A stretch of DNA of 64,000 nucleotides, taken from positions 5,651,115 to 5,715,114 of the forward strand of contig CP053161.1 of the NCBI GenBank assembly GCA_014607495.2. Direction: 5' to 3'. Source of the DNA: Carposina sasakii (taxonomy: Eukaryota; Arthropoda; Insecta; Lepidoptera; Carposinidae). The translations under genes and the position numbers were made by a program. The notes beneath the pieces are model-generated. The model was not told where the DNA came from. It was given only the letters and a program-made list of their open reading frames with translations, and searched no databases. Positions 1 through 64,000 of this stretch are shown here, one piece after another (within the stretch, counting starts at the first letter, position 1; every line of letters begins with the position of its first letter).

Positions 1-24
1 ACGAAGTCGCGGGTGTCCACTAGT
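1..24 (+). repeat. Right end of a Helitron-like repeat
   Basis: The window opens inside a repeat that ends in TCCACTAGT. The same end (gcggg(c/t)gtccactagt) closes repeats at 57,404 and 61,632 and occurs inverted at 13,621 and 15,368. A CTAGT end without target duplication fits Helitron-like elements. Only this end is in the window. Confidence 0.5.
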
Positions 25-1297
25 AAAATATATTTCTAAAGCTATTCCCCTTTCAATGCTTAGGTACCTCTAAAAACTGTGGTTTCCTTAGATATTTTGC
101 GGACATATTTTTTCCTTTCATTGTAGCACTATCCTAGTGGCTGCAGATTAAAAGTGACGGAACAAAGCTACCCCTTGCGTGTTTAATCAGACCCCCGGAG
201 AGGATGGTCTCAAATTAAATTCCTCGTCCAGTGACAGTCTTTGACTGCACCGAGATTTCATTTAAATGCATTTTGCCACGTTTAGAGTTCAGAAGTGAAT
301 GACTTTTTGTATCTACGTGTATAATCGGATAATGGTTTACTATGTTTGTAATCTCTGCTATATCCTGCCAGCTCGTATATTATGAAACAAGATATATCAG
401 AGTAGAAAAGCAGAATGGAGGGTTTTGCCCACCTGTACAATCTTACTACCATTATTAATATAAATATTAATACAAAAAATTTAAGTACAACATTGAATAA
501 AGACGAGCACTCAGTGAAAATAGGTAAGGGTGAAATTTACAGGCGTTTGCCTACCCTTTCTAAGTATTTTATATCTACTTACTAAAGAATTCGTTAAAAA
601 TGTTAAAATGTAATAATAATTTAAAACTGGAATAAAGTTTTATAGTAAAAAAAAATCTAGCTACAGGTGGCACGCTACAAAAATGGCGGAACAAGCCAGC
701 TATTAATTACTGGGAATTAAAAAGCAGTTTCCCGTATCTCGACGAGTTGCTCGTTTTTGGTCCTAGAAAGTATACACTTTACCAAGAATATTTTAACCTT
801 AGGGCCTTTTCATATAAATACGACGATGGCATATCAGTGGAGTAAACACGTAGGTACCTCTCGATAGTCTGTAACGCTATCATCCAACTGTCATATCTCG
901 TAGATTTAAGTAAGGCCATAATCATCATGCGTGTTTTACCATAGCTCCTGTACTACTACTCATACCTAAAATATGCACAGAAGATGATCTCCATTTATTT
1001 TCAAATTGGCATTTCAAAAAACAGACTTAAGCGTAATATTTTGCAACGTGATACCACGTGTCAAATATCCTAGATTTACATGTTACGATATTGTTGCAGG
1101 ATGTGACAGCTTTTCATGTTATATGTTACATGTCCGTAGTTATTTCAAATCGACTGACTAACAGAGTGCTATTGCAGGTACTACTATCGTGATATCCCAC
1201 AATTCGGCAAAACCATCAATTCAACCCGTTGTGTTACGAGAAACAATATAACTATTGCTTTACATTTTTATATAGTAGTGGTGAAAAGTGGATGTTC
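25..1297. other. Intergenic, nothing recognised
   Basis: AT-rich DNA without a convincing ORF, RNA gene or repeat boundary. Short ORFs here have no coding character. Confidence 0.5.
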
Positions 1298-1454
1298 ACT
1301 ATGGGTGCGCCCACCACCGGGCCCTACACTCTCTACTGACCCTCGGATCTGACAACTCATAATTGCGAAAACAGGCACTTGCACTAACTACAATCGCCAT
1401 GAGAAACCAGACCCCAGCACCTACGAGACCGAGCTGGTGGGCGCACCCATAGTG
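1298..1454. mobile_element. Short MITE with 20-bp terminal inverted repeats
   Basis: The sequence begins cactatgggtgcgccc and ends with its exact reverse complement, giving perfect inverted repeats of at least 20 bp around a 157-bp element. Related copies lie at 19,659-19,835 (left end), 53,190-53,298 (right end) and, inverted and truncated, near 7,762-7,812. This copy lacks the interior block 'agcatgcaagac' found in the two longer relatives. With TCACTATGG taken as the terminus, the flanks share ATGT, but the target duplication is uncertain. No coding capacity, so it is non-autonomous. Confidence 0.75.
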
Positions 1455-1960
1455 AATGTTTGAACTTCCGAATTGTAACGCCTAATACAATTTCATTTAA
1501 AAAAGTGGATGTATTACAATTTGCACACTTCTGCCCAACCTCTTTGAGGGATAATGGGTATGACTATATGTATGTATTTTTTGTGTTTCTAGGGTTCTGT
1601 ACACGAAGAGTTCCAAGCGGGATCCTACTGTTTTGCGTACGAGTATCTCTCATAATCAGTCACTTGAAATTACAGATGATACCTAATTAGATTCACCCAG
1701 TTTTGCCTGACGATTATACTAATAACCTGCTGGTTAGTCAGTAAACAAATTACTTAGCCACGGATAACCCCGATTTTATCTGGGTTATCTTCGTACCTAC
1801 CTAATTAATTAGAGATGAATAATTCAGTGGTACGAAATAAATATTTCTCTCGTAGTTAATTAAACACCTTCTAAAACTTAAAAGTTATCCGTCGAAAATG
1901 ATTTGAAAATAGTTCATAAATAGAGATATTTAATTAGAATACTAAAACTAAAAATTTGAC
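1455..1960. other. Intergenic with a short repeat trace
   Basis: Around 1,505-1,575 the text 'ttgcacacttctgcccaacc' followed by 'tatgtatgta' recurs near 59,965. It looks like a degraded LINE or SINE 3' end. Nothing else is recognised. Confidence 0.35.
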
Positions 1961-2200
1961 GGCCGATTGGTGTAGTAGGTAGTGACCCTGCCTGCGACGC
2001 CATAGTTCCTGGGTTCGAATCCCGGTGGGTGCAAACATTGATGTGATGAATATTGATGTTTGTTTCTAAGTCATGGATGTTTATATACTTATCTATGTAT
2101 TTATATACCGTTGCTTAGTACCCACGACACAAGACCTTAGGGATCTTAGTGTGGGACTAGGCCAATGTGTTGTAAAGTGCGTGAATTTTATTAATTTATT
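1961..2200 (+). mobile_element. tRNA-derived SINE
   Basis: The head resembles a tRNA gene with internal Pol III promoter boxes: an A-box-like stretch (tggtgtagtaggtagtgacc) and, about 35 bp further, a clear B box (GGTTCGAATCC). A tRNA-unrelated body follows, with 'acacaagaccttagggatct' and 'gtgggactaggccaatgtg', then an AT-rich tail. The head does not fold as a complete tRNA, so this is a SINE rather than a tRNA gene. Heads of this type are common in Lepidoptera. Confidence 0.75.
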
Positions 2201-2399
2201 TATTTAAAATAAGGTTATACCAACACTTCGTTGACAACTTCTAATATAATCATAAAATATATAAACATATTTCATCAAAGCTTTCAAAACTGCATCATGT
2301 TAATTTTCACATCGCTGCCGGAATCCATTCACGTGCAAAGTTTCCAAACATCCAAAGAAAATTGAATAAAAACTATATGTACACTGGAACATAAAAATA

Positions 2400-2756
2400 T
2401 ATTTACAGACTCGTGGACGCTCGTGACTCCGTCCGCGTAGACTACAGAAAAAACAAAATGTCGAAATTATCCGGGATAAAAACATTTTCCCGGGATAAAA
2501 AGTAGCCTATATGTTAAGTGGGACCTGTCACAATATATTCGTGAAAACTGCATTGAAATCGGTTTCAGCCGTTTCTGAGAGTAGCGTGCACAAATGCACA
2601 GACAAACCGACAAACAGACAAACCGACAGACAAATCGACAAACAGACAAAAATTTCAAAAATCATTGTTTTGGGCACTATTGCGTTGATAAAGGTCTCCT
2701 ATAATATTTTATGTCATATATCTTCCATGTACAGACTGCGACCCGTTACATTTTTA
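2400..2756 (-). repeat. Helitron-like repeat, left half, split by the DIRS element
   Basis: Begins with a variant of the 'gtggacgcccgcgactccg' end and continues through 'ccgggataaaaacattttcc' and a stretch rich in gacaaacagaca. It ends gttacatttttatta, where the DIRS element starts; the host repeat resumes at 7,661 as tatgtatagatag. The same repeat without insertion is at 45,555-45,750. Confidence 0.6.
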
Positions 2757-2765
2757 TTACATTTC

Positions 2766-2917
2766 GTACGTTTCATTCTTTGATATATTTTTAACACATG
2801 TAGTACTTTTATTGTACTGGCAACTTCGCACAATTTCAGAGTGGGTAATTCGAAAACAGAACTACCCTACAACTTACGACACTATTCCTAGTCTACCGAT
2901 AATTTCCTTCATTCTTT
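2766..2917 (+). repeat. Left inverted terminal repeat of the DIRS element
   Basis: 152 bp from gtacgtttcattc to ccttcattcttt. It matches the reverse complement of 7,454-7,605 almost base for base; the visible difference is ctttg against cgaag after the 'tttcatt' block near the outer end. Confidence 0.92.
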
Positions 2918-3009
2918 TTTTGTGCGCGGCAACGAGCACACGTTTTCAATTCTAGTATTATAGTTTAGTTTATTCTATTTTTCAAATTTATTATCAGAGT
3001 ATTAAGAAC

Positions 3010-4634
3010 ATGCCTAAACGCAAAGCTTCTAGTGAAATTAACTATTACTTAAATAAAATTAAGAAATTAAAAGAAAGCCAAAACAAGAAGCGAACTAGAG
3101 TGATTCTTTATTCGTCATCGTCAGATTCTGAGGAAAATGAAGGTACACGAGTCAAAATGTTCTAAGACAAGTTCTGTATAATTTTTTTGTGAACTAAAAT
3201 AAGCATCTTTAAGTTAACCTGGAGGATATCACAATGAGGGTATCACGAAGGTTTAACATGATGCATAAAAATTAACCGAGAGGTTGACTGCGGGTCAACA
3301 CGACGGTATTCAGAATAAGCATCTTTAAGTTAACCTGGAGGATATCACAATGAGGGTATCACGAAGGTTTAACATGATGCATAAAATTAACCGGGAGGTT
3401 GACTGCGGGTCAACACGACGGTATTCAGAATAAGCATCTTTAAGTTAACCTGGAGGATATCACAATGAGGGTATCACGAAGGTTTAACATGATGCATAAA
3501 ATTAACCGGGAGGTTGACTGCGGGTCAACACGACGGTATTCAGAATAAGCATCTTTAAGTTAACCTGGAGGATATCACAATGAGGGTATCACGAAGGTTT
3601 AACATGATGCAAAAAATTAACCGGGAGGTTGACTGCGGGTCAACACGACGGTATTCAGAATATAGTGTGTATAGTCAGATATTCAATGATATATAAAATA
3701 AAATTCACATATAATTGTTCTAGACGGAACCGCACAAGATGATGTAATTCAATACACCTCAGCAACAGAGTCCCAAGAGAAACTGGAAAATACTCCGGTA
3801 GAAGTTAATATAACCCCGGAAGCTCAAAACGAGACACCTGACCTCGACCCGGAGCTTTTATTAGCGTTGGATGATACAACGGACGAGCAACCGATGTTTG
3901 GTGAAAAAATTCACCACACTCTGGCACAACGCTGGTTGCCTATATTAGCGAAGGGACTAAATAAAGACACAAAGGAAAAATTGCTTAAAAAATACCAGGT
4001 ACCTGAAAATTGTCAATTACTAAAAGCACCGACATTAAACGCCGAAATAAAAGCTGCTGTATCTGATATCACTAAAATTCGCGATAAAAATATTCAGTTA
4101 AAGCAAGACCAATTAGGGCTTGGAATAACAGCAATTAATAAAGCCATTACATTACTCCTCCTTGGAGATGACAAGATAAAAGCAATAGAGGTACTGTCGG
4201 ATAGCTGCAGGATCTTGACTGACGTACATTACATAGAAACAGAGCTCAGAACAAAACTTATAACACCTTGCCTCGATAAATCCTTTACGCCATTAATCAA
4301 AGATCATGAACGAGACAGCACGCTCTTTGGTGATAAACTATCGGAGACCATAAAAGCCTCAAAGGCTATTTCCAGACAAGGTCTACAAATTAAGAAACCG
4401 ACACATAAGACAGCACCTGCACATACAAATGGCCCATCCACTTCAAGATCTCGCCTTCCTGGAAACGAGATTCGCCCCCTTCGTTACACATCAGGGAACA
4501 GGGGGGGGGGGCGCGGAGGCTTTCCACGAACAACGACATCATACAGACGCGGAGCCACATCGACGACGACACTGACACGATCTCGTGCCTACTCGAACCA
4601 GAGCAGTCAGCAGCGAGCCTACACGCGACATTAG
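3010..4634 (+). CDS. DIRS ORF1, gag-like protein, spliced
   Basis: Exon 1 (3,010-3,142) starts at an ATG and encodes a basic N-terminus followed by a serine/acid patch (SSSSDSEENE). A GT donor at 3,143 and a TTCTAG acceptor at 3,721-3,723 join it in frame (phase 1, GAC codon) to exon 2 (3,724-4,634), giving about 347 residues. Exon 2 is acidic at first (near TPDLDPELLLALDD), helical in the middle and ends in a Gly/Arg/Ser/Thr-rich basic tail (GNRGGGRGGFPR), plausibly nucleic-acid binding. There is no CCHC zinc knuckle, as is usual for DIRS ORF1. The tail overlaps the start of the RT frame. The splice is inferred: without it exon 1 stops soon after the donor. Confidence 0.75.
3198..3658 (+). 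repeat. Four-copy 115-bp tandem repeat in the ORF1 intron
   Basis: Copies are 3,198-3,313 (116 bp), 3,314-3,428, 3,429-3,543 and 3,544-3,658 (115 bp each). They differ by only a few bases, for example ataaaaatt, ataaaatt and aaaaaatt at one spot. Each holds short inverted segments such as gttgac...gtcaac and gttaacct...aggtttaac. The array fills most of the 581-bp intron. Near identity means recent amplification. Confidence 0.95.
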
Positions 4635-5304
4635 ATAAACAGGTACATGCGGATCGCCTGCAATATTTTTATGATAACTGGATTAAAATCACTAATAATA
4701 AATTAGTTCTTTCCTGGATAAAAAAATGGCTACAAAATACCTTTTTCGAAAAAAGTTTACCAAAATAGTGTACCCTATAGTAATAATTTTACCACAGCAG
4801 AAATGCGTGATATGTCTAAGGCAATTAACAATTTTAGCTCCTAAAGCCAACGGCGGCAAAAGATTTATATCTGTTATATACCTAGACGATCTTTTATGCA
4901 TCGGCCACACACATTCTGAATGTTTATATAATGTAACGGAAACAGTGGCACTACTTGAAAGCTTAGGATTTGTTATAAATTATGAAAAAAGTTCGTTACG
5001 ACCTTTACAACAGACAAAGTTTCTGGGCTTTATTTATAACACTCTTGACATGACATTATCATTACCTATGGATAAAAGATTATATATACTAAAAATAGTT
5101 AAGAAATTTCAATCCTTACCATTATGCACTATAAAAGATCTTGCTTGTCTCATTGGTACCCTTACTGCAGCATGCCCAGCAGTTAAATACGGCTGGGTTT
5201 ACACTAAACGTCTCGAGCAAATTAAATACTTAGCATTACAAATATATAAAACATACGAAGCTAAATTTCGTCCTTCATCTATAATATATAATATATATAT
5301 ATAA
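4579..5304 (+). pseudogene. DIRS reverse transcriptase, internally deleted
   Basis: The RT frame opens overlapping the end of ORF1 (reading HADRLQYFYDNW) and stops at a TAG near 4,768. After a shift it reads AEMRDMSKAINN, then LAPKANGGKRF, then directly the catalytic IYLDDLL motif near 4,876-4,899. It continues through FLGFIYNT and a thumb-like segment to about 5,304. In intact RTs the GGKR motif and the YxDD motif are separated by well over 100 residues, so most of the palm is missing, including the first catalytic aspartate. This copy cannot encode a working RT. Confidence 0.85.
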
Positions 5305-5315
5305 CCTGACCTAGA

Positions 5316-5340
5316 ATGGTGGTCAAAAAAAAAAAAAAAG

Positions 5341-5374
<34 letters not shown>

Positions 5375-5690
5375 GACATCAACCCCATTAAAATCGAGTA
5401 GTTTTGAACTAGAGATCTTTACAGATGCATCCAGGTCTGGCTGGGGTGCATTTTGTAAAAATCAAAGAATAAATGGGAAATGGAAAGCTAGTGAAATAAA
5501 TTTTCATATTAATTTTCTAGAGTTGCTTGCAGTATTTTTTGGACTCAAATGCTTTGCACGTAATATCCGAAACTGTTCTATTTTATTACGTATTGACAAC
5601 ACTACGGCGTTGAGTTACGTTAATCGCATGGGTGGCATAAAGTATCCTCATCTAAATGATTTAGCGCGAGAAATTTGGCAATGGTGCTAG
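5316..5690 (+). pseudogene. DIRS RNase H domain
   Basis: Starts in an A-rich tract (5,325-5,372, nearly pure A) that separates it from RT. Then it reads IFTDASRSGWGAF (catalytic Asp), NFLELLAVFFGLK (catalytic Glu) and LLRIDNTTALSYVNR (catalytic Asp). A TAG at 5,688-5,690 interrupts the frame; past it the same frame goes on with KDNREADEESR, the usual C-terminal RNase H motif. The A tract could be a real insertion or an assembly artefact. Confidence 0.85.
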
Positions 5691-7097
5691 AAGCGAAATA
5701 TATGGTTATCTGCTTCTTATATTAAAAGTAAAGACAATAGAGAAGCTGATGAAGAGTCCCGAAAGGTTAATACGGACATTGAGTGGACATTAACAGATGA
5801 AGTATTTAATATACTAGTAACGGATTTAAGTAAGCCAGATATCGATTTATTCGCTTCTCGCACTAATGCCAAATGCCAAAGATATGTGTCGTGGAAGGCA
5901 GATCCAGATGCAGTTGCTGTGGATGCCTTCACTATCTCGTGGAAGGGCGTATACTTTTACGCTTTTCCACCATTCCCACTCGTATTAAAGGTCTTGGAAA
6001 AAATTATATTGGACAAGGCTGAAGGCATTCTAATATTTCCATACTGGCCTTCCCAGCCGTGGTTCCCACTGTTACAAAGAATGGTTACATCCGATATTAG
6101 TTTTATAAATCCTGGGTGCAGCCAAACTCTCAGGGACGCGTTCCTGAAACGAGGTGTCCCTATCGAATCATTGGACCTTATGATGGCTTCTTTGTCGAAA
6201 AATACTTTGCAACAATATGGTGTCTCCTACAAGTATTGGTGGCAGTACTGCACTGAGGCAAATATAGATCCATACACATGTTCCGTTCCAAGAATGTTGA
6301 CTTTTTTGACAAAACTGTTTAATAAAGGTGCGGCTTATGGCACCTTGAATAGTCATCGTTCGGCTCTAAGTTTGCTTTTCGGAGATGAGTCAGGATCTCA
6401 TGACCAAATTAAAAGACTATTGAAAGGTATATATAAATTAAGGCCCAATATTCCAAAATACGCATCCACATGGGACCCTCGTACAGTTTTGCAATATATT
6501 ACCTCATGGGGCCCTAATAAGGATTTAACTCTGCCAAAAATTTCTAAGAAACTCGTAATATTGCTGGCCTTATGTACTGCGCATAGAGCACAGACACTTT
6601 CTCTCATTAAAGCTAATAATATCCATATCAGCCTGAACGGTATAAAAATTGTAATTTCAGACATTATAAAAACATCAGCAGCTGGGCGCGACCAGCCAAT
6701 TCTGTTCTTGCCTTATTTTACAGAAAATATCAATATATGTCCTGCTACAGTTTTGCAAGATTATTTGTTAGTTACAAATGATTTAAGACCGAACACAGTC
6801 GAAAATCTCATAATAACTTCTAGAAGACCATATAAGTCTGTTAGCACCCAAACCATTAGCCGATGGATTAAGGAGATCCTGGCGGAAGCCGGGGTGGATG
6901 TGACAGCATGGAGTTCTCATAGCACACGACACGCTACCACATCTACAGCGCGAGCGCAGGGTGTCTCATTAGACGTTATTAGGAGAACTGCTGGCTGGTC
7001 GCAGGCCTCAGAAACATTTGGTAAATTCTATAACCGTCCAGTGACTGATGATGCTCACTTTGCAAGATCAGTCTTTCTGTCCAATCAATCATCATAA
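5691..7097 (+). CDS. DIRS tyrosine recombinase with upstream linker domain
   Basis: Open for 468 residues from the RNase H stop to TAA at 7,095-7,097. The first part finishes RNase H and holds a DIRS-typical linker (DLFASR, AFPPFPL, PYWPSQPW) sometimes compared with Dam-like methylases. The recombinase follows: first catalytic Arg in HRAQTLSL (about 6,578), His-x-x-Arg in SSHSTRHA (about 6,911), the GWS box in AGWSQASETF, and the nucleophilic Tyr in FGKFYNRP (about 7,020-7,040). All catalytic positions I can place are intact. The protein is expected to join a circular DNA copy to the chromosome. No separate start is obvious; it is probably made as part of the RT/RNase H polyprotein. Confidence 0.9.
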   Translation, partial: KRNIWLSASYIKSKDNREADEESRKVNTDIEWTLTDEVFNILVTDLSKPDIDLFASRTNAKCQRYVSWKADPDAVAVDAFTISWKGVYFYAFPPFPLVLKVLEKIILDKAEGILIFPYWPSQPWFPLLQRMVTSDISFINPGCSQTLRDAFLKRGVPIESLDLMMASLSKNTLQQYGVSYKYWWQYCTEANIDPYTCSVPRMLTFLTKLFNKGAAYGTLNSHRSALSLLFGDESGSHDQIKRLLKGIYKLRPNIPKYASTWDPRTVLQYITSWGPNKDLTLPKISKKLVILLALCTAHRAQTLSLIKANNIHISLNGIKIVISDIIKTSAAGRDQPILFLPYFTENINICPATVLQDYLLVTNDLRPNTVENLIITSRRPYKSVSTQTISRWIKEILAEAGVDVTAWSSHSTRHATTSTARAQGVSLDVIRRTAGWSQASETFGKFYNRPVTDDAHFARSVFLSNQSS

Positions 7098-7279
7098 ATT
7101 TAAAATAATTTATAAGCAGATTTATCACTTGTAAATTAATCTAATTTAAAAAGTTATATTTATGTTATAAATAAAAAATTGTAAAAATGTAGTGTTCTTT
7201 TTTCCCATAATTACAATAATAATTAGGTATACAACTCATTAACCAGGATGCTTGCAAAATTTTCACCTCTAAACATCTA

Positions 7280-7396
7280 CATGTGTTAAAAATATATCAA
7301 AGAATGAAACGTACGAAATGTAATTGGTGATTAAACGAACTTACCTGTAAGTGAAGTTCTATCACAATTATATGAGTACGTTTCATTCGAAGATAT
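7280..7396 (+). repeat. Internal complementary region of the DIRS element
   Basis: 7,280-7,323 is the reverse complement of the outer left end (2,757-2,800), and 7,324-7,396 that of the outer right end (7,585-7,657). They meet as gtaa|ttggtg. So the ICR stores the joined ends of the element in inverse orientation, as in DIRS-1, where it serves as template for completing the circle. Confidence 0.93.
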
Positions 7397-7453
7397 AAGA
7401 TAAAACCCTCCCTTCCCAGATCCCTTAAAACTAAGAAAATTTTGTGATGCTCT

Positions 7454-7605
7454 AAAGAATGAAGGAAATTATCGGTAGACTAGGAATAGTGTCGTAAGTT
7501 GTAGGGTAGTTCTGTTTTCGAATTACCCACTCTGAAATTGTGCGAAGTTGCCAGTACAATAAAAGTACTACATGTGTTAAAAATATATCTTCGAATGAAA
7601 CGTAC
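7454..7605 (-). repeat. Right inverted terminal repeat of the DIRS element
   Basis: Reverse-complement partner of 2,766-2,917. Outside it, 7,606-7,657 is the unique right extension ending tttaatcaccaa, followed by the shared TTA. Confidence 0.92.
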
Positions 7606-7660
7606 TCATATAATTGTGATAGAACTTCACTTACAGGTAAGTTCGTTTAATCACCAATTA

Positions 7661-8458
7661 TATGTATAGATAGAAGAACATAGATTGAAAGCTGTATGCT
7701 TGAATAGTATTTAATTGTATCAGTATTGTATAAATTGTATTGTGTTCGTGACAATGAATCGGCAAATCCGAGGGTCAGCGGAGGATGTAGGGCCCGGTGG
7801 TAGGCGAACCCTCGATGGAAGCTTGAATAGTAGGTATTTTTTTACAAATAAAAAAAGTTGAGAAAGCTAGGGTCAGAAAATGCATTCATAAGCACTATTC
7901 AACTTGTGTTTTCGAAGCATTTGCATGATTGTTGAAATGCAGTCTTGAATTCTCGTAATCAAATATTTCTTACTAGAAAATCCATTACATATTAATTTAC
8001 TAGACAATAGAATACCTACTAATTCCACAAGAGGAATATTATGCCTCTATAAAATGGAAGTCCATTTACCGCAAGTCAAATCAATGGCCTTTAGGCAACT
8101 TTTGCTCATCCTCCTATATTCTCTGTTTCTCTTTTAATGACGTCTATCTAATCTTGCGCCTAAATGTATAATAGTGGACGCCCACGACTTCTTCCGCGTA
8201 AAATTTTAAGTTATTCTCTTTCCCTTGGTAATTTTGAGATATGCTTTATTTGTGTTACCTTGAACTCCAAAGGATTCGCATTGTCCCATACAAACTTTCC
8301 CCCTTTACCTCCAATGATTTCGGAAAATCCCTTCTTATCGCATGCCTACGTCAAACAAAGAATACACCCTTCAAGTTTCAAATCTCTAAGATCAGAAAAA
8401 TGGCATGTGTTGTGCATTGATCCGGCAGTCAGTCACTAAGGACAAAGCTATCTGTATG
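7661..8458. other. Intergenic with repeat fragments
   Basis: Opens with the resumed host repeat (tatgtatagatagaag). Around 7,762-7,812 is an inverted fragment of the MITE family seen at 1,298 (agggcccggtggtaggcg). Near 8,172 a piece of the Helitron-like end (gtggacgcccacgacttctt) occurs. The 91-codon ORF at 8,164-8,439 starts in that repeat and shows no known domain. Confidence 0.45.
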
Positions 8459-8555
8459 TCATCTTCGTCTTCAGCCTATTGCAGTCCACCGCTGGACGTA
8501 GGCCTCCCCAGGGCACGCCACTAGGCTACTGCCACAGGGGGGTTTTTCCCATAGT
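8459..8555 (-). mobile_element. RTE-like LINE 3' end
   Basis: Reads cagcctattgcagtccaccg, then ctggacgtaggcctcccc, the antisense of the end of lepidopteran RTE-like elements. On the other strand this gives a terminal ...EAYVQQW-type reading followed by a (TGA)n/(ATG)n tail. Seen again at 14.3, 22.7, 40.1, 43.5 and 46.6 kb and in the opposite sense at 19.2, 24.4 and 60.9 kb. Confidence 0.6.
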
Positions 8556-9303
8556 CTGTACCAATGGATAAATGTAAGATATACTTCGTATGACATCAAG
8601 CTGCACGTCTATAAAGTGCACTCTGTAACTGTACTCGTACTATTAAATATTCCGTGCCTTAACATAGAAAAGTATTCCAAGTTTCAGTTAATAAATAAGC
8701 AACTCTCCGGGTACTTGAAACTTGTGTTTTATCTTGAAAATTTTAAAGTGTTTTAAAAACTACAGACTACGGATTCAAAGTGACTACCTGTTTGGAATTT
8801 TATTACAGTATTATAAGAATTCTGTTTCAATAAAATCTTGCAATTCTTCCTTCCTTTATTAACATCAGTTTAATTAAAAAGAAGTGTAAAAATTATTTCT
8901 TTCTTTGTCTTATTAAATTTAATTAAAATGGCATAGTTTGGTCTAAATATATCTATACCTATACATATGTATTTTTTACAGATAGATACTTGTGTTCATA
9001 CAATCTTAAAAACAAACACACACAATTTCGAGTATCAAATTTTGTGGAATAGGTTCTCTATAGGTATAGGTATATTCATGCATTTCGGTTATTATACCCC
9101 TTTTATGATACCCTGTATAAAATATATATTGTAACTATCTAAGATCTGAAAACTGTCCAAACTAAAATAATCTATTCACTAACATTCTAACGATGCTGGT
9201 CTGAAATAAAGCGCTTTGTGGGTACTAAAATGCCACTGACCTGTTTGCTTCATTGTTATATATCATGAAATAGATAATAATGTTGCATTTTTTATATACA
9301 ATT
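8556..9303. other. Intergenic, nothing recognised
   Basis: AT-rich; a short match to the 62,247 MITE family (ttcgagtatc, ggaataggttc) occurs near 9,030-9,060. Confidence 0.4.
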
Positions 9304-9415
9304 TTCTTGAGAATATATCAGCTGCATCTTCTTCCGTGCATATCGTAATAATCAACTAAGAAACTCGGGCATTCTCTCAGTTGATGAGCTAGTAATAAGT
9401 CACAGATCTTTTACA
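9304..9415 (-). repeat. SINE-like repeat ('tgctagctcatcgcctgag' family)
   Basis: Antisense copy: 'atcagctgcatcttcttcc', 'cgtgcatatcg', 'gaaactcgggcattctctca', 'gatgagctag'. At least seven copies in the window share this order (11.4, 32.3, 42.6, 49.1, 59.5, 60.05 kb, with traces at 40.9, 50.3 and 57.8 kb). No ORF; superfamily not recognised. Confidence 0.6.
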
Positions 9416-11320
9416 TCTGACCCCAGTGACGTGTTTCTGACCCCAGTGGCGTGTTATTCTAAGTCTGACCCTGTTAAGATACGAGGATATCTCCCATATC
9501 CTGCAGTTTTGGTTTGGATATTCATTATGAAATGAACACAAAATTTTATAATGTACTCCCAATTTGATTTATGCTTAGCGCGATTTTTGTTTTCAACATT
9601 AATTTAGAAAGCATTTGAATGAACATCTTCATTCTTAAAGCTATCATGAATAAAGTAGCATTTTAAGCTCCTTCTTTCTACCCGCTGTGACCATAAGTCA
9701 TTCAGCCTAGAGACAGTCCAATGAATGCTAAATTGAATTCTTGTTAACTTTATGAATAAAATATTTTGACTCAAAAAATTGATCTTGAATTTTAGGGTGA
9801 CTATTATATTAAGCAATATTTATTGCACCTATGAAATATAATTACAATGAAATTCAAAGCTTTTCTAGCAGCATCTTACTTCTAATAAGTCGCTTTTACT
9901 CTACACCACAGTTTTCGAGCTCAAAGCCCAAATATAAAGTGCTTTTATATAAATGGATACAGATGGCCACGCTTTGCACAGCAGGTGTGCTAAACGGGGC
10001 TTAAACATATTTAACTTTAAGATACAGATTTTATTAGTATCGGATTCGCAGTAAACATATTCATAATTATCTATACTGTGCCTTTGGAAATAAATAAGTA
10101 GGTACTTTTTTCTTTTGACACAAGACCTAGCTGTTCCCTTCAAATTCCAAAACGAATTTCAACCCTAAAGAGACGATCACATATCTCATACACTATAAAA
10201 CACACACTATTCCTATAAAATCGTAATAAAAGATATAATAGCGGTAGGTAAGGATGTATGACTTATGTAACTAGGAAAGGGTAAATAATAATAAGAATGT
10301 AAATATAATTCATCAAATATATTACGAGAAAATCGTTTTCATATAGGTACTTTCACATAACTTCCTTCCTTATGCTTTATTACATTGAAGAAATTTGCTT
10401 GCAAAGGACAACGTTAAAAATATAATACTAGCAACCAGTTTCTTGCTTTGCTCAGCTTTATAGAGGATGAAAATGACAGCCAGGCAAATATTGATATGGT
10501 GACTTTAGTTACACTATGATTTTGAGGCGAAAACCACTGAAATTTTTCGCAAGTCTATAGCCTAAAGGCTTGTCGCATTTTAGTTTGAGAGGTGTAAAAT
10601 TTTACGCAGATGGATTTTTAAAATTAAATAAATGATCATCGATTAACTTTACATCAAAAATAAAGACGTAATTCTGTCAAAAGTTCTCAAGAAAAACACA
10701 TTTTCATTGGAATCGGCCATACATCTGAAAGAGGAAGTGCGAAGTGGCTTAACGTATGAAACTTTCATGAACCGGAAGAGAAACGTCTAAATGGTGGATA
10801 TCCATCAATGTCCTTCCTGTGATGTAGAATGTTAGATACTGATAAATATTTATTTAATATTAAAAGGGTTTTATCAGCTTATGCGTATCTCACTATCAAA
10901 TATTAATGAAATCGATTTTACTCTACTTCTTTGGGGTTACCAAGAAAAAAATATGAAAGGTAGAAATTAAGCCTTGTACATACTCGTAATATTGCCATTA
11001 TGTCTGTTGCATACAATTTTATTGTAGCAATAAATTACTGGTATTATCTAAACTGCAATATTTAACATATTGTTTAAGTTTTTACTAGACAATAATGGCG
11101 TATAAATAATGAAATTCAAGCATTGCTCTAGAATGTACAAGAAAATGGACCTTTACTTTACTTTTGAGCCACAAACTACACAAATCAGATAGAATTTTGT
11201 TATTAAGAGCAATATTCCTATTTTACGATAGTTAAAATGTTAAACAGATGTGATCGGGATCTTTATTATAATCTTTATCAATTTATTTTAAATTATGTAA
11301 TATAAACATACATTTTTATA
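9416..11320. other. Intergenic with an inverted MITE trace
   Basis: A short tandem doublet, ctgaccccagtg(a/g)cgtgt, lies at 9,418-9,455. At 10,472-10,550 an antisense fragment of the mariner-like MITE family (gacagccaggcaaatattga) is present. The rest is unassigned. Confidence 0.4.
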
Positions 11321-11365
11321 GACACGGCCATAGAGGAATAAGATCTTATTCCTCTATGACACGGC
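11321..11365. mobile_element. Perfect palindrome flanked by an 8-bp direct repeat
   Basis: 11,329-11,358 is a perfect 30-bp palindrome centred on AGATCT (arms catagaggaataaga). It is flanked by GACACGGC at 11,321-11,328 and again at 11,358-11,365. An 8-bp duplication around two fused inverted ends fits a hAT-type element reduced to its termini. Confidence 0.7.
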
Positions 11366-11384
11366 TGTGATCCCTAAATGAGGT

Positions 11385-11670
11385 AGCTAGATTTGCAGGA
11401 TCGTAATAAAATCCCATAACCACGGGGTAGGTACATAATATGTAAATGATCACAAGTTGCTAGCGTATCGCCTGAGAAAAGGCCCGAATTACTTACAGCC
11501 AACTTTAATAACCGATTTTTGCATATTTCAGATTAAATATTCCATTAATGTTTTCATACAAAATTTTAAAAATCCGAGATTCTTTATGATTTCTAGTAGC
11601 CATTGAAATTGGCCAGCACGGAAGGAGATGCAGCTGATGTATTCTAGTGAAGCCCCACATAAGCACGGTA
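11385..11670 (+). repeat. SINE-like repeat ('tgctagctcatcgcctgag' family), interrupted
   Basis: Left part 11,385-11,500 (tttgcaggatcgtaataaaa; tgctagcgtatcgcctgag). The right part resumes near 11,615 (gcacggaaggagatgcagct, gaagccccacat). About 110 bp of unrelated sequence lies between. Confidence 0.55.
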
Positions 11671-12429
11671 TCTATCAAAAGATGGAGGATATTCAGTAAT
11701 AATTAAATTTTAAACTAACTAGACCAAACCACTATAAAATCACCATGATTTTTGCAACAAATTCTTCACGAACCCTACAATTTATGTGGATTCGGTGCAC
11801 GTTTTCTATTTTTACTTGGAGTGTACAATTTTTAAGTTCGAGCAAAGTAATGTGTATAAAGTTGGTACGTGCGTCCAGCTCTCCAGGATTTATAGTCTAT
11901 GCAACAGTGCTGCCAACTTCATTTGCCAGTCTCCCTAAAGCATGCCGTTTAAGAAAGGTTTTAGATACTTTTTTAAATTTGAGTTAATACTTTTTCCGAG
12001 TCTGACTCCTATATTGTTTTATGAACTTGGTATCCTATTTGGTTTTTATATACAAAAATTTAATCTTCAGCTTCATATAACAGCTTTTTTACGTCCCCTT
12101 GTCATTCACTCGCAAAATTTTCATTAAAATTGCCACAATTCAGGGAGTTTAACACAATGGCCATGCACCGAAGTCCCACTGCGGCAGAGCGGTTTCAATT
12201 TAAAAGACGAATGTATCAATGTCCTTGAACGGAATTGGTCGTATGTTATCGATGACATCACGAGTATTGCTAGGACAAAAAATGTATATAACGGTTCTTC
12301 ACTAGAATATATCAGCTTCAGTAATAATTGTTCTACTTCGTCATATACTACATATGGGCAGCGTGAAAAGTCTAACCGAAAGATAAACGGAAGACTTAGA
12401 CAGGGTGATGGTATCTGCTAGATATAGGG
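11671..12429. other. Intergenic, nothing recognised
   Basis: Two short + strand ORFs (11,745-11,987 and 12,061 region) have no domain, codon pattern or neighbour to support them. Confidence 0.4.
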
Positions 12430-12515
12430 TGTTTCTATCCGGTCCTAGTGGAGGATATTACGGCAAGGGCTATGTTTCAGCAGTGGATTTGATGACTGTA
12501 ATGATGATGAAGATC
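12430..12515 (+). repeat. Degraded LINE 3' end
   Basis: Reads gggctatgtttcagcagtgg, then gactgtaatgatgatgaaga, a diverged sense copy of the RTE-like terminus with its (ATG)n tail. Confidence 0.4.
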
Positions 12516-12823
12516 ACTCACTAGGTACAATAGAAATTTGTACCCTTCCTGTACCTACTTATTTGTAAATAAATAAAACTAGGTAGGTACACTTTGATCG
12601 GAGATAAAAAAAAGTTCACCGCTGCTTATACCTATAGTCTACATTGACGGGTTGACAATGTATATGTCATATACTCGTTGTAATTAGGCCAACATGTAAA
12701 TGAAAGAAAATCGTCATACAAATATTAATGGTATGAGAATCTTAATACTTAGTACTTAAATTTGCACAAGTTTTTGCGGCATACTGGGGCATATTGGACT
12801 TGTTTATGTACCTGTGGCACCTA
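12516..12823. other. Intergenic, nothing recognised
   Basis: AT-rich, no feature seen. Confidence 0.35.
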
Positions 12824-12930
12824 CAGGATGTGGATAATAGCCAGGCAAAAACTGAAATGCTGAACAAGTACCATACTGTTGAGTTATACGAGAGTATTAT
12901 TACTCGCAGGAAATGCATTTTAAATTTGAT
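12824..12930 (+). mobile_element. Mariner-like MITE, left-end fragment
   Basis: Left end caggatgtggataatagcca, followed by ggcaaaaactgaaatgctga and ttactcgcaggaaatgcatt. Matches the first 100 bp of the elements at 13,222, 41,185, 47,947 and 51,724. No right end follows. Confidence 0.55.
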
Positions 12931-13221
12931 AATCTCTAATAAGTAGATAATCCTAGATAGCTCAATACCAAAAAAATGTAATTAAATAATATTTAATAAG
13001 GAATGCTTCTATTGCAGTTAAAAATACCGCTGTAGCTCTCGTGAGTGGCCATAAAGCACGCTTGAATACGAGGTGCGCGCTCCGCGTTAATGCTAGTTTT
13101 ATGGCCCGACAGATTTTTTACAGAGATGAAGTATGGGATTGCAGAAAAATAAATTAAAAAACGACACAGAAATCTTAAAATTAAAACTATGATGATAGCC
13201 CCATAGCCTCGTCCATTTACA

Positions 13222-14241
13222 CAGGGTGTGAATGACCACCAGGCAAATACTGAAATGCTGAACAAGTACTTACCATTGTATTGAGTTATATGACAGTGTT
13301 ATTACTCGCAGGAAATGCATTTTTAATTATTTTTTCCGCGATGCTTCCCGCGCCAATAGCGAATATGCATTTTACACGAAAACAGATTTTTTATATTATA
13401 TTCGAAAGATATTAGATAGATAGATACAAACATAAAAGGAGTAAAAACCTACAATTTTACCCATATTTTGATTTATCTCATTGATTTAATAAATACTTTA
13501 ATAATGTATGAACCTATTAATAAACAATTGTTATTAACAAATATACACAAAAATGTTATATTACGTTTATAAAATAAATTTGCATTTTTTGCCCATACTA
13601 ATTTCAGACTGTTATTTACTACTAGTGGACGCCCGCGACTCCGTCCGCGTGGACTGCAAAAAAAAACAAAATGTTGATATAAACCCGATTAAAATATTTA
13701 TATGATATTTTTTCGAAATATTTATATGATATTTTTTCGAAATAAAAAGTAGCCTATGTTCTGTCTCAGGGTCTAAAGATTGTCTGTACCAAATTTCATC
13801 AAAATCGGTTGCGAGGTTTAAGCGGGAAAGCGTAACAGACAGACAGACAGAGTTACTTTCGCATTTATAATATTAGTTGGGATTAGTTGGGATGACGTCA
13901 AAGTCTATGCCATTTTAGTAAGGAGCAAACGGAGCGTTTCAAAAACATTTTGCCCGCTCGTATTTTTGAATCGCTGTAAATCCAAAAAGTTTAAACTTAG
14001 TTATGCCATTCCAAGGGCAAACTTTATTCATTTTTACGTAGAATCTAAATATGAAATTTAAAAAATCATGCATACCTATATATACCCTATTATACCGGAC
14101 GATCCTGTGACTAGTTAAATGGGCTTCTTAGTTATTATGTCATAGGTACATTTCTATTTCGGGATCACTTGTGACTCTCCATAAGTGTTGATAAATTATT
14201 TGAGCAAAATTAAAAAGTATTTTCCTGGCTGTCACAACCTG
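13222..14241 (+). mobile_element. Mariner-like MITE interrupted by other DNA
   Basis: Left end cagggtgtgaatgaccacca at 13,222. The family's right half resumes near 14,095 (gatcctgtgactagttaaat) and ends ggctgtcacaacctg at 14,241, followed by TA. About 740 bp sits between the halves, including a Helitron-like fragment. The family's flanking TA and inverted caggc...gcctg ends suggest Tc1/mariner mobilisation. Confidence 0.6.
13621..13885 (-). repeat. Helitron-like repeat fragment inside the MITE
   Basis: Begins ctagtggacgcccgcgactc and ends near acagacagacagagttac, then gcatttataatattagt. It is the reversed form of the CTAGT-ended repeat. A 30-bp segment around ttatatgatattttttcgaa is duplicated in tandem at about 13,697-13,745. 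Confidence 0.55.
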
Positions 14242-14335
14242 TATAGGTTATAGGTGCTTTCCCGAACCATTGAGTCCAACCTACCAACACCCTTAGGATT
14301 TAAACATACAAAATGTTTTGTATTTAATTTTACCT

Positions 14336-14575
14336 ATCATCATCATCATCATCAGCCTATTTAAGTCCCCTGCTGGACGTAGGCCTCCCTCAGGGCACGT
14401 CACCAGACTGCCATGGGGGTATTTGCCCATAGTCACACCGCTGGGCAGGCGGGTTGGTGACCGCAGTTTGTATTTTGGACCACGGGAGGCGCTGCTGCCC
14501 ACCTCCCGGAAACCCTTAATCGCCTCGTACGATACCCACAGGCAGACATGGGGTGGTACGAATTCTACCTATAAG
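14336..14575 (-). mobile_element. RTE-tailed repeat, antisense
   Basis: (CAT)n, then agcctatttaagtcccctgc and tggacgtaggcctccctcag, followed by a longer body: atttgcccatagtc, ggcaggcgggttggtgaccg, cgcctcgtacgatacccaca, gacatggggtggtacg. The same body follows at 43.5 and 46.6 kb, so it is one long family rather than only the last 60 bp. ORFs on both strands here are readings of the repeat. Confidence 0.65.
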
Positions 14576-14924
14576 TATTTTTAATTATAATATTTCTAGC
14601 TGAACCTAAACTCAACTACATAGGTACTCCAAAGTAAAATCTGTTTTTCCAAAACCGAAGTGTTTATGTAAATTTAATACAAAGTTAGCGAGTTAGCAAT
14701 TTCTATTCCCAGTACTAATCTTACCAGAATATATTTTAATAACAAGACTCAGACTTCAAACTGAGGAAAGTTCATCTTGAATAATTAGGGGAGTTAGACA
14801 AAGTAACGTTATTTGTCGATCTAATCGATAGAGGTTCGTCACCGACAAGTTTGGTCCAATAGGAAGCCTCCATTTTCGCGCGCTCGTCAAGTCACGTGAT
14901 GAATTCCAATCGCGATTGGTCGAA
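14576..14924. other. Intergenic, nothing recognised
   Basis: No supported feature. Confidence 0.35.
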
Positions 14925-15020
14925 GTATTAACACAATGAATTGTTAGAATTGTACTTGCACGGAATGCAGAGGCCGTGGGTTCGAGTCCCACTCGGGTGA
15001 AGATTTTTTTCATTTTTTTA
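14925..15020 (+). repeat. tRNA-related repeat with a B box
   Basis: Contains gtgggttcgagtcccactcg, a good Pol III B box inside a short stem, followed by ggtgaagatttttttc. No A box or cloverleaf precedes it, so it is not a tRNA gene. The tail (actcgggtgaagattttttt) is found again at 28,967-28,988. The - strand reading TRVGLEPTASAFRAS is an artefact of this box. Confidence 0.5.
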
Positions 15021-15367
15021 CTGATAATATAAACAGCGACAGGGCTTTTAAAAAAGGAGGCTCTCACATAAATTATTGAAATGTTCGATTAATAAAAAAA
15101 TATTAAACAAATTTCAAACACTATTTCTACGATACTTTACTATAGACACAGCTTAAGGTGACTCCGTGCTCAATAATAATTCGAAAACGCATGTACCTAC
15201 TGAGTTTATTTATTAAAGTTTCGAGAAAGTTTTACGCAATTTGCGAGTCCCACGGATTTCTTGAAATCTACATAGATCGCGAACAATGTTTCAAAGCTTC
15301 AACGTAACAGTCATTCCAAATTCAAATTGGATAGTTCATCGTTCACACTTTGCCTATATATTTGATA

Positions 15368-15700
15368 CTAGTGGACGCCTGCAACTCCGTCCGCGCCCGA
15401 TCGTACATACTGCAGAGCAAACAAAATGTCGAAATTATCCGGGATAAAAATGTTAACCCGGGATAATGCCTATGTGTTATTTTTTTTACACTTAAACACA
15501 TTACATTATTATTTACAAAATGAAATATTATAAGTAACAGGGTGTTGGACTAAAATGTAATCCTAGCAAAGTCCACTGTTATTCTTATCTATATTATCGT
15601 AAAGTTTCATTAAAATCCATTGAGTAATTTTTGCGCAAAAGAGTAACAAACATACATACATCCTCACAAACTTTCGCGCTTATAATATTAGTCGGATTAT
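15368..15700 (-). repeat. Helitron-like repeat fragment
   Basis: Starts ctagtggacgcctgcaactc, continues tatccgggataaaaatgtta, and ends with acatacatacatcctcacaa and cgcttataatattagt. Full-length type seen in reverse; interior diverged. Confidence 0.55.
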
Positions 15701-15888
15701 TATGAGTGATTGAAATGTGTGCGTTTGCCAAATTATCTGCAAAGTGGTAGAAAAAGGAACTACAGTCACCACGTTGAAATATCATTTCGTTCGGTAATAC
15801 ACGGCGACATCTTCAGTTTACTAATAAGTTGGTAAATCGACTAGAGAAATGTGACACACATACGAGTAACTAAGGGTTTCCATACATG

Positions 15889-15992
15889 CTGCGTCGTCGA
15901 TTCACGATGCGACGTCGTCGATTCACGATGCGACGTCATCGATTCACGATGCGACGTCGTCGATTCACGATGCGACGTCGTCGCTTCGTGGA
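15889..15992. repeat. 21-bp tandem repeat, about 4.5 copies
   Basis: Unit gattcacgatgcgacgtcgtc, with one copy changed to gacgtcatc. The unit contains the palindrome GACGTC. The array is CG-rich against AT-rich surroundings and starts abruptly after 'tttccatacatgctgcg'. The ORF across it (repeating RRRFTM) is not a gene. Confidence 0.9.
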
Positions 15993-16179
15993 AATCTACT
16001 TGTATTTACTTATTTTTTTAGTTAATGAAAAACGTTATAATTCATCCTGCATTGTATCTTATCAATATTATTTGCTCGAAAACATATAAAATAAGCGTTC
16101 ATAGGTAATATTAAGTAAATATAGAATAACAGTATAAGTTCGCTATGATACTGTTGTAGTACATACATATATGAATGGG

Positions 16180-16975
16180 ATAGCCAAAGCGTTCGCTAAA
16201 ACTTATACAGAACTTCCTACCCATATCGGCCAAGATTACGTTAGTCAACGCTCTGTTGCTCCCAATCATTGACTATGCTGATATCTGCTACCTCTTACAG
16301 AAGAAATCTTAGATAAGTTATACCGCCTTCTCAACATGTGTATTCGATATAATTTTTGGATTGCGTAAATATGACCAATTGACCACATATCCCAATATCG
16401 TACATAGCTAAACTGGCTCAATATTAGACATCGACGTTATCTTCACCTACTTTCCTTCTTGTTCAATACCCTGAACCATCCTCTTGCTCCCTAATACATT
16501 TCCGAACGCTTCGAGTTCTTCTCCTCCTGCGATAGACCACTCCGGTCTAGCCGCAACAAAACCCTCCGTGAGCCCGAGCGCAATGCTACTTTGTATTCTG
16601 ACTCTTTTACTGCCACTGCTGTTCGAACGATTCGAGCTTATGGAACGATCTACCAGTAGCGATTCGGGAGTCTTCTAATGTGGAGATATTTAAGTCGAGA
16701 GTAACTAAGCACTACAGGACAGTCCAGAACCTAGTCCATGTCTAATGTTATATTATGTGTAAGTATGTACTAATTATAGAATTAAGTGTGCTTAGCTACT
16801 AGTGTTTGTTATTTAATATTTATTTTTATGTAAAGCCTATCTTTAAAATTGTTATGTATATTGCACTACCTGTACATTCTCACCACAAATATTGGTTGAC
16901 TGGTAGAGAATGCTGCATAGCATTAAGTCCGCCATTGTATAAACCTTTAGACGTGCAATAAAGAATTTAAAAAAG
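16180..16975 (+). pseudogene. Non-LTR retrotransposon, RT C-terminus remnant
   Basis: Frames read, in order, AKITLVNALLLPIIDYADIC, FGLRKYDQLTTYP and SERFEFFSSC-like words that mark the C-terminal end of jockey/CR1-type RTs. A final part gives RESSNVEIFKSRVTKHYR. Many stops and shifts separate them. The 3' end has ttggttgactggtagagaat, gcattaagtccgcc and gcaataaagaatttaaa, the usual 3' UTR of these LINEs in moths. Dead copy. Confidence 0.75.
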
Positions 16976-19156
16976 CGTCATCTGGTTTATTCCAGTAATG
17001 CCCCGCATCAATGCAGGTAAAATATTGCCTAGATCACCTAGAGCTAAATAAAACGAGACGCTCAGAAACGAACGGGATGGCGGACATCTGTGGAGGCCCT
17101 CTGCCCCATCTATGGGACACAGGAATATAAGTAAGTACTCGTAAGTTTAGTGCAATTCAGCAATGAGTAAATATAAATTTGGGTTATGTAACATCAATGC
17201 CAAATTATATTACATTGTCTGGACACCCAGTTTAGAATGAAACGTGTCTAAGCTATTTTATTAATTTTTGAAGAAAGTAAAGCGTGGTCGTACCTTTAAC
17301 TTTAATGATACCTCTAGTAAAGTTTCCAGGAGTTTACGATGACTACAGAATAATTAGAAAAATCATATCGTTGGATAATACCTATAAAGGAAACTATGTT
17401 ATAGGCAACTATGTAATTACTGAATCATGTTTTTTTTTAAATATTACAGAGACACACCATTTTTTTTAAATCTGTATAGATACCTATCGATAAGCAAATA
17501 TACAAGTGCAAAGGTTAATCACATAATTGCACATTTAAACTACTTAAATATAAAGAAATAAACTTACATAGTTTATATACACTTTAACCTGTTTGAAGCA
17601 ATAATTCAGCTTATAGGATGAGAAACCTGGACATGGAACCATTAAGGCAATAGACTTACTATAATTTCCTTAAACAAGATTGTTTCCACTGTGAGAACAA
17701 GACGTAGCTATAAGCAATGTAGAGCAACATCTCTTTTTTGTAAAATGAATAATCCTGCTTTTATGCTAACGTCCAAATTTATTACATATGCAGAAATATT
17801 TATAATTTTATGTAGATAATCGCCTTTTTATTGACGTGGCGTTAAAAGCCATCGTAAGCTGAAAGGACAGTTAATATTTTATGAAAAAAAGATTTCGTAA
17901 AAAAAATTGTTACTCAAGTCACGAAAACTTTTGACCTTCAATGTTTATGAAACTTGGATTAATTTTGTCGAAAAATTCCAAACTTGGCAGGGCACATTAT
18001 TTGTTGAAAAAACTTATTTGAACACGACATATACAAGTTTTTTCTTTTATTTCGGTTACCTATAAGAAAAAGAACATTAACTACTAATGACTGAAGGTAG
18101 CGGACCCTCGTCAAAACGACCTAAATAAAATATCTCGTGTTTTCTTTAAGGTATTTCATTATTTTGCGCTATCTCTAGGAAAACCAATAAGGCTTTTTAT
18201 AACTGTCTTATTGTGTGGCTACGTCGGGATTGATTTCATTTTAGGTGTTTCACGTTGTGTCTCGTCAATGTGTATTTCTTTATGTATTGGTCGACTGAAA
18301 TGCTCCAAAGCGTAATACAGTTGAATTTTGAGATTTGGCTTTTGACTATAATCTCGGATTATAAATTAAATGAATGAGAAGTGTTAATATAAAAATATGC
18401 AGCTGCGTTTAATGAAATAAATATGAAAATAATATTTATGAATTGGTCATTTAAATAAAATAATCACTAATGGGTCACAAAATGGTCTGACGATTTAAAA
18501 GTTATTAAAAATGTCTATCTAACAAGAGTTCATTCACAAAATCCGTGACTTTAGCTAGGACTTCAATTCTTAAACTTTTTTTCTATACCTAATCTTAAGA
18601 TCGCGTATAAAGCTAGAGAAGAATGAGATTTCACCTGTACGATTCACACTCCCCGCACTTGTTCAAAGCCTCGTATACGGTCACATAATTTTTTGCACTA
18701 GCATTGTACTCGTATACGCAAAAAGGTCAAATAAAAATAGATAAAAAGTGTATGTAGGTTCTTGAACGATTTGTGGTTTTTTATCGAGTGTAAAATTCTA
18801 ATTTGGAAAACAACAATTTACCTTTATATGCCCTCTTAAGTTAAAATGTGTGCATCACAATAATCTAGTTAAATGGTAACAAAACCTGTTTAATTCAGTA
18901 ACAAGGTACACAATTATATAATTGAATCAGATACGTGTTCCGTGTTGAACGCCGAGTCTAATCGGGGCCCAATCCTCTGTAACATAGTATGTTCTAGCTA
19001 GTTTACCTATTGGGCCCTTAAGTTAACGAGTATAGGTAAATGTTTTTTAATAAAAAAAATTACACATCTCGGAATTATCAAAGGAAAAAAAACTATTTTA
19101 AAGATTAGTGGACTTGACTTACCTACTTACTAATGCTAAACTCGTAGAAGCTTAAG
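16976..19156. other. Intergenic, nothing recognised
   Basis: 2.2 kb of AT-rich DNA. ORF 17,284-17,469 has no supporting feature. No repeat boundary recognised. Confidence 0.4.
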
Positions 19157-19221
19157 ATAGCAAAAAGAGAGGATAATTATTTTAATTAGTTATTAAAATA
19201 ATTATCCTCTCTTTGTGCTAT
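19157..19221. repeat. Inverted repeat, 27-bp arms, 7-bp loop
   Basis: Arms 19,159-19,185 (gagaggataattattttaa in its inner part) and 19,193-19,219 pair with one mismatch near the outer end around ttagtta. It may be a minimal MITE or a hairpin. Confidence 0.7.
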
Positions 19222-19224
19222 ATA

Positions 19225-19295
19225 TATATTGGACTCCTCCAATGGCCTATGTTCAGCAGTGGACATCTCATGGCTGAGAATGATGAATGATGTGC
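19225..19295 (+). repeat. LINE 3' end, sense, diverged
   Basis: tggactcctccaatggccta, then tgttcagcagtggacatctc and a gatgaatgatg tail match the RTE-like terminus. Confidence 0.5.
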
Positions 19296-19384
19296 AAAGT
19301 GACATGATTAACGCTCTGCCTTACAGCGCAGCCCTGCATCACCAATACAGCCCGGTTCAGTAGGTGTGATGACAACAAATCAAA

Positions 19385-19632
19385 AATTCAGAACTACCGG
19401 ACCGTTTGTAAGGTACCTAATTCTCCTCTATTCATTGGACTATGAACCTTTTCTCAAAATTTAAGACTCGAAATCACATGTTTGATTCTGTAAATAGAGT
19501 AGAGAATACTCGTATCTAAATACAATCTCAAAAATTAAACATGTGATTTCGAGACACAAATTTCGGAAATTCCTTCTCAATAATGGGCTATGTTCATAGC
19601 ATTTCGCTTAACATAGCCTTTTTGTTACACCT
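19385..19632. mobile_element. Diverged MITE related to the one at 62,247
   Basis: Shared inner words are agactcgaaatcacatgttt and its inverse aaacatgtgatttcgag, then agcatttcgcttaacatagc and ttgttacacctgta at the right end. The left end is not recognisable. A further fragment lies at 27,488-27,560. Confidence 0.55.
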
Positions 19633-19658
19633 GTAAGCCTCAAAAAGAATAACTATGT

Positions 19659-19835
19659 ATTCACTATGGGTGCGCCCACCACCGGGCCCTACACCCTCCA
19701 CTGACCCTCGGATCTGATAACTCATAATTGCGACAACAGGCACTTGCACTAACTACAATCGCCATGAGAAACCAGACCCGAGCACCTAGCATGCAAGACG
19801 ATACATTGCACCACTCCGAAATCAAAAACTAGATA
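19659..19835 (+). mobile_element. MITE of the 1,298 family, right end lost
   Basis: Left end cactatgggtgcgcccacca, then the body through tgcactaactacaatcgcca to agcatgcaagacgatacatt. The closing inverted repeat is missing. Confidence 0.65.
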
Positions 19836-20371
19836 AATAATCTACATATGTTTCGCCAACAACCGTGGCATCCTCAGGATTATAGAAATTAGTAAATTAG
19901 TAAACCACTAATTACTATGAACCTCTAAAACCCAACACATTACTTATAATAACTTTTACTGCTGCTATTTCTAAATAAAAAACAGTTTGATGTTTAAATA
20001 GTATTTTAAGTAATGTAAGATAATATTTTTCGTAATAAATGTTTAAATTATTTTTTTTTTTAATATTCGACTGTACTGGGGCACCTCAAAACATTAAGCC
20101 AGCTATTTAATATTTTGTATATTTGTTTTATATAATACAATGCAACTTTTCATAGCTATGCCGTTGAAAAAAAAAAACTTTTAAAATCTCCATACATTAT
20201 CGCTCCACCCTAATGTATAAGGTGTTTCCAAAATTAGTAATTTGTTTTTGACACGAGACTAGGTTGGGAAAAAAAACAACTTTTACCATGGGATCAACTC
20301 AAATACCTGAAAAAATATACGTTTTAGTGCAGTATGTTTTAGTTATCAAGTTTGTATGAAACATTTGTTTT
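19836..20371. other. Intergenic, nothing recognised
   Basis: Poly-T/poly-A rich; no feature. Confidence 0.35.
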
Positions 20372-20836
20372 TTTACCCGACTGCGCGACGCAAAGGAGTG
20401 GTATTGTGTTTATCTGCCTATGTATGTATGTTCCTTTGAAGCACTACACAGACCAAATGCCTCGCCCGATTTTTATAAAACATACGTCAATCGATTCCTC
20501 TTATGAATGTCACTAAAGACATGACGTTAGTGAAAATCCAATATGGCGACTACTGGACGCCATTTTGTGAAAATGAAAAAAATTTAAGTCGACAAACTAT
20601 ATCGAGTGGGATCCATTATCCGACAGCCAAGCTAATATTTCAGTGGATCCTGGCTGTTCAGTTGTTATGTTACGATCATTAGAAAATATTTTATGTTCTT
20701 CAATAGTATTCATTCCATAATAATATTATAGAATTCTAGACCACTGAACATCTAAGTGCTTGTTTTTTTTCTTTTCAGTTTTTTTTTTATTATATACATT
20801 ATTTGGTTCTTTTTTAAACAGTCGGGTTTTGGATTT
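20372..20836. repeat. Repeat with inverted 'acccgactg' ends
   Basis: Left end tttttttacccgactgcgcg and right end aacagtcgggttttgga form a short inverted pair around about 450 bp. Words such as atgccaatccaatatggcg-type ('aaaatccaatatggcgacta') are familiar from common lepidopteran repeats. Superfamily not known to me. Confidence 0.45.
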
Positions 20837-21965
20837 TTTTAATTATGTTTTTTTTATTTGGTTAGATTACTTACCTGAGTAACAAATTAAAACTTTCAAA
20901 ATATTTCAAGCTTATTTTTCAACCAAGAAGCGTTTTGAAGCAGATGCCAAAAGTGATAAATCGAAATAGCTGTACTTGATTTTGATCTGAAGTTTTTTTG
21001 ATATCTCTCAAACAAATGTTGATGCATTATGTTAGCTGCATAACAAACCATCGCAAAATATTACAAGTAGGTAAGTCTTAATTTCAGTAGTACTAATTTA
21101 TATTAAAAAGCACAAAAATTAAATAGTTTCGATTGGTTTTAATAGGATTGTCGGTATCGGTTACATAGAGACATGACTTGAATGATAAGAACTAGTCCGG
21201 ATACACAAAAAATCACGTACTTTGATAACATCTGTAATCTGGTATCAGATGCAATAAAAATCAAATACCTAATATGAATGATAACGATCGTGATACCACA
21301 GTCATTGACAAACAGCGGGAAACGACTTTGTTTTATACATACCTGTATGTAATATTATATGACATATTATAGGAGCTATGAACGATGGTGAAGAGAATGG
21401 GCACGACACGACCACAACAACGACATGACCACGGCTTTTTTGGAAGCAAAATTGTATTAGATAGTATGGCTCGTTTTTCCACTAGACGACACGACCACGA
21501 CACGGCCCCTAATAGTAGATGACGAAATGTCGTAGTCGTGTCGTTGTCCTGTCGTCTAGTAGAAAAACGCCTAATGGATGGACACTGTGAAAGATGACGT
21601 GCGTGTGTATGAATTGAGACTGATTATCGAAATAGCAACAATGGAAGCAGTAAAAGGAAACAATGGAAGATCATGATTAAAACAGTATGTAAATAATACA
21701 GGTGGCCTATTTGAACGTAGCATGTTGTGCATTTACACTAGATCAAAATATATCATCGCATCTCAGATATAGAGCCTCAGAGAGTCATATATATCTCTAC
21801 CAGGACCTCTACCCATATAGGGTCTATTGACAAATTGACAGGTCGATACGACAAATTAACAGTGTATATCTAGATCGGGAACGTTCTACATAATCCAAGA
21901 CTATATCGAACTCGCAGAAGACGATCTATGACGTTTATCACCGATCATCGAATTTATTTTTGTCA
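20837..21965. other. Intergenic with an inverted-repeat cluster
   Basis: At 21,385-21,580 the arm ccactagacgacacgaccac is mirrored by gtcctgtcgtctagtagaaa. The block is rich in cacgac/gtcgtg and looks like a degenerate foldback element. Otherwise unassigned. Confidence 0.45.
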
Positions 21966-22173
21966 GTGTGCGTGCACGTAAGCGTAGACGTATACGTCTC
22001 TGAGTTGTAATGTATGGAACTGTACATATAGGCACGGGCAGACCGGATGCGTATGCGTAGACGTAAGCGTAGACGTCAAGCGGTGACAGTTCTATACATT
22101 ATTCTATAAACTCAGAGGTATGCGTACGTCTACGCTTACGTGCACGCATACGCATCCGGTGTGCTCGAGTCTT
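21966..22173. mobile_element. CG-rich foldback element, left end truncated
   Basis: Built of repeats of acgtaagcgtagacgt in both directions. Centre gcacgggcagaccggatgcg, right end cgcatacgcatccggtgtgc, then tcgag. It lies about 320 bp upstream of the TATA box of the secreted-protein gene. Other copies are at 38,037 and 55,021. Confidence 0.75.
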
Positions 22174-22492
22174 TAAACGTCATCCGCAAGACAACAAAAA
22201 GAAATTTTACATGAATCCGAATTGAAATTTGATTTATTTCAATACGTCTTTATCTTGTTCCTTCACAAAAATAAATCATAGATCGTCAAGACCAATCGTT
22301 TCTGTAGGTGCGTAATTTTGAAGCGATCGATCGTTACGATCAACGGTCGATTGATCGGACAGATAAATCCTCCCTTAAAACATTTCCATAGATATCACTA
22401 ATATCGAACGTCTTTTCCACTTCGGTCCTCAATCTTGTGATCGTTATATTTGATATCTTACTATCATGATTTTCTTTTCAAGATACGCCAGA

Positions 22493-22499
22493 TATATAA
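22493..22499 (+). promoter_or_regulatory. TATA box of the secreted-protein gene
   Basis: TATATAA lies 53 bp before the ATG, leaving a 5' UTR of about 30 nt if transcription starts 25-30 bp downstream near ttgcagtgt. GATA-type words (tgatatctta, caagatac) occur within 60 bp upstream; their use is speculative. Confidence 0.6.
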
Positions 22500-22551
22500 G
22501 AAATAACCGGTTAATTAATTTGCAGTGTATTATATTTTTTATACAACAATC

Positions 22552-23471
22552 ATGGCAGCCAGGTTTTTGTCTTTGCTAGCTCTGCTCGTAGTCGTTTCGA
22601 CAGGTACAAATTATATTTTTTATATTCTATATTATAAATGATTATTATAGGATAAAAACGAAAAAAAGGGTGGTATTATTGATCATATTAATTGTTAGCC
22701 CCTTTTCATTTTGTTTCTGCTTGAATTATTTCATTTTTAATCATCATCATCATCAGCCTATTGCAGTCCACTGCTGGACGTAGGCCTCCCCCAGAGCACG
22801 CCACAAGACTGCCATGTGGTGACCTTTAATATTGACCTTTAATAATATTTATATTGGGTCATTTTTAATAGTCAACTGTAAACACGTTATTATAACTAAA
22901 CCAACTGACTAGACAGACTTATGTGTCTGTGTGTCTGTGTATGCATTAGGTTAAGCAACTAACAAATACATCAAAAATCATTTTTCGTTAAGATTTGTTC
23001 AATTTTTGAATGTTCCATAAATTTGAATGTTCATCTGACTAATAGTCTGTACACAATTTAACACAATGTATGTAATTTTCAGGAAACTGCCTCGTCGAAT
23101 ACGAGCTCCCCGAAGAGACCTACAACTACCTCACTAACGACCTCATCGGCAGAGCCATTACCATTCCCAAATCCTTCTTGGACACTCTTCTGTCATGCCA
23201 CGTCATCTATCCAAGCGGAGTCACTTATGAAGCATACCCTAACTCCAATTTGCCTGTTACCCCTTACGTATTCTTCTTGACTGCCGTCCAGCCTTTTACC
23301 AGCTGTGGTATTGGATTTAGAGGTGTGGCTGTGGATTATAGTGGTACCTATGAACTGTTATCTCTTGTGCAGCATTCCAGTGACAACAGCCTTAGTTTGA
23401 CCAGACAGAAGTTTAACCTGGTCGTCAGGGAGAGTTCAGAATGGAATGCAGTGGTTGAAGAGTCAGCTTAA
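22552..23471 (+). CDS. Secreted 146-aa protein with Ig-like cysteine pattern
   Basis: Exon 1 (22,552-22,603) encodes a signal peptide, MAARFLSLLALLVVVST. The intron (22,604-23,082) has GTACAA donor and TTTTCAG acceptor and splits a Gly codon. Exon 2 (23,083-23,471) runs to TAA, giving 146 residues. After the signal the protein has Cys20, Cys56 and Cys92. The pair 56/92 sits in SCHVIYPSG and SCGIGFRG, followed by VDYSGTYEL, which resembles the D-x-G-x-Y turn of immunoglobulin folds. A single secreted Ig-like domain is my inference; no named family is recognised. Codon use looks coding throughout exon 2 and start context (aatcATGG) is good. It is a complete host gene with TATA box and poly(A) signal, so likely expressed and exported. 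Confidence 0.88.
22740..22820 (-). repeat. RTE-like LINE 3' end in the intron
   Basis: (ATC)n/(CAT)n then cagcctattgcagtccactg and ctggacgtaggcctccccca, ending at 'agactgccatg'. Inserted in the intron, away from the splice sites. Confidence 0.65.
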
Positions 23472-23709
23472 GAAGTTGGTGATATGGGTGTTAGGCAAGC
23501 AAATAACTTATAATGTAATTTTATTTGAGATTCTTTACTGTGGTGGATATTTGTGGTTGTGAAGTTCGTGTTGTCGCATACGATTCGGTAGATTAGTTAC
23601 ATAACTTGCAAAAGCAAAGTATAGCGATCGCGAAAATTATAAGTGTGAGACATATGTGTGGCATCTTCCCACGTCTACCACTCCACCGCGTTTTTATACA
23701 CAGTTTTTA

Positions 23710-23718
23710 AATAAATAA
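23710..23718 (+). terminator. Poly(A) signal of the secreted-protein gene
   Basis: AATAAATAAA-type signal about 240 bp after the stop codon, followed by a T-rich stretch. Likely 3' end near 23,735. Just upstream, 23,606-23,650 is a fragment of the MITE family at 47,399. Confidence 0.55.
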
Positions 23719-23735
23719 AATACACTTGTTTTCAT

Positions 23736-24407
23736 AGAAATACCAAAACGTACATATCAAAACTTGTAGATTTATATACAAAAATTCTTAGGTATTATTA
23801 TAAATGTCTTTTATAGAGAGGTGTAAATAGATTTTATGTCTGTTGCTCATTTAAGCGGCGAGAGCCATTATTATTTACCAAGCGTATTTAATTATTAACA
23901 TCGATAAATTCTTACTTTAGTCATTAATAAGTTAAAGTAAATCTCTGAAGTATTTTAAAATATCCAAGCGCAGTGCCATAAATAACTTCTAGATAATATA
24001 AAAAGCGATTTAGTAGTTCCATTTGCATTCCAGTCTTAAAAAAACTTTGCACTTTACTTCAGAAGAAAGCATTAAATATACAAGAACAGAAAAATAGGTT
24101 GAATCGTTAATCTTTTAGAAAAACACTTCTTTACAAAACTGTTTAAAATAGAGCCTTAAGTAAGATCAGTAATTTATAGCTTTGTTTCTTGTTTGATACT
24201 AGTTTCCTAGTATTTTTCATCATTGTTGATACTTGATTTATAAACATAGAAAATTTCATCAAATTCTGTACAGGTATCTTCAAGTTGTAGCTCACCACGA
24301 TTCATATTATAAAATAAGAATAGAATATAATATTCGGCTTAGCTATCTTCGGGCGAACAAATATTTTATCTGTACTAACTAAGAAAGTAAGCCGCGTGGT
24401 GCCGGCA
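23736..24407. other. Intergenic, nothing recognised
   Basis: AT-rich, no feature. Confidence 0.35.
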
Positions 24408-24475
24408 AAGTTTGTACGCCTGCCTACGTCCATCAGTTGACTGCAATAGGCTGAAGAAGAAGAAGAATCCGAGAA
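24408..24475 (+). repeat. RTE-like LINE 3' end, sense
   Basis: gtttgtacgcctgcctacgt, then tgactgcaataggctgaaga with an (AGA)n tail. The ORFs on both strands over it are artefacts. Confidence 0.5.
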
Positions 24476-27400
24476 ATAAGAAAAACACAACATTTACGCT
24501 TTGCCTACATAATAAATACCGAAGCAAAATAAGGACGGATACAGACAGCCTGCACCGAGAGGTTGCCGATCGTGATGCTATGCACGGAACGGCAACGAAT
24601 AACGCATAATTATAGCTATGGCAGAACAAGGGTTTTGGGCTATTTTTGACTATTGTGCCGTTGTTCCACCGAAGGTGCGATAAGGCCTCGTCGAGATTAT
24701 TACAATACCGCTGATAAGCTCCTTGGATGATACGGGTATCCTATTACGGCCATGGTAGGTATGGTATGATACGTGGGCAGAATCTTTTAGTAGCTTTTAC
24801 TTATAATATTTATATACAGAGAAAGAAAGAAAGAAATTATTTATTCAGCATTTAAAAATGTATCACAATACAGCCAAACAGAAAAACACAAAAATTATGC
24901 TGAAATGGACCCAGCTCAACATACAGCTGCAGACCAAAAACAGGTGGACTGCAGCGCTGGTTTTCAGCTGGACCTACGGGTGGACCTATTGGTGTTCCAG
25001 ATTACACTATAAAATATAAATAAAATATTCAATATGGTTACTGCAAACTATATGGACAGTCTTTAACCTCCTGCCTGATAGGAAGCCACCCAGTCGTTTT
25101 ATTTTAGAGGTTATAAACGAGGAGTACGACCAGAAAAAGGTTTTACTACTCATAAAACATGAAGATAAAGGTAGGGAAAGAAAAATGGTGATTTAATATG
25201 AAATTATGTTTTGTATATGTCAAACCGCTGCTGCGCTGAATATAAATATTTTAGAGATATTTTCCTTAATAAGTAATAGTCTCATTTTCTTATACGTCCA
25301 ATAAAACTATTTTGACATAATTTACCGTTTTGGGGTCATTTTGTACTAACAATTTTCTTATAAAAAAATTCAAAATTTTAAATTCAAGGAAATTGTGCAA
25401 ACGGTCACACTTGAAGTTAAATTCAAAATTTAACAGCCTGTGTTGATGCCGCTGCATATGCCAGTGCATGTCGTTGAAATCGAATCGATCGAAATCGACT
25501 ATGGAAGGCATTCTCAGGCGCGGTATGTTAGCATCTTGTCACATATAATTTACATCTGTCTGTGCTAAACGTGATCGTGGGATTACTTTTACGATTATGC
25601 AGTTCTGGTTACCTCGTTTCGGGAACGCGGTATATTGTAAAATTCAATAGAAATACATAAATTAATACTTAAAAGGCCGATTTTAACCACGAGGCAACCA
25701 GCTTCATATATATAGGCAGTATAATTGTAATTAATTATTATAATTACCTAAAACACAATATCTCTTTTACTTATTTATTAAACTAAAATGCAAAACCTCA
25801 ATAAACTGAAAACTGATACGAAATGAAGAGTTAAATGGTCGAATTCACGCGTATTTATAGTGTTCACACTGCAATGGACGTGACGGTCGACTAAAACCGC
25901 AATGAAATGCGAAAATTTCGGCGTCCGCGTTCGTACTGATGGCACATGATTATTTATTTGCTCAAATCATGGTACAATAAAGTTATTAGTATTAAATAAG
26001 ATTATTACATTATTAGATCAGAGACACGTTTCGTCAAAAATTCTGCTCCTAAAAGTCCCCCTAGTTATCTTTATTTCCCCCTAAATTTAGGAGTAAAACC
26101 CCTAAGTTGTCACCACTGTTAGCGGATTCAATGCATATACGGTTTTTTTAAGAAAATAACATGCTGCTTTAGAATGTACCCAATTTTATTACTCTACGTG
26201 CCTTAAAAGGTGCTATTAGCTTATATTTTATAGATGTTTTGGCGCAAATGTGCGGTTTCTAGTCGAATACTAAGTTCTTATATGGCTTTCATGATTTCGT
26301 TGAATATGAGCCTAAAAAAATAAATGAAAAATATCATTAATATAAAACCAAAACCCACAGCACTATTTTAATTTCTCAGTAATACTGAGTAAATTTTAAT
26401 GTAATAATTACGTCGTATCATACCTAAAATAATCTCTACTACAGCCAAAAACAATACCACGAAAAGGAAACTATAACTTTGATTATGTACTTACTCCATT
26501 GTATTGTAACATTGGTACGAGGCAACGATCTACGAGTCGTAGATTACTACAGCATTACTACAAAGTTTGAAGAAAATGTTGTAGCAATATCTATGTCGAA
26601 GGTAGAATACGCCGTATTACAAAACGTTTTGAATAGTACAGGTTTTGGAGAGAGACAATAGAATCCTAGCACTTTGTCTGCTTATTTAATCAGGTTAGGT
26701 TATGTTGAAATAACAACGGTCGAGTCGAGCTGAGCGAACGAAGCGAGCGTGTCGGGGTAGCGACCGGCGAAGAGCTAGAAGGATTCTTTCATATTATTCA
26801 AAATGCCTAGCCGTTTTCTAATACGGCTTGTTATAAAATATGCCCTCAACATCTACAGAACAACATTTAACAGAATAGGAATGCTTTGACTTATTGTTGT
26901 ACCTATTTTTTACTTTCCATTCGAGAAAATTTATTTAAAACATTTATATTAGCTGCTCCACCCAAGTTTATTTAGATTGCTTCAGTAATTTTCTGGTTTT
27001 ATTTATTCCTAGTTAGTGGGCGTAATTGCTAATTAATTATATTAGTAGGTAAAAAGAAAAAGCAACTTAACTAATTTTAGATACCTGTCCTGTGTTGGTA
27101 TTTAGTTCCACGAATTTTCCGTGTTTGATCATACCAATTTTAATTATATTTATTTTGCCATTTTAATTAAGTATTTAATTTATACTATTACTTGCTTACA
27201 CTGTATATTATATTCATTATACTTACGCTTTATAATCATTTAGTTCAAAATTCATACATCATTATTGTCGTACAGTTGTAACAAAAGTTGCAAAATTTAA
27301 AAAATATAGTAGAAAATCTGAGCGATTCTAGCAGACACATTTCTAATCTTAAGTTTAGTTTGACAGATCTAAAACTAGCTTTATCCTTTTCTGGCACATA

Positions 27401-28061
27401 TAGTAGATAAGTAAAGGGCAGCACTAATTTTAGAGCTGTCAAATTAATTTAAAATTAAGATTGTGCCTGCCAGAATCGATCCCATTATGAGACTCGAAAT
27501 CACATGTTTATTTTTCAAGATTAGATAAACATTCCTGAGTTGGGAATTCTTCATACTATCTGCAAAAATAGTGGGATATAATTATAGGAAAGCTTGGGCT
27601 CATCCATGATACATAGGAAGATACAACGATAATAAAATTTTTACTACTAAAGTTGCTTTTTAACGTAAATGAGCTGTTATTAATAGGAAGTTAACTAATT
27701 TAATCGCGTCGCCTTATTATATTTGCCCATAAACCTATCGCCAACAAATAAATGCTGTTGCCAGAGTGGCCGTAACAAATTATAATACAAATATCTGTTA
27801 TTTTTATATCTTACAAAACATTCAGAATAACGATAGCTACACAATCAAAGTCGGGTGAATACTGGCATAAGATTTAACGACATTACACTTTATGGACGGA
27901 CTTAATAAGGACTGCTGCAGATTTACGACTAGCTTGAAATGTAATATTACAAAACATTCTAAATATCTAGTTTCAGTTGGTGTTGTTGACGGAATGATTA
28001 GGTTGATAAAGCTCTATTTATTCCACTGCACCAGAAGGGTTATGTTTTTGAGTGTATGTAA
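24476..28061. other. Long intergenic stretch, no supported gene
   Basis: 3.6 kb. 26,479-26,661 is a 60-codon ORF with an odd-length palindrome (ctacgagtcgtag) and no known domain. 26,720-26,780 is CG-rich (agcgaacgaagcgagcgtgt). 27,488-27,560 holds a fragment of the 62,247 MITE family (gactcgaaatcacatgttta). Nothing else is identified. Confidence 0.4.
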
Positions 28062-29091
28062 AGGAAGATCGGGTAATGGGAGTCAGCGGGTAATAGTGGT
28101 CACCCACATAAATCCAAAAGTAACACTAATAGAAACGCGTTAAGGGTCCTTCCTGTCCGCTCTGTTCCCCTCGCCATCGCTGCGAGCGTGCCGCATGTGT
28201 ATGGCGACAGCATAGAGAATGCGAGGTGTGTTTTGTTTTTGCGGCTCGCCGATGTAAATTTTCACGAACGCAAAATATACAGTAACTTTTATAGTTATTG
28301 ATCTACTTGTATGTTACTTTTCTACGCCTTTACTTGTACATTTGGTGAAATGATTTCCTACTTAAATCCCGAGTTTTTTAAATGTATATTTTGTGTTTAT
28401 TCTTTTTTCTTCATAAAATACTTGTGGATAATGAGAATCGGGTGATGCCAATCGGCCGCTAGTAACCGCCACCCAAAAAAAAGATAGAGGAAAGGAAAAA
28501 TATACAGGGTGATTTTTGGTCGTCAACGTTCCCGAAATCTACGGAATCTCCTCATCAACATGATCATTTTTCTCCATGGAAGCATACTGAAGTGTCTGGT
28601 TTCCAAAATATTGGGGTCCAAAGTTGAGTAAATAGACTGCGTTTTTCTGCATAAAAGCAAGGGCAAGGGCCAGGGAAAGAAGATGAAAGTGCCAAAGAAG
28701 AGGGCCGAAAGAGTAAAGAGGAAGGTTCTCCAGGAATCAAACGATACATCTGTATCAGACGTGACGCGATTTGTGTTAGATTTTTGTATGATCCTCATTA
28801 CCCACAAGGTGACCCCAATTACCCGTAACTTAGTACAATGGTAGTCAAATCAGTTTTCTTTTGTACTTTTATATTTCCCAAACATGATTATTAATGTGAT
28901 GATTACTGAACTCAAATTATATCTAATTAAGTAAATTTTGTTATGAGGCGGTTGCAATAAAATTCTCACTCGGGTGAAGATTTTTTTCCATTTTCTTTAT
29001 TAATAATTTTATAATAAATTTTTTGTTAATTTTAGCTTTTGTATTCTAATTCTTGCTTAAGTGACCCCCATTACCCAATCTTCCCCTATGT
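28062..29091. mobile_element. Degenerate pogo-like DNA transposon
   Basis: Left end ggaagatcgggtaatgggag and right end gacccccattacccaatctt, then cccc, form diverged inverted repeats. Inner partial copies of the same words (cccaattacccgtaac near 28,815; gggtaatagtggtcacc near 28,090) occur. At 28,650-28,760 a + strand frame reads GKKMKVPKKRAERVKRKV, a basic tail of the kind that ends pogo/jerky-type transposases; stops surround it. TA flanks both ends. Assignment to pogo is tentative. Confidence 0.45.
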
Positions 29092-29633
29092 ATATTTCTT
29101 TGGCACGCTCTAAATGGGTTGTCACTATTGAGTTCCAGATCTAATCGATACGGTCACGCTACCTGATAAGTTATATCGGTTGACCACCTTGTAAAAATTA
29201 AGATGGTCAACCGACCCCCCCATAGTCCACATAGGTTTAAGTCAGTCGAAATGTAATAATAACTTATTTTTTAAAGTAGGTACTATTGAATTGAGTAGAA
29301 AACTCTTTAGGGACTATCGATACGTCCTTTCACATCTAGTAGGATAGGTTTTGATCAATTCAGTAGCAGGGCATGAGCATGTCCTTACAACCCTATGGTG
29401 GACAGTAAAATGTACAGTAAACAGTAACGGCCCGCTACAAATTATGTACGCGTGGCTCTTGACAGGGTCATATTGATTTCATTGTTATTCTCTGAATATG
29501 CTATTCATTTTATTATTATAGAGATTCCATATACGAAGATAGACACAACTTTTAGTAACCTTTGTCATAGTATTCCCTAGGATCATACCAAATATCTAAA
29601 ATATCTTCATTCATCATAAAGGTATGATATTCT
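29092..29633. other. Intergenic, nothing recognised
   Basis: Contains a short inverted pair ggttgaccacctt / aagatggtcaacc at 29,179-29,213. The 8 bp next to 29,634 are the target duplication of the MITE that follows. Confidence 0.35.
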
Positions 29634-29882
29634 CATGAACGTATAAAGTAAAGAACAACGGACGTAATGCTTTCAATGCACAGATTGGAGCACCGAAATG
29701 GCGGCGCGTTGCGCATGTGTGCGTATTTTCTAGTAGGCGCCGAGCTTACTATGGCTTGTATGTGTGGGTGATAATGCGTCATTACACATCCCTACTCCAT
29801 GGAATATCGTTACCGAGCTTGCTATTAATGTCTCACTCTGTGTATTGACAACACTCTGTCCGTTATTCTTTAAACGTTCATG
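29634..29882. mobile_element. hAT-type MITE with 8-bp target duplication
   Basis: 249 bp with ends catgaacgtataaagtaaag and ctttaaacgttcatg. Flanked exactly by GATATTCT at 29,626-29,633 and 29,883-29,890. An inverted relative with its own duplication is at 59,210-59,454. 8-bp duplications are the hAT signature. No ORF, so non-autonomous. Confidence 0.9.
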
Positions 29883-30005
29883 GATATTCTTATACTTATT
29901 GTTTATTGTACTTACATAATTATACTTTATTTATTTTTATTTTTTTTATTTATAAATTTTTTAAATTAATTAATAATTAATAATACACAAGCATTGATCG
30001 ATATC
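29883..30005. other. AT-rich spacer
   Basis: Nearly pure A/T between two inverted-repeat elements. Confidence 0.4.
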
Positions 30006-30533
30006 ATAGTAGAACGAGTGGGAAGTAGGCTATCTCCGACCCAATCCGCGACATAATTACCTACCATACTTGCCTGCCTCAGGGTTGTCACTTTTAGCTA
30101 AATATTAATTCAGTGCCTAGAAATTGGCCAGGGCCGGGAAGTTGTATTTTTTACTTGTGGTGTCTGGGTTCAGGGTTATTGAGGTCGGTTTTACCTAAAC
30201 GATGATGAAACTATTCACGATTAAAGAAAGAGCGACTGGTGATACCTATGTGGTTGCGGGGCCAGAGACAGGCGACGCGGGGTGGTGATGAGTACGAGTA
30301 CCTGCGATAGTTTATTATCACACATTTTTCGTTTATTTATCGGCGCCGAAAAGCCGTGTCGTGAACGATGCGCGAACCTTGTGCGATGTTAGCCCCGACT
30401 GGCGCACTGAGAAACGGGTCGAGATTTTGTTTAAGTGTGCGTGCGGCGACGCATAGATACTATGGCGCACACGTACAAGCCGCGCGCGGTGCGTTTGTAT
30501 TAAGATAACATACTTCCCACTCATTCTACTATG
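30006..30533. mobile_element. 528-bp element with 30-bp inverted repeats
   Basis: Left end catagtagaacgagtgggaa, then gtaggctatct; right end is its diverged inverse (agataacatacttcccactc, attctactatg). The interior is CG-richer than its surroundings (cggcgccgaaaagccgtg, cgcgcgcggtgcg). No coding evidence. Target duplication not clear. Confidence 0.7.
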
Positions 30534-32062
30534 TCAATATAGTTGAATCACAAAGCTACACAGAGAATGGACAAAGTTTATTAAAGCTTATTTCTTCAAG
30601 AAATTACTTTCAGAGAACCAGAGATTCTAAGTATTTTGTAGTAAAGTAGTCAAATGTCCTATCTAACCATTATGTTCTAACTTTACATACCGTTTTATAG
30701 TAATACCGTTTTAGTTTGGGTAATTCCAAGTATCTGTCTATTCTGGTCAGTCATTCCAATGGTCAGATATCTGTTCTGAAGGATAAAGATGATTCTGTCA
30801 AGTTAAAGAAAAGGACAGCATTATTATTCTTATTAGACCTTATTCTTCTTAGCAACTTTATTCTTCTTATTAGAAGAATTAAATTTATTATAATAATCAT
30901 ATTATATTATAATAAATATATAAAGCCTATAGGCTATCTGACGTTTGAAAAAATCGGTCCTAAAGTATTTGCTGTCTTTACAAACAATAAGTAATTTAAA
31001 AAAAATTGCACATTAAAAAAATACCTGCCTCGATAAAATAAACCATTTTAATTCACCCACAAAATCTCGAGATCAACCAAATCAGTTGCCACATGAACGG
31101 TTCAAGAAGAACATTGCCAAAGCTATCAAAACAGCCTCAGGCAGAAACATAGAAAAAGCCGAAATCGCTTTAAAATTTTCAATGAACGTCTAAATAACTT
31201 TGTTATTCAGAACGCGAACCGAGGATTTAGGGCCCATTCCCTTTTTGATCTCTCCCTTGCAAACAACAGGACTCTGTCGCGGCCCGTCTTTGCATAAAGT
31301 ATTAGTCAGACCAGAGGAAATATACGACAGGATTTAATAGCTGAAACAGATTGTTTACTTTTTCTAATACTTTCGTTTCTTGTTACGAGTTGTTTCTTTC
31401 GTTAGATTCTCAGTTTATTTGCTTTGCTTCTGTGTCCGCTTTAGCTTTACTAGAATCAGCTGCTAAGAGTTCTCTCAGACGATCAGCTAGTTAACCTGAA
31501 CTATATTACACACTAAGGTCCTAAGGTCTTGCGTTGCACGTACAATATCTTTTAAACCTTTTTACTTTTAAATCATTTCAAATAACAGTTGTCAACAGTA
31601 GTCAATTTGGCCAATTATTCGATTATAATATTCAAATCAAATAGTTAATCAATTTGATTTAGTTTTAATTGTTTGAATAAACAAGAATCTAAATTAGACC
31701 AATAATTAAAATTATTCAAATTTACGCGCAACCCAGTGATATTTTAAATCTTTCAGTTAATTTTAATGAATAAATAAAATATACAAAGCCACAATACCGC
31801 AGAGCGAATACCTTAACTACCGAACGAACTGAATAAATGTTTGCGGTTTCTATCCTGATGAAAATAAATAGCCTCCGAGGGAGTTCTGTGAAAAATAAAC
31901 ATAAAGCTATCGAAGATGCTGGCTCTGTTACCTTTGAAATAAAGTTGCTTTGTTATGTAATAAGACTGCCTTGTTTGCATTAAATTGTTCCTGTGCGCAC
32001 AATATTACAGTTTAGGATTCTATAGGTATGTATGTAGATGTTACTACAAAAATTGAATATAT
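30534..32062. other. Intergenic with possible coding remains
   Basis: From 31,080 to 31,300 one + strand frame reads PHERFKKNIAKAIKTASGRN and IEKAEIALKFSMNV before a stop, which looks more like decayed protein than random DNA. I do not recognise it. The 92-codon ORF at 30,716-30,994 has poor composition. A (CATA)n microsatellite ends the stretch at 32,063-32,080. Confidence 0.35.
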
Positions 32063-32065
32063 ATA

Positions 32066-32140
32066 CATACATACATACATAATAATCACGCCTCTTTCCC
32101 GGAGGGGTAGGCAGAGATCACGGATCTCCATTTGCTACGA
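32066..32140 (-). repeat. Repeat end ('aatcacgcctctttcccgg' family)
   Basis: tacataataatcacgcctct, then ttcccggaggggtaggcaga. Other copies are at 46,255, 46,873 and 49,905. Confidence 0.5.
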
Positions 32141-32324
32141 TCCTGACACACCTATTTCGCTTTATCTACTTTCATGATATTTTTCATGCACGCTCGTCGG
32201 TTTAGGATACTCTTGACCTGACCTTTCTTTAGAATTTCACCAATTTAAAAATTGAATAAACAGACAGAAACTAATTTATTTCATTATTAGAATTAAAACT
32301 ACCTGTGCTGACGCGGGGTTTGAA

Positions 32325-32420
32325 TACATCAGCTGTCTCTCCGTCCGTGCATGTCAAAAGAGTCCACTAAGGAACTCGGGTATTCTCTCGGCGATAAGCT
32401 AGCAACTTGTCACTGGCCTT
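32325..32420 (-). repeat. SINE-like repeat ('tgctagctcatcgcctgag' family)
   Basis: catcagctgtctctccgtcc, gtgcatgtcaaaagagtcca, ggaactcgggtattctctcg, gataagctagcaacttgtca. Confidence 0.6.
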
Positions 32421-32683
32421 GTCATTTGTAACGTGACTGTGCAATCTCCTTTTTGCAGTACTGGCTACTCCATATCTGAAACACAGCGGCGTATGTGTTT
32501 CATACAATTAAAAGCTAAAGTAAGACTTAGGTATCTACACAAATTAGCAGTAAGTGCGATATCTCAATGCTTCTGTTCTAGTCATTAAATGGTCCTAGCT
32601 AAAGACAATATATCAATGGTCTGAGTGCATCTAGTAGAGGCACATTTCGAACGTTACAGAGAACGTTAATGTACCTACGTTAT

Positions 32684-32907
32684 ATATGTGATGGAATCGA
32701 GCTCAATATTTAGGACAAGAAGAACTTCTCTACTACAATGTTGAAGAAAAAAGGGTGTATTTTGAAGCTATGTGAACAGAATGGGTTTTGAAAGAGTTCT
32801 TACCAAATAACAAATCATTACCTCTCTCTTCATATTCTTTAACTGCATTATTATCGGATATATTTTGAATAGGTTACAATATCATGTTTGTATGAATTAT
32901 ATAGATA
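32684..32907 (+). repeat. 225-bp direct repeat, left copy
   Basis: From atatgtgatggaatcgagct to ttgtatgaattatatagata. Matches 37,113-37,338 with few changes (e.g. gaagaaaaaagggtgt against gaagagaaaaggaggt). The two copies bracket the transposase-like gene in the same orientation. Directly after it is a trace of the Helitron-like end (actagtggacg). Confidence 0.9.
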
Positions 32908-33567
32908 AACTAGTGGACGTTGACGTTTGTTTATTAAGAATGGATCACCTACCACTTACCTTTTTGTACGTCGTACTAACGAATTTACTTTTTGTGAAAG
33001 CATTATTCGGTAAATTTAGTAAAAAATATTTTTATACGCTTATTAGAAATTTTTCTATGTTACATTTTATCTGATATATATTATTTTTATCAAAATATCA
33101 AGAGTTGACTCACTATGCATAGAACATAACTTTCAAAGCAACCATTTTTATATTGAGTCAAGTGTATTAAAAGATAGGTAAAATGAATTAAATACCCTTA
33201 AATTGTTTAAAACTTTAATTCTCATAAAAGAAATCTCACAAAAACAAATTGGTAACATTACCACAACTTAAAATTTTCCATACAATCAACATAAATAGAA
33301 ATAGTAAGACTTAAAAAACAAAGATAAAAAAGTTTATTGTTTCAATTGCCCATTGTCTTATTTTCAAAAATAAGAGTTAATACTAATTGTATTATATTTG
33401 GAACCGCATTTATATAGGAACAATTATTTTTAAGGCCTATAATGAAAATCACAGAAGTCTAAATATTTAGATACTAATGATGGCTTAGAATTAAATCAGT
33501 CTCAAAAATTTACATGAGAAAAAAACTTAACAAGTGAAAAAATATCAAAAAAAATAAATGTTTTTAC
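32908..33567. other. 3' flank of the transposase-like gene
   Basis: AT-rich. Includes agttgactcactatgcatag (33,105), whose close relative agttgactcagtatacttag lies at 37,085 just inside the other 225-bp repeat; both in the same direction. Possibly edge sequences of the unit. No ORF of note. Confidence 0.4.
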
Positions 33568-36500
33568 TTATTCTGAATCGCTTTCAACTGTATTGCTCTC
33601 AGTTTTAATCAAATTAGAAAAAAATAAGTGATATTCCTTTGGTATAATCAGTTTGTGGCACATGTCCATTAAATCTTTGTGTTTATTTTTATCTATTGGG
33701 ATCGGCTTGTTGTAAGCTGGGCGAAGATCGCAAATTTCAGTATTATGGACAATGTTGTTACGTGTTGCTTTAGGTTTATTAGCACAATCAATCCAGCTGT
33801 ACGAATCTTGCATGTAGCTAGTTTTATAAAATAATTTGTAAGGATTTTCTGCCTCAGTCCTTATTTCGGTGACCTTATTCCATTGCATCTTAGACCCATC
33901 AGAGCTAAAAATCCAGTTATTAACCTTTTTAAGCAAAGCTTTGAAGTCCATTACAATATCTTGAGAAACTTCAGTGACTTTATAAGATTTATCATCGGTT
34001 TTAGCGAATTGGAACGCTGTGTACCACTGAGCAGGTGTATAAAGTATTTTATCTCTAGTCTGTCTTTCTATTAGAGCATGCATACTGTCGCCCTCATTCT
34101 GTGTATGGCCAACAATTAAGAAACGATGACTAATTTGTATTTTATATTTATAACTGGCCATCATATACATCAGAAAAACGATCCTGTTTCGATTCTGACC
34201 ACCACAGTTATCAGACCAGAATTTGTACTCTTTTATACCAACGTTGACTGTTTGCTCAATGAATTTATAAACACAGCTAGCAATTTCATTTGCCCTCTTT
34301 TAGCTGTCTGTTGGTGCCAGGTGAAGCAATAACCTTGACGACATCCTATATCAAATATTGTAAAATTATAAACTGTAAGTTTACGTTTATAATAAAATGT
34401 GCTAACGTTTCCATGGGGTACATTCAAGCACTTTTGGAGATCGTAAGCTGCTGTTAGAATTTCAGGTTGCTGTTGTGCTAATTCTTTGTCTTCTGCTTTT
34501 AACTTTCTTGCTAAATCTTTCTGATTCAAGTGTTCTGCCTGTTTTGCTATTTCTTGATCTGTGCGCTGTTTATTATTTTCAAATATGTGACATTCTTCAC
34601 AAACATCTTTTTTGGGCTTGTGGAAACCAATATTTAAGTTTTTGTTGATAATATCACGATATTGTCGCACGCTGGTAACTTTATTTGTGTACTTATTGGG
34701 ATCAAACCATTCTTGATACAATTTATACATTTTAGGAAACGACAAAGATCCATCAAGATATTTTTTAGTGGAATCTTTGCGGATATAGTGTGATTCCACA
34801 GGCTGCAAATTTGCAACATGATCAAGTACACTACTTTTCATGTCATCAGTTATTTTTTTCAGATGATTAACATGCTTTCCTCGCTGATCAGACTGTACAA
34901 CTCCTTGTCCTTTTTCGAGTTTTTCCAAAGCTGTATATAGAAAATTGAAGCTTATAGATAGAGTATTCAAAAAACATAGTTTTACATACAGGAACGTTTC
35001 TAATAACAACGTAGTCTTTTTCATAAATAGGTAAAGTGTAAGAAATAGTACTCAGTCTTTTCGAATTCTCCTTATCTGTTGTTGTCCTCTTTTTCATGTC
35101 TTTAGTAGCATACTTAGTCAAAAAGTCCCACTGCCTGGAATGATCTCCAATATTCCAAAACATTTCAAAAATGTTTGCTCTAGCCTCTTCCGATATTTTC
35201 TCACTACATTTTTTTCTACACGTTGTAGGACATGAAGGTTTTAGTATTTTTTTATTATGCACTTTTCCATTTCTACTAGTATATTGTAAGCCTCGATTGA
35301 CGTTCCGTTTTCTTACCTCATCCTTCCAATCCTTTATGAAACGTTCTCTTTGTCTACCTTTGTCTTTCTTGGTCTCTGAAACGCGTTTGCGACTCCGAAA
35401 AGTTGGAGTAGTAACTGGGGAGTCTGTGTCGTTTACATTAGATGCAGGAGTAGGCAGGACTATCAACACAAGAGGCGTCCTCGCGAAAGGGTGAAGGGCA
35501 AAAATCATAGTAGGGTGATGGCATTGGAGTATCATCATGTATTTTGTCATCACAGTTACTGGTACTAGGATTTTCTTTGATATTCAAACCTGGAATGTTC
35601 GTGCTTTCACAAAAATATGGATTAGGTGTGTTAGGTTGCGAATCTTCAATTTCTGAGGGCGATGAAGTGTTAGTAGATAGTAGAGTGCCAGTTTTGTGTG
35701 GAGGTTCGTCAGGAAGTTTTTATTGATAGGAGCTGGTGAAAAATCCGGAATATCATTCGGAAAAATAGAAGAATTGGAGGGTAGATTTCGTAAAAAGTCA
35801 TCAGTATCTTCCAAATCGATGTCATCTAATATTGATAACTCTTCTTGGGTGAAATGTGCATCGGCAGGAAGAGGAGATTCTGAAAAGAGCAAACTATTAC
35901 AGTCGTGCAATACATAGAAACAAATTCTGTAAACTATTTTTTATTATATAAACTAGCTACGTTATGTCCATGTAGAAGCCGACACTTATATATAAGTACT
36001 TAAATATCTGTCGTTATTTCAATGCTCTAACATGCCATGATTTCATAACTCCAATACATAAATATTTTATATTGTAAAGCAACATGAGCAATAAATAAAT
36101 GAATATGAAACTTTGCTTATATCCAAGGCTGCTTTTATTCTAATACTACATTTTCACTAAAAGGAATTCAGAGTTTCAGGCGTAATAATGAAAGAAACAG
36201 AGAGACATTCACGGTCACTTCGAATTTGAAGTATTAAATAAAATACTTATAAAAAAACACTATCCCTATTGTCCTTTTTTCTATAATATAAAAAAAATTA
36301 ACATGGTGGCACATGGAATTGAATCCGGTACCTCTTCATACATAAATGATTAAATAACTAACATTATTTATTTATTCGCTCAATAACAATGTGTAAACCA
36401 TTTTAATAAATCATACAAACAAGTTACAGAAATCGGTAGAATGAGTCAAGTTAAAACTTAGCAAAAAATATTCAACGTATACTGATCTATCTTAGTTATA

Positions 36501-36717
36501 CCACTATACGCGGTTACACTCTCAAATTTTATAATAATAAATTAAATAGGTACTATAATATTTTTATACACTAATAAATAACAATTTCACTCGACTTACC
36601 TCTTTCCTCTTCATTTTGAACATCATCACAAACTTCGGAAGTATTTTCATTGTTATTCGTTAGGTTATCATATTTCTCATTAACTAAATTAATAATTCTT
36701 CGAGATCTAGAACCCAT
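33568..36717 (-). pseudogene. Transposase-like protein of the DNCGGQN family, frameshifted
   Basis: Exon 1 (36,600-36,717) begins MGSRSRRIINLVNEKYDN. A GTAAGT donor joins it in phase to exon 2 (35,879 down to 33,568; acceptor cttttcag). The N-terminal third is acidic and disordered (EELSILDDIDLEDTDDF). A basic stretch and a Cys-rich patch (PTCRKKC) follow, then VCKTMF, DVCEECHIFENN, FTIFDIG, FWSDNCGGQNRN and FLIVGHTQNEGDSMH, ending IPKEYHLFF. The two Asp motifs and the H/E-rich motif suggest an RNase H-like (DDE) nuclease fold. I know this as an unnamed multicopy insect family. Four 1-bp frameshifts break it (about 35,720, 35,465, 34,972, 34,291); three are in A, T or G runs. No in-frame nonsense mutation was seen, so it may be a young pseudogene or an assembly-damaged intact gene. 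Confidence 0.78.
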
Positions 36718-37112
36718 CACCGCTTTCTATTAAGTTAAAGCATCAAATTTAAATAAAAGCAAGACAAAACAAACAATTATTTATGTATGGATGACAAAAA
36801 TACGCAACCACCTCCGCACTCCGCGCCGCTTCGACGAATACTGAGTCACTTTGTACAAGTTGAAACTTGCACCAACATTGCCGCGCTCGCGTCCCGCGTA
36901 CACTGGTATCATGCACTCGACTTAGTATACGACGTGCGAAATAAATTATCTGTGTACTTGATCCAATGTACGCTAGTTTATTACAGTTGTTTATAGGGAT
37001 ATCAACTTTTTTTTAACACAGGTAGATAAAAAAATATGTACCTATTGTTAATATGCAAAAACATGAAATTGACGAAAATTGTTAGTTGACTCAGTATACT
37101 TAGGAGCCGTCG
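36718..37112. other. Putative promoter flank of the transposase-like gene
   Basis: 36,787-36,935 is CpG-rich (ccgcactccgcgccgcttcg; cgcgctcgcgtcccgcgtac) in an AT-rich region, immediately upstream of the ATG on the - strand. It may be the promoter. The small + strand ORF here is not supported. Confidence 0.4.
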
Positions 37113-37338
37113 ATATGTGATGGAATCGAGCTCAATATTTAGGACAAGAAGAACTTCTCTACTACAATGTTGAAGAGAAAAGGAGGTATTTTGAAACTAT
37201 GTGAACAGAATGAGTTTGGAAAGAGTTCTTACCGAATAACAAATCATTACCTGTCTCTTCCTTAATTCTTTAACTGCATTATTATCCGATATATTTTGAA
37301 TAGGTTACAATATCATGTTTGTATGAATTATATAGATA
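37113..37338 (+). repeat. 225-bp direct repeat, right copy
   Basis: Near-identical to 32,684-32,907. It is followed by gacgcccgcgac, a piece of the Helitron-like end. Confidence 0.9.
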
Positions 37339-37615
37339 GACGCCCGCGACTTAAATTGAATTGTATTATAGTATTATAGATAGATATTTTATTATGTTTG
37401 CATACCGGGATTCGTATGGCGTCCAGGCTACAGGAGATTATATATATTAAGTATGTACCCTATTATGTATGTACTTATCTAAGTAGATAATTAAGTATTG
37501 TTGATAATAGTATTGATATTATTTAGTAAATATATTTATTTTGTTTTAAGTTTATTCGTATTTTAATACGTGTGCACATATGATTTTCCTTTTATAAATT
37601 ATAATTTTTTCTTTG
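37339..37615. other. Intergenic, nothing recognised
   Basis: AT-rich; no feature. Confidence 0.3.
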
Positions 37616-37735
37616 TACCTAATGGTTTGTTGGTAGAAATCTCTTTTAGAGATAAGCTCGCCTTTGTACGATTTCTTTTACAACTTACTGTCTATGATAA
37701 AAATTTATGTGTACAATAAAGAATACTAAATCACG
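37616..37735 (+). repeat. Non-LTR LINE 3' UTR fragment
   Basis: gtttgttggtagaaatctct, agagataagctcgcctttgt, gtacaataaagaatactaaa: the 3' end style of jockey/CR1-like LINEs, with an AATAAA-like signal and no RT. Confidence 0.5.
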
Positions 37736-38036
37736 AAAAGGTATGAGAAAGCAGATAATTAGTTACTTGAAAATTAAAAAGCAGCCGACCACGACTTTTC
37801 CAGCGTAAAGGGACATTTCGGATCAGCATTGCAACCGTGCGAAGCTAGGCCAGGTCGTTAGTTATGTTATACACGTAAACCTTCCTCTTGATTCTCTTTG
37901 TCTATTAAAGAAAACCGCAATAAAATCCGTTGCGTAGTTTAAAAGATCGAAGCATAGGTAGATAGGGACAAATAGACATCGGGAAGCAACTTTGTCTTAT
38001 AATTACGCAATAATTAGGAAAAAATTGTATTACATA
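37736..38036. other. Helitron-like fragment
   Basis: gcagccgaccacgacttttc and ccgttgcgtagtttaaaaga, tcggg-aagcaactttgt. A similar passage lies at 52,500-52,575. Confidence 0.4.
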
Positions 38037-38272
38037 ATGACCGGATGCGTATGCGTACACGTAAGCGTAGACGTACATGTACCTCTGAGTTGTAATGTAT
38101 ATAACTGTATAAGACAGTACACACCGCTTGACGTCTACGCTTACGTCTACGCATACGCATCCGGTTTGGATCTGCCCGTGCCTATACAGTTCCATACATT
38201 AGGTACAACTCAGAAGTACGTGTACGTCTACGCTTATGTGTACGCATACGCATCCGGTGTGCTCGAGGCTTT
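38037..38272. mobile_element. CG-rich foldback element
   Basis: Ends accggatgcgtatgcgtaca and gtacgcatacgcatccggtg, centre catccggtttggatctgccc. The central motif runs opposite to that in the 55,021 copy, so this copy is inserted in the reverse direction. Three pairs of arms of acgtaagcgtagacgt type. ORFs across it (repeating YAYVYAYASG) are artefacts. Confidence 0.8.
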
Positions 38273-39214
38273 ATTGGCTCTAGCTTGCAACTTCTTCATC
38301 TGGGTGAACCGGTAAATACTAAAATTAGGATCTAGGTACTGTTATTTATCAACATACATTTCAAAATACCTAAAATGCCATCTCAACTTGAAGAATCCAC
38401 CCCCAATTGAGCGAATCGATACAAAAGCAGCAATATGTTTACGATACGATCACATTGTAATACTATCCTTGCACCGTGCGATACATAGGATGCAAATTGG
38501 ACACGAGTCTTATTTCAATAAGGTCCAATTAGTTAATCTGTACTACTTATCGATGTTAAAAGCGATTGGATAACCTTTTAGTAGAAAGAATGCCCACAAA
38601 GTTAAAGCCTTTAAAATCTCGAGTAATGTGAATGAACTTAAGTATTTGCAAAATACATTCTGGTAAGGTTTAATTATAAATGCTTTTAGATAGATCTGTA
38701 TGGTAATGAATCTTTTTACGCGCCGCAACTATAGAGGAATATGAGATAATGACTGTATGACAAAAGGGTTACGGACGGAAAGAAACTTCAACTTATTTAT
38801 AACTGCTGTTCATCCACCACCGGGCACCTTAATCTGACGAAATCAGATTCAATTATCTAGCGTCCAACACGTTTGATAAAAAAAAATGCACTTGTATGTC
38901 CCTAAAAACATTTGAATGTAGGTAATCATCGCTACAATATCTCAAAGTCGCTTCTTGTCAAGAAGCCATTTTAGAAACACGTTTACCACTTTCTTGGCCC
39001 TCCAAAGCCTTTCGCGAGTAACTACAAGTTTGCCAAGTTCGCTAAGGTAAGCATTGAGTAAATACTTACTTCGACCGTCCCTAATAAATTTAGTTTCATT
39101 GGCTTTATTTGACAACGGCTGAATTTATAGGGTGTTAAATGTGGGTCCCGCTCTTTGAATTAATTTATTGCGAAACATGTGCTTGGGCATTTAAGGTCAA
39201 TATTGAACACAATG
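38273..39214. other. Intergenic, nothing recognised
   Basis: Short ORFs only. 38,728-38,745 (ctatagaggaatatgaga) resembles one arm of the palindrome at 11,329. Confidence 0.35.
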
Positions 39215-39365
39215 TAGGCGTGTGAGTGCCCAATGGTTAAGACAGGCGCCTTCCAGTTGGATATCGATATAGTCTTAGCTATATCCAAGGAGCCAGCCTT
39301 CCTTCAGGCAAAAGAAACCAATTCGCGGACTCTATAAATAATGGGATAAGGCCAGAAAGATCAAA
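39215..39365 (+). repeat. SINE-like repeat
   Basis: Head gtgtgagtgcccaatggtta, agacaggcgcc resembles a tRNA A box. The tail attcgcggactctataaata, atgggataaggccag recurs at 53,400-53,460. No clear B box. Confidence 0.5.
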
Positions 39366-39863
39366 ACATGACACCTAAGATCTATTCCGGTCCGATCCCT
39401 TAAACTAATCCCTTTTTACTTTAAATCCACAACAAATTCCGGTCTGATACCAAAACAATTTTTAGATTCCGGTCTAATCCCGTAGAGTATTTTTTTAATG
39501 TGTAAGGTCAGAAAATAAAAAAGGAAATACTAGAATAAAAATTCTACAAGTTGTTTTATTGAAGAACGACAAAGTTAAGAAAAATTAAATAAGAATTAGT
39601 AAAATGGTCTCGATCTCTTAGTAAAAATCAACAATCATTCGAAAAACAATACTGTATGCGTCTGCTGTTTTACTTGCTAATAGTACTAAAAAATCATTGA
39701 GAAGACACATGGGATCAGAACGGAATACAAATTAAATGAAATATTCATCTGATCCCGCGACGGGATCGAATAGGAATAAAATTATAAAATAAAATAAAAC
39801 GGATACTTTGCGGGATCACTTGCTGGGATCGTAACGGAATAGATCACATCTAACACCTTAAAT
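39366..39863. mobile_element. TIR element with 'ggatcggaccggaat' sub-repeats
   Basis: Left end acacctaagatctattccgg, tccgatccc; right end gggatcgtaacggaatagat, cacatctaacacctt. Inside, ttccggtc(t/c)gat recurs at 39,389, 39,437 and 39,467, and gggatc recurs four times on the right, so the arms are themselves repetitive. No ORF. Confidence 0.6.
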
Positions 39864-40134
39864 GCTGTTTCTTTTATTCTCTTATTTAAATCAATTTTCG
39901 TAAATGGTTCGAATTGATGTCAGTCAATTTAGCCTGTTAATTGTTAATTTCTTTTTTCTGTATAACAATTTGTTTTGGTTACCCACCGACCTACTTATAC
40001 AATTTAGGATTAAATTTTTAATTTAAACTGACTTCGTCACTTTAATTATTTTTTGTATCAGTAGTCATTGTATTATCTCTTTTATGATACTGCAGTTATG
40101 GGTACCGCATTTCGGGAACGCAGCCATCTCTATA
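39864..40134. other. Intergenic, nothing recognised
   Basis: AT-rich. Confidence 0.3.
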
Positions 40135-40335
40135 TGTCGTCGTCGTCAGCCTATTGCAGTCCACTGCTGGACGTAGGCCTCCCCCAGTGTACGCCACATG
40201 GCTCGATCTCCCGTTTTTGCCATCCAGTCACTACCAGCCGTCCTCTTTAAGTCCGGTCCATCTGGCCGGAGGGCGCCCAATGCTACGCTTACCGTCTCCA
40301 TTTGAGAAGCCGTTTACTCCACCCTCCATTGGTTC
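40135..40335 (-). mobile_element. RTE-tailed repeat, antisense
   Basis: cagcctattgcagtccactg, ctggacgtaggcctccccca, then a body that differs from the 14.3-kb copy (tccatctggccggagggcgc). The two ORFs here are readings of the repeat. Confidence 0.55.
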
Positions 40336-41184
40336 TATATGTATTAATTTTTAATTTAAAACCATTAACTTAATACGAACCGTTTGTGAATTGTTGGTAT
40401 AACTGATATAAAAATCCAATCAGAGATACCAAAAGAGTTTGATATATAATAAAGGAAAACTATTTTTACGTCGGCCGGGATCAATACCGGCATAGAATGG
40501 CATTGCGCCAAAGAATGTCTTTATTGCTTACAAGAATCTGCTCCGAGGAATCCAATAGTATGCCGGGTTAAGTTGAAAATATATAAAAATAATAATTTTC
40601 ACTGAATACTGTAGATTTAGTAAATATTTTGTGTAAGCTTTATGCGGATAACAGAAAACGGGGTAAAATGGTTTTATTTATTCACTGTAAAAAATGTGCG
40701 CTAAAAAAATTAACGCCGGTGTTGGATAAGTAGTGTTTACATACATACATATACATATGTATTTAAGGTCTTTGCAAAATTACTGATTATGTTTGGCACA
40801 AAACTAGGTAGGTAAAAAGATTACTGCACTGAAATGTATGAAACAGCTGATTTTTTTTTCACTATTTCGGAGTTGTTCCCATAGTGAAAGTTGTTTCTTT
40901 TTACCTACAAAACTCACCTATGACATCAAGATCTGTGATACGTTGCTAGCTTTTCGCCTAAGATAACGCTCCTAAAATCCTGTCGACCCTACCCACGCAT
41001 AGGAAAACTCACTGTTTGACTGTAAAACGTACCTCTTCTTGACGACTGAAAAATTTAAAGATTTTTCAAATGAATCCAAAGCCTTTTGAGCATTTAAATA
41101 ACGGTTGAATGAGAATGTCTATCCTAATAATTGTAAGATTGTATGTCAATTTTACTTCTTATATTTTAAAAGGGTTATACTATA
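40336..41184. other. Intergenic with a trace of the SINE-like family
   Basis: 40,930-40,975 (cgttgctagcttttcgccta) is a diverged piece of the tgctagc family. Otherwise nothing. Confidence 0.35.
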
Positions 41185-41611
41185 CAGGGTGTGGGTGACA
41201 GCCAGGCAAATACTGAAACGGTGAACAAGTGCCATTGTGTCGAGTTATACGGCAGGGTTATTACTCGCAGGAAATGCATTTTTGATTTGATTATCAGTAA
41301 TCTATGCTTTCCGTGTCAATTGTAATCGAGCAATCCTGTGACTAGTTAAATGGGCTTATTGGTTATTGTGTGATGCATTCCTGTTTTTTTGGATCACTTT
41401 TGACTCTCTATCAGGGTTGATATATTGTTAGAACCTTTTTAAAGAAACCTTTTTTTGAAAGTCATCTGTTAGTTAAAATTATGTTTAATGCCTAATTAAA
41501 TGAACTAAACTATTTTTTCCTGGAAGAATAAAAAAAATCTGTGGTTTTTGACATAGAATTATGGTCTAAAGTCACCATATCAATATTTGCCTGGCTGTCA
41601 CAAACACCCTG
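41185..41611 (+). mobile_element. Mariner-like MITE, complete
   Basis: Ends cagggtgtgggtgacagcca, ggcaaatactga and tatttgcctggctgtcacaa, acaccctg pair over about 33 bp. TA flanks both sides (tatacagg, cctgtata). 427 bp, no ORF. Best reference copy of the family also at 12.8, 13.2, 47.9 and 51.7 kb. Confidence 0.8.
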
Positions 41612-42584
41612 TATACTTTAAACCTCAAAATCTCAAAATTGAAACCTCAAAATAGATAATAGAATATCTTCACGCGTATCGTGTACAGTCCTTCTAATAG
41701 CAAAAGTTGCAAATTGCCAAAGTTTAATAGGATCTTTAGGCATTGTGACAGGACGGGCGAGCTGAAGTGTTCTTATTGCAATTACTTAGCGTATCTATTC
41801 TTCAACAGTTGTTTTCAAGTTTGTAAGTAGTTTGCGAATAGTTTGTTTATTAGAGCGGAGTTTAGTTGCGCTGGAACTTCAAGTCAGTCTCCGGGGAAGA
41901 TACCTTTTTGTTGTACCATGTTTTAAATCTGTATAACATGATTCAGTAATGTAATCAGTAATAAGTCATGATGAGTCAGTAAAATGTTACATGATCATGT
42001 AGAAAACAAGTGTTAATATTCAAGTTTGGGAATACATAGGTAAGTATATAATAAACTACGGACGTGGAGTACGAAGATTTTCGTGCAATGACACCTTATT
42101 GTTTATCGTCTGTCAGTCGTGCAATTTAAACCCAGCGCGTTAGAGACGGCTAAACATAATATTATGTACGTCAATTTGAGGAGTTATACGTAATTTTTCG
42201 TAACTTGTTCTTTAGTAAAGATTTCAAGCGGAATAGCTTCAAACATACACTTACCTCTTACTACCGACAGTGACGTGGTCATAGCGTTTGGTATCAACTT
42301 TTAAATTGATAGCAACTGTATATCCTAGTGAGATGCCAAAATTGCCACTGCAACGGGCATCATAGACAAAACTTTATTGCTCTATCGCGATGCAAAACCT
42401 CTTTTCGCATTTATCTTCGTCGAGCAAAGTTTAAATAAACTTAGAGAAAAGTGTTTAAGAAAGACGGTGATATAGTACGGAGATAAATTACATAGTTAGA
42501 GTTAGATCTTTCTTTACTACTTGCCTACTTAGTTGGATTTTAGTTATTCCTAATACACACGTACACACATAGGAGGGCTAAATA
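41612..42584. other. Intergenic, nothing recognised
   Basis: No supported feature. Confidence 0.35.
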
Positions 42585-42685
42585 TACAGATGTAAAAGAT
42601 TAGTGACAAGTAACTAAGCGTTTTTGAGAGAGCACCCCTTAGTTTTTTTTGTCAATTGTGCACGTAAGGAGATGTAGCTGAGACG
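42585..42685 (+). repeat. SINE-like repeat ('tgctagctcatcgcctgag' family), diverged
   Basis: gatgtaaaagattagtgaca, agtaactaagcg, acgtaaggagatgtagctga. Confidence 0.4.
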
Positions 42686-42859
42686 TCCCATTGCATTTGT
42701 TACCGGCAACCGCTAGATTGTTGTAATTTATGCTCGAAAAACAGTAGCAAGGTCAGCCCAGGTGTGACGACTGCCTTTGACTTCATCCTCTTGCACTTTT
42801 AAGTCTATCTTTTATTCCGATATTATATTATACGATATTCAGTCAGGTATTATCTTATC
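42686..42859. other. Spacer
   Basis: Nothing seen. Confidence 0.3.
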
Positions 42860-43207
42860 TTAACAAACGTTCATTCTCACTTTCACACTTATGATGATCT
42901 TCTATCGTATCTCGGCCAAGGCGACCAATCTCTTCGGAGATATTATAGTGCACAAGTGTGTGCGAAAACACAGATGCACTCTCTATTCCATTACTCTCAT
43001 AGTCCGATGGGACGGAAAGCTGACACGACCGGAGTGAGATCAGACGCAGGACCAACGGTTTTACGTGCTTTCCGAGGCACAAGCCAAGTGACAATTTTAC
43101 AACATTAAAAATCTGTACATGAAATAAATTCATTGGTACAGGCCCGTGACTGGGATCCAACTTACGCCTCCCGCTTGGAAGGTGCACGTTTTAACCACTG
43201 GGCTGTC
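42860..43207 (-). mobile_element. tRNA-derived SINE
   Basis: Read on the - strand: head agcggtgacagcccagtggt, taaaacgtgcacc (A box) and gttggatcccagtc (weak B box), then body cacttggcttgtgcctcgga, tctgatctcactccggtcgt, ccatcggactatgagagtaa. This body is a common lepidopteran SINE. The 110-codon ORF at 42,855-43,187 lies inside and is not a gene. Confidence 0.75.
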
Positions 43208-43469
43208 ACCGCTTATTAGGAAGAATATAATTATCTAGTCTGTTCTACCAATTACCTGACCCGCAGCACAGCGTGTAGTCCACAAGTCCACGAACAATGT
43301 ATGTTAAACAGCATTCACAGCTTACACGTTGTCAGTATTTAGGCTGCATCTACATTGCAGACCGTGCGGTCAGTGTGAGGTGAGCCTATTAAGGAAGGAT
43401 AGCGGGGAGATGCTATAATCTAGTAAGTCCGCAACCACTGATGTAGACAACGGTACACAGCATGACGTC
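43208..43469. other. Intergenic, nothing recognised
   Basis: No feature. Confidence 0.3.
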
Positions 43470-43690
43470 GCACCACATCAGCCTATTGCAGTCCACTGCT
43501 GGACGTAAGCCTCCCTTAGGAGTTAGGCTACTGTCACAGGGAGGATTTTGCTCAATCACCACGCTGGGCAGGCGGGTTGGTGACTGCAGTGTGATTGGGA
43601 GGCGCTGCTTCCAACCTTCCGGAAACCATAACCGCTTACGGTACCCACGGGCAAATATGGGGTGGTGCTATCCTCATCTGCCATACAGTA
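43470..43690 (-). mobile_element. RTE-tailed repeat, antisense
   Basis: acatcagcctattgcagtcc, actgctggacgtaagcctcc, gggcaggcgggttggtgact, caaatatggggtggtgct. Same body as at 14.3 and 46.6 kb. Confidence 0.6.
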
Positions 43691-45117
43691 TAGTTAGTAA
43701 AGCGTCAAGTAGATAATCACTGGATAATATTTAGTTCTAACAGTCTATCCTGCAGCCCATCAACCCTCGCAACGGAGATCTGGGGTCACGGTAATGAGCC
43801 GCCAAGACAAAAACACAATACCTTTGTCAAAGCGTTTCGTCGTTCTTTTTTGAACACTTAACACTCGGGTTGTAATCAATATAGCTATAAAAAATTATTC
43901 TCTGAATAATGTTGTCATATCCAATTTTATATGTTTGCCACGTCCCTCTTTCTTCCTTCATGATCTGAGGTGAGCCCAAATTACGAGGACTGTCTTCAGT
44001 CTATTATGAAGTCAGCCACCTGCTCTGTTATGTAAGTTTAGTGTTTCGTACATTTCTCTGAAGTAAATTATTTGAATTGTGCGTTTTTAGCATAAATATG
44101 CACAACATATGTCCGTATCGATGCGGTACGATACAAATTAATATACGAAACCCTTTTATTTTTTTACCAAAATTATAAAAAAAAAATTGTTCTCAGAAGT
44201 ATACAACAAAACAAAGTTTGAGATCTCCATAATTTGCTTGTGCTCGCTCTTCAATAACAAGGCTTTTATATAGCATGAAAATAAAATTATAGGGAAGTAT
44301 TTAGGATTTACAAAAATATGTATGTGGCGGACTATATGTGCATGTGTGTATATTATTATATTAAATATAGGCATGTACTCATATAATGATGAATGAATAC
44401 ATCCTATATCTGTGCTATATGTCCTAATTGCCCCAACTTTATCTCATTAATATAACTTCTGCGCAAAAGAGTTGACTTCACTTAAGTATTGCCAAGAATT
44501 TATGCAACAATAGCAGCAAAAATTTATCTATGTAAGTAGCAATTTATCTAACCCCGGAGAATGGAATAATACCAGGAAAATTTGCATTTGTACTCAAAAC
44601 AGATTCGAGCACTTGAAGAAGAGACAATAAATAGAAACTTCCTCACTGACGAGTACGGCAACTTTAGAATTTATCAGAATTACTTATTCAAATTAGTGCG
44701 ATTCAAAATCTGTCCAGACAACTTATATCTTATTCTGTTTGTTTGTTGCACTGAACTAAGTCACTGGCAGATGTTTGCAAGCACGGAACTTTAGAATGAA
44801 TAATTCCATACAAAACGAGCATAGACTCAAATAGACTGAGCTTTCTTCGTGTGACGATAATATTAATGAAAATTGTTCATTATTATAAATGAAGAATTCT
44901 AGTTTAGACGACGTTATTTGCTCGCAACAATTTCATTATTTACTAAGTTAAAGTTATTATTTTTCCATATTTTCTTTACAAAGTACTTAGCGTAAACTGC
45001 TAACAGTACTTTACAGTTGTTTAGGCAATATCAAGGAATCAATATCTTGGAATGTTATGCATAGAATGCTCATTCATTTAAGTTAGGAAACTACGTTAGT
45101 AGGTATTATAAATTAGT
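43691..45117. other. Intergenic, no supported gene
   Basis: A 70-codon ORF (44,582-44,794) begins HLYSKQIRALEEETINRNFL and looks slightly protein-like, but has no partner exon or known domain. Nothing else. Confidence 0.35.
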
Positions 45118-45292
45118 AAGGTGGGTTCCCACGGTGCGTGATAGTACGGATGGACGCGCACCAGCCCGCACCACGGATCGTGGGAAACGGAGCGTCCGTG
45201 GTAAAACAGACGCGTCCGTGGTGCGCGTCCGTCCGTAGCCGTCGGCGCGTCCGCGTCCGTCCGCGAAATCACGCACCGTGGGAACCTACCTT
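45118..45292. mobile_element. GC-rich MITE with 25-bp inverted repeats
   Basis: Ends aaggtgggttcccacggtgc, gtgat and atcacgcaccgtgggaacct, acctt match at 24 of 25 positions. The 175-bp body is packed with variants of cgtccgtgg/cgcgtccg and is far richer in GC than its flanks. Target duplication unclear. Confidence 0.85.
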
Positions 45293-45554
45293 TAAGTGCA
45301 AACAAACCATGTATTACCTACTTACAAGAAAGTTAGTATTAACGAAGCTTTTTGTTAAAGGTTGTTCTGAGCATAATCCAAACTAATTAATTAACATGAA
45401 GGAAATTGGTTAATTTCAATTATTCTTAGGATAACCATGCAAAATTGTGCAAGTTAAGGTATGCAAAATTTTAATAAAATTGGATCATAATAAAGCGTAT
45501 AGATATAACCAAACTTATTTTCGCAATAATAATATTATTCATAATCATATTAAT
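45293..45554. other. Intergenic, nothing recognised
   Basis: AT-rich. Confidence 0.3.
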
Positions 45555-45750
45555 ATTATTATATTATATCAGCTGTTTCTGAGATTAGCGTGCACAAACG
45601 CACAGACAAACCGACAAACAATCAAACATTCCAAAAATCATTGTTTTGGGTACTATTGCGTTGATAAAGGTCTCCTATAATATTTTTTCTCATATATCTT
45701 CCATGTACAGACAGCGATCCGTTACATTTTTATTATATGTATAGATAGAT
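45555..45750 (-). repeat. Helitron-like repeat with the unoccupied DIRS target
   Basis: Same repeat as 2,570-2,756 plus 7,661 onward: ttgttttgggtactattgcg, ttgataaaggtctcctataa, tatatcttccatgtacagac, then gttacatttttattatatgt and atagatagat. Position about 45,735 (ttatta|tatg) is where the DIRS element sits in the other copy. Confidence 0.8.
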
Positions 45751-46254
45751 AGATAAAATAAAGGTCCATGCTCTAAGAATTATTTCGAACAAAATACCTA
45801 GATTATGGTAATATTAGAGTTCTAAAGTTACTGTGTCCAGACCCGGCATAATGTTAAGCTCTTTCTAGTGTTTGTTTCCAACTGGTTTAGAAGGCTTATT
45901 TACATATCGTTAGGTTAAAAATTGTTTTTAAAATATACTTTTTAGTAAGCTGTTATATATATTGGACCCAAGTTGGCTGTATCTACCAATTAATCTGGAT
46001 AAATGTAACGTAAAGAATTTCAGGAAAACTTTCCTTTCTTATCGGATGCCTACCACATAAAAAGAACATAAGGTTCAATAGTTTCAGGTATCTAATTTCT
46101 CATTCAGGAAAATGCATTTTATGTAATGTATAGTTTATATTTTCGTACATTGCTAGGACAAAACGCCTCGTGCCTTTCACTTTTATTCAAAATTCCAGCT
46201 AGATAGAAATAACTACTTAAGTAATTTAAATCTGATAATTTAATGACTTCTATG
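45751..46254. other. Intergenic, nothing recognised
   Basis: No feature. Confidence 0.3.
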
Positions 46255-46507
46255 CTGCTCTGGGAGTAAAAAAAAACGTATAATACTACAGCTGCTTCTC
46301 TTCCCGGGCATACTGTACAAGTCAATAGAGGGACAAGAAGGTCTCGGTGTTTTGTAGGCAATGGGCTGACCACCTGTCACTACTAACCGATCTTGTACAT
46401 CTCAACTATACTCTCAAAATTGGTCAGAAGTGGCACCATGTGGTCCTGTTGGCCCTTGGTGCTCAGCCTACCCCGTAAGGGATAAAGGCGTGATTATGTA
46501 TGTATGA
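46255..46507 (+). repeat. Repeat of the 'cttcccgggcatactgtac' family
   Basis: cagctgcttctcttcccggg, catactgtacaagtcaatag, tgggctgaccacctgtcact, cagaagtggcaccatgtggt, cctaccccgtaagggataaa, ggcgtgattatgtatgta. A sense copy is at 49,905 and an inverted one at 46,873. Confidence 0.7.
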
Positions 46508-46547
46508 CTAGTGTCTTACATACAATAGTGGTAAAAGTGTAGGTACC

Positions 46548-46805
46548 TCATCATCATCATCAGCCTATTGCAGTCCACTGCTGGACGTAGGCCTTCCCCG
46601 GGGCATGTCACAAGACTGCCATGGGGGGTATTTGCCCATAGTCACCACCCTGGGCAGGCGGGTTGATGACCGCAGTTTGTGTTTTGGACTGTGTTGTCAA
46701 CACGTGGGGGCGCTGCTGCCCACCTCACGGAAACACTTAATCGCCTCGTACGATACCCCGGGCAGACATGGGGTTGGTACGAATTCTACTCTGCCGGCAC
46801 CACGC
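46548..46805 (-). mobile_element. RTE-tailed repeat, antisense
   Basis: (CAT)n, cagcctattgcagtccactg, cgggttgatgaccgcagttt, tcgcctcgtacgataccccg, gacatggggttggtacgaat. ORFs on both strands are repeat readings. Confidence 0.65.
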
Positions 46806-46872
46806 GGCCATAAGTGTACCAATATACCTAATATTATAAGTAACTTTTTGACTGAATTGTATACATGAAATA

Positions 46873-47155
46873 CATACATACATTATAATCACGTCTTTAT
46901 CCCTTACGGGGTAGGCAGAGCACCAAGGGCCGATAGGACCACATGGTGCCACTTCTGACCAATTTTGAGGGTATAGTTGAGATGTACAAGTTCGGTTAGT
47001 AGTGACAGGTGGTCAGCCCATCGCCAACAAAACACCAAGACCATCTTGTCCCTCTACTGACTTGTACAGTATGCCTGGAAAGAGAAGCAGCTGTAGTATT
47101 ATACTTTTTTTTTTCACTCCCAGAGCAGCACAGAAGAAATACATACATGAAATAC
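46873..47155 (-). repeat. Inverted copy of the 'cttcccgggcatactgtac' family
   Basis: tataatcacgtctttatccc, ttacggggtaggcagagcac, tgaccaattttgagggtata, gtgacaggtggtcagcccat, acagtatgcctggaaagaga. With the copy at 46,255 it makes an inverted pair around the RTE repeat. Confidence 0.7.
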
Positions 47156-47398
47156 ACGCGAATAATCTCTTTAAAGAATTACACGTGGCACAATAAGGTC
47201 TGTGGGACAATTCTTAAACATTTTGAAACGCAACCACTAACGAACCGTTAACGAAACGCGGTGCGAAGCATATACTTACCGCTTGGGTAATAATAAGGTA
47301 TATTTTAGCATGCATCGGTCGCGAGTGTGACAGAATAAAAACAATTATCTGTCTCGTGTTGAAATGTGTCTAATTACGTCTACAAAACGGCCCCCTGA
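47156..47398. other. Intergenic, nothing recognised
   Basis: No feature. Confidence 0.3.
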
Positions 47399-47570
47399 TT
47401 ACCTAATTTGCAATAGCAAAGCCGAAGCAAAGCGATAGCGAAAATTGTACAATATTCGCCTTGAAATGTCAAAGATCCTTTGAAATTAATTTTACGTAAT
47501 AAGAATTTGACAAGCAGTTAGCGAATTTTGTATAATTTTCGCTATCGCTTTGCTTTTGCTAGTTAGGTAA
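47399..47570. mobile_element. MITE with TTACCTAA ends
   Basis: Ends ttacctaatttgcaatagca and tgcttttgctagttaggtaa form long, slightly diverged inverted repeats (agcgatagcgaaaattgtac / gtataattttcgctatcgct). 172 bp. A second copy is at 49,702-49,873 and a fragment at 23,606-23,650. Confidence 0.8.
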
Positions 47571-47946
47571 TAGGAGGCGGTTCCGTTTCGGCTTCGTTCC
47601 AACTCGAGACATTTCGAGAATTGGGCCCCTGATTCCCTGCTACATAAACAAAAATGTTACAGTAACTTTCTAGCAAAATTTTATAGCGAGAAAATCTCTT
47701 TTTCTGCGAAATAGGAGGGATTAAGTTAAAACACGTCTAATATGATTACAGGACAAGCACGTGGATTTGTTTAAATATAATATTAACCTTGTTTATGTAG
47801 TAAGCTTATTTATTTATTTAGGCTAAATCTATACCTACCTATATGCTTAATATTGTAGACGGTAGGTACCTAATTGCTAACTAACAAACTTTAAGCTCCT
47901 TATCTAATAAATATATACCTATAAGTAGTATTAGCTAGTCAATATA
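47571..47946. other. Intergenic, nothing recognised
   Basis: No feature. Confidence 0.3.
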
Positions 47947-48919
47947 CAGGGTGTGGGTGACAGCCCGGCAAATACTGAAATGCTGAATAAGTACGAGTAC
48001 TATTGTGTTGAGTTATATGACAGTGTTATTACTCGCAGGCGCAGGAAATGTATTTTTGATTTATCAGTAATCTTTGCTCTCCGTGCCAATTGTATCGGGC
48101 GATCCTGTGAATAATTAAATGGGCTTATTGGTTATTGTGTGACCAGAGGCGGCTGCTGACATTTTTAGATAGGTGCTCACTCCATTAACGAATAGCAAGC
48201 TTCAACCGTACAATTATAAAAATTCTGATGACCTAATGAAACACATTAAAGACAACCATATCGCGTTCTAACTCGGACTAAGCGACCTCTAGTGGCCGCA
48301 TACGCGAATTAAAGTTAGCGGCGCTCCAGATAAGGCTAATTTTTCGTACGAAATCTTCTGTTTCACGCGCCGGCCTATGTCGGTATGTCTCTTTCGCACT
48401 CATTGAATACAGTTTTAGGAATCGTACCAAATTTCGTTTCATTGGAGCGCGATCGCTAGAGCTCCACTCGATACATAAGATTACAACTTACTTGAGACGA
48501 ACGCGTAGACACTATTGTATAAACATAGTAGAATTGAAAGATAATTATAAATATAGAGAAATATAGATTGCCTTTGTAATCTTCGTGGGTGGGAGTGCAC
48601 CGCACCAGCGCTCCTTAGGACGAGCCACCAGTGTGTGTGACACATTGCTGTTTTTTGGATCACTTGTGACTCCATTACAGTTGATAAGTTATTTGAACGT
48701 TTTTGATGGCAACTTTTTTTTTAAATCATCTGTTAGTAAACATTTAATTTCAAAGTCATTATTTAAGGCCTAATTAAACGAACTTAACTATTTTTTTCCT
48801 GAAAATATGAAAAAATGTCGGAAAATTTTGGAATTTTCCTGCGAAAATTTTCAGTGTTTTCCGCCTCAGAATCATAGTCTGAAGTTTTCAATATTTGCCT
48901 GACTGTCACAAACACCCTG
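47947..48919 (+). mobile_element. Mariner-like MITE, host of a nested insertion
   Basis: Ends cagggtgtgggtgacagccc and gactgtcacaaacaccctg with TA on both sides. The body matches the 41,185 copy but is split after ggttattgtgtgac by a 490-bp element. Without it the length would be about 475 bp. Confidence 0.8.
48144..48633. mobile_element. Nested hAT-type MITE with 8-bp target duplication
   Basis: Ends CAGAGGCGGCT and AGCCACCAGTG pair at 8 of 11 positions. Target duplication TGTGTGAC at 48,136-48,143 and 48,634-48,641. Removing the element and one duplication restores the host MITE reading gtgtgacacattgctg as in the 51,724 copy. 490 bp, no ORF of note. Confidence 0.9.
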
Positions 48920-49107
48920 TATAGGTAGACGCGGATTTGAGAATCAGGTACCAAGGAAACATACGAACAAATATGTAGGTATAATCCCTAAAGTCTTTTG
49001 TCATGTGCACAAAACTATGGTACATAAATACATAGATAAGAATAGATACATCAATGACTGATACAGATGCCATAGTTACGTTTAACATAGCAAGATGTTA
49101 ACATTCG
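48920..49107. other. Spacer
   Basis: Nothing seen. Confidence 0.3.
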
Positions 49108-49215
49108 GTGACAAGTTGCTAGCTTATCGCCTGAGAGAATGTACGAATTCCTTAGTCGACTCTTACGATATGCACGGAAGGAGATGCAGCTGATGTGTTC
49201 TAGTAAAGCCCCGCA
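49108..49215 (+). repeat. SINE-like repeat ('tgctagctcatcgcctgag' family)
   Basis: gtgacaagttgctagcttat, cgcctgagagaatgtacgaa, ttccttagtcgactcttacg, atgcacggaaggagatgcag. Confidence 0.65.
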
Positions 49216-49701
49216 TCAGCTCAAGTAGCATGACCTGCGGAACACGATATGATAATCCGATTTATCGACATTCAGCCTGTCAAGGTACGATAAATATAGC
49301 CGCCATGTTGAATTTTGTATAGAGACGATACGATATCGTACGATACGGTATCGTATATCCACGATGCGTGGTCATGCTAGGGGGGCAGCACAGGAAAATG
49401 CTAAAATCATTAGAATCATTACTGACGTAATTTAAACATTACCAAGAATTTAGTTTAATACTTAAGCTATACTTTTTGCCAAGCTGTACAGAATTTAAAT
49501 TCTCAAAAGCGCTAACTATAATAAAACCCTAACAGGAAGCTAGTGAGACTAAGCTAGATTTTAATTAAGATAACCTAAGGCTGTAAATTAGCCCTTATCC
49601 GGACAATTTCCAAAAATGTTTTGCGAAAACTATTTCGTATGCATGGGTAGTACCGCATGGTATTTTGTTCGCCTAATACTTGTAATATTCCTGAACCCTT
49701 A
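49216..49701. other. Intergenic, nothing recognised
   Basis: A dense cluster of cgatac/gtatcg words at 49,320-49,372 (gacgatacgatatcgtacga) forms short palindromes. Confidence 0.4.
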
Positions 49702-49873
49702 TTACCTAATTTGCAATAGCAAAGCCGAAGCAAAGCGATAGCGAAAATAGTACAATATTCGCCTTGAAATGTCAAAGTTCCTCTGAAATTCATTTTACGT
49801 AATACGAATTTGACAAGCAATCAGCGATTTTTGTACAATTTTCGCTATCGCTTTGCTTTTGCTAGTTAGGTAA
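49702..49873. mobile_element. MITE with TTACCTAA ends, second copy
   Basis: 172 bp, the same length as the 47,399 copy, with matching ends and middle (attcgccttgaaatgtcaaa). In both copies the ends sit between A and T, so the target may be AT-type. Confidence 0.8.
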
Positions 49874-49904
49874 TAAAAATTAGAGTTTATACCGCAGCAA
49901 ACTG

Positions 49905-50157
49905 CTCTGGGAGTGAAAAAAATACGTATAAACGACAGCTGCTTCTCTTCCCGGGCATACTGTACAAGTCAGTAGAGGGACAAGAGGGTCTTGGTGTTTT
50001 GTAGGCGATGGGCTGACCACCTGTCACTACTAACCGAACTTGTACATCTCAACTATACCCTCAAAATTGGTCAGAAGTGGCACCATGTGGTTTTATCGGC
50101 CCTTGGTGCTCTGCCTACCCCGTAAGGGATAAAGGCGTGATTATATGTATGAATGTT
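49905..50157 (+). repeat. Repeat of the 'cttcccgggcatactgtac' family
   Basis: actgctctgggagtgaaaaa, ttcccgggcatactgtacaa, cctaccccgtaagggataaa. Confidence 0.7.
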
Positions 50158-51723
50158 TGTAGTTTTAGTATTGGCGTGTTTATTCCACCTTTGGATTAAA
50201 TCCTAGATAATATTTTCTGCCTTTGGGCCAATAAAATAAAGTAGGTACCTATTCATACCTGTACCTTCGAAACGTGGGTACCTATATTACTTATACATAC
50301 CTATAGTTACGGCTATCTTCACGAAGTTTGATAGTCAGAACTGTAGAATTATAAGGGAGATCTCTTAGCCACGTTTAGCACAGCGGGGACAAATGAAAAC
50401 GATATTCCTTATGTAGTCGATTAAATTTAAAATTATTCAACGTGTACATAACCGGTTTACTTTCGTTATGTTACATCCAATTTTGTAAAGGTGAATTAGT
50501 AAGCCTAAATTAGTAAGTAAAGCAGTAATTGTGTGTTGCGTCTTACGTAATAATAATATTTTTGTGTCGCATACTTGCGGAGACCTTAATTTAGCTGTAT
50601 GTCACTATATTGTTGTTATTGTTGCTGCTTTACTTTCGTTATGTTATTCTCAATTTCCTTCAAACTTGGTCTAAAATAGTCTAAATGCTTAGGTACATTA
50701 ATATTCGAGACTCAGCAATTTTCATTAGCTATACACTACACTATAACTATATACTATAGTCGTGTACAAGAGGCTTTTGCGGTTTAATTACGGTGCACCT
50801 AAAAACAGCACATTTCTTGTCACGAACTAGAACCTCCTTGCACTCCGTAATCCCGAGCAGAGACTTAGCACCAATCAGGGCACCTATTACATGTTCACAT
50901 AGCGATTTTTGTGAGATTTTCTTGTAGGTTCATAGCCATTGATTGACATAAAGATGCTTCTTAAAAATCTTAAAGTTAAAGTCACATAATGTAGGTACTT
51001 CATAATAGCTACCTAATGTCTTAAATATCAATAACCTTAATTACTTAGGAATTTTATAAGAGTGGCTATAAAAACAGTTAAGAATAACAAGCACACCAAG
51101 TGTTAGTTAAGCTGCACTATTTTCTTTGTTAGTTAAAAATCTTTGGTTGACCGGTTTTCGTCACTTCTCTACTTCTCTTCTCTACTCTACCAACGCACTG
51201 CCTTACTTTATTTGCAATGCTACTACCCATCACGTTTATAATCATGCAGTGATAGGGTGATAAATTAAAACATAGGTCCTGCAGTCAGTTCTTATAGCCA
51301 ATGCCACTAAGAGCACTTACAACAGCATAACTAAACTGGAAATTGACATCCCATGACACTACTAAATCCTTGATAGCAATCGCGCTTGTTATCGTTCCAT
51401 AAGCCGCCCCCTGTGGGTGTGACGGTACATTACTCGAGCGCTAATTGTACTCCACTAATGTGTCGCACAGTGCGGCACGAGCTTATTGCTTGTTTGATTA
51501 GAAACCACAGCTAAGAGATTTTTGAAAACCTTCGCCTATGAACATATTATTTATACCATAGACAGATGAGTGGTATATAATGCGAAGTATATGGTTTATA
51601 CGTTCATGCCTTTGCTCTTTTGGCATTAGAAGCAGTTTTTTTTAGTTAAAGCGAACTTTAGGTTTTGTTATTTTTAATCTCTAACCAGCGCACGCCCGAC
51701 ACTGTGTCTACTGTACCTATATA
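50158..51723. other. Intergenic, no supported gene
   Basis: 50,340-50,400 has a fragment of the tgctagc family (tagccacgtttagcacagcg). Otherwise nothing recognised. Confidence 0.35.
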
Positions 51724-52032
51724 CAGGATGTAGGTGACAACCAGGCAAATACTGAAATGCTGAACAAGTACCATTGTCTTGTTATACGACAGTGTTATTA
51801 CTCGCGGGAAATGAATTTAGATTTGATTATCAGTAATCTGTGCTCTCCGCGCCAATTGTATCGGGCGATCCAGTAACTAATTAAATGGTCTTATTTGTTT
51901 TTTGTGACACATTGCTGTTTTTTGGATCACTTGTAACTCCATTAGGGTTGATCAGTTTTCAGTTTTTTCCGCCTCCGAATCATGGTCTGAAGTCATGGTA
52001 TCAATATTTGCCTGGCTGTCACAAACACCCTG
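51724..52032 (+). mobile_element. Mariner-like MITE, internally shortened
   Basis: Ends caggatgtaggtgacaacca and tgcctggctgtcacaaacac, cctg; TA on both sides. 309 bp, about 120 bp shorter than the 41,185 copy because the region after gttgatcag is missing. Confidence 0.75.
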
Positions 52033-53189
52033 TATAGCTCATGTATTATTCTGATGCATGAACGTAATTTATACGTTCATGTTCTGATGTATTTCTGTCT
52101 TAATAAAAGGTTCTGGTTAAAAATTTTATAATATGGCGCACGTACACTATTTTATTTTATCCTCAGTTTTATATTTATGATTTTAGTAATTACCTCACTT
52201 ATCCACGTATTATTAGTACTAAAATATACCAGAATCTCATAATTAGTCTACAGTAAATAGCAATCGTGTATCCAGTACCCGTAGTGATCAGGTATCCCGT
52301 AGTGTGACAATAAATTACCAGTAAATTGCTGCGCTAGTAATGGCGCCTGGGAATAAGGAACATTCCGCCGATAGTTTCCACGAATTGAGAGGTGCTTTAT
52401 TACTTTATATAAAGTACTAGATATCCGCTCTGGCTTCGCACGCTGATACATGCATATAAATCTCACTCTTAAAACACTCTATCTATTTAAAAAAATCGCA
52501 TCGAAATCTGTTTCGTAGTTTAAAGGATCGAAGCATACATGGGGATAGACAGACAGCGGGAAGCAACTTTGTTTTGTATTATGTTATGATTATGATAGAA
52601 AATATCCTTAGGTATAGGTATGTATATACCTTCCTAGTTATATTTAATAAAAATATAATATTTACAAGCTTACTGCTATTACTATTGCCGATTAAAGGTC
52701 CCCATAACGCTGGCCGCGTTTCCACGTTGGATGTCCAGTTAGATCCTCTGGACCAGATAGAACCCGGAGCAAGTAACTGCGCCAAGTAATAAATAAAAAA
52801 GTCTCTTAAATATAGCAAGACAATGTCACCCTAATGGTTTCATTGAGGTTTGTACATAGTGAGTGGAAGATTCGAGACGACAAGCCATACATTGTTTTAT
52901 AAGATGATTACAAACCTATACTTGTACCTGTAACATATAGAAAGTACCTACTAACGTATAATAGATTTTTTGGCAAACATAAACTTCGAATTTTTGTACA
53001 AAAATAATACAAGTAAGTGAATCTAGGTACCTTCATAAAAAACTGCAATCAGAACTTTTCGGCAACTCAGCTGATTGCACAGACAGACAGACAAACACCT
53101 GGAGTTACTCGTTTGCATTTGAAAGCAAACTTTATGATTGCTGCACAGAGAAATAATGTGTGTGAAAATACAAACCACAGATTTGATAC
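52033..53189. other. Intergenic with a Helitron-like fragment
   Basis: 52,430-52,575 carries cctctggcttcgcacgctg-like text ('ctctggcttcgcacgctgat') and tcgtagtttaaaggatcgaa, as at 37.9 kb. No gene. Confidence 0.4.
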
Positions 53190-53298
53190 TGCGACAACAG
53201 GCACTTGCACTAACTACAATCGCCACGAGAAACCAGACCCGAGCACCCAGCATGCAAGACAATACATTGATTTCGGAATAGTGCGGGCGCACCCATAG
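53190..53298 (+). mobile_element. MITE of the 1,298 family, left end lost
   Basis: gcgacaacaggcacttgcac, tgcaagacaatacattgatt, and right end gtgcgggcgcacccatagtg. Combines with the 19,659 copy to show the full family layout. Confidence 0.65.
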
Positions 53299-53764
53299 TG
53301 AATGTTTAGGTTTAAGTGTGGCTGCCGGAATCGACCATAGTAACACTAACTTTGACTTTCTTTAGCTGCAATGATGACTAGCTGGGTACATGTATAAAGT
53401 ACCATATTTCGCAGACCCCATCAATAATGGAATAAGGGCTGGAAGATGATGATGACTGGATTTTGTTGTCTTCAGGTTACAGAATAATTTTACTGCAATA
53501 AACAATACATAACATAATAAATTGCAATTCATGTCTTGTCTCGCAGTTTCCTTCGTTCATGAATAAAAGGTAAAACTCTTTAATCTTAATATGAAATGCG
53601 AAAGTCAGTTCCTGAATGCAATATAGAATGTCGGACAAGGCACAATGGGAGATCGTTAGACGCTTCGGAAGCAATTCTCACTTCTAGAAATTTCCGCGCA
53701 AAAATCCTCCGCATTTTAACTCTGCAGAAGATAATAGGCCACTTGTATTCTGAGTTTATTTCAG
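53299..53764. other. Intergenic with a SINE tail
   Basis: 53,398-53,460: tttcgcagaccccatcaata, atggaataagggctggaaga and a (TGA)n tail, as at 39.3 kb. Confidence 0.4.
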
Positions 53765-54573
53765 ATAGTGGCCCGCCCTCGCTTCGCTTCGGTACATATC
53801 AATACATAGATACAACTTTATATGTAGGTACAGCGGTTTTCGTTTAAATTTGGAACTCCCGTTGGTCCCCTTCCCGTGGGAATTTCGGGAAATCCGTTCT
53901 TAGAGCTTCCTTGTAGCCCTAATCCGATTTCAGCTTCGTATAAATAGCTGTTTTCGTAAAAAAATTAAATTCCCGTAACTCCCCTTCCCATAGGAATTTC
54001 GGGAAATCCGTTCTTAGTGCTCCCTCGCAGTCCCTAATGAACATACAGGTCCAATTTCAAATTCATATGTATCGCAGTTGTCGTAAAAAAAATGAATTCC
54101 CGTTTGTCCCCTTCCCGTGGGAATATCGGGAAATCCGTTTGAATTCCCATTTGTCCCCTTCCCTTGGGAATTTCGGGAAATCCGTTTTTAGTCCTTCCTC
54201 GTTGTCCCCAATGAACATATATGCCCGATTTCAGCTTCATATGTATAGCGGTTCTCGTAAAAATTATGAATTCCCGTTAGTCCCCTTCCCGTGGGAATTT
54301 CGGGAAATCCGTTTTTAGTCCTTCCTCGTTGTCCCCAATGAACATATATGCCCGATTTCAGCTTCATATGTATAGCGGTTTTCGTAAAAAATATTAAATT
54401 CCCGTTGGTCGCCTTCCCGTGGGAATATCGGGAAATTCTTATAGCCTATGTTCATCCAGGTCCAATAAGGATTCTAACGGTGAAAGAATTTTTGAAATCG
54501 GTCCAGTAGTTTCGGAGCCTATTCATTACAACCAAACAAACAAAGTTTTCCTCTTTATAATATTAGTATAGAT
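53765..54573 (-). repeat. Helitron-like element with an internal tandem array
   Basis: Antisense: begins tagtggcccgccctcgcttc and ends ctttataatattagtataga, the inverse of the tctatactaatattataaag start at 57,071. Most of its interior is the tandem array listed next. Confidence 0.6.
53850..54450. repeat. Tandem repeat, about 127-bp unit, five to six copies
   Basis: Each unit starts attcccgttggtccccttcc, then gtgggaatttcgggaaatcc, a variable middle, gcttcatatgtatagcggtt and tcgtaaaaa. Starts near 53,851, 53,969, 54,096 (a short 47-bp copy), 54,143, 54,270 and 54,397. Neighbouring copies at 54,143 and 54,270 are most alike. ORFs on both strands here are repeat readings. Confidence 0.85.
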
Positions 54574-55020
54574 GTACATCATTGCAGGCAATCTTTTGGT
54601 CATGTCTTATGAGTATATAATCAATATATCTTCAATCTAAATAATATCATTTATGCCAACTTCTTAAAATTTGTCAAGTCTGTCTTATTCTTAACATAAG
54701 TGGCTGAGATAGAAAGGGGACTGAATCGATCATTTAATCTGTTCATGCTACCCATAAATTAAATTAACTAGGTTAGATTATATAAAGATTGACGGAAGGT
54801 GTGTCAAGCGTATCTCCAGGTACAGGCAAACGTACGCTCGACGCACTAACGTACCATCGGTGGAGTGTGAACGGTCGAGTGTTTTTCTATACATTTTGTC
54901 TGTTCTGGCGTTACGCGACCGATAATACGCGACGCATGTTTCGTCAGATACGAACCGACCCTAAAAAGCAATCTTTCATGTAAAATTAATTATGTTTTTA
55001 AATGAAACGATTATGTTTTG
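54574..55020. other. Intergenic, nothing recognised
   Basis: A 64-codon ORF at 54,789-54,983 has no support. Confidence 0.3.
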
Positions 55021-55239
55021 AGCCTCGAGCACATCGGATGCGTATGCGTGCATGTAAGCGTAGACGTACACGTACCTCTGAGTTGTAATGTATGGAACTG
55101 TATAGGCACGGGCAGACCGGATGCGTATGCGTAGACGTAAGCATAGACGTCAAGCGGTGACAGTTCCATACATTAAACGCAGAGGTACGCGTACGTCTAC
55201 GCTTACGTGCACGCATACACATCCGGTGTGCTCGAGGCT
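55021..55239. mobile_element. CG-rich foldback element, complete copy
   Basis: Outer ends agcctcgagcacatcggatg and catccggtgtgctcgaggct. Arms of acgtaagcgtagacgt in both directions plus an inner third copy after caccgg-like 'gcagaccggatgcgtatgcg'. 219 bp. Most of the element can fold back on itself. Confidence 0.85.
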
Positions 55240-55483
55240 TTAACAAATAATTATGTGTATTTATATTCTAATTAATATAACGTAATAATCTAAAGTAAGT
55301 ACCTATACATATAATTTAACACGTACCTTTTTAAAAGTGTGCAAATTATTGAAGTCATTTACATAACTAGGCTCAATTACTAGTGTGAGTTCTTTTCACA
55401 GATTCATTCAAGAAATATAGATTATTTAGTTAGATTTATCATTGCTTTAACAAATTTATTTTAATATCTTTAATGTAAGAAAA
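55240..55483. other. 5' flank of the decayed gene
   Basis: AT-rich; no TATA box identified with confidence. Confidence 0.3.
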
Positions 55484-56400
55484 ATGGATACAACCGCATC
55501 TCCGAGTAACACACGACGTTTCCGTGGACAGCTTAGATCAAAGAATATACTTACGCTTAGATCGAAGAATATACTTACTCTCTGGTTAGATAGTAGTTTT
55601 GAAGAACAGCCACCATCACCATCAAAAAGTAATGTGAAACAAGCCAATATTACCACGACGGAAGTAACATCTCCAACAAAAATAATGAAAACTTCAATAG
55701 AACGCTGCAGTTCACCGGAATCGCTGGAAAGTATAAAAGTTAGAAACATAGTAGGATACACACAGAGAATGTTCAAATATGAAGCTGCTAAACAAGAATG
55801 AGATAATCAAAAGAACCTTATTGTAACAACATAGGATGAGAGCAGGAAATGCTATTTGAAAACTGAAGATGGAGTAATATTGCCTTGCACTAAGTGACAG
55901 ATACCAAGCGACTGAACCTACATTGATACCTACATATTCTATTGACGCAAAACCTGCAACAACCATTATCTCTAAATACCCTGTCAACACTTACCCTTTG
56001 TAATCCTTTGTAACAAGACATCCACATCCATATTATAAGCCGTTATTCACACCAAAGAGAAACAATAATTTTATTGGGAATATAATTTATACGATACAAT
56101 TACCAAATCCAGAAACATTTTCAACTTTCCCTATGTTCTATCTTCTATCCCTATTACACCCATGTATTTACATATCCACAGAATAAACTACTGTTATTTA
56201 TTCAAGATAACTATGTGTTGCCACAAAACTTATTTCAATCAAACTATTATCCAAATATTTCGTCACAGCAGTTTGCTTCATCGCCATTTTCAATGACAGT
56301 ATTAATTTTATTATTAATAATTTTATAATTACAGTATTCTCCGAAAACCAAGAAACCTTTACACCCTAGATTCGGTCCAGTAGATTTTTATTTAAAGTAG
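55484..56400 (+). pseudogene. Decayed gene of unknown family
   Basis: Opens with ATG in good context (aaaATGGat) and runs 105 codons, Ser/Thr/Pro-rich (SIERCSSPESLESIKVRNIV), to TGA at 55,799-55,801. The same frame continues through a TAG (55,832) to RKCYLKTEDGVILPCTK. After shifts come PTLIPTYSIDAKPATTIISK, HPYYKPLFTPKRNNNFIGNI, DNYVLPQNLFQSNYYPNISS and YSPKTKKPLHPRFGPVDFYL. These read as protein, mostly disordered, and not as repeat. A 24-bp tandem duplication (SKNILTLRSKNILTL) lies near residue 20-30. I know no family for it. A retrocopy is possible because no introns are apparent; AATAAA follows at 56,730. Confidence 0.6.
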
Positions 56401-56729
56401 CCTCGGGAATTGTTTCCTACAGCTAGAACGTTACCAATAGATCCAAATCCAGTAATACGAGTAGATGCGTTCTGCAAAGTGTCCAACGTTAACCGTTACA
56501 CATTCTTTATCTTGGATTTAGAACTTGGTTAGATTAGATTTAGAGCTTATGGCAAGATTTGACATCTGCTACCTATTTATGATGTATATAATTTAATTGA
56601 CGTGAAATATTTTAAAGAATTAATAATTTAGGTATATGATTAGTCGTAGTCAATTTTATATCATATATTATATTAACATAATATAAACGTATAATTACTT
56701 ATAAATGTATTTTGTATGTATTTCGTGAC

Positions 56730-56735
56730 AATAAA
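56730..56735 (+). terminator. Possible poly(A) signal of the decayed gene
   Basis: AATAAA in gacaataaattttaac, about 330 bp beyond the last coding fragment. Confidence 0.35.
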
Positions 56736-57070
56736 TTTTAACATTACAAATATTTGCATGTTTATTTTATTGCTTTGTGACTTTTTGAAAGATGGCATTA
56801 TTGCTAAAAAAAAAACGAATTAAATTTCCATATTTTCAAGACAAACACTTTTTTTGTAGAATATTAAATTATTTTTGCGCTCTAGAAAGAATTCGCTTCA
56901 AAATAAGCCCTTGTGTAGGTTGTCATATTGACCCTTGGCTATTTAGATAACGATCACATGATCATTGGATCTCCATTTACATTACTGCTAACTCACAAAC
57001 TTTCTTGTCAATGAAATAATGTCTTCTTCATGTGAGGTCTTCTTCTAAATCTATATTATTTCTATTATTA
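56736..57070. other. Intergenic, nothing recognised
   Basis: No feature. Confidence 0.3.
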
Positions 57071-57404
57071 TCTATACTAATATTATAAAGCTGAAGAGTT
57101 TGTTTGTTTGTTTGTTTGAACGCGCTAATCTCAGGAACTACTGGTCTGATTTGAAAAATTCTTTCAGTGTTAGATAGCCCATTTACCAAGGAAGGCTACA
57201 GTCTATACAACAACCTGCCCGGCTTCGCACGGGTACAACGCCCCCTCACGCGGACGAAGTCGTGGGCGGCTGCTATCTTCTATAATAAAACTGTAACCGG
57301 TCGCTGTTTGTGCATGCTTTTTTATTTGTCAAATACAATCAAATCAAGTCAGTAGGCTCCGAAACAGGCAGTCTACGCGGACCGAGTTGTGGGCGTCCAC
57401 TAGT
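57071..57404 (+). mobile_element. Helitron-like non-autonomous element, near complete
   Basis: Starts tctatactaatattataaag and ends gtgggcgtccactagt. TC start, CTAGT end and no target duplication are the Helitron pattern; the flanking bases are A on the left and T on the right. A (GTTT)n microsatellite lies at 57,104. 334 bp, no Rep/helicase coding. Confidence 0.65.
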
Positions 57405-57937
57405 TTTAAAACATAATTTAAATGCCTTCCGGTATTAGGCGATTTCAACCCACATTAGTCCACATCTGAATCCCTAAATTAGCTTTCCCGGACAATATCA
57501 CTCAAGCAATTCCCAATCTGTTTTATTACACGCGGTAATTTCTCCAATTCCCTTATCAGAATCCTGGGTGTTGACCCAAATTTAAGTTCCCTAATGGTCC
57601 GGCCGGAATTTGTGGTCAGCACCCGACCGGCTATTCACTTGACATGGCTTTTATATGTGTAATTTAAGTTTTGCAGGCCATTCAATTTCTGTACACATTG
57701 AAGTCGTCTAGCGTTGGCGCCAGTTTCTATGTAACTATAGCACTGTTTCATACATAAGGCTGAACACACGGTTTTATTCCCAAAATTGGGTAGCCAAAAT
57801 TGCAGGATCATAATCATAACAGAGATTCTTCAACCATGTTTACCATAGCGCGAACCGATGTTAGTGATCAGTTGTAGCTAGTAAATGCAAAATTATAATA
57901 GTAAAACAAAGTTTATGTAATTACTTTCAATGTTTAA
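57405..57937. other. Intergenic downstream of the protease gene
   Basis: 57,795-57,890 holds a diverged piece of the tgctagc family (tagcgcgaaccgatgttagt). Nothing else. Confidence 0.35.
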
Positions 57938-57943
57938 TTTATT
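57938..57943 (-). terminator. Candidate poly(A) signal of the protease gene
   Basis: AATAAA on the - strand about 790 bp after the stop codon, giving a long AT-rich 3' UTR (58,734 to about 57,920). Other AATAAA words lie closer to the stop, so the choice is open. Confidence 0.4.
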
Positions 57944-58734
57944 AACAAGTTACCGTGCAACCAAACAAATACATAGTCAACGTCATCATAAACTATCCAA
58001 TCAAACAAAATTATAATAGAATAAACAAAAATAAAATCACTTTGAGAATGTAATGCAAAACAACAAGGTGATTTTGGCAATGTTTACATAATAGTAACAA
58101 ATCTTTACAAAGTTTCTAATAGTAAAGTTTAAAAATATACAAAAAAGTACAAAGAAAATGCTAACTTTGCCATTGTATTTACAAAAGAGATAAAATAAAC
58201 TTGCAAAACTTAATTTATAGAGGCAAGATTAAAAGCCGCCGAGAGTATTTACAAATCTAAATCCTAAACTAAAATTACAATTTGTTACAGCGAAGGTCTA
58301 GATTACAAAAATTTATTTACACAAATGTAAAAATAATTTGTCTTTGTTTAACAAGTGCAAAAGGCAGAAGATAAATTCTTGAGCCTAAAGGCGTAGGCGT
58401 TTTTTAATGTCCCATCAAAGATAATAACTTTCTGAGGCTCGGAATATACCTAGCTAATAAACATGGTACTTGCATTTAATATACAATTTGCGTCATTAAG
58501 TTTATTATGAGTATTGTTTGTACCATATTTATAAGCAGGAAACGCCAATCCTTCAGAAATTCTTCAGAAATATTCTGAATAGCTTTGGACTAATTTGTTA
58601 TTAAAACGCCTCACAAAACATTGAATTTAATCAACGCTTTTGAAGGTAACTTACACTGGTTCGTCTGATTCGTTTGTTTATTGTCACCCACAATAGGTTC
58701 ATCACTGTCACTGTATTCACTGTCACTTTCGAAT

Positions 58735-61700
58735 TTAATTGCTTGAGTTCACAGTCTGTAGTATCCATGGTACGAATTTGGATATTCTTGTGCAGACACC
58801 GGGGAGGTTCGCTTCACCACAGCCAATACCCCAACTGATGATTCCAGCCAAGAAGTATCTTTGATCTTTACCTTTGACCTGGAAAAAAATTTACATCATT
58901 AATTTAGATAGTGACAGATTATACATTATCAAAACGAGTGAGAATTGAAATAATGAGGTGAAATAAGGTAGATCATATTGTTTACTTTAGATTAACAATA
59001 CACATAACATGATAAAAAACCACATAATATTTGAATGCTTCATTTATTGATATCATTGTGGAAGTGTGACTTTATGCTGTTCAACATCAATAATCTTGCA
59101 TTAGAGGTTTATGATAATGTTTCAGAAGATATGTACATTCCTAAACAAATATTACCTAAGTTAAATAAGAAGTTACGAGTACTGTAAGTGTACTCGTACA
59201 TTGTACATAAATGAACGTCTAAAGAATAACGGACAGAGTGATGTCAATACACAGAGTGAAGCATTCATAGTAAGCTCGGTAACGATATTCACTGGAGTAG
59301 GGATGTGTATTGACGCGTTATCCACCCACACATACAAACCATAGTAAGCTCGGCGCCTACTAGAAAATACGCACACATACGCAACGCGCCGCCATTACGG
59401 TGCTTCAATCTGTGCATTCACAGCATTACGTCCGTTGTTCTTTATACGTTCATGTGTACATAGTTACATACATATTCACACGCCTGTATCCTCGAAATGG
59501 GGAAGCCATAACTGCAGGAGCATAAGATCCCAAAGCCACGTTTCGCATAGCAGGCACAGATGTAAATGATCAGTGACAAGTTGCTAGCTCATCGCCTGAG
59601 AGACTGCCCGAGTTCCTTAGCCGACTCTTACGACAAGCACGGAAGATATAGCTAATGTACCTTTCATAAGTAAATATTACCATAATATTTACCTGTAAAG
59701 GACCACCAGAGTCCCCCTGACAGGAATCATGTCCCCCTTTCTCGTGACCAGCACAGAGAAAGATATCGGGAATGAACTCGTGGCGCCCTGCTCTCAGGAA
59801 CATTGACTTGCAACGCTCGTTTGATACTATTGGTACTTGCACCTGTAGGAGAAAGAATAAAATATATACATACCATATAGTGCCCGAAAAGCGGAGGTAG
59901 GCTTAAAACTTACCACATGGGACTTAATAGGCTAACTAGTGAAAAGTGGGTGTGACTATAGTTAGCCTATATATTTGCACACGTCTGCCTAACCTCCTTA
60001 GGGAAGAAATGGAGTAGCCACGACTCAAAGATCATGAAGGACATTCTACTAACGTGTTTAGCTCAGCGGGGCCAGATTAAAATATAAGTGTCAAGTTGCT
60101 AGCTCATCGACTGAGAAAACGCCCTTGAGAAAGAATAATTCAGAAAAATGTGAATTTCTACCTGTCAAAAAGAATGAAAATACAGAGGGATCAAACTACT
60201 AACAACCCGTCGTATAAGGGGTAAATATGATATCAGCGGAATAACTTTTAAAAATAGGGTACCTAAGTTCATAGAATTTCTGAAGCATACTTTCCAAGTA
60301 TATTGAAAGAGCTTATAACTTTTTCTATTAACACCCACAGCAAATATATTATAATAAGAATTATTACAATAAGAACTGCGAAACATAAACGCGAACAAGA
60401 TCACCAGCTTATTCGTAATTCCGCTAAATACTCAGTTTTACAAGTTTCGCACTAAAAGAAACAACTAAAACAGATTTTTATTCCCAACACAGGAAAGGAA
60501 CTGGTTCCTTTGTTTTCTTTTATCGCTACACGATTGTGGCGATTTACCAACTGTCCAAGTTTTTACGGTGCAACCCAAAACTTTGCGAATTTCGCCCCAG
60601 ACTATATTAGTTCGGGAGCAGCCAGTTTAGTTGAGTAAGTGTTTTATACCGCCCGACATTTTACACATGTGTTTTGCTCGTTAAACATGTTTGGAACTAA
60701 CGTTGTCAGCTACCAAGTTAGAAGATATATTAGAATAATTTTGTCTCTGCTGTCATGTACAGGGCGCAGTTGTATGTCGTATTTAAATTACATAACATCA
60801 CATTTTTACCTACATATACGCAAACAAACATTACTTGTATTCTTTCATATAAGAATGGATTCTTATTTTATATAAATTTGTAGGTAATAAAAAATGCCCT
60901 TATAGCAGTAGCCTCGTGGCGTCGTGGCGTACCCAGGAGGAGGCCTATGTGCAGCAGTGTACTGGAATAGGCTGATGTGATGATGATGATATAGGTAACA
61001 TAAAATAAGTAAGTACTTCAATAATGTTTCGCATAAAATCGAAAATAATTCTATGCTTACTCAATTACTTAAAATATTGAACCATTTTAGTTCAAGAACC
61101 ATGACTCAATAGATATAAAGATATTTTTTTCTGAACTTCACAAGTGATTTTCTATTCCCAAAAAACTGTTTATTACCGTAACAAACCGTAACATTGTCTA
61201 ACATTTACAAAGGGTTGTCTTGTAATCCCGAATTCAAGTAGTATAAACAAGTTAGTCTATAAAACGTCCCGGCTCTTCGGCTATAAAATCTGACCCTACG
61301 ATTTTATCAGCTGCGTTTGGCGACTCGATAGTTAGTTGTAAATGTTAACTATTAACAGGGGTTAGTTTGTTCAATTAATATCCCTATTTAGCGTTCGTTA
61401 ATTATTATTTGAAAGCTACGCAAAATCTTACTACAATAATTATAAACGCGCAAGTTTGTAAGTATGTTTGTTACTCTTTCACGTAAAAACGGCTGGAGCT
61501 ATTTTTAATAAAATTTGGTATGGAGTTAGCTGACACCCTGGATTAACATATAGGCAACTTTTTATCCCGGATACTTTCGACATTTTATTTTTTCTGCAGT
61601 TCACACGTACGAAGTCGCGGGCGTCCACTAGTTTATTAAATGTTAGTAGTTTTATGGTAGTATTCCACAATCATACCTGTAGTATTGCGAATTCATCAAT

Positions 61701-63827
61701 TTTTAAAAGCTCGCAGTACCTAATCAACAGATTGCCAATCAGTAGAAACAGGTTTATTCACACTGGTTACATTGATGATAGGCAACAAAAGTGTCTACAT
61801 ACGAGTAAATGCCACCAGGTTCTTACACAAAATCACCGCAGCAAGTTGTCAAAGCAGTATCTAAATAATAAAATCAAGGGTGAATGTAACTTTACTCGTG
61901 TTTTTCTAAACGTCAACAGAGATTTGTTTCCGCGTGAGTGTCATGTCTAATCCGAGAGAAAAAATACATTTACTGAGACACGTCTCGGCATCTCCAACAT
62001 GAACTCTAGGGATGAGTCCCATTAGCAGTTGTCAACCTTTGTTAGGTACCTACCTAAAGAACCATCAGAGGTCAACTTATAATCAGAGTTAAATAATTAA
62101 AAATACGTTTTAGGTATGTACTTTATTTAATATACCTCTGGACAGTTCAGGTCTTTAATGCTATCATTTTCATATCATAACATCATTAAATTGTTAAAAG
62201 AGAGTCAATGGCGTCACTGAGCGGGGTTACGCCCTGAAGGCTTATACAGAGTGTAACAAAAGGGGTATGTTAAGCGAAAAGCTATGTAAATAGCCCACTA
62301 AAAAGAACCTATCCACAAAATTTTAGACTCGTAATCACATGTTTAATTTTCCATATAGATGGAGTATTCCTAAACAACTCAGGAATTTTCATACAATCTT
62401 GAAATATAAACATGTGATTTCGAGTATCCAATTTTGGAAATAGGTTCGCAATAATTATAGTGGGCTGTTTACATAGCTTTTCGCTTAACATACCCTTTCT
62501 GTTACACCCTGTATAATGTATCAATTTCACGAGCGACAGTGTTATCGAAACATTTCCATCAAGAGCAGCGACATCACATCACAAGCATGCTAAATGAAGC
62601 GTTTCTATTGGAGGGAATGTCCCGATAACATAGCTAACTTCGATGTTTACTCTTTATCCATAAAATTTGTCTTTGAAAGCTAAACCAACCTCCTGCAACA
62701 CAGATGGCAGTACACCACCTTCAGACAGTCTTCCCCAACCAGTGACAGTGGCATTCTCCCCCACCAGCAGATCATCAGACGCCGGCAAACATATCGGGGC
62801 TATATGCGGCGCAAACTGCACTGGCGTCTCCAATTTCACCAGCGCCAAATCATACTCGTAGGTAAAGAAGTTGTACTTAGGGTGCACCGCTTTTCTGGCA
62901 ACTCCTCGCTCGACAAACGGGTATTGCTCTGATACTGACGAGAAGTCGTATTCGCCGACTCTTATTCTTATTTGTGAGGTGAGGAGGCTGGAATTAGGAA
63001 AACGTTTGTGTTATAAAACAAATATTGCTTCGGAACTAGGTATTATGCTTTGAGGGAAACTGAAGAAAGATTGTGTATGGATATATATCCACAGGTTAGA
63101 TATTCTAAATCAGTTCGAACTTGGTCATAACTGCCTTGAGACTGCTTTGGTTTATTAGGCTTAGGTTTATAACGTTTCCTTCATATATCAGCCTTGAACA
63201 TTTCAGATATCAGTACCATACAGGTCGAACGGCTGCTATATTACGGCACCGCTGTCCTAGGAAACCATATTGGTGAACTCAACAACAAAACTGAACAACT
63301 TGAAGCAATGAAATTAAGAGGCGATTATTCCTTTAGTCAGATAGCCTTTTTGAAGGACAAAATTGATGTTCTCCCTATCTTGAGCAAGGCCTAGAGAAAG
63401 ACAGTATCGTATTTATCGTTCAGACAGGCTATGTGACCATTGGAAGAATCAGCACTTAAGAAAGCACAGTACTATCTTTCGAGACTTTTTCAAAGTAACG
63501 GTGCAACGTAGACATAGGTCAAACGGCATTTACTTTCAGAACTTCCATGGAGTTCTGAAACTGGGTATGGGCCCAGCAAGATAATAGAAGAAGATAGGAG
63601 AAAAGATCAGGATCTTACTCATCAACGCAGTGCCCAGCCGTGGCGATCCAGCCTTCATTGATGATAGCACCGCCACACCGATGCGTAGATGAGAAACCGA
63701 AGAAGGACGTCCTCCTCACCGACACCTGCCACGGCCACCTCCCGAAGCTGGAGTCTCGTCCCCCCATTATCCTCATCTCGGGTTTTGGCCACATTGAGGT
63801 CACGCCACATTCTGAAATTGGGTTAGA
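58735..63827 (-). CDS. Sb: Stubble-type trypsin-like serine protease, catalytic domain
   Basis: Four exons in transcript order: 63,827-63,619, 62,987-62,690, 59,842-59,693, 58,878-58,735. They join in frame to 266 residues plus stop; the start is beyond the window. Seen: ECGV (Cys that ties the propeptide), activation site [29 protein letters not shown], catalytic His in ATAGHCVD, Asp in [11 protein letters not shown], Ser in [12 protein letters not shown]. Asp six residues before that Ser gives trypsin-like specificity. The tail ends [10 protein letters not shown]. This closely follows Drosophila Stubble, a type II transmembrane protease acting in leg and wing morphogenesis; transmembrane and clip-like parts would lie in upstream exons. 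Odd points: Met replaces the usual Val in R-IVGG, and the donor after LPSVLQE is GTTGGT. Introns of 631, 2,847 and 814 bp carry MITEs. Confidence 0.95.
59210..59454. mobile_element. hAT-type MITE in the last protease intron
   Basis: Inverted relative of 29,634-29,882. Ends aatgaacgtctaaagaataa and ctttatacgttcatg. Flanked by TGTACATA at 59,202-59,209 and 59,455-59,462. 245 bp. Confidence 0.9.
59495..59665 (+). repeat. SINE-like repeat ('tgctagctcatcgcctgag' family), fullest copy
   Basis: ctgcaggagcataagatccc, aaagccacgtttcgcatagc, gtgacaagttgctagctcat, cgcctgagagactgcccgag, cttagccgactcttacgaca. It runs to within about 30 bp of the donor of exon 59,842-59,693. Confidence 0.65.
59950..60125 (+). 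repeat. Two repeat fragments in the protease intron
   Basis: 59,965-60,015 matches the 1,505 repeat (tgcacacgtctgcctaacct). 60,040-60,120 is another tgctagc-family copy (gtgtttagctcagcggggcc). Confidence 0.5.
60905..60992 (+). mobile_element. RTE-like LINE 3' end, sense, in the protease intron
   Basis: aggaggaggcctatgtgcag, cagtgtactggaataggctg, then a (ATG)n tail. Confidence 0.6.
61440..61632 (+). repeat. Helitron-like repeat in the protease intron
   Basis: tataaacgcgcaagtttgta, gagttagctgacaccctgga, cgaagtcgcgggcgtccact, ending CTAGT. Right half only. Confidence 0.6.
62247..62511. mobile_element. MITE with 54-bp inverted repeats in the protease intron
   Basis: Left arm 62,247-62,300 (cagagtgtaacaaaaggggt...) and right arm 62,458-62,511 (...tctgttacaccctg) pair with few mismatches. 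TA on both sides, which suggests Tc1/mariner-type insertion. It ends about 180 bp from the exon ending at 62,690. Confidence 0.85.
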
Positions 63828-64000
63828 CTGAAAAGTTTTTTTTTTTTGTATAACAAATGATGGTAGCCTTAAGGGCTTTGCCATCTTTACCGGGCTAAGA
63901 TCTTATTGAAGAGTATTTAAGCAGCTAATAATTTAAAAAAATATTGTTGAACAACATTTGTTGGTTGGAATTTATGTATACAGAATGGTTCTTCTCTCGT
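63828..64000 (-). other. Intron upstream of the first visible protease exon
   Basis: A pyrimidine-rich acceptor (tttttttttt on the + strand read as A-run then cttttcag on the - strand) ends at 63,828. The rest of the gene lies to the right, outside the window. Confidence 0.6.

Follow-up and report, generated by a model that had tools for sequence, protein, structure and literature searches.

Examination of the window (the whole 64,000-nucleotide stretch of DNA that was analysed) revealed a DIRS1-like element with gag, a broken pol and a tyrosine recombinase, interrupting one copy of a dispersed repeat (Table 1). The initial annotation had described a filled and an empty copy of this host repeat, and the pair was recovered: the strings that it quoted are present in the sequence, the element occupies 2756-7660, and 45555-45750 holds the empty-site copy. 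BLAST of parts of the element identified no other copies of it within the window. On the minus strand, overlapping open frames at 33568-35583, of which 33568-34299 matches DUF7869 (35.6 bits, cut-off 26), are perhaps another mobile element.

Table 1. Features of the filled and empty sites and of the inserted element (positions are those of the window)
Feature	Position	Strand	Detail
Left portion of the filled host-repeat copy, up to and including ATTA	2565..2759	+	142 bp at 91.5% and 52 bp at 94% to 45569-45735
DIRS1-like element	2756-7660		4.9 kb, interrupts one host-repeat copy
Left-junction ATTA (shared core)	2756..2759	+	Four-way junction comparison
Left terminus	2756..2917	+	2766-2917 pairs with the right inverted repeat, 149/152 to 7605-7454
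Left stretch matching the ICR	2756-2803		48/48 to 7324-7277
gag, exon-like pieces 3010-3142 and 3724-4634	3010..4634	+	GT...AG stretch 3143-3723 between the pieces
RT remnant lacking the stretch before the YLDD motif	4702..5304	+	RVT_1 22.5 bits, below the cut-off of 29.6
RNase H-like reading frame	5400..5690	+	In-frame TAG at its end; identified by resemblance to the sequences of relatives
Methyltransferase-like domain and tyrosine recombinase, one open frame	5691..7097	+	Pfam scan
Internal complementary region (ICR)	7277..7397	+	48/48 and 77/77 to the two termini
Right terminus	7454..7660	+	Inverted repeat 7454-7605 and right extension 7606-7660
Right-junction ATTA (shared core)	7657..7660	+	Four-way junction comparison
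Host repeat resuming 3′ of the element (TATGTATAGATAGA)	7661..7674	+	14/14 to 45736-45749
Paralogous empty site in an uninterrupted host-repeat copy	45569..45749	+	Single ATTA at 45732-45735
Third, diverged host-repeat piece, also unfilled	57281..57316	-	36 bp at 86%

The termini of the element are inverted, and not the split direct repeats of PAT-like elements. Inverted terminal repeats are a DIRS1-like trait, and those of the element are nearly identical (149 of 152 positions); they differ at three neighbouring positions only, at which the left repeat reads CTTTG and the right one CGAAG, and the element has a right extension of 55 bp. The ICR is complementary to both termini, which is also a DIRS1-like trait, with an overlap of ATTA between the two matches. 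Its reverse complement reads as the right end, ATTA and the left end, ...TTTAATCACCAATTA|CATTTCGTACG, so that the joined ends do carry the TTA reported in the initial annotation, within ATTA. Each half of the ICR carries the version of its own end at the three differing positions, which is what templating of each end by the ICR would produce. The near-identity of the repeats (48/48, 77/77 and, across the remainder of the inverted repeats, 136 identical bases) would speak for a young copy, as judged from the sequence.

On the other hand, pol is broken. In DIRS1-like elements, RT and RNase H are related to those of Ty3/Gypsy. The RT remnant in the window showed 58% identity over 149 aa to a protein from Choristoneura (P0007), which has residues between GGKRFI and SVIYLDD that the remnant lacks. 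The RT and RNase H-like frames are separated by a run of A interrupted by one G (5325-5372), and the RNase H-like frame is parted from the methyltransferase-recombinase frame by a stop codon. As the repeats look young yet pol is damaged, either the damage arose during copying or soon afterwards, or the copy moved with the enzymes of another copy.

The recombinase was identified by a Phage_integrase match (PF00589, 40.8 bits, cut-off 27.1) in 5691-7097, as in DIRS1-like elements, which have such a recombinase instead of an integrase. R299, R413, W436 and Y447 are invariant in the alignment of 8 recombinase proteins, one of them from the window, whereas 2 of the 8 have Y at H410; we take these five to be catalytic positions. 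Among 7990 candidates scored, 1887 recombinase relatives were detected at E<=0.001, and the first five named among the 120 matches listed are from moths and butterflies, by which the host would be a moth or butterfly. Solved structures gave 4 weak recombinase matches (best E 0.063). Searches with the recombinase gave 14 pattern matches in viral contigs and, with its alignment, 18 in genome contigs, none of which was confirmed, and a 21-base piece of the host repeat had 0 matches in viral contigs; these nulls say little, since the collections consist of viruses, bacteria and archaea. The same frame had a Dam match of 23.7 bits, below the cut-off of 28.1; a methyltransferase domain belongs to DIRS1-like elements and is missing from Ngaro and Viper according to the available part of PMC3266345. 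The alignment suggests that the stretch between the methyltransferase-like and recombinase domains is shorter than in a Tribolium relative.

The two pieces of gag form one continuous reading frame once a 581-bp GT...AG stretch is skipped. In total, 129 gag relatives were detected at E<=1e-3, and a Tribolium protein showed 40% identity over 146 aa; the Pfam scan of gag gave no match at E<=1. Within the proposed intron, 3198-3662 is made of about four head-to-tail units of 115-116 bp, 98-99% alike by self-BLAST. A start with MPKR, as in the first gag piece of the window, was found in 28 of the best 120 of the 129 relatives. Counted by hand, these were 28 of the 49 relatives from NCBI sources and none of the 71 from other sources, the latter being mostly from contigs shorter than 5 kb and possibly just cut. 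The other 21 of the 49 NCBI-source relatives have no MPKR, 3 of them beginning with MSKR or MPKKR. Among the other-source relatives whose first residues were inspected, LDN readings (in P0128, P0142, P0169 and P0213) and F-rich readings (in P0129, P0135, P0146 and P0148) lead into the homologous part of gag, which is what reading through a 3′ splice site would give. Among the 85 gag relatives without either mark, the first residues were inspected for 40.

Judged from these reading frames, gag appears to contain an intron that is common to lepidopteran relatives. We consider it fairly probable that lepidopteran DIRS elements have a conserved spliceosomal intron early in gag, that the spliced RNA gives Gag while the unspliced RNA is copied and inserted, and that the intron of the window's copy, now filled with the 116-bp array, survived the very cycle that gave the precise insertion at ATTA. 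The available text of PMC3266345 contains no word starting with 'intron' or 'splic', and a search of the literature on DIRS gag introns gave no title evidently on the subject among the matches listed.

At the filled site, the left junction reads ...CCCGTTACATTTTTATTA|CATTTCGTACG (2759/2760) and the right junction ...TTTAATCACCAATTA|TATGTATAGATAGAAG (7660/7661), while the empty site reads ...TCCGTTACATTTTTATTA|TATGTATAGATAGATAG (45735/45736). The string common to the left and right filled junctions, the empty site and the ICR junction is ATTA, four bases, and the initial annotation, which had only TTA as shared, was thus short by one base. The dispersed repeat at 45555-45750 terminates in GTTACATTTTTATTATATGTATAGATAGATAGATAA, and its GATA-type tail hints at a LINE or SINE 3′ end. 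The third piece of the repeat, on the minus strand (57316-57281), has one ATTA followed by TA and no element. GTTACATTTTTATTA has exactly 2 occurrences in the window; at one mismatch or fewer there were 3 matches, against a shuffle mean of 0.11 and a largest shuffle value of 2.

Eight bases of the host flank, TTACATTT at 2746-2753, are also found at the left end of the element. A role of this 8-mer as a recognition site was weighed; on either strand, it occurs in 0.6% of 200,000 random 40-bp stretches of the window. The likeness was spotted only afterwards and was left as a probable coincidence. Extended homology between circle and target was also rejected as the basis of recognition, since the arms beside the core agree at 6/21 and 6/23 positions, which is about chance level.

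It is very likely that the element is a DIRS1-like tyrosine-recombinase retrotransposon, precisely inserted at this one site in the 3′ part of a dispersed repeat of a lepidopteran-like genome. Taking the ICR junction, the recombinase and the published model together, we infer from this single site that recombination through the shared core is by far the best explanation. In such a scheme, the RNA of the element would be reverse-transcribed, with the ICR templating the missing end sequences, and a circle would form with the junction ...CACCA-ATTA-CATTTCG..., expected as CACCAATTACATTTCG. The recombinase would then cross circle and target (...TTTTT-ATTA-TATG...) within the bases that they have in common, so that the shared string would stand once at either end of the element, and no target DNA would be newly copied. 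The empty allele would be expected to read ...TTTTTATTATATGTATAG. Comparable sites were used in earlier DIRS work; the sole match of our literature search for DIRS empty sites was, by its title, on non-LTR elements, most subscription papers being outside the scope of the search. In the parts available of the respective papers, the published DIRS1 model has recombination take place at a 3-bp junction and leave the target unduplicated (PMC3266345), DIRS elements are described as lacking target duplications (PMC8969392), and circles were verified in Dictyostelium, where the replication mechanism is not fully proven (PMC5633606).

As to the register of the core, ATT, TTA or all four bases fit at this one site, and the ATT and TTA readings both do so since either partner has A as the next base past the core. 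ATT is probably the core, and TTA possibly so. In the available part of the PMC3266345 survey, 23 elements begin and end with NTT, mostly ATT, and by our own count of its Table 3 an ATT start is found in 13 of 28 elements and a TTA start in 2 of 28. The recombination across a 3-bp core proposed in the initial annotation agrees with the best explanation and with the published model, but its choice of TTA is one of several that fit, along with ATT and ATTA. With both strands counted, ATTA has 1258 sites in the window, and a shared AT-rich 4-mer of such frequency is weaker evidence than a rarer string would be.

Taken alone, the filled and empty sites would fit equally well an element running from CATTTCG to CACCA that an integrase or DDE enzyme inserted with a 4-bp duplication of ATTA, as this too would give ATTA on each side of the element and a single ATTA in the empty site. 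However, the ICR, as the internal copy of the joined ends, has ATTA between them. The element's own end-to-end template therefore already contains the string, which argues against duplication; if ATTA were duplicated target, its presence in the ICR would be a matter of chance, at about 0.006 for any two 4-mers drawn at random from the window or about 0.01 for ATTA itself. Moreover, the element encodes a tyrosine recombinase, and no DDE-type integrase was detected when three frames of the element (gag, RT and methyltransferase-recombinase) were scanned against Pfam. A duplication of ATTA is thus very unlikely, and the apparent absence of a target-site duplication at this one site rests on the empty site and the ICR junction together. 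The initial annotation had taken the empty site as proof of insertion without duplication; the filled and empty copies do not carry that far, while the ICR supports the direction of the claim.

That the two copies are no filled and empty pair at all, with the repeat fragment cut off at ATTA by some earlier break and the right-hand match due to chance or to a simple GATA run, is extremely unlikely: the right-flank match is short, AT-rich and ends in a GATA-type run, but it extends over 14 bp directly after the core (18 bp with the core counted), for which two random 14-mers of the same composition would agree with a chance of about 1e-8, the 14-mer is absent from the rest of the window on both strands, and TATGTA precedes the GATA run.

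Precise insertion by recombination through the shared core therefore remains the preferred reading, and the locus provides a clean worked example of DIRS integration, with the filled site, the empty site and the junction template found together in an insect-like genome. The three-way comparison shows that it is the ICR junction that carries the argument for insertion without duplication. The result is consistent with the published model and does not change it; the insertion mechanism is already published, and the element is an ordinary DIRS1-like one.

Compared as proteins only, the recombinases of the first three relatives among the matches listed (P0001-P0003, from Choristoneura, Parnassius and Maniola) showed 55-56% identity over 99-100% of the 468-aa frame. 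The element shares inverted repeats, an ICR, a recombinase and a circle-based integration model with DIRS-1 of Dictyostelium, as described in the available part of PMC5633606; unlike the element in the window, which lies in an unrelated repeat, DIRS-1 reportedly prefers its own copies as target. According to the values in Table 3 of Piednoel et al. 2011 (PMC3266345), DIRS1-2 has TTA termini, a reading that also fits the element in the window, and this element resembles BmDIRS1 of Bombyx mori in the ATT start, the AAT circular junction, the presence of a right extension only, the size (4870 bp in BmDIRS1 and 4904 here) and the ICR, which is of a similar order (40-62 in BmDIRS1 and 48-77 here). 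On the other hand, by the same tabulated values, which were compared in place of DNA, BmDIRS1 ends with ATA and has a right extension of 30 bp, while the element in the window ends with ATT(A) and has one of 55 bp; the broken pol and the single frame with methyltransferase-like and recombinase domains also set the latter apart from BmDIRS1.
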